Of a stretch of 21,928 nucleotides of DNA, positions 1-21,928 are shown one piece after another. Both the position numbers and the translations under genes were made by a program. The stretch comes from a virus. Within the stretch, counting starts at the first letter, position 1; each line of letters begins with the position of its first letter. The stretch is taken from positions 1-21,928 of the IMG/VR virus record IMGVR_UViG_3300025815_000130. One strand, given 5' to 3'. Below the pieces are notes generated by a model, which saw only the letters and a program-made list of their open reading frames with translations, had not been told where the DNA came from and searched no databases.

Positions 1-47
1 CCTAAGTAGTGAACATAAATGTTATTCATAGCATTGTGTACTTGCAT
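1..47 (-). CDS. Partial leftward ORF cut by the window edge
   Basis: An ATG on the minus strand at 47-45 opens a frame that stays open to base 1 (15 codons, beginning MQVHNAMNN). A GGAG ribosome-binding site lies 9 bases upstream, inside the last codons of the DUF7227-like gene, so it would be the next gene of the same leftward unit. Too little is visible to suggest a function. Confidence 0.5.
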   Translation of the reverse strand, partial: MQVHNAMNNIYVHYL

Positions 48-51
48 GTTA

Positions 52-732
52 TTACACTCCTTGTGCTACTGTGTCAGCTTTACGTTTACTGCTACCATGT
101 GCAGGAAACCCAATGATTGCATCACGTTGTTTTGCACACAGTTGGCATGTAGAGCATGACACATCATCACGAATTGTGGCAGGACATACGACAATCTTAC
201 GACCCTTTGGGGTCACAGTGTTAGTTGTCTGTGCCTCTGGCAATACTGTCGCCACAGGCCCAATGCCAAGGTCATACAATGCATCTGCATGTTTGACATT
301 GTTGGCAGATAGATTGACGACAAAGCCTTTGTCATTCATACGTTTGACCACACGAGCATTATGCTTGTCAGTCAATACGGGATAGTGAGTGTAAGTGAAA
401 CCACGTTTGCCAACATTGGCATCGGCAAGTTGATCGTTGGCATCGGCATCCAAACGTTTGCCATCACCTGCAAGATCACCTGCTTGGTTGTGTCTCCACA
501 ACTGACCATCCTTGAAGGATGCCACAGTGTTGATGAATGTGTCCCATGCATCGCCACGTTCACCACTGGTCACTTTAGCCCAATGCATTGCCAATGGCCC
601 ACCATCTGCATAGCAGCCATTTTTCTTGAACTCACATTCATCAGGGCATGTAGCAGCAGATGTAGTTGTGACAGGAATAGGGCCAACCTTACGGTTACCT
701 GATTTAGGGGTAGTGTGTACTGTGTAAGTCAT
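52..732 (-). CDS. DUF7227/Gp88-like cysteine-rich protein
   Basis: This 226-aa protein has two cysteine clusters: C29, C33 and C40 (CPDECEFKKNGCYADGG) near the N-terminus, and C183, C193, C196 and C199 (CPATIRDDVSCSTCQLC) near the C-terminus. A conserved-looking RHNQAGDLAGDG stretch lies at about 80-91. From memory this matches a phage and plasmid family annotated DUF7227, which resembles mycobacteriophage Gp88. The seven cysteines suggest a metal or iron-sulphur site, but no function is established. The ATG has a good upstream site (CGGAG, 8 bases). Its own promoter and a 14-bp palindrome lie just upstream. The preceding minus-strand gene ends at 820, so this is a separate leftward transcription unit. 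The next leftward ORF starts 4 bases after its stop codon. Confidence 0.85.
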   Translation of the reverse strand: MTYTVHTTPKSGNRKVGPIPVTTTSAATCPDECEFKKNGCYADGGPLAMHWAKVTSGERGDAWDTFINTVASFKDGQLWRHNQAGDLAGDGKRLDADANDQLADANVGKRGFTYTHYPVLTDKHNARVVKRMNDKGFVVNLSANNVKHADALYDLGIGPVATVLPEAQTTNTVTPKGRKIVVCPATIRDDVSCSTCQLCAKQRDAIIGFPAHGSSKRKADTVAQGV

Positions 733-751
733 TTGCTTACTCCGTAAAAGT

Positions 752-765
752 GTCCAACGTTGGAC
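752..765. repeat. Palindrome copy 1, GTCCAACGTTGGAC
   Basis: A perfect 14-bp palindrome in the 5' leader of the DUF7227-like gene, between its promoter and start codon. With flanks it reads AACCGTCCAACGTTGGACA on the minus strand, shared with copies at 1359 and 1998 in the same orientation. The position suits an operator or an mRNA-level site. Confidence 0.75.
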
Positions 766-794
766 GGTTTCAGTTAGTGTTTATGTCTATACAT

Positions 795-823
795 GTTATA
801 TAACACTTTCACTAAAGTTTCAA
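795..823 (-). promoter_or_regulatory. Leftward promoter of the DUF7227-like gene
   Basis: On the minus strand TTGAAA (823-818), a 17-base spacer and TATAAC (800-795) form a good sigma70-type promoter, followed by ATGTATAG. Its -10 matches the TATAAC of the rightward promoters at 4661 and 15056. Transcription would start near 788, giving a leader of about 55 bases that contains the palindrome at 752-765. Confidence 0.6.
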
Positions 824-972
824 GTGTTTATATAACTGTAAGACAATAAGGTAGGATCATTCGGTTCTTTCCATCCACTGTCATAAGACAGCGACTTTTC
901 ATTAGGCGTTTTAACATTAGCCAACACTTTGGCTATCTCAAGTTTTTGCTTTAGCAGTTCAGCTTTCGTCAT
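820..972 (-). CDS. Small hypothetical protein (50 aa)
   Basis: The frame starting MTKAELLKQKLEI encodes 50 residues: a charged N-terminal helix, then a polar tail. I chose this ATG over an upstream in-frame one because it overlaps the stop of the preceding gene as TAATG, which is typical translational coupling. Its stop touches the promoter of the next leftward gene. No family is recognised. It is probably co-transcribed with the two genes to its right. Confidence 0.5.
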   Translation of the reverse strand: MTKAELLKQKLEIAKVLANVKTPNEKSLSYDSGWKEPNDPTLLSYSYINT

Positions 973-1136
973 TAGTCTGCCGCCCAGATAGATAGCAAGC
1001 AGACACCGATGTAAGGTATGCCAATCAGCAGCCAATCAGGTGTCAGTATGCCTTGTGATACAAATATCACAGTGGCAGCGAATACAATGCTTGTCAGAGC
1101 CAAGCACAGAACAGTGAGAAACTTTACGAAATACAT
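972..1136 (-). CDS. Small membrane protein, two TM segments (54 aa)
   Basis: The chosen start (MYFVKFLTVLCLAL) lies behind a CGGAG site about 8 bases upstream. A longer in-frame start upstream would add a basic leader without a better site. Residues about 4-27 and 34-52 form two hydrophobic segments split by a short GILTPDW turn, so this should be a tiny inner-membrane hairpin protein. Phage proteins of this shape include antiholins, superinfection-exclusion proteins and small membrane effectors; nothing here decides between them. It sits between a 199-aa cytosolic protein and a 50-aa ORF in one leftward operon and shares a TAATG overlap with the latter. Confidence 0.6.
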   Translation of the reverse strand: MYFVKFLTVLCLALTSIVFAATVIFVSQGILTPDWLLIGIPYIGVCLLSIWAAD

Positions 1137-1173
1137 ATTAAATCTCCGATTTACAGTTGAGTGTAAAGCCAGC

Positions 1174-1773
1174 TTACGCTGACTTCTCTTGTTTTGCAAT
1201 AGCAGATATAAGGTCATCTACGATGGTTTCAAGGTCAAGGCCGTTCAACTCACACTGTTTCAAAATGGTTTGTACCATTTTTGTACGAGTGATCGGGCCA
1301 ACAGAAACTTTAGTTTCAGACTGTTCCACAAGCTTTGCTTGTTTAGGTTCATCAGACTGTCCAACGTTGGACGGTTCAGCTTTAGCTGTAGGTTCGTCTG
1401 CTTTAGCAGCCTTACGCATAGCAGCTTGTAAAGCTGTAAGGGATGTGAAGCCTTTCTTTGAGGCTTTGATGAACTCCACACACTCAGCTTGGTTCTCATA
1501 GAACCATAGAGCTTCGGCACGACGACGACGATCAATGTTGGCAATGCCATGTGTCCGAAGGACATGAGTAGGGATTTGACCACTGTCATGAGCACTCTGT
1601 GCTTTCAGTGTGGACAGCAGCTTGCCTAGTCGAGTGTCAAAGCCATTGGCTTTAGTAGACTGTTTCACACTGTTCAGTGTGCTCCACATTTTGCCTAGGG
1701 CTTTGCCCTCTTTCACAAGAGCATCCAAAGTTGTTCCAACTTGGTTTGTTGCTTTGTTTGCTGATTTTGCCAT
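1174..1773 (-). CDS. Hypothetical leftward protein (199 aa)
   Basis: This 199-aa soluble, basic, Ala/Lys-rich protein is not recognised. Residues about 45-115 look like the folded core, with a THGIANIDRRRRAEALWFYE stretch. Residues about 120-150 are a low-complexity Glu/Pro/Ser linker. The C-terminal 45 residues (PITRTKMVQTILKQCELNG and onward) could form a small helical domain. The linker codons EPSNVGQ are encoded by copy 2 of the repeated palindrome (1359-1372), so an operator-like repeat is embedded in coding sequence. The start has an AAGGA site. The arms of a long inverted repeat (1786-1878) begin just upstream and would form the 5' leader of its mRNA. It is the first gene of a leftward operon with the 54- and 50-aa ORFs. 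Confidence 0.75.
   Translation of the reverse strand: MAKSANKATNQVGTTLDALVKEGKALGKMWSTLNSVKQSTKANGFDTRLGKLLSTLKAQSAHDSGQIPTHVLRTHGIANIDRRRRAEALWFYENQAECVEFIKASKKGFTSLTALQAAMRKAAKADEPTAKAEPSNVGQSDEPKQAKLVEQSETKVSVGPITRTKMVQTILKQCELNGLDLETIVDDLISAIAKQEKSA
1359..1372. repeat. Palindrome copy 2, inside a coding region
   Basis: A second perfect GTCCAACGTTGGAC, with the same flanks as copy 1 (TGTCC before, GGTT after). It lies inside the 199-aa gene and supplies its Glu-Pro-Ser-Asn-Val-Gly codons in a low-complexity linker. Confidence 0.75.
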
Positions 1774-1785
1774 GATACTATTCCT

Positions 1786-1878
1786 TACTAACTTATGTTA
1801 CACTTAAGAGAGTTTATATATCTCTCTCACCCTAAAGGGAGAGATATTAAACTATCTGTGTAACTGTATAAGTTAGTA
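1786..1878. repeat. Long imperfect inverted repeat (cruciform or leader hairpin)
   Basis: Arms pair in four blocks: 1786-1796 with 1868-1878 (11 bp), 1797-1803 with 1858-1864 (7 bp), 1811-1816 with 1848-1853 (6 bp) and 1818-1826 with 1839-1847 (9 bp, ATATCTCTC/GAGAGATAT). Only a 3-base bulge, a small internal loop and one single-base bulge separate the blocks. About 33 bp can pair over 93 bases. It begins 12 bases upstream of the 199-aa gene, so on the minus strand it would form that mRNA's leader. It could equally be an origin-type or protein-binding cruciform. Confidence 0.7.
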
Positions 1879-1889
1879 GTAGTAAGAGC

Positions 1890-1974
1890 CGAGTTTCCCG
1901 TGTGATCCTCTGCCCCTGCCGTTTCACGTGCGGTTGCAGGTATCTTCGATACCGAAACTGGTGTGCGAAACTCG
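1890..1974. other. Compact structured element, possible ncRNA or cis-regulatory RNA
   Basis: A perfect 8-bp closing stem (CGAGTTTC 1890-1897 with GAAACTCG 1967-1974) encloses two alternative internal folds. Fold A pairs CCTGC (1915-1919) with GCAGG (1936-1940). Fold B pairs GGTATC (1939-1944) with GATACC (1948-1953) and GTTTC (1921-1925) with GAAAC (1954-1958). A and B share bases 1939-1940 and cannot both form fully. The stretch is more GC-rich than its surroundings. It does not fit a tRNA. Strand and function are unknown. Confidence 0.45.
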
Positions 1975-1997
1975 TGTGCGTATGCGAGGCAAACACT

Positions 1998-2011
1998 GTC
2001 CAATGTTGGAC
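1998..2011. repeat. Palindrome copy 3, one mismatch
   Basis: GTCCAATGTTGGAC followed by GGTT, differing from copies 1 and 2 at one base but keeping the shared TGTCC...GGTT flanks and orientation. It sits in the divergent control region beside the TTGTGATCACAA palindrome. Confidence 0.7.
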
Positions 2012-2015
2012 GGTT

Positions 2016-2101
2016 TTGTGATCACAACAATAGCCTCACTACCCTATAGGGGTAGGGTATAAAAATGTAATCGGCAGATGCAACACACACTGTGATCACA
2101 A
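2016..2101. repeat. Pair of TGTGATCACAA palindromes
   Basis: TTGTGATCACAA at 2016-2027 is a perfect 12-bp palindrome. TGTGATCACAA recurs at 2091-2101. The 75-base spacing and repetition within a control region suggest paired repressor or regulator sites. They are not CRP sites, because the half-sites lack the N6 spacer. Confidence 0.5.
2039..2058. repeat. Small G/C-rich inverted repeat
   Basis: CTACCC (2039-2044) pairs with GGGTAG (2050-2055), or ACCCTA (2041-2046) with TAGGGT (2053-2058). An A-run follows on the plus strand, so it lacks the T-run of an intrinsic terminator in either obvious direction. It lies between the two TGTGATCACAA palindromes. Confidence 0.4.
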
Positions 2102-2239
2102 ATCACTCTGGAAAATACACTCTAAAGAGTGGCAACTGATTCCATAACAGTTGTCGCAGTTGGCTAAGTCACTGAATTTGTTGGAGCTTCTTGTGTGTTG
2201 GTGTGACATGCCTATGTGTTTGCGTTCACCTGAGCACAT
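2096..2239 (-). CDS. Possible small Cys/His-rich protein (47 aa)
   Basis: On the minus strand an ORF starting MCSGERKHIG ends with a CDNCYGISCHSLEC segment (CxxC, then C-H and C), which looks like a small zinc-binding knuckle and is unlikely in random sequence. Against it, no ribosome-binding site precedes any of its candidate ATGs, the upstream part is a GT/CA-rich low-complexity stretch, and its end overlaps a palindrome (2091-2101). It would be the most upstream leftward gene. Start uncertain; existence uncertain. Confidence 0.35.
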   Translation of the reverse strand: MCSGERKHIGMSHQHTRSSNKFSDLANCDNCYGISCHSLECIFQSDL

Positions 2240-2353
2240 GATGTGTGTGATGTGCGTCATGACGTGTGATGTGTGGGGGTAGGCGGGGGCCATGACGGGG
2301 GTGTACGTTATTGTATACACGTATCTACACAGATCAGGAAAAATGAAGTGTTA

Positions 2354-2394
2354 ACCACATTACGTATATAGTGGTTTACAGAGAACAGTGTTCC
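2354..2394. repeat. Two small dyads, AACCAC/GTGGTT and GAACAGTGTTC
   Basis: AACCAC (2354-2359) and GTGGTT (2372-2377) flank 12 bases, and GAACAGTGTTC (2384-2394) is an 11-bp odd palindrome. Both lie upstream of the first rightward promoter and could be operator half-sites. Nothing else is seen between 2240 and 2440 except GT-rich sequence (2200-2290). Confidence 0.35.
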
Positions 2395-2454
2395 AAAAAA
2401 CGTGGGATATGTAGAACGTTTTCCCTAATATTGCAGTATAGTTAAGTTTAGGGG

Positions 2455-2488
2455 TTGACATGTGGTACAGAATGTGTAAAACTATATA
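2455..2488 (+). promoter_or_regulatory. Rightward promoter P1
   Basis: TTGACA (2455-2460), a 16-base spacer, then TAAAAC (2477-2482) running into TATATATAG. The -35 is a perfect consensus. The -10 alone is mediocre, but TAWAACTATATA recurs at the same spacing at 2663 and 15056, which makes it credible. It faces the small-gene operon and lies upstream of the iteron-like repeats. Confidence 0.6.
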
Positions 2489-2502
2489 TAGAATAACTAA
2501 GA

Positions 2503-2620
2503 TGACACTATAAGTGATTACACTTTAAATGTTCACTTAGATGTTAATATAGTTAGATATAATTATACTTAACTAATATTACACTTATATGTATCACTTT
2601 AAATGTACACTTTATATGTA
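2503..2620. repeat. Iteron-like array around an AT-rich dyad
   Basis: Five direct copies of a 12-14-base unit (consensus AYCACTTWWATGT) occur at 2520-2532, 2533-2544, 2581-2592, 2593-2606 and 2607-2619. A reversed copy (CACTATAAGTG core) lies near 2504-2517. Between copies 2 and 3 is an AT-only dyad centred on TATAATTATA (2558-2567). Repeats flanking an AT-rich dyad resemble iteron origins or a cooperative operator array. The array lies between promoters P1 and P2. Confidence 0.6.
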
Positions 2621-2662
2621 ACGCCGTTAGGCGAGGAGTTTGTATATTTATTACGAAAGTTC

Positions 2663-2696
2663 TTGACAATGAGTAAAAAATCAGTAAAACTATATA
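2663..2696 (+). promoter_or_regulatory. Rightward promoter P2, overlapping an ORF start
   Basis: TTGACA (2663-2668), 16 bases, then TAAAAC (2685-2690) running into TATATACTG. It has the same architecture as P1 about 208 bases upstream. The -35 abuts the ATG of the 74-aa gene and the -10 lies within its codons 6-8, so a transcript from here would miss that gene's start and serve 2871 onward. Confidence 0.55.
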
Positions 2697-2893
2697 CTGA
2701 CGATGTTCTTTCTGAGTTTTATAATCACGTAATGAATGGAACTGTAGATCAATTGCATATCCCCCATAGTGATGTATTCTACGTGCGAGAGGCAGTGCAG
2801 AACCATTATGGCAGGAAGTTTACGTTAGAACATGTAGAGTGGGCTATGCGTATGGAAGGATGGACAGACGGTGGCGATACCAGCGAGAGTTAA
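2669..2893 (+). CDS. Hypothetical phage protein (74 aa)
   Basis: The frame from ATG 2669 (MSKKSVKLYTDDVL) encodes 74 residues. The segment LHIPHSDVFYVREAVQNHYG followed by FTLEHVEWAMRMEGW looks like a compact helical fold and resembles unnamed small proteins I recall from marine phage contigs. An in-frame ATG at 2603 exists, but it lies inside the iteron array and would add an unconserved-looking leader. No clear ribosome-binding site precedes 2669 and promoter P2 overlaps its start, so the true start could differ. It is the first rightward gene and overlaps the next by 23 bases. Confidence 0.65.
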   Translation: MSKKSVKLYTDDVLSEFYNHVMNGTVDQLHIPHSDVFYVREAVQNHYGRKFTLEHVEWAMRMEGWTDGGDTSES

Positions 2894-3167
2894 AAGTACA
2901 ATGGAACGTTTGGGATTGTCAGGCGTTAATAAACCTAAACGTACCCCTAAGCACCCAACTAAGTCACACGTAGTGATGGCTAAAGAAGGTGAAACATATA
3001 AACTAATTCGTTTTGGTGAGCAGGGTGCAAGCACTGCAGGTAAACCCAAAGCTGGTGAGTCGGACCGTATGAAAAAGAAACGTGCATCCTTTAAAGCACG
3101 TCACAGTAAAAATATTGCTAAAGGTAAGTTGAGTGCAGCTTATTGGGCAGATAAAGTTAAGTGGTAA
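2871..3167 (+). CDS. DUF6321-like small basic protein (98 aa)
   Basis: It starts at GTG 2871 behind a GGAAGGA site, inside the end of the previous gene. The 98-aa product is rich in Lys and Arg. It begins MAIPARVKSTMERLG and ends with a KASFKARHSKNI-like basic stretch and SAAYWADKVKW. That layout matches from memory a family annotated DUF6321 in phage genomes; its function is unknown to me. The basic surface suggests contact with nucleic acid, possibly packaged with DNA, but this is inference. The stop is followed by a 17-base gap to the next gene. Confidence 0.8.
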   Translation: MAIPARVKSTMERLGLSGVNKPKRTPKHPTKSHVVMAKEGETYKLIRFGEQGASTAGKPKAGESDRMKKKRASFKARHSKNIAKGKLSAAYWADKVKW

Positions 3168-3184
3168 TATAGGAGTAAATACCA

Positions 3185-3562
3185 ATGGCATCAGGAAAAG
3201 GTAAAGCCGTAGAGTTGCTATCAGGCATCACAGGCAAAGGAACAACAATGACTGCACGTTCTTTGGCGAGTGTATCAACTACACTACAGAATAAGATTCG
3301 TCGGTTAGAACGTAAAGAAACGTTGACTGCAGAACAAAAGAAAGAGCTAGCAGCTTTGAAACGTCAATTGAAAGATGTAGACAATGAAATGTCAGCAGAA
3401 GCAAGTAAAGCTGGACGTTCTTCAGCACAAGCAGCACGTGACAAAAAGATGAAGGGTAAAGTTACTCTACCGTCTACCCCTTTCAAAAAAGGTGGTATGG
3501 CTAAAAAGAAAAATTATAACAAGGGTGGTTACGCAAAATGCGGAGCCTCATATACAGGCTAA
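3185..3562 (+). CDS. Small coiled-coil basic protein with KGG tail (125 aa)
   Basis: The ATG follows AGGAG by 9 bases. Residues about 30-80 form a charged helix (TLQNKIRRLERKE through AALKRQLKDVDNEM) that reads as a coiled coil. The C-terminal 25 residues are glycine- and lysine-rich (FKKGGMAKKKNYNKGGYAK). Similar KGG-type tails occur elsewhere here (GYKKMNEGGF in the gene at 3754, MYQGGMVYAQEG in the 713-aa protein). No enzymatic motif is present. A virion-associated or DNA-binding role is possible but unproven. Confidence 0.7.
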   Translation: MASGKGKAVELLSGITGKGTTMTARSLASVSTTLQNKIRRLERKETLTAEQKKELAALKRQLKDVDNEMSAEASKAGRSSAQAARDKKMKGKVTLPSTPFKKGGMAKKKNYNKGGYAKCGASYTG

Positions 3563-3565
3563 GTT

Positions 3566-3754
3566 ATGTGGATAGGGATAATGCTTGTATGTTTTGATCC
3601 TATGGCATTGTCCTGTAAGATTATAGCAAAACCAGAACCTTTCTATACTGAACAAGCTTGTTTAGAAGAAGCAGAAAAAATAGCTACCAATATAAGAGCA
3701 GGGGGTGCTTATGCTACACCCCACTGCCACAAAGTTGAAGGAAATAGTGCCTAA
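3566..3754 (+). CDS. Small hypothetical protein with four Cys (62 aa)
   Basis: This 62-aa product begins with a hydrophobic MWIGIMLVCFDPMALSC segment and carries four cysteines (about C9, C17, C32, C54), a pattern that could form disulphides in an exported or membrane-tethered protein. Its final A of TAA is the first base of the next ATG (TAATG), so it is translationally coupled. It lies 3 bases after the preceding stop. No family name is recognised. Confidence 0.6.
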   Translation: MWIGIMLVCFDPMALSCKIIAKPEPFYTEQACLEEAEKIATNIRAGGAYATPHCHKVEGNSA

Positions 3755-3972
3755 TGCCTATACGTAAAGTTAAGGGTGGTTACAAGTGGGGTGACTCAGG
3801 TAAAGTGTATCCTACTCGTAAAGGTGCAGAGAAACAAGCTGCCGCTGCGTATGCCAGTGGTTACAAAAAAATGAATGAAGGTGGATTTATTATGGAGACA
3901 TGTGAAGGATGTCAAACACGGGGTAACTGCTTGGCAGCAGGTAAGTGTTTAAAAGGCGGTAAAGATAAATGA
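3754..3972 (+). CDS. Small basic protein with C-terminal cysteine cluster (72 aa)
   Basis: The N-terminal half (MPIRKVKGGYKWGDSGKVYP with a following TRKGAEKQAAAAYASGY) is a short basic motif I remember as recurrent in marine phage small proteins. The C-terminal part has CEGCQTRGNCLAAGKC, four cysteines in about 16 residues, which may bind metal. The two halves look like separate modules joined by MNEGGFI. It overlaps the genes on both sides by 1 and 4 bases. Confidence 0.7.
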   Translation: MPIRKVKGGYKWGDSGKVYPTRKGAEKQAAAAYASGYKKMNEGGFIMETCEGCQTRGNCLAAGKCLKGGKDK

Positions 3973-4289
3973 ATTTTACAGACTGGAAAGCTGAGTTAGA
4001 AGAACATGGATACGTAGTTACTGAAGACACTATCACTACACAACGTGGTGATGTACTTGCAGGTAAAGACCCATATGGTGGATATTACATTAGTGACTCA
4101 CGTATTCAAGACATTGTAAGTAAGAAACCTAGCAAGGTTAAGAAGGTAACTAAAAAAGTTAAGAAGGTAGCAGAAGCTGCCACTGAACTTGTAATGGAAC
4201 GTGCTCGTGACAAGAATGGACATTTTATTGCAGATGATCCTGACACTGAAGTTAACGAAGCATGGGTAGTTAAAACTAAGAAAAAATAA
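3969..4289 (+). CDS. Hypothetical protein with lysine/valine-rich linker (106 aa)
   Basis: Residues 1-50 look like a small folded domain (FTDWKAELEEHGYVV and GGYYISDSRIQDIV). Residues about 52-68 are a Lys/Val repeat (KPSKVKKVTKKVKKV), and the C-terminal part (RARDKNGHFIADDPDTEVNE) is acidic. That last stretch resembles the ends of other marine phage small proteins. It overlaps the previous gene by 4 bases (ATGA) and the next by one. Function unknown. Confidence 0.65.
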   Translation: MNFTDWKAELEEHGYVVTEDTITTQRGDVLAGKDPYGGYYISDSRIQDIVSKKPSKVKKVTKKVKKVAEAATELVMERARDKNGHFIADDPDTEVNEAWVVKTKKK

Positions 4290-4648
4290 TGACCCAATAT
4301 TCAATAGGTAAACCAGCACGTAGGAAGTCTGTCTATGGTCACAATGAAACCACAGCAGTAGAAGACGTGTATACTTGCCCTGCTAACTGTACAGCAGAAG
4401 TTACATATATCCTTGTAGCTAATGGTGGTGGTAGCACTAATGATGTCACTATTCAGTGGTACGTAGCAGCAGATGCTTATACGTCACACTTCCTAAACGA
4501 TAAGAGTTTAGCTGGTAATGGCTATCACGAGTTCTCTACTATTGACCTTGTATTACAACCAGGTGATAAGATTCAGATAGTACCTAATGCAGCAGGACAC
4601 ATTGATAGCATTGTTACTGTAACTGAAACGTTTGTACCTATTGGTTAA
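4289..4648 (+). CDS. Small beta-sandwich virion protein, decoration-like (119 aa)
   Basis: The product is almost all predicted beta strand. It starts by overlap with the preceding stop (TAATG). After a basic leader, its strands VYTCPA, ILVANGGGS, LVLQPGDKIQIV and IVTVTE line up in order with VYTVPA, LTVANITAS, KIVLETTDIIKV and IVSVLE of the 110-aa protein at 20743-21075, so the two are probably paralogues. Small beta-sandwich proteins of this size often decorate capsids or sit on tails; the exact place is inference. It ends the first small-gene run and is followed by a promoter-bearing gap. Confidence 0.65.
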   Translation: MTQYSIGKPARRKSVYGHNETTAVEDVYTCPANCTAEVTYILVANGGGSTNDVTIQWYVAADAYTSHFLNDKSLAGNGYHEFSTIDLVLQPGDKIQIVPNAAGHIDSIVTVTETFVPIG

Positions 4649-4660
4649 TGCATAACGGGG

Positions 4661-4697
4661 TTGCATTATTGTCTATAGTATGTTATAACTATATATG
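4661..4697 (+). promoter_or_regulatory. Rightward promoter P3, for the DUF1127 and lysis genes
   Basis: TTGCAT (4661-4666), 17 bases, then TATAAC (4684-4689) continuing as TATAACTATATATG. That 14-mer is identical to the one in the coat-protein promoter at 15078. Transcription would start near 4696, just before the hairpin at 4700-4749. Confidence 0.6.
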
Positions 4698-4699
4698 AT

Positions 4700-4749
4700 A
4701 TAACTATCTCTGGTAGCAAAAGTTACCGATAACATAAGGAGATAGTTAT
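4700..4749 (+). promoter_or_regulatory. Leader hairpin sequestering SD and AUG of the DUF1127 gene
   Basis: ATAACTATCTC (4700-4710) pairs perfectly over 11 bp with GAGATAGTTAT (4739-4749). The right arm contains part of the AGGAG ribosome-binding site and two bases of the start codon. Inside is a second hairpin, GGTAGC-AAAA-GTTACC (4712-4727, one G-U pair). With a start near 4696, the extreme 5' end of the transcript would mask its own translation start. Confidence 0.65.
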
Positions 4750-5032
4750 GAAAGAATGGTTTAAAAAAGTATTTGTTGCCTTTATTGAGGCACGTCAGGC
4801 TGAAGCAAATCGTCGTATTGCAGCAATGCATTTGTATCGCATGACAGACCGTGAGCTAAACGATATTGGCATTGGTCGTGGAGATATTAAACGAGTTGTC
4901 TATGAAACCGAGAACGAAGTCAAAACTGAAAAACAAGGCACCAATAGTCCGAAAAACAAAAACAATGTCTCGTGGCGGCAGTACATCTACAGTAAACTCG
5001 GCTGGGAACTACACAAAGCCAACCATGCGTAA
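4748..5032 (+). CDS. DUF1127 domain protein (94 aa)
   Basis: Residues about 15-52 carry the DUF1127 signature, ARQAEANRRIAAMHLYRMTD and RELNDIGIGRGDIKRVVYE. This is a small-protein domain common in alphaproteobacteria. Members there are linked to stress and sRNA networks, and Rhodobacter CcaF1 is reported to bind RNA. Residues 53-94 are an extra polar tail; its last 22 residues overlap the next gene in another frame and look like chance read-through. An AGGAG site precedes the ATG, buried in the 4700-4749 hairpin. It is an unusual cargo between structural-type genes and a candidate host-manipulation gene. Confidence 0.8.
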   Translation: MKEWFKKVFVAFIEARQAEANRRIAAMHLYRMTDRELNDIGIGRGDIKRVVYETENEVKTEKQGTNSPKNKNNVSWRQYIYSKLGWELHKANHA

Positions 5033-5153
5033 AAACTTGTTCAACAAGATTAAAGCAGGTAGTAAGGGTGGAAGTGCAGGTCAATGGTCTGCACGTAAAG
5101 CACAAATGTTAGCCAAGCAGTATAAATCTGCAGGTGGTGGATATAAGAGCTAA
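4965..5153 (+). CDS. Small basic marine-phage protein (62 aa)
   Basis: The start at 4965 (MSRGGSTSTVNSAGNYTKP) is preferred over an upstream in-frame one because the conserved-looking part begins there. The body MRKNLFNKIKAGSKGG, then GQWSARKAQMLAKQYK and a Gly-rich end, is a compact basic protein I recall from marine phage contigs without a known function. Its first 68 bases overlap the DUF1127 gene in a different frame, an unusually long overlap for this genome, which suggests the DUF1127 gene arrived later and runs to the first available stop. Confidence 0.75.
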   Translation: MSRGGSTSTVNSAGNYTKPTMRKNLFNKIKAGSKGGSAGQWSARKAQMLAKQYKSAGGGYKS

Positions 5154-5162
5154 GAGGGCGAT

Positions 5163-5624
5163 ATGGACCCAGTGACAATTATCAGTGGGGCCACTGTTGC
5201 CTTCAACGCACTTAAAAAAGGCTTTGCAATAGGCAAGGACTTACAGGACATGTCTAGTCAACTAACACAGTGGGCAGGACATATGGCTGACTTAGGTCAG
5301 GCTGAGAAACAAGTAAACAATCCCCCTTGGTGGAAATCTATGGGTGGCTCTGTTGAAGCGGAAGCAATGGAAGTGTTTGCAGCTAAACGTAAAGCAGAGC
5401 AGATGCGTAGTGAGTTAAAAGACTATATTAGTTTTACAATGGGTCCATCAGCTTGGGATGAACTAGTACGCATTGAAGCTAAGATACGTAAACAAAAAAG
5501 AGAACATGAATACCGTAAAGCTGAGTTACAAGAAGCTATTATAACTTGGACTATATCGGGGTTACTATTACTTAGTGGTATAGGTGGTATCATATTCTTT
5601 GCGTGGTTAATGTCAAATGGCTAA
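5163..5624 (+). CDS. Hypothetical protein with C-terminal membrane segment (153 aa)
   Basis: Residues about 1-35 contain an Ala/Gly-rich helix (IISGATVAFNALKKGF). Residues about 60-125 form long charged helices (AEAMEVFAAKRKAEQM, EAKIRKQKREHEYRKAEL). Residues about 127-150 (ITWTISGLLLLSGIGGIIFF) form one membrane span. It looks like a C-tail-anchored helical protein with most mass on one side. Similar unnamed proteins recur in marine phages. It could be an ejection or internal virion protein or part of lysis control; the sequence does not decide. It has a GAGGG site and overlaps the next gene by 8 bases. Confidence 0.65.
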   Translation: MDPVTIISGATVAFNALKKGFAIGKDLQDMSSQLTQWAGHMADLGQAEKQVNNPPWWKSMGGSVEAEAMEVFAAKRKAEQMRSELKDYISFTMGPSAWDELVRIEAKIRKQKREHEYRKAELQEAIITWTISGLLLLSGIGGIIFFAWLMSNG

Positions 5625-5874
5625 AGCTAAATCACAACAAAGCTTAGATAAATGGACTCGACAGAAGTGGAGAACTAAAAGTGGTAAACCTTCGACGCAA
5701 GGTCCAAATGCTACAGGAGAACGTTACCTTCCTGAAGCGGCGATTAAAGCTATGTCTACCGCACAATATGCGGCGAGTAGTGCGAAGAAAAGAAAAGATA
5801 CTGCAGCAGGTAAGCAGTTTTCTAAACAGCCTAAAGCAGCAGCTAAAACGGCTGCACGTTTTCGGAGGACGTAA
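5617..5874 (+). CDS. Small basic protein, DUF5872-like (85 aa)
   Basis: The 85-aa product is strongly basic. The N-terminal LDKWTRQKWRTKSGKPSTQG and ERYLPEAAIKAMSTAQYAA segments resemble the short domain I recall as DUF5872, found in phages and bacteria; I am only fairly sure of that name. The rest is a Lys/Ala-rich tail. Its function is unknown; nucleic-acid binding is plausible from charge alone. It overlaps its upstream neighbour by 8 bases and its downstream neighbour by one (TAATG), and the GGAGG just before its stop serves the next gene. Confidence 0.65.
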   Translation: MAKAKSQQSLDKWTRQKWRTKSGKPSTQGPNATGERYLPEAAIKAMSTAQYAASSAKKRKDTAAGKQFSKQPKAAAKTAARFRRT

Positions 5875-6203
5875 TGGTAGTTGACTTTGACGTAGATGGT
5901 GATGGCGTTATCACCGAAGCTGAAGTAGCAATGAAAGAACGTATGCTTGAGATAGAGCTACGTGAAGAAAAAGCTGAATCACAAAAGTTTATGGCTTGGG
6001 TAGCTATGGGCATGATGATTATCTTTACTGTATTTCTGTTTACTCCTTTTATGTCAGACTCACGTGTGAATGCTCTAGCAGATTTGCTAGGGTTATTTTA
6101 TATTGCACAGACTGGTGTAGTTGCTGCGTACATGGGAGCTACAGCTTATATGGCAGGTAAGCCTATGGGCAACAAAGTGGCAATGAGTAAGGATATGAGA
6201 TAA
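5874..6203 (+). CDS. EF-hand plus two-TM membrane protein, holin candidate (109 aa)
   Basis: Residues 6-17 (DVDGDGVITEAE) form a canonical EF-hand loop with D6, D8, D10, G11, I13 and E17 in the calcium positions. A charged helix follows, then two hydrophobic segments at about 40-60 (WVAMGMMIIFTVFLFTPFM) and 69-93 (ADLLGLFYIAQTGVVAAYMG). It lies directly upstream of the M15 endolysin and overlaps it by TAATG. Size, two spans and position fit a class II-like holin; the EF-hand is an unusual addition. The holin role is inference. A strong GGAGG lies 5 bases upstream of the ATG. Confidence 0.65.
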   Translation: MVVDFDVDGDGVITEAEVAMKERMLEIELREEKAESQKFMAWVAMGMMIIFTVFLFTPFMSDSRVNALADLLGLFYIAQTGVVAAYMGATAYMAGKPMGNKVAMSKDMR

Positions 6204-6670
6204 TGGGATTTAGTTTAAGTAGTCGTTCACTAGGTAAACTAGAGGGTGTTCACCCTGATATGGTAGCAGTTGTTAAACGTGCTATTGAACTGACGGACGT
6301 TGACTTTGGTGTGACGTATGGAGTCAGAACTTTAGCAGAGCAAGAAGAACTGTATAACTCTGGACGATCACAGACTATGAAATCCAAACACCTTATTCAG
6401 GAAGATGGTTATTCACATGCCGTAGACCTCGTAGCCTATTTTGGTTCTAACGTAAGTTGGGAACTAAATGTTTACGATAACATTTGTGATGCTATGGCAC
6501 AGGCAGCGGAAGAACTAGAGGTGCCTATCAAATGGGGTGCAGCTTGGTCAGAGGGTGACATTCGTTACTACGATGACACTGCAGAGGACGCAATGAATGC
6601 ATACATTGACCTACGTAGATCACAAGGTCGTAGACCCTTCATTGATGCTCCACATTTTGAGATGATGTAA
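6203..6670 (+). CDS. M15-family peptidase, probable endolysin (155 aa)
   Basis: Phage M15 enzymes of this size are L-alanyl-D-glutamate or D-Ala-D-Ala peptidases that cut peptidoglycan at lysis. The fold markers are VTYGVRTLAEQEELYNSGRS (about 38-57), SKH (61-63), GYSHAVDLVAY (69-79) and DAPHFEM (148-154). Likely zinc ligands are H63 (or H72), D75 and H151. Between SKH and HAVD there are several more residues than in the usual SxHxxGxAxD motif, so ligand assignment needs a structure. There is no signal peptide, so export would need the neighbouring holin. It overlaps both neighbours by TAATG. Confidence 0.88.
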   Translation: MGFSLSSRSLGKLEGVHPDMVAVVKRAIELTDVDFGVTYGVRTLAEQEELYNSGRSQTMKSKHLIQEDGYSHAVDLVAYFGSNVSWELNVYDNICDAMAQAAEELEVPIKWGAAWSEGDIRYYDDTAEDAMNAYIDLRRSQGRRPFIDAPHFEMM

Positions 6671-7011
6671 TGAGATGGTTAGTTCTGGCCTTATTGTTAT
6701 CTAGTTGTGGTTTAACTTCACTGTTACCTACAGGCGGTACTAATGTAGCTGCTAATACACAGTTAGGTAAAGAAAACAAACAGGCTGTAGTTACTTACGA
6801 AGAAGAAGAAACTAATAACGCAGGACGTGACATCATTACAGAAACAAAAGAAGTAGAAGCAGGTCCAGTAGAAAAGCTAATGATTAGTAATCAGAATATT
6901 CCCCCTTGGGTTATAATGCTGCTACTACTAGGATGGCTACTTCCTACCCCGACACAAATAGGTCAATCAATAGCAAACTTTGTGCTTGCATTGTTTAGAA
7001 GAAAGAGTTAA
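6670..7011 (+). CDS. Lipobox plus C-terminal TM protein, unimolecular spanin candidate (113 aa)
   Basis: Residues 1-13 (MRWLVLALLLSSC) are a lipoprotein signal with lipobox LSSC; C13 would be lipidated. Residues about 20-75 are a polar periplasmic linker. Residues about 79-92 (PWVIMLLLLGWLLP) form a membrane span, followed by a basic end (FRRKS) suited to the cytoplasm. An outer-membrane lipid anchor at one end and an inner-membrane span at the other is the layout of u-spanins such as T1 gp11, which fuse the two membranes at the last step of lysis. Its place right after the endolysin supports this. The function is inferred from topology, not homology. Confidence 0.65.
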   Translation: MRWLVLALLLSSCGLTSLLPTGGTNVAANTQLGKENKQAVVTYEEEETNNAGRDIITETKEVEAGPVEKLMISNQNIPPWVIMLLLLGWLLPTPTQIGQSIANFVLALFRRKS

Positions 7012-7012
7012 A

Positions 7013-7384
7013 ATGGCACGAGCATTAACAGAAAAACAACAGAAACTACTAGCTGTCTTATTTGATGAGGCTGGTGGTGACATTGTAGCTGCAAAAAAGA
7101 TTGCAGGGTATTCGGATGCTACTTCATCTACTGAGATCATTAACTCTTTGAAAGAAGAAATACTAGATGCTACATCTGCTTACATGGCACGTAATGCACC
7201 TAAAGCTGCAATGGCTATGGTAGGTGCTTTGTACGATCCTACTGAACTAGGTATTCGTGATAAGATGTCAGCGGCAAAAGAACTACTAGATCGTACTGGC
7301 CTAGTTAAAACAGAAAAGATGCAAGTAGAAGCTAAAGGTGGAGTAATGCTAATGCCACCAAAACAAATGGATGAAGATGACTAA
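7013..7384 (+). CDS. terS: Terminase small subunit (123 aa)
   Basis: The start at 7013 (MARALTEKQQKLLAVLFDEA) follows an AAGAAAGAG stretch; an upstream in-frame start would run back into the previous gene. Residues about 1-45 look like the DNA-binding helix-turn-helix of small terminases (GGDIVAAKKIAGYSDATSS). The middle is helical and includes KMSAAKELLDRTGL, a common feature of the family, and the tail is acidic. Small terminases recognise the packaging site on phage DNA and regulate the large subunit. The large subunit lies one gene downstream, which supports the call. Confidence 0.75.
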   Translation: MARALTEKQQKLLAVLFDEAGGDIVAAKKIAGYSDATSSTEIINSLKEEILDATSAYMARNAPKAAMAMVGALYDPTELGIRDKMSAAKELLDRTGLVKTEKMQVEAKGGVMLMPPKQMDEDD

Positions 7385-7802
7385 ACCATTAAAACAATGG
7401 AAGTTACCCCAACCAACTGATATAAAAGAAGACAATGAATGGGTTCCTATTCCCCGTATATCTAGGACCATTCCATTCGGCTATGAAGTAAATCCAGATG
7501 ACCCTGATGTACTGCTGCCTATTGACCATGAGCTTGATATGCTTGAACAGGCACAAAGGTATCTTAAACAGTACTCATATCGTGAAGTAGCTAATTGGCT
7601 TACACGAAATACAGGTAGAGATATATCTCACGTAGGTTTACGTAAACGGTTGGAAAATGAGCGAAGAAGAAAAAACAAAGCTGCAAGCTTACGCCGATGG
7701 GCAGACTATGCGAAAAAGGCAATCGCCAAGGCGGAAGAAATTGAACGCACAAGGCTCGGAGCAAAAGCAGACGAAGAAGACATCAGCGAGGCCAAAGCCT
7801 GA
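7371..7802 (+). CDS. Helix-turn-helix-like packaging-module protein (143 aa)
   Basis: Residues about 60-100 (QYSYREVANWLTRNTGRDIS then HVGLRKRLENERRRK) read as a helix-turn-helix similar to resolvase or sigma region 4 folds. The last 40 residues are a charged helix. It overlaps terS by 14 bases and terL by 146 bases in another frame, both in the packaging module, so a role in packaging or packaging-site recognition is likely. A second ATG at 7377 is an equally good start. I recall similar proteins next to terminases in marine phage contigs. No enzymatic motif is seen. Confidence 0.65.
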   Translation: MKMTKPLKQWKLPQPTDIKEDNEWVPIPRISRTIPFGYEVNPDDPDVLLPIDHELDMLEQAQRYLKQYSYREVANWLTRNTGRDISHVGLRKRLENERRRKNKAASLRRWADYAKKAIAKAEEIERTRLGAKADEEDISEAKA

Positions 7803-9237
7803 ACCTGCAAAGATTATAAGTGAAATTCCAATTGAGGAACAACACAACGTAATCTTTAAACCTAATGAGGGACCACAGACAGAGTTTCTTGCTGCAGGTG
7901 AACGTGAAGTATTATATGGCGGCAGTGCAGGTGGCGGTAAATCCTATGCCATGTTAGCAGACCCCTTACGTTACATGGGGCATCCTAGTTTCTCAGGACT
8001 ATTGCTACGCCATACTACAGAAGAACTTAGGGAACTTATATTTAAGTCTCAAGAAATGTACCCTAAGATATGGCCTGGAATTAAATGGTCAGAAAGAAAG
8101 ATGCAGTGGACTGCGCCATCTGGTGCACGATTGTGGATGTCCTACCTTGACAGGGAAGATGACGTTCTGCGTTACCAAGGTCTAGCTTTTAGTTGGATAG
8201 GCTTTGACGAGTTGACACAATGGGCTACCCCGTTTGCATGGAACTATATGCGATCTCGTCTACGGTCCACTGCACCCGACTTACCTATCTTTATGAGGGC
8301 AACTACCAACCCAGGGGGTAGAGGTCACCATTGGGTTAAGAAAATGTTTATTGACCCTGCCCCTTCTGGAAAGGCTTTTAATGCAACTGATATTGAAACA
8401 GGTGAAGAGCTTAAATATCCTGCAGGACACGCAAAGGCAGGAAAGCCTTTGTTCAAACGTAGGTTTATACCTGCACGTCTTTCAGACAATCCTTACCTAG
8501 CAGAACAGGGTGATTACGAGGCAATGCTACTATCGTTGCCTGAACAACAACGTAGACAATTGTTAGAGGGTGACTGGGACATCAAAGAAGGTGCAGCCTT
8601 CACAGAGTTTGATAGGAATGAACATGTCATTGAGCCTTTTAACATCCCTAGTAATTGGGTTAAGTTTAGAGCATGTGATTATGGGTATGGTTCTTACAGT
8701 GCTGTCGTGTGGTTTGCCGTTGCGCCTGATGAGCAACTTATCGTATATAGAGAATTGTACGTCAGTAAAGTTCTAGCTACTGATTTAGCAGACATGGTGC
8801 TTCAGCTAGAAGCAGAAGACGGAAACATTAAGTATGGAGTTCTTGACTCTTCTTTGTGGCATAAGCGTGGTGATACTGGCCCTAGTCTTGCTGAACAGAT
8901 GATTAGTCGAGGATGCAGATGGCGTCCATCAGATCGTTCTAAAGGTTCACGTGTAGCAGGTAAGAACGAAATACATAGACGTTTACAGGTAGACGAGTTT
9001 ACAGAAAAACCCAGACTAGTATTCTTTAACACTTGTACTAATATGGTAGCACAGTTACCAGCAATTCCACTGGACAAAAAGAATCCAGAAGATATTGATA
9101 CACACTCAGAAGACCACTTGTACGATGCTTTACGTTATGGTATAATGTCAAGACCACGGTTTAGTTTATTTGACTATGACCCACATTCTACAAGATCATC
9201 TGGAATGCGAGTGGCAGATTCAACATTTGGCTATTAA
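7657..9237 (+). CDS. terL: Terminase large subunit (526 aa)
   Basis: This is the ATP-driven DNA-packaging motor and nuclease. Walker A is GGSAGGGKS (88-96). Walker B is IGFDE (181-185), with E185 as the likely catalytic glutamate. The coupling motif lies near RATTNPGG (214-221). The RNase H-like nuclease half supplies acidic candidates D341 (RACDYGYG), D397 (GVLDSSLW) and D490 (HLYDALRYG). Length is normal for the family. The start is uncertain: ATG 7657 and ATG 7708 are in frame, neither with a good ribosome-binding site, and the first 60 residues are low-complexity and overlap the previous gene by 146 bases. The next gene is the portal. Confidence 0.95.
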   Translation: MSEEEKTKLQAYADGQTMRKRQSPRRKKLNAQGSEQKQTKKTSARPKPEPAKIISEIPIEEQHNVIFKPNEGPQTEFLAAGEREVLYGGSAGGGKSYAMLADPLRYMGHPSFSGLLLRHTTEELRELIFKSQEMYPKIWPGIKWSERKMQWTAPSGARLWMSYLDREDDVLRYQGLAFSWIGFDELTQWATPFAWNYMRSRLRSTAPDLPIFMRATTNPGGRGHHWVKKMFIDPAPSGKAFNATDIETGEELKYPAGHAKAGKPLFKRRFIPARLSDNPYLAEQGDYEAMLLSLPEQQRRQLLEGDWDIKEGAAFTEFDRNEHVIEPFNIPSNWVKFRACDYGYGSYSAVVWFAVAPDEQLIVYRELYVSKVLATDLADMVLQLEAEDGNIKYGVLDSSLWHKRGDTGPSLAEQMISRGCRWRPSDRSKGSRVAGKNEIHRRLQVDEFTEKPRLVFFNTCTNMVAQLPAIPLDKKNPEDIDTHSEDHLYDALRYGIMSRPRFSLFDYDPHSTRSSGMRVADSTFGY

Positions 9238-9247
9238 GGAAAAATAA

Positions 9248-11395
9248 ATGGCAGAAGATAATGAAGTATTCATTGAGGATGATGCAGTTATCCTTGAGGA
9301 CACAGATAACTCAGTAGAAGAAGACGCAGATACTTCTAAGATTATTCCGTTTATTATGGAACGATACGCCCGTGCTGAAGACTACCGCCGACAAGATGAA
9401 GAACGTTGGCTACGTGCTTATCGTAACTATCGTGGCATATATGGCCCAGAGGTACAATTTACAGAGGCAGAAAAGTCTCGTGTGTTTATTAAAGTAACTA
9501 AGACAAAAACACTGGCTGCTTATGGTCAGATTGTAGATGTACTATTTGCAAAGAATAGTTTTCCACTTACAGTTGATCCTACAGAACTTCCAGAAGGAGT
9601 TGTTGAGAATGTCAGTTTTGATCCTGCTGTTCCTAAAGAGTTACAAGAAGACCGAAGAAGTGATCCAGTATCACCTTACGGTTTTAAAGGTGACGGTAAA
9701 GAGCTTCCTGCAGGGGCTACGGCGAAAACGTTAGAAGAGTTACTTAACCCTGAACTACGTGAAAAGCTAGAGCCTATTGAAGGTATTAAAGAAGGTACAG
9801 GCGGTACGCCTACATCTGTTACATTTAGCCCTGCTATGATTGCAGCTAAAAAGATGCAGAAGAAAATTCAAGACCAGCTTGATGAAGCATCAGCGTCTAA
9901 ACATTTACGCAGTACAGCATTTGAAATGGCTTTGTTTGGTACTGGTGTAATGAAAGGTCCATTTGCTGTAGATAAAGAATATCCTAACTGGGATGACGAT
10001 ACAGGTGAGTATTCACCTATCTTTAAAACAGTACCCCAAGTATCCCATGTATCTGTGTGGAACTTTTATCCTGACCCAGATGCTAACAACATGGAAGAAG
10101 CACAGTATGTTATTGAACGTCATAAGATGTCACGTTCACAACTACGTGCACTAAAGAAACGTCCATACTTCCGTAGTCAAGTTATTGATGAAGCAATTTC
10201 TATGGGCGAAAACTACGATAAAGAATATTGGGAAGACGATCTTTCTGATTATGCACCAGAGCATGGCATTGAACGTTTTGAAGTCCTAGAATATTGGGGC
10301 ATGGTAGATGTTGAAATGCTTATGGATCAAGGTGTAGACATTCCTCGTGAGTTACAAGATACAGACGAACTACAGGCAAACGTTTGGATTTGTAATGGTA
10401 AACTACTACGTATGGTACTTAACCCATTCAAACCTGCTCGTATTCCTTACATGGCATCACCTTATGAACTAAACCCATACTCATTCTTTGGTGTAGGTAT
10501 TGCCGAAAATATGGACGATACGCAAACGTTGATGAATGGTTTCATGCGAATGGCTGTTGACAATGCTGTATTATCTGGTAACCTTTTGATTGAGGTAGAT
10601 GAAACTAACCTAGTTCCAGGCCAAGACTTATCAGTATACCCAGGCAAAGTATTCCGTAGACAAGGTGGTGCACCAGGACAAGCTATCTTCGGTACTAAGT
10701 TCCCCAATGTTGCAGGTGAAAACTTACAGCTATTTGATAAGGCACGAGTGCTTGCAGATGAATCTACTGGCTTCCCTTCCTTTGCACATGGACAGACAGG
10801 TGTCATGGGTGTAGGCCGTACTGCTAGTGGCATTAGTATGCTAATGGGTGCTGCAAGTGGTACTATTAAGAATGTTATTAAAAACGTAGACGACTATCTG
10901 CTTCGCCCACTAGGTGAAGGACTGTTCCGCTTTAATATGCAGTTTGACTTTGATCCTGAGATTAAAGGTGACTTAGAAGTTAAGGCACGTGGAACAGAAT
11001 CACTTATGGCTAACGAAGTACGTAGCCAAAGACTTATGCAATTCTTGCAAGTATCATCTAACCCTGCACTTGCGCCGTTTGCTAAGTTTCAATACATTAT
11101 TCGTGAGATTGCAAAGTCTCTTGATCTTGACCCCGAAAAAGTTACCAACAATATGAATGAAGCTGCAATTCAAGCTGAACTAATGAAACAGTTCCAGCAA
11201 GAACAGCAAGCACAACAACCTCAACAAGGTGGTCCAGCAGGTGCAAACCCAATGGACACATCAGGAGCAGGTGGTGGAACTATAGGTGTAGGACAAGCAC
11301 CGACACCACAAGAACAAGGATTTAGTGGTAATGCAGGACAAGGAGCACCTCAGCAAGCTCAAGGGGCTGGTCAGCAACCAAGCCCAATGGTCTAA
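9248..11395 (+). CDS. Portal (head-tail connector) protein (715 aa)
   Basis: The portal ring forms the vertex through which DNA enters and leaves. The 715-aa length, the position directly after terL and the helical, mixed-charge sequence (ERYARAEDYRRQDEERWLRA near 37-56) fit large portals of P22/short-tailed type. Residues 1-30 are strongly acidic. The last 75 residues are Gln/Gly/Pro-rich (QQEQQAQQPQQGG) and probably disordered. AAGGA precedes the ATG. Its end overlaps the next gene by 65 bases in a different frame. Assignment rests on context and general similarity. Confidence 0.85.
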   Translation: MAEDNEVFIEDDAVILEDTDNSVEEDADTSKIIPFIMERYARAEDYRRQDEERWLRAYRNYRGIYGPEVQFTEAEKSRVFIKVTKTKTLAAYGQIVDVLFAKNSFPLTVDPTELPEGVVENVSFDPAVPKELQEDRRSDPVSPYGFKGDGKELPAGATAKTLEELLNPELREKLEPIEGIKEGTGGTPTSVTFSPAMIAAKKMQKKIQDQLDEASASKHLRSTAFEMALFGTGVMKGPFAVDKEYPNWDDDTGEYSPIFKTVPQVSHVSVWNFYPDPDANNMEEAQYVIERHKMSRSQLRALKKRPYFRSQVIDEAISMGENYDKEYWEDDLSDYAPEHGIERFEVLEYWGMVDVEMLMDQGVDIPRELQDTDELQANVWICNGKLLRMVLNPFKPARIPYMASPYELNPYSFFGVGIAENMDDTQTLMNGFMRMAVDNAVLSGNLLIEVDETNLVPGQDLSVYPGKVFRRQGGAPGQAIFGTKFPNVAGENLQLFDKARVLADESTGFPSFAHGQTGVMGVGRTASGISMLMGAASGTIKNVIKNVDDYLLRPLGEGLFRFNMQFDFDPEIKGDLEVKARGTESLMANEVRSQRLMQFLQVSSNPALAPFAKFQYIIREIAKSLDLDPEKVTNNMNEAAIQAELMKQFQQEQQAQQPQQGGPAGANPMDTSGAGGGTIGVGQAPTPQEQGFSGNAGQGAPQQAQGAGQQPSPMV

Positions 11396-11546
11396 GTTTG
11401 AAGCTTACTTAGACATGATAATCAATCAACAGCATCGTGTTATGGAACAAACAAATGAAGTTGTTGCTGTTCATAGAGCACAAGGTGCTATCTATCAGTT
11501 ACGTAGACTAAAGTTATTACGTGACGAAGTATTAAAATCTCAGTAA
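11331..11546 (+). CDS. Small helical protein after the portal (71 aa)
   Basis: It encodes a mostly helical protein (MQDKEHLSKLKGLVSNQAQW to RRLKLLRDEVLKSQ), probably one coiled-coil hairpin. AAGGA at 11315-11319 lies 11 bases before ATG 11331 and 5 bases before an in-frame GTG at 11325, so two more residues are possible. It overlaps the low-complexity end of the portal gene by 65 bases in another frame. Proteins like this follow portals in marine phage contigs I remember; none has a known function. It ends 10 bases before the 713-aa gene. Confidence 0.7.
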   Translation: MQDKEHLSKLKGLVSNQAQWSKFEAYLDMIINQQHRVMEQTNEVVAVHRAQGAIYQLRRLKLLRDEVLKSQ

Positions 11547-11556
11547 GGAAATTACT

Positions 11557-13698
11557 ATGGAAGAACAAATGGAACTCTTTGAAGACGGTGGTCTAAAAGA
11601 TGAAGGTGGCATGGTAGACGAAGAATCAGGAAATGAAGTTCCTAGTGGTAGCACTAAAAAAGAAGTACGTGATGACATTCCTGCTATGCTAAGTGAAGGT
11701 GAGTTTGTTCTACCTGCTGATGTTGTACGTTATCATGGACTAGAAAAAATTATGCAGCTTCGTGATGAAGCTAAGTTTGGCCTAAAGAAAATGGAAGCTA
11801 TGGGTCAAATGGGTAACTCTGACGAAGCTACATTAGATGATGACGTTCCATTTGGTCCTGCTGATCTTATTATTGTAGGTGCAGAACCTATGGAAGATGA
11901 ACCACGTGAGATGTATCAAGGTGGTATGGTGTACGCACAAGAAGGTACATTTGTAAAACCTTCTACAGGTATTGCTGGTTATCAACCTTCTATCTATCAA
12001 GGTCAACAAACAACGGGAGCATATACTCCACCACCTAGTTCTGTTGCACCCCCTATTCCTGCACCTTCTCCTGCAGGTGGCTATGTGCCTAAGTTTGTTT
12101 CAAGTGGGCAAATACCTGTTGGTGTAGCTCCACCCCCTGTAACTCCAGCATCAAGTACTGATACTTCTGCAGTTAGCACAGCATCAACTGAAGATAAACC
12201 ATTTGTTCCAACTGTAAGTGATGTATATACAAGTGTAGAGTACATTAATCCTGAAACGGGCGAACGTAGAATGTTTAACTTCTACAATGGGGCAGTAGTA
12301 AACGGTCCTATTCCAGAAGGGTTTATTCCTGTTACAGAATGGGAAGCTTCACAGACAGACACAGGAACAACCACTACAACAGGAACAGGTACTGATGATA
12401 CATCTGTAGCAACTACACAAGTTACAACAGATGATGGTGGTGCTCAAACTATTCGTGAGTTACAACAAAAACAACAGCAAAGAGAGTCTCAAGAACTTAG
12501 CATTCAAAAAACAAATCTTTTACAAAAAGGTTCTGCTAATGATCTAGTAAGTGCATGGCTAGATAATAAACGTGTTCTTGGTGCAGGAAACGTAGGATCA
12601 TTCTTTAGTCCTCTTATAGGTGCGTTTACTACCGCAGCAGGACTAAAACAACAACGAGATTTAGAATCAGCTTTAACAGAACGATTTGGTGAAGATTGGA
12701 AAACTACTGCTAAATTAACTGATGAAGTTAAAAAAGAACTTACTGAGTATGAAGAATCAGGAAAACTTCGTAATACTAAATTGTTTGGAAATAAACTATT
12801 TGAAGATGTAAAGGCTGCAGTTTCTGGAATTAAAAATAGTTTTACTGAAGAAGGAAGACAGTCTTACTATGAAAATTATGCGTCTAGTGGACCTGTACAT
12901 AATGTAGCTGACAACACTTTGTCTGGTGGGGTTACAGGATTTGAAGCTGTAACAGACAGTAGTGGTGCTCTACAAATGAATCAACATGGTATGCCACAGT
13001 CTTCAGGAAACCTATCTCTTAAAGAACAACAATCTTACGACAATGCAGTAAGAGATGGCAATGCCTCAGTAGCAAATCACCATGCAATTATTGCAGCGCA
13101 TCGGGATAGACAAAACCAATATGCAGATGCACTTGCACGGGGTGATACATCCGCAGCCGCTGCTATTGGTGCAAATATGTCTGCTCAAAGTAGAGATCAA
13201 GCGGAACGTTTTGGTGGCAGTGTGCATCGTGCATCAGAAAGTGGTACGGCATCAAAGAATACTTCATCTGGTCTTCAGTTTTTTTCTAAGTTTGTACCCA
13301 ATAATGACAATGATGGTGGCAGTGATACTGATAGTGATTCAGGCTCAAATACAGGAGGCTATAGCTGCTATGTAGCTACGGCACTTAATAATAAAGGATA
13401 CTGGCCTACAGTTAAAAAGATGAAACTTATCAAGTGGTGCATGGATGCAAAACCAGAAGATAAATTTGATACAAAACTATGGCGCAATGGCTATACAGTA
13501 TTTGGTAAAACAGTTATTGCGCCTCACGTAGACAATAAAATTATTCAGTGGTTATCTGATGGTTTTTATGATTCCAGAGTTAAAAACAAAAAAGACATAA
13601 AATCTTTTACTGGCCTCTTATTTTTCTATATTCCATCATATACAATTGCACTATATAAAATGCTACGTAATGATCTAGTAGATATTGAAAGGACTTAA
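11557..13698 (+). CDS. Large modular virion-type protein with C-terminal CFI-box-like domain (713 aa)
   Basis: Residues about 1-110 (STKKEVRDDIPAMLSEGEFV, LEKIMQLRDEAKFGLKKMEA) form a conserved-looking N-terminal module. Residues about 125-290 are Pro/Thr/Gly-rich linker. Residues about 290-430 are Gln-rich and helical and include GSFFSPLIGAFTTAAGLKQQ. Residues about 580-602 are an Asp/Ser/Gly linker. Residues 604-713 begin CYVATALNNKGYW, resembling the CFI-box (CFIATA-type) domain found at the ends of some bacterial and phage proteins. Between portal and scaffold, a virion role such as internal or ejected protein is likely but inferred. AAGGA precedes the ATG. Confidence 0.65.
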   Translation: MEEQMELFEDGGLKDEGGMVDEESGNEVPSGSTKKEVRDDIPAMLSEGEFVLPADVVRYHGLEKIMQLRDEAKFGLKKMEAMGQMGNSDEATLDDDVPFGPADLIIVGAEPMEDEPREMYQGGMVYAQEGTFVKPSTGIAGYQPSIYQGQQTTGAYTPPPSSVAPPIPAPSPAGGYVPKFVSSGQIPVGVAPPPVTPASSTDTSAVSTASTEDKPFVPTVSDVYTSVEYINPETGERRMFNFYNGAVVNGPIPEGFIPVTEWEASQTDTGTTTTTGTGTDDTSVATTQVTTDDGGAQTIRELQQKQQQRESQELSIQKTNLLQKGSANDLVSAWLDNKRVLGAGNVGSFFSPLIGAFTTAAGLKQQRDLESALTERFGEDWKTTAKLTDEVKKELTEYEESGKLRNTKLFGNKLFEDVKAAVSGIKNSFTEEGRQSYYENYASSGPVHNVADNTLSGGVTGFEAVTDSSGALQMNQHGMPQSSGNLSLKEQQSYDNAVRDGNASVANHHAIIAAHRDRQNQYADALARGDTSAAAAIGANMSAQSRDQAERFGGSVHRASESGTASKNTSSGLQFFSKFVPNNDNDGGSDTDSDSGSNTGGYSCYVATALNNKGYWPTVKKMKLIKWCMDAKPEDKFDTKLWRNGYTVFGKTVIAPHVDNKIIQWLSDGFYDSRVKNKKDIKSFTGLLFFYIPSYTIALYKMLRNDLVDIERT

Positions 13699-13699
13699 A

Positions 13700-14092
13700 A
13701 TGGAAGAGGAAGAACTAGTACGAGGTATGGAATCTTCCATGCGGTCAGCCGAAGACATGACTGTTAATGAGTACACAAACACTTTAGTTGATCGTATAAA
13801 TAATTTAACAGACAAGGAAAAAGTTTCTTTACTAGATATGTTTGGTTCTGAAGAATTTCAACTTATCGGTAGGATACTTGGACCTGAAGTTACAAAAACA
13901 GTTGGAAAGCAGATAAACTTTTTTGCAGAGGAAGCTATAATGAACCCTGAAGGAGTTCAACCCGTAAAAGAGCTTGAAGGCCGTATGCAACGAGAAGAAA
14001 CTGAAGATCAAACAGAACAAATGTTTAGACAAGCACCTCCAGAAATGCGTGTACAGGAAGAACTAGAAGATCAACCTGACACACTTGTGTAG
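13700..14092 (+). CDS. Acidic hypothetical protein upstream of the scaffold (130 aa)
   Basis: The start at 13700 (MEEEELVRGMESSMRS) is chosen over an in-frame ATG five codons earlier because GAAAGGA lies correctly before it. The protein is acidic and helical (YTNTLVDRINNLTDKEKVSL, FGSEEFQLIGRIL) with a Glu/Gln-rich C-terminus. There is no recognisable domain. It starts one base after the 713-aa gene's stop and is followed by two hairpins, so it probably ends a translational unit. A capsid-assembly accessory role is a guess from position. Confidence 0.65.
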   Translation: MEEEELVRGMESSMRSAEDMTVNEYTNTLVDRINNLTDKEKVSLLDMFGSEEFQLIGRILGPEVTKTVGKQINFFAEEAIMNPEGVQPVKELEGRMQREETEDQTEQMFRQAPPEMRVQEELEDQPDTLV

Positions 14093-14114
14093 TAACAACA
14101 CATTAACTTGTTAC
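14092..14114 (+). repeat. Short hairpin GTAACAA/TTGTTAC
   Basis: GTAACAA (14092-14098) pairs over 7 bp with TTGTTAC (14108-14114), with a 9-base loop, immediately after the stop codon of the 130-aa gene. No T-run follows, so it is a weak terminator or mRNA-stability element at best. Confidence 0.4.
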
Positions 14115-14119
14115 ATTAG

Positions 14120-14164
14120 ACTGGCCTACCCATCCCCCTACCAACAGGCTACGGTGGCCCCAGT
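14120..14164 (+). promoter_or_regulatory. GC-rich leader hairpin before the scaffold gene
   Basis: ACT-GGCC-t-ACC (14120-14130) pairs with GGT-GGCC-cc-AGT (14153-14164), ten pairs with two bulges, around a 22-base C-rich loop. It stands out in AT-rich DNA. AAGGA and the scaffold ATG follow within a few bases. With no T-run it is not a standard terminator; an RNA processing or translational control element is possible. Confidence 0.5.
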
Positions 14165-14176
14165 AAGGAAACTAAA

Positions 14177-15049
14177 ATGTCAGAGAACATGGAAGTAATG
14201 GCTTCAGAGGTTGAAGCACCAAAAAAAGTAGCATTTGCCAATCGTAAGTACTCAAATGCAGATCGTATTAAAAAAGAAGAAGAAGAACTAGAACAGCTTA
14301 TTGCTGAACAAAAAGGTGAAGCAGTTCAACAAGAACCACAAGAAGCTGAACCTGCTAATGCTGAGGAAAAAAGTTTTAAGAAACGTTACGGTGACCTACG
14401 TAGACACCAACAACAAAAAGAAAAAGAATACGAAGATCGTATCAAAGCTCTTGAAACACAACTAACTCAGGCAACTAATAGTGAGATTAAACTACCAAAG
14501 TCTGATGAAGACATTGAAGCTTGGGCAACTAAGTATCCAGATGTAGCTGCTATCGTCGAAACTATTGCAATTAAAAAAGCAAAAGAACAAGCACAAGGTC
14601 TTGAGGATCGTGTTCGTGAGATCGACGAAATGAAAGCAAATGCAGCACGTGAGAAAGCAGAAGTAGAACTTCTAAAGCTGCATCCAGATTTTGGTACTAT
14701 TCGTGACAGTGATGACTTTCATGAGTGGGCAGAAGAACAACCTAAGTGGGTTCAAGATGCTCTTTATGAAAATGATGCAGATGCACGTTCTGCTGCACGA
14801 GCAATTGATTTGTATAAAGCAGACCGTAACATTACAACTAAAAAGTCTGCTACAGCAAAAGATGCTGCACGTTCTGTGGGAGCACGGAATGAACGTAGTA
14901 AGCCGAACTCAGACGCAATGAGTGGGGCTATCCGAGAATCCGATGTCCAAAAGATGTCGGCTACCGAGTACGAAAAGAATGCTGACGATATCATGGAAGC
15001 TATTCGTACAGGTAACTTTATTTACGATTTATCTGGTTCAGCCCGATAA
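14177..15049 (+). CDS. Capsid assembly scaffolding protein (290 aa)
   Basis: Scaffolds guide coat proteins into a procapsid and then leave. This one is highly charged and helical. Residues about 30-105 (IKKEEEELEQLIAEQKGEA, YGDLRRHQQQKEKEYEDRIK) form a coiled coil. Residues about 115-200 include an IKKAKEQAQGLEDRV helix and LHPDFGTIRDSDDFHEWAEE. The C-terminus is basic then acidic, as is usual for coat-binding tails. Placement directly before the coat gene is the classic order in short-tailed phages. AAGGA precedes the ATG. Sequence similarity to named scaffolds cannot be shown here. Confidence 0.75.
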   Translation: MSENMEVMASEVEAPKKVAFANRKYSNADRIKKEEEELEQLIAEQKGEAVQQEPQEAEPANAEEKSFKKRYGDLRRHQQQKEKEYEDRIKALETQLTQATNSEIKLPKSDEDIEAWATKYPDVAAIVETIAIKKAKEQAQGLEDRVREIDEMKANAAREKAEVELLKLHPDFGTIRDSDDFHEWAEEQPKWVQDALYENDADARSAARAIDLYKADRNITTKKSATAKDAARSVGARNERSKPNSDAMSGAIRESDVQKMSATEYEKNADDIMEAIRTGNFIYDLSGSAR

Positions 15050-15055
15050 AAAGTA

Positions 15056-15091
15056 TTGACATATAAGTTATTTATGATATAACTATATATG
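15056..15091 (+). promoter_or_regulatory. Rightward promoter P4, for the major coat protein
   Basis: TTGACA (15056-15061), 16 bases, then TATAAC (15078-15083) continuing as TATAACTATATATG. Perfect -35, near-perfect -10, same spacing as P1 and P2. Transcription would start near 15090 and give a leader of about 220 bases before the coat gene. Confidence 0.7.
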
Positions 15092-15312
15092 TATAGTTTA
15101 ACTGCTACACCTCAATATATGACTACTGTAGCAGTTTCACATTTTTTAGCAAACAATATGACTTTACGGATTACCTAATACGTATGGCCCATATAACACA
15201 TTTTGTAACTGATCATTACATTTTGTGATCTATATGCACCCATAGACGATTAGCCTCTATACTAAGTAATAAAGTTTTGCATCTGTAATCTAAATGCTAA
15301 AGGAGTTTTATC
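15092..15312 (+). promoter_or_regulatory. Long leader of the coat protein mRNA
   Basis: About 220 bases without an ORF separate P4 from the coat ATG. Besides the hairpin at 15100-15136, GATCA (15211-15215) and TGATC (15226-15230) form a small inverted repeat that contains TTTTGTGATC, also present at 2014-2023 in the control region. A strong AAAGGAG lies just before the ATG. I see no known riboswitch. Confidence 0.4.
15100..15147 (+). terminator. Hairpin with T-run just after promoter P4
   Basis: AACTGCTACA (15100-15109) pairs perfectly over 10 bp with TGTAGCAGTT (15127-15136) around a 17-base loop. TTTTTT follows at 15142-15147 after five bases. It could terminate transcripts from the scaffold gene. 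It also lies within about 10 bases of the predicted P4 start, so it may act on coat transcripts as an attenuator or stabilising 5' hairpin. Confidence 0.5.
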
Positions 15313-16383
15313 ATGGCATTCGGAGTCGCATCAGGCTATACAAACTTGCCAAATGGCAATTTCTCGCCTGTAATTTATTCCAAACAGGTGCAACTTGCAT
15401 TCCGCAAAGCATCTGTCACTGACGCTATCACTAATAATGACTATTTCGGTGAAATCGCTAACATGGGCGATACCGTTAAAATCATTAAAGAACCTGAGAT
15501 TTCAGTATCTGCATACCTACGTGGTACAACAATCGCACCACAAGATTTGACAGATAACGATTTCTCTCTAGTCGTAGACCAAGCAAACTATTTTGCCTTC
15601 AAGGTTGACGACATTGAAGAAGCACACAGCCACGTCAATTTCCAAAGCTTGGCGTCTGATCGTGCGGCTTATCGTTTGGCTGACCAGTATGACCAAGAAG
15701 TTCTTGGCTACCTATCTGGTTATGACCAGTCTGCTCTACATGCAAATGCCGATACAGTTAACACAACTGTTAACGGTACTAAAGCAAACTCAGCAGCAGG
15801 TTCAGACGAACTTCTAGCAGCTAACAAGTTGGACATGACCGATTTTGGTAACATCACAACTGTTGGTAGTGCTGGTGACTCTATTCCAGTTGCTGCTCGT
15901 CTACCAGGTGCTACAGCATTGCCAACAGCATATGCTTCACCTGCAATGATCTTGTCACGTATGGCACGTATCATGGATGGTCAGAATGTTCCTACAACAG
16001 GTCGTTGGATTGTTATTTCACCTGAGATGATGGAAATCCTACGTGACGAAGATTCACGTCTTCTAAACGCAGACTACGGTGGGTCTGGCCTACAAAACGG
16101 TTTGGTTCTTAACAACTTCCATGGTTTCCGTGTACACGTTTCTAACAACCTACCATCAGTTGGTACTGGTCCTGCAACTACAGGTACAACAGCACAGTCA
16201 ACTAACTACGGTGTAATCGTAGCTGGTCATGACTCAGCGGTTGCGACTGCAGAGCAGATCAACAAAACTGAAACATACCGTGATCCAGATTCATTCGCTG
16301 ACATCGTTCGTGGTATGCACCTATATGGTCGCAAAATCTTGCGTCCAGAAGCTCTTGTAACAGCACGTTACAACCTAGCTTAA
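15313..16383 (+). CDS. Major capsid (coat) protein (356 aa)
   Basis: The shell subunit, presumably HK97-fold. Supporting features are its place after the scaffold, its own strong promoter and terminator hairpin, the best ribosome-binding site of the window (AAAGGAG), and a codon choice that looks more C-ending than its neighbours, as expected of the most abundant protein. Sequence features include MAFGVASGYTNLPNGNFSPV at the start, YFGEIANMGDTVKIIKEPE (about 44-62), YFAFKVDDIEEAHSHVNF, DQYDQEVLGYLSGYD (helix in the shell domain) and TGRWIVISPEMMEILRDE. These match coat proteins of marine podovirus contigs as I remember them. Confidence 0.88.
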   Translation: MAFGVASGYTNLPNGNFSPVIYSKQVQLAFRKASVTDAITNNDYFGEIANMGDTVKIIKEPEISVSAYLRGTTIAPQDLTDNDFSLVVDQANYFAFKVDDIEEAHSHVNFQSLASDRAAYRLADQYDQEVLGYLSGYDQSALHANADTVNTTVNGTKANSAAGSDELLAANKLDMTDFGNITTVGSAGDSIPVAARLPGATALPTAYASPAMILSRMARIMDGQNVPTTGRWIVISPEMMEILRDEDSRLLNADYGGSGLQNGLVLNNFHGFRVHVSNNLPSVGTGPATTGTTAQSTNYGVIVAGHDSAVATAEQINKTETYRDPDSFADIVRGMHLYGRKILRPEALVTARYNLA

Positions 16384-16394
16384 TAATAGCTAAC

Positions 16395-16422
16395 TAAGGG
16401 GGCTGCTTCGGTGGCCCTCTTA
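16395..16422 (+). terminator. Strong hairpin after the coat gene with TTCG loop
   Basis: TAAGGGGGCTGC (16395-16406), tetraloop TTCG (16407-16410), and GTGGCCCTCTTA (16411-16422) pair over 12 bp including three G-T pairs. A UUCG-capped GC-rich stem right after the coat stop is a typical terminator, though no long T-run follows, so it may be partly leaky or an mRNA 3' stabiliser. Confidence 0.7.
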
Positions 16423-16447
16423 CGCATATCTAAAAGAAAGATATTCT

Positions 16448-17176
16448 ATGGCAACTACATACATTACACTAGTAAATGATGTGCTAAGACGTTTAAATGA
16501 AGTCACACTTGATATTGCAGGTGATGGCTTTGATACTGTACGTAACGTTCAAGCTCTTGCCAAGGATGCAGTAAACAATAGTATTCGTCTTATCTTACAA
16601 GACGGTCAGGAATGGCCTTTTTTAAAAACAACATATACTCAAACACTGACAGCAGGAACAGGTACATATTCTTTTCCTTCTAATATGGGTTCAGTAGATT
16701 GGGATACGTTCTTTCTAAAAAAGACTAGTGGACTAAGTGTTAGCCCTAAACATTTAAAAGTAATTAACTATAACGACTATGTACAGAACTACAGAGTTGG
16801 TGATGAAGAAGGAGATCAGGTAAACGGTATTGGTGCTCCTGTTGTTGTATTTCAGACACAAGAAAATAAATTTGGAATTACCCCTTTACCTAACGCTGCA
16901 TATGAAGTAGAATATGTGTACTTCACATACCCCAGTGATCTAAACCTTTATGATGATACAACAATAATTCCTGATAGGTTTAAACATGTAATTATTGATG
17001 GTGCAGTTATGTACATTATGAGATTCCGTAGTAATGAACAGAGTGCAGCTATTCACCAACAAAACTTCCAAAGTGGTATTAAGGCAATGCGTAGATTACT
17101 ATTAGATGATAATCTATATGTACGGTCTACAGTAATTGAACGTGCAAGTGTTTCTAGTTTTAACAGTGCGGTATAA
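16448..17176 (+). CDS. Tail connector/adaptor protein, tubular-A-like (242 aa)
   Basis: A protein of this size directly after the coat gene corresponds to the adaptor ring (P22 gp4, T7 gp11) that docks the short tail to the portal. It begins YITLVNDVLRRLNEVTLD with a helical N-terminus, followed by DAVNNSIRLILQDGQEWPFL (about 39-58), a motif common to this group. The middle is beta-rich (TAGTGTYSFPSNMGSVDWDT) and the C-terminus helical. It overlaps the next gene by TAATG. The ribosome-binding site is weak (AAAGAAAGA), fitting lower expression than coat. Confidence 0.7.
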   Translation: MATTYITLVNDVLRRLNEVTLDIAGDGFDTVRNVQALAKDAVNNSIRLILQDGQEWPFLKTTYTQTLTAGTGTYSFPSNMGSVDWDTFFLKKTSGLSVSPKHLKVINYNDYVQNYRVGDEEGDQVNGIGAPVVVFQTQENKFGITPLPNAAYEVEYVYFTYPSDLNLYDDTTIIPDRFKHVIIDGAVMYIMRFRSNEQSAAIHQQNFQSGIKAMRRLLLDDNLYVRSTVIERASVSSFNSAV

Positions 17177-18720
17177 TGGCAGACAATTTAGCATCCTTCA
17201 AAGTATTCTGCCAAGGCGGTCTAAACACTAGTCGTGATGTGTTGTCACAAGGTGAGACTCAACCAGGATCAGCTATTGCCTTGATTAACTATGAGCCATC
17301 CGTTACAGGTGGTTACAGAAAGATCAACGGGTTTAGTAACGACTACGGTACAGTTACAGGTCAAGCTAATACACCAGTGCTAGGTGTTTGTGTTGCTAAT
17401 GGTATCAACGATGGTATTCTAGCTTGCCGTGAACCTTCTAGTGGCTCTGACTACTTACACTATTGGGATACAGCTACAGAGGCTTGGGTTGCAGTAACTA
17501 CTTCTGGTTCGCCTACAATGTCTGGTGTAACCAAAGTACGCTTCACTAAGTACAACTGGGGTAGTTCTAAAGTTTTACTTACTGATGCTGTCAACCCTGC
17601 AGCTACGTATGATGGTACTACTTACACACAGATTACACATACTGACGCACCCAGCGCACCAAGACTGTCACACGTATTTAAGAACCACATGTTCCTAGCA
17701 GGTGACCCTAGTGAGAACACGAATCTTTATTTTAGTGCACCTTACGATGAGACTAGCTTTGCTCCTGCTGATGGTGCTGGTGTTATTAACGTAGGCTTTC
17801 CTGTTGTAGCTATCAAGTCTTTCCGTGATGTGTTGTACATCTTTGGTAGCAATAACATCCGTAAGCTTGTTGGTGATAACATCTCTAACTTTGTATTACA
17901 AGAAGTTACAGATGACCTTGGATGCCTAGCTACAGACAGTGTTATTGAGATTGGTGGTGACCTACTCTTCTTATCACAAGATGGCTTACGTCCTGTTAGT
18001 GGTACAGACAAGATTGGTGACGTTAACCTAGAGACAGTATCAAAAGACATTCAGTCTATCTTTACTGACATCGTGTTTGACATTGACCTAGAAACACTGA
18101 ACGCAGTAGTCATCAGGCAGAAGACACAGTTCCGTTACTTCTTTGGTGCAGCAGACTCACAAGGTGTTATCGGTGGCTTCAGACAAACTCCTAACGGATT
18201 ACAGTTTGAGTATAGTCAGATGCTAGGTATTACAGCTACTTGTGCTGATAGTGGATACATTGGGCAGAACGAGTTTGTTATTCACGGTACACAAGATGGT
18301 AAAGTACACAGACAAGAACGTGGTAATGACTTTGATGGTGAAGACATCTTTAGTGTATTCCAAACACCGTTCTTCCATATGCAAGACCCAGAACAACGTA
18401 AAGTGTTCTATACTGTAGCTACATATCTACGTGCTGAAGGTGACAACGAGATCGTTATGTCTGCTTTGTATGACTACGAAGACATTGACACACTAAGCCC
18501 AACAAACTTTACACTAACAACAACGGGTGCTGCAGCTTACTATAATGAAGCCTTATATAATAGTACAGCAATCTTTGACGGTAACCCTGCCCCTGTTAAA
18601 AGAACAAACATCTCAGGTTCAGGTAAGTCAGCATCATTTAAGTTCGTAACTAATGATTCCAATGCATCACACAGTATTCAGGGTCTAGTGATTACATTCG
18701 GAGTAGGAGACAGGTTATAA
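17176..18720 (+). CDS. Tail protein, stabilisation/tubular-B-like (514 aa)
   Basis: This 514-aa, almost wholly beta-rich protein (CQGGLNTSRDVLSQGETQPG at 12-31, MVLSQ-type turns, repeated strand pairs such as RDVLYIFGSNNIRKLVGDN) looks like a beta-propeller or stacked-sheet tail component. Coupled after the adaptor gene, it would be the tail nozzle or stabilisation factor (compare P22 gp10, T7 gp12). That role is inferred from gene order, with no named domain. It ends one base before the fibre gene, so adaptor, this gene and the fibre form one translation unit. Confidence 0.65.
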   Translation: MADNLASFKVFCQGGLNTSRDVLSQGETQPGSAIALINYEPSVTGGYRKINGFSNDYGTVTGQANTPVLGVCVANGINDGILACREPSSGSDYLHYWDTATEAWVAVTTSGSPTMSGVTKVRFTKYNWGSSKVLLTDAVNPAATYDGTTYTQITHTDAPSAPRLSHVFKNHMFLAGDPSENTNLYFSAPYDETSFAPADGAGVINVGFPVVAIKSFRDVLYIFGSNNIRKLVGDNISNFVLQEVTDDLGCLATDSVIEIGGDLLFLSQDGLRPVSGTDKIGDVNLETVSKDIQSIFTDIVFDIDLETLNAVVIRQKTQFRYFFGAADSQGVIGGFRQTPNGLQFEYSQMLGITATCADSGYIGQNEFVIHGTQDGKVHRQERGNDFDGEDIFSVFQTPFFHMQDPEQRKVFYTVATYLRAEGDNEIVMSALYDYEDIDTLSPTNFTLTTTGAAAYYNEALYNSTAIFDGNPAPVKRTNISGSGKSASFKFVTNDSNASHSIQGLVITFGVGDRL

Positions 18721-18721
18721 A

Positions 18722-20731
18722 ATGGCAGGTTATACACGACAGTCCGTAGCTGATATTATTGCTAACGCAGTCATTAAAGCTGCACCAGTTAACGCTGAGT
18801 TCAATGCTATACGTGACGCATTTGCTTTATCAGGTGGACACAAACACGATGGTACATCAACAGAGGGTGCTTACGTTCCTCTGATTGCTGATGTAGATGC
18901 TTTAAACAAAGTTGTAGTAGACACAGGTAACAACCGCATTAGTTTCTACTCTGAGGTGTCAGGTTCTGCAGTTGAGCAAGTCCGTATCCAAGACGGTGCT
19001 ATTGTTCCTGTAACAGATGATGACATTGATCTTGGTACAGCTTCCCTGAAGTTTAAAGACTTGTACATTGACGGTGTAGGTTACATTGATGATATTACTG
19101 TAACTGGTACATCAACATTCTCTAACGTAGACATTAACGGTGGTGCTATTGATGGTGTCACTATCGGTGCTGCCTCTGCAGGTGCAGGTACATTTACTGA
19201 TCTGACTGCTACAGGAACTACTACAATAAGTACTGCTGACATTAATGGTGGCAACATTGATGCTACTACTATTGGTGGCACTACTCCTGCAGCAGGTACA
19301 TTCACAGATGTTACAGCTACAGGTACAACTACTGTAACAACTGCAGATATTAATGGTGGTAACATAGATGGTACAGTTATTGGTGCTAGTAGTTCTGCTG
19401 CAGGTAGCTTTACTACTGTATCGACATCTGGACAGGCTACCTTGGCGACTGCTGATATTAATGGTGGTACTATTGATGGTACTATTATTGGTGCAACAAC
19501 TCCAGCAGCTATCACAGGCACGACAGTTACAGCAACTTCTTTTGTCGGACCTGTCACAGGTAACATCACAGGAAACGTTACAGGCAACGTAACTGGTGAT
19601 CTGACAGGTGATGTAACAGGTAATGTTACTTCTACAGGCACCTCTACATTCTCAGATGTAACCATTAATGGTACACTGAATATGAATGCAGGTACGACTG
19701 CTACTATTACTAACCTAACAAGCCCGACTAACACAAACGATGCAGCTACTAAAGGGTATGTAGATACTTCTTTAGCTAACCTTGTAGACTCAGCCCCAGG
19801 TACACTAGATACACTAAACGAACTAGCTGCTGCTCTAGGTGATGACCCTAACTTCTCTACAACTATTACAACAAGCATAGCAACCAAGCTCCCACTAGCA
19901 GGTGGTACGATGACTGGTGCTATTGCTATGGGTACAAACAAGATCACTGGACTAGGTGATCCTACTGCTAACCAAGATGCAGCAACTAAGAACTACGTAG
20001 ACACTAATGCTCTTCTTCTATCTGGTGGCACTATGACAGGTGACATCAACATGGGTGGGTCTACTCAGTTGACTAACTTACCTAGCCCTACTTTAGGTGG
20101 ACAAGCAGCAAACAAGACATATGTTGATAGCATTCTAGGATCAGCTACTGCTGCCTCTGCAAGTGCTGCTGCTGCAGCTAGTTCAGCTACTAATGCTGCA
20201 ACAAGTGAGACTAACGCAGCTAACTCAGCTACTGCTGCAGCTTCAAGTGCTACATCTGCTGCTGCATCATATGATGACTTTGATGACAGATACTTAGGGG
20301 CTAAAGCTACTGCTCCTGCTACTGACAATGATGGTGATGCTCTTATTATCGGTGCATTGTACTTCAATACTACAACAGCTATTATGTACGTGTACAGTTC
20401 ATCTGGTTGGGTTGCTGCAGGTTCATCAGTTAACGGTACATCAGACAGAGTAACTTATACTGCCACAGGCGGTCAAACTACCTTCGCAGCTACATATGAT
20501 GTGGGGTACGTTGATACCTACCTTAACGGTATCAAACTATTAGCAGGTACAGATTTTACTGCTACATCTGGCACAGCAGTTACGCTGACTGTTGGTGCTA
20601 CTGCAGGAGATATTGTAGACATCGTAGCTTACGGTTCTTTCTCTTTAGCAGATCATTATACTAAAACCCAAAGCGATGCACGTTATGCACTAGCAGATGA
20701 TGCACTTGCTTTAGCTATTGCGTTAGGATGA
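18722..20731 (+). CDS. Long tail fibre with internal repeats (669 aa)
   Basis: The N-terminal about 130 residues (MAGYTRQSVADIIANAVIKA) probably attach to the tail. Residues about 134-277 hold four copies of a 36-aa repeat (TADINGGNIDGTTIG, then PAAGTFTDVTATGTT). Six VTGN-type tetrapeptides follow (about 278-301). Two or three MTGAIxMGxNKITGL...DAATKxYVD fibre repeats follow (to about 480). An Ala/Ser-rich coil (SASAAAAASSATNAA) comes next, and the C-terminal domain is glycine- and strand-rich, ending SLADHYTKTQSDARYALADD. Such fibres are trimeric and bind host receptors. Confidence 0.85.
   Translation: MAGYTRQSVADIIANAVIKAAPVNAEFNAIRDAFALSGGHKHDGTSTEGAYVPLIADVDALNKVVVDTGNNRISFYSEVSGSAVEQVRIQDGAIVPVTDDDIDLGTASLKFKDLYIDGVGYIDDITVTGTSTFSNVDINGGAIDGVTIGAASAGAGTFTDLTATGTTTISTADINGGNIDATTIGGTTPAAGTFTDVTATGTTTVTTADINGGNIDGTVIGASSSAAGSFTTVSTSGQATLATADINGGTIDGTIIGATTPAAITGTTVTATSFVGPVTGNITGNVTGNVTGDLTGDVTGNVTSTGTSTFSDVTINGTLNMNAGTTATITNLTSPTNTNDAATKGYVDTSLANLVDSAPGTLDTLNELAAALGDDPNFSTTITTSIATKLPLAGGTMTGAIAMGTNKITGLGDPTANQDAATKNYVDTNALLLSGGTMTGDINMGGSTQLTNLPSPTLGGQAANKTYVDSILGSATAASASAAAAASSATNAATSETNAANSATAAASSATSAAASYDDFDDRYLGAKATAPATDNDGDALIIGALYFNTTTAIMYVYSSSGWVAAGSSVNGTSDRVTYTATGGQTTFAATYDVGYVDTYLNGIKLLAGTDFTATSGTAVTLTVGATAGDIVDIVAYGSFSLADHYTKTQSDARYALADDALALAIALG
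19121..19552 (+). repeat. Four 108-base tandem repeats in the fibre gene
   Basis: Units start at 19121, 19229, 19337 and 19445, each encoding 36 residues with core ADINGGxIDGTxIG. The fourth diverges after its first half. The repeats are well preserved in protein but only moderately in DNA, so length change by slippage would be expected but is not recent. Confidence 0.75.
19553..19630 (+). repeat. 12-base repeats encoding (VTGN/D)n
   Basis: Six and a half 12-base units read VTGN, ITGN, VTGN, VTGD, LTGD, VTGN, VT. Each turn probably adds one rung to a trimeric beta-helix shaft. Confidence 0.75.
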
Positions 20732-20742
20732 GGAAATAAAGA

Positions 20743-21075
20743 ATGGCTAACACTTTTAAAAACGCAGTTAGTTCAGCAATAGGCACATCCCAAACAAGTG
20801 TTTATACTGTACCTGCGTCTACGACTACAACAGTTATTGGTTTAACTGTAGCAAACATTACAGCATCAGCTATTGCAGTCGATGTAGTTATTACTGACAC
20901 TTCTGGTGGAACAAGTGTGTACCTAGTTAAAGGTGCTACTGTTCCTGTAGGAGGTGCCTTAGTCCCTGTTGGTGGTGATCAAAAGATCGTACTAGAGACA
21001 ACGGACATCATTAAAGTTACGAGTGACACAGCATCCAGTGCAGACGTTATTGTGTCCGTACTAGAACAGTCATAA
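20743..21075 (+). CDS. Small beta-sandwich protein, paralogue of 4289-4648 (110 aa)
   Basis: A GAGGA site precedes the ATG. The all-beta protein (TSVYTVPASTTTTVIGLTVA, VYLVKGATVPVGGALVPVGG, KIVLETTDIIKV, ADVIVSVLEQS) lies after the fibre gene. Its strand order and key words (VYT-PA, VAN, L-D-I, D-IV-V-E) align with the 119-aa protein at 4289-4648. The charged, short format suggests a capsid or tail decoration subunit. Identity between the two is low, so they diverged long ago or after rapid evolution. Confidence 0.65.
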   Translation: MANTFKNAVSSAIGTSQTSVYTVPASTTTTVIGLTVANITASAIAVDVVITDTSGGTSVYLVKGATVPVGGALVPVGGDQKIVLETTDIIKVTSDTASSADVIVSVLEQS

Positions 21076-21087
21076 GGGAGAACACAG

Positions 21088-21684
21088 ATGCCTTATATTG
21101 GTAATCAACCTGCACCACAAAACGTTGGCTCAGATAATATTACAGATGGTAGCATTGTAAACGCAGACATTAGCCCTAGTGCAGCTATTGCTACAAGTAA
21201 AATCTCTGGTCTAGCAACTGTAGCTACTTCTGGTGCTTATGCTGACATTAGTGGTACTCCTACTATTCCTACCGACTTTGTAAGTGCTGCATCAGGTGGT
21301 ACATTTAGTGGTGACATTGATGTAGGTGGTGAATTGATCGTTGATAGCTACAACGAAACCTACGCAGCGGTCACATCATCCTCTAACGCCACCACGGTGA
21401 ACTGTGAGACAGGTAATAGCTTTAGCCATACGTTAACTGAGTCTACTACGTTCACCTTCAGCAACCCACCTGCCAGTGGCACTGCGTATAGCTTCAGCAT
21501 TGAGATCATTCAGGATGCCTCTGCGTCAGGTTACACGGTCACTTGGCCTAGCTCAGTAGACTGGCCCAGCGCAACTGCACCTACGCTGACAGCGACAGTA
21601 AGTGCGAAGGATGTATTCGTATTCACTACTCGTGACGGTGGCACTAACTGGTACGGATTTACTGCAGGTCAAGCATTAGGATAA
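21088..21684 (+). CDS. Tail fibre/appendage protein (198 aa)
   Basis: Residues about 1-90 (MPYIGNQPAPQNVGSDNITD, AAIATSKISGLATVATSGAY) are a fibre-like region whose start recalls small marine fibre proteins. Residues about 91-198 (SFSHTLTESTTFTFSNPPAS, YTVTWPSSVDWPSATAP, WYGFTAGQALG) match from memory a C-terminal domain widely shared by phage and prophage tail fibres. The DNA coding for this second part is noticeably more GC-rich than the first. AGGGAG lies upstream of the ATG. Probably a second receptor-binding or fibre-cap subunit. Confidence 0.75.
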   Translation: MPYIGNQPAPQNVGSDNITDGSIVNADISPSAAIATSKISGLATVATSGAYADISGTPTIPTDFVSAASGGTFSGDIDVGGELIVDSYNETYAAVTSSSNATTVNCETGNSFSHTLTESTTFTFSNPPASGTAYSFSIEIIQDASASGYTVTWPSSVDWPSATAPTLTATVSAKDVFVFTTRDGGTNWYGFTAGQALG

Positions 21685-21690
21685 GCTAAC

Positions 21691-21928
21691 ATGGCAACTA
21701 AAAAGAAACTCTTACAAGCTGCTGCGGGTAGTGCAGGTGGTGCGGGTGCGCTTAACGTAGAAGATGTGTTCTCCACCTATCTCTATGAGGGGAATAGCTC
21801 TGCGCAGGTTATTGAGAATGGGATTAACCTTGGGCAGTCTAATAGTGGCGGTGGTATTTACTTCCCAGATGGCGATGGTGATTATTTACAGACTGCAACG
21901 CTACCAGCGTTAAGTGGTGAGTTTACTA
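21691..21928 (+). CDS. Tail appendage protein, N-terminal part only
   Basis: An ATG six bases after the previous stop opens a frame to the window edge (79 residues visible). It begins MATKKKLLQAAAGSAGGAGA, then LNVEDVFSTYLYEGNSSAQV, and ends within GGGIYFPDGDGDYLQTATLP. The latter phrase is typical of LamG/concanavalin-like domains that follow in large marine appendage proteins. Start plausible; the rest is outside the window. Confidence 0.7.
   Translation, partial: MATKKKLLQAAAGSAGGAGALNVEDVFSTYLYEGNSSAQVIENGINLGQSNSGGGIYFPDGDGDYLQTATLPALSGEFT

Follow-up and report, generated by a model that had tools for sequence, protein, structure and literature searches.

In the fold-back inhibition of the IS10 transposase, read-through RNA sequesters the ribosome-binding site (RBS), whereas the element's own transcript does not. 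In phage T4, the Shine-Dalgarno (SD) sequence and/or AUG of genes e, soc and 49 lie within a helix in long upstream transcripts, and gene-adjacent promoters give transcripts that are devoid of the 5′ strand of that helix (PMC3014915). Likewise, for I-TevI, I-TevII, I-TevIII, segB and Aeh1 mobE, a late promoter is sited such that the late RNA cannot form an RBS-masking hairpin (PMC2988022). Control through the mRNA leader is also strong in a DUF1127 gene of Sinorhizobium meliloti, where it takes the form of uORF-dependent transcription attenuation (PMC12218461); bacterial DUF1127 proteins are reported to bind PhoR (Agrobacterium, E. coli) and to restrain phosphate uptake, and one of them, CcaF1, to bind RNA (PMC12501420). 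Here we describe the leader of a phage-borne DUF1127 gene that we propose, with a probability of roughly three in four, to be a promoter-choice translational gate on that gene. To our knowledge, there is no earlier description of such a gate, either on a DUF1127 gene or from the HMO-2011-type roseophages. In the literature we found no transcript map or transcriptome for HMO-2011-type roseophages, and the two roseophage papers searched for the isolates considered here mention neither DUF1127 nor promoters.

The window (the whole 21,928-nt stretch of viral DNA that was analysed, IMG/VR record IMGVR_UViG_3300025815_000130) is closest to Roseobacter phage CRP-1 (90% DNA identity across the leader and gene, and gene order), an HMO-2011-type podovirus infecting marine Rhodobacteraceae. 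The DUF1127 domain recognized in the initial annotation, which was made from the sequence alone, is borne out by a profile match to Pfam PF06568 (34.2 bits, above the cut-off of 23.3), and eight diverse phage relatives score 24.7–36.9 bits, all above the same cut-off. The protein encoded in the window is short, basic and Arg-rich, with 7 Arg within residues 1–51 (counted from the translation); Arg content in the family averages 14% (PMC12501420). Phage DUF1127 proteins range in length from 46 to 94 aa, most of the variation being accounted for by a C-terminal tail (4899–5032 in the window) that differs even among close relatives. The features of the locus that are referred to below are as follows:

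4289–4648, + strand: upstream gene, on the same strand as the DUF1127 gene; candidate source of read-through RNA
4650–4666, + strand: upstream element GCATAACGGGGTTGCAT, with the palindrome-like sequence GCATAACGGGTATGC; its CGG at 4656–4658 is the spacing anchor
4661–4689, + strand: P1, sigma70-like TTGCAT-17-TATAAC (TTGCAT 4661–4666, TATAAC 4684–4689); predicted start ~4696
4699–4704, + strand: −10 box TATAAC of P2, inside the left arm, with a TG 2–3 nt upstream (TGATATAAC); predicted +1 ~4711
4700–4710, + strand: left (masking) arm ATAACTATCTC, ending at the predicted P2 start
4712–4727, + strand: inner hairpin GGTAGC-AAAA-GTTACC (from the fold); would be the 5′-terminal hairpin of the P2 transcript
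4736–4741, + strand: Shine-Dalgarno AAGGAG; the start codon ATG is at 4748–4750
4739–4749, + strand: right arm GAGATAGTTAT, which runs from the 3′ half of the SD through to the AT of the start codon
4748–5032, + strand: DUF1127 protein gene (94 aa; domain at residues 14–47; Pfam PF06568)
5025–5153, + strand: next gene, phage family phrog_17747; its ATG lies within the 3′ end of the DUF1127 gene, an 8-nt overlap

The genes preceding the DUF1127 gene in the window are small and on the same strand, and no terminator-like site was found upstream of it between 4289 and 4700. Its overlap with the next gene is matched by that of gp59/gp60 in CRP-1. Downstream, all on the same strand, come small unknown genes followed by those for endolysin, spanin, terminase, portal and capsid; the earlier description of the gene as sitting among structural-type genes holds only loosely. 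In other isolates the small terminase gene comes directly after the DUF1127 gene or one to several genes further on, and because of this position ahead of the terminase we regard the DUF1127 gene as heading the lysis and packaging block.

The two arms of the leader hairpin, ATAACTATCTC and GAGATAGTTAT, are exact reverse complements, as the initial annotation had stated in proposing an 11-bp perfect helix, and its claim that the helix covers part of the SD and start codon likewise agrees with the coordinates, the right arm covering the GAG of the SD and the AT of the ATG. Folding supports the structure as a whole: the segment 4690–4800 has a predicted energy of −29.1 kcal/mol, which 0 of 200 shuffled sequences matched (z −3.96). 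When upstream sequence is scored for its exact complementarity with the initiation region, the DUF1127 gene reaches 11 nt in both the window and CRP-1, whereas the other genes tested reach at most 7 nt in the window and at most 8 nt in CRP-1; thus, the leader helix is unique among the genes examined in these two genomes. An Rfam search of the window returned no match to a known RNA family. The inner hairpins differ among relatives, some of which have none.

We drew on viral contigs and isolates for the leaders of DUF1127 genes in phages, choosing start codons by SD match. The leaders, which fall into 61 clusters, came in two sets, the second of which (89 leaders) was gathered after the hypothesis had been formed. 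The best helices across the leaders take 67 distinct sequence forms, and the arm pairs differ by clade: ATAACTATCTC/GAGATAGTTAT in the window, ATAATTACCT/AGGTAATTAT in L088, TATATGTAC/GTACATATA in L038, GTATAACTCCT/AGGAGTTATAC in L154 and AAACTCTCCTTAGT/ACTAAGGAGAGTTT in L091. Across 19 right-arm clusters, cognate arms form duplexes of −13.5 kcal/mol on average, against −8.9 kcal/mol for mismatched arms, and 0 of 100,000 arm-swap permutations were as good as the cognate pairing, a value to be read as strong rather than exact since the clusters are related by descent. Within one gap-free group of leaders, 95.3% of cells pair (37–59% in slid controls), and 8 cells are changed on both sides, at three pairs; the isolate CRP-3 (L090) shows a clean C-G to U-A change within the helix. 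G-U pairs and bulges are tolerated in the helices of relatives, and the helices of the GTTCA/TGAAC group (L049, L064) are weak. Conservation and covariation of the arms had been named in the initial annotation as the test by which its proposal could be refuted; the permutation, the 67 forms and the gap-free group all came out in favor of the hairpin, and the alignments indicate that an RBS-masking helix is kept by covariation in the relatives.

The initial annotation had further given the gene its own promoter and placed the hairpin close to the resulting RNA start. P1 is indeed present, and RNA initiated there at ~4696 would meet the left arm about 4 nt later, as claimed; within the window it even looks like a better sigma70 promoter than P2, which is without a clear −35 box. 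A dedicated promoter is thus retained from that account, but the position conserved in the relatives is that of P2, whose TATAAC inside the left arm the annotation had overlooked, and not that of P1, with a TATAAC at the P1 position in only 17 of the 61 leader clusters. By contrast with this sparse distribution, GCATAACGGG or a near copy of it occurs in nearly all leaders, and in more than 140 of them (61 clusters) the −10 hexamer (variants TATAAC, TAAAAC and TATAAT) begins 38–42 nt after its CGG, a spacing that is followed by 88 of the 89 leaders of the second set. The upstream element of the relatives is often a palindrome, GCATA-N5-TATGC, and its distance to the −10 box is fixed in about 60 leader clusters. 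This CGG/−10 promoter motif has a single site in the window and a single site in CRP-1, with none elsewhere in either. At a distance of ~53 nt before the predicted start, the GCATAACGGG element is a plausible activator site, and the segment 4650–4666 may accordingly be a candidate site for a phage or host activator. The masking arm lies just 3′ of the −10 hexamer in L038 and 5′ of it in four further clusters (L082, L091, L130, L039), with the hexamer still present in each case; since it is retained where the masking arm shifts away, the P2 hexamer appears to be an independent promoter element. A few relatives (L088, L090, L072, L130, L233) display a second inverted repeat around the −35/−10 region, for example CACCTAATTAGGTG before the −10 box in L088 and GTGGTATAATGAAACCAC in L130, where the −10 box lies in the loop; this is possibly another candidate regulator site.

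The boundary between the promoter and the masking arm was delineated by setting the predicted +1 at 7 nt past the hexamer, with hexamer+12 as the first transcribed base. In the first set (mean of 29 clusters), pairing to the RBS, from SD to AUG, is strongest between hexamer+6 and +12 and drops sharply at +13; 39 second-set clusters show a value of 0.15 at +13 and none from +14 onward. When the 61 clusters are taken together, the partners of 10.0 out of 10.8 paired RBS bases lie at or upstream of the predicted start. The predicted consequence is a marked difference in SD accessibility: over the 61 clusters, read-through RNA has an unpaired probability of 0.14 and own-promoter RNA one of 0.69, and the SD is freer in the own transcript in 58 of the 61 (Wilcoxon p about 10⁻¹¹, for clusters that are not fully independent by descent), with L113, L117 and L129, where it is no freer, as the exceptions. 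Shuffling the left, upstream part gives intermediate values of 0.47–0.50, and composition therefore does not fully account for either the masking or the release. In the window itself, the GGAG at 4738–4741 is predicted to be unpaired at 37 °C with a probability of 0.06 when the left arm is present and 0.97 when it is not, the start codon being partly paired in both transcripts. However, taken singly, the window and several relatives have shuffled left parts that mask the SD nearly as well, and for this reason much of the evidential weight falls on the comparative set. A chance origin of the hairpin was considered and is ruled out by the fold z-score, the arm permutation, the uniqueness of the helix and the SD accessibility comparison.

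Taking these observations together, the gate would operate as follows. RNA arriving from the upstream same-strand genes would carry both arms and form the helix, which would hide the SD and start codon such that DUF1127 would not be made, and we infer that this read-through RNA is silenced at the level of translation. RNA from P2, on the other hand, would begin at the end of the left arm, could not form the helix, and would leave the SD free; DUF1127 would hence be made only upon the firing of P2, presumably activated through the GCATAACGGG element. As the arm ends at the predicted P2 start, it should be contained only in read-through or P1 RNA. Expression is probably late, given that the lysis and packaging/structural block begins with this gene. 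In the phages bearing P1, RNA initiated there would be masked too, and start sites separated by only some 15 nt would lead to opposite translational fates.

The reading implicit in the initial annotation, namely that the gene's own transcript masks itself and has to be opened by a thermometer, an sRNA or a protein, is not supported, given the placement of the conserved −10 box inside the left arm: the own transcript is predicted to be without the arm, the masking strand ending at the P2 +1. For this reading to hold, the main transcript would have to come from P1 at ~4696, with the whole hairpin serving as its leader. P1 does fit TTGCAT-17-TATAAC with an extended −10, and its RNA, starting ~4 nt before the left arm, would be masked (SD unpaired 0.06); nevertheless, the P1-like TATAAC is confined to those 17 of 61 clusters, whereas nearly all clusters have the helix and P2, and the own transcript cannot include the arm in L082, L091 and L130, where the conserved −10 box comes after it. 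Opening of the masked form by temperature finds no support from the predicted SD exposure, which goes merely from 0.03 at 10 °C to 0.07 at 42 °C without melting of the helix, leading us to reject an RNA thermometer; the negative Rfam result for the window also speaks against the self-masking reading. Altogether, we consider it unlikely as a general account, although a self-masked P1 transcript may occur in the 17 clusters with the upstream TATAAC.

The left arm shares bases with the −10 box and the repeat is perfect in many phages, which could alternatively be taken to mean that the inverted repeat is a DNA operator at which a dimeric protein represses or activates the promoter, with RNA pairing being incidental. 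The comparative data make this very improbable: the arms vary in sequence by clade and tolerate G-U pairs and bulges, the right arm tracks the SD, and the −10 box and start codon are separated by anything between 33 and 64 nt over the 61 clusters, which is compatible with RNA pairing. Moreover, the palindrome at 4650–4666, with its fixed spacing, is a better operator candidate than the arms. Least probable of the readings weighed is that the helix mainly stabilizes the mRNA or slows its decay, with RBS masking as a side effect; here the predicted P2 transcript of the window and many relatives does open with the inner hairpin, in the manner of 5′ stabilizers, but the left strand of the outer helix is missing from that very transcript, and the outer helix lies consistently over the RBS, at a cost to translation.

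The promoter-choice gate appears to be a feature of a particular genomic setting. The Cobavirus-type DUF1127-like genes of CRP-6 and SIO1 (L092, L093) stand beside MazG and RNR genes, and neither the CGG/−10 element nor the leader was seen there; since these copies are without the CGG/−10 element, the gate would belong to the HMO-2011-type late block. The DUF1127-like ORF of SIO1 is unannotated. At 19 bacterial DUF1127 loci of the Rhizobiales type, a sample with no Rhodobacteraceae gene, the same leader was not found, the longest exact helix being 6 nt.

Elsewhere in the window, upstream of the major capsid gene (15313), there is a sigma70-like promoter, TTGACA...TATAAC, at 15078 (region 15056–15150), directly followed by a strong hairpin at 15100–15136 and then by a T-run. 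The stem is AACTGCTACA/TGTAGCAGTT in the window and GGTATCTGT/ACAGATACC in CRP-1, and because the sequence differs at the same place this 5′ leader hairpin seems to be conserved by structure.

If correct, the gate model extends T4-style gating to marine HMO-2011-type roseophages, with 61 leader clusters offering deeper comparative support than a single phage lineage, and sequence alone suffices for it to make precise predictions of 5′ ends. A further implication is that these phages actively prevent the early production of DUF1127, whose family has lately been linked to PhoR and the control of phosphate. Why a phage needs a DUF1127 protein, and why only at that time, are questions testable in cultured phages such as CRP-1, CRP-3 and CRP-13 with their hosts. 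As a tentative scenario, to which we assign a rather low likelihood, early production would be harmful and DUF1127 would stay silent until its own promoter fires, whereupon the protein would act on a target conserved for DUF1127 proteins, for instance the sensor kinase PhoR or host RNA turnover, to set the host's phosphate or stress state for the late phase, with two promoters ~15 nt apart having opposite fates in part of the group.

The DUF1127 leader is, at the level of sequence, a real, conserved and well-supported regulatory leader, predicted to work in the manner of the read-through-silenced leaders of T4 rather than as a self-masking switch. In T4 gene e, the late box TATAAATA lies within the 5′ strand of the structure, and in the phage leader described here TATAACTA does likewise; yet the two belong to different phage families and differ in gene and promoter, and the silencing of gene e, about 100-fold, is measured, whereas that of the DUF1127 leader is predicted. 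The I-TevI-type leaders serve homing endonucleases, i.e., mobile genes, while the present one precedes a small DUF1127 protein with a standing position in the late block. Similarly, IS10 is a transposon guarding against outside promoters, as opposed to the timing device in a phage genome that we propose. Unlike the S. meliloti attenuator, which uses a uORF, the short phage leader is without an apparent uORF. In our model, the gating is by the choice of promoter, as in T4 gene e and I-TevI, and not by temperature or ligand.
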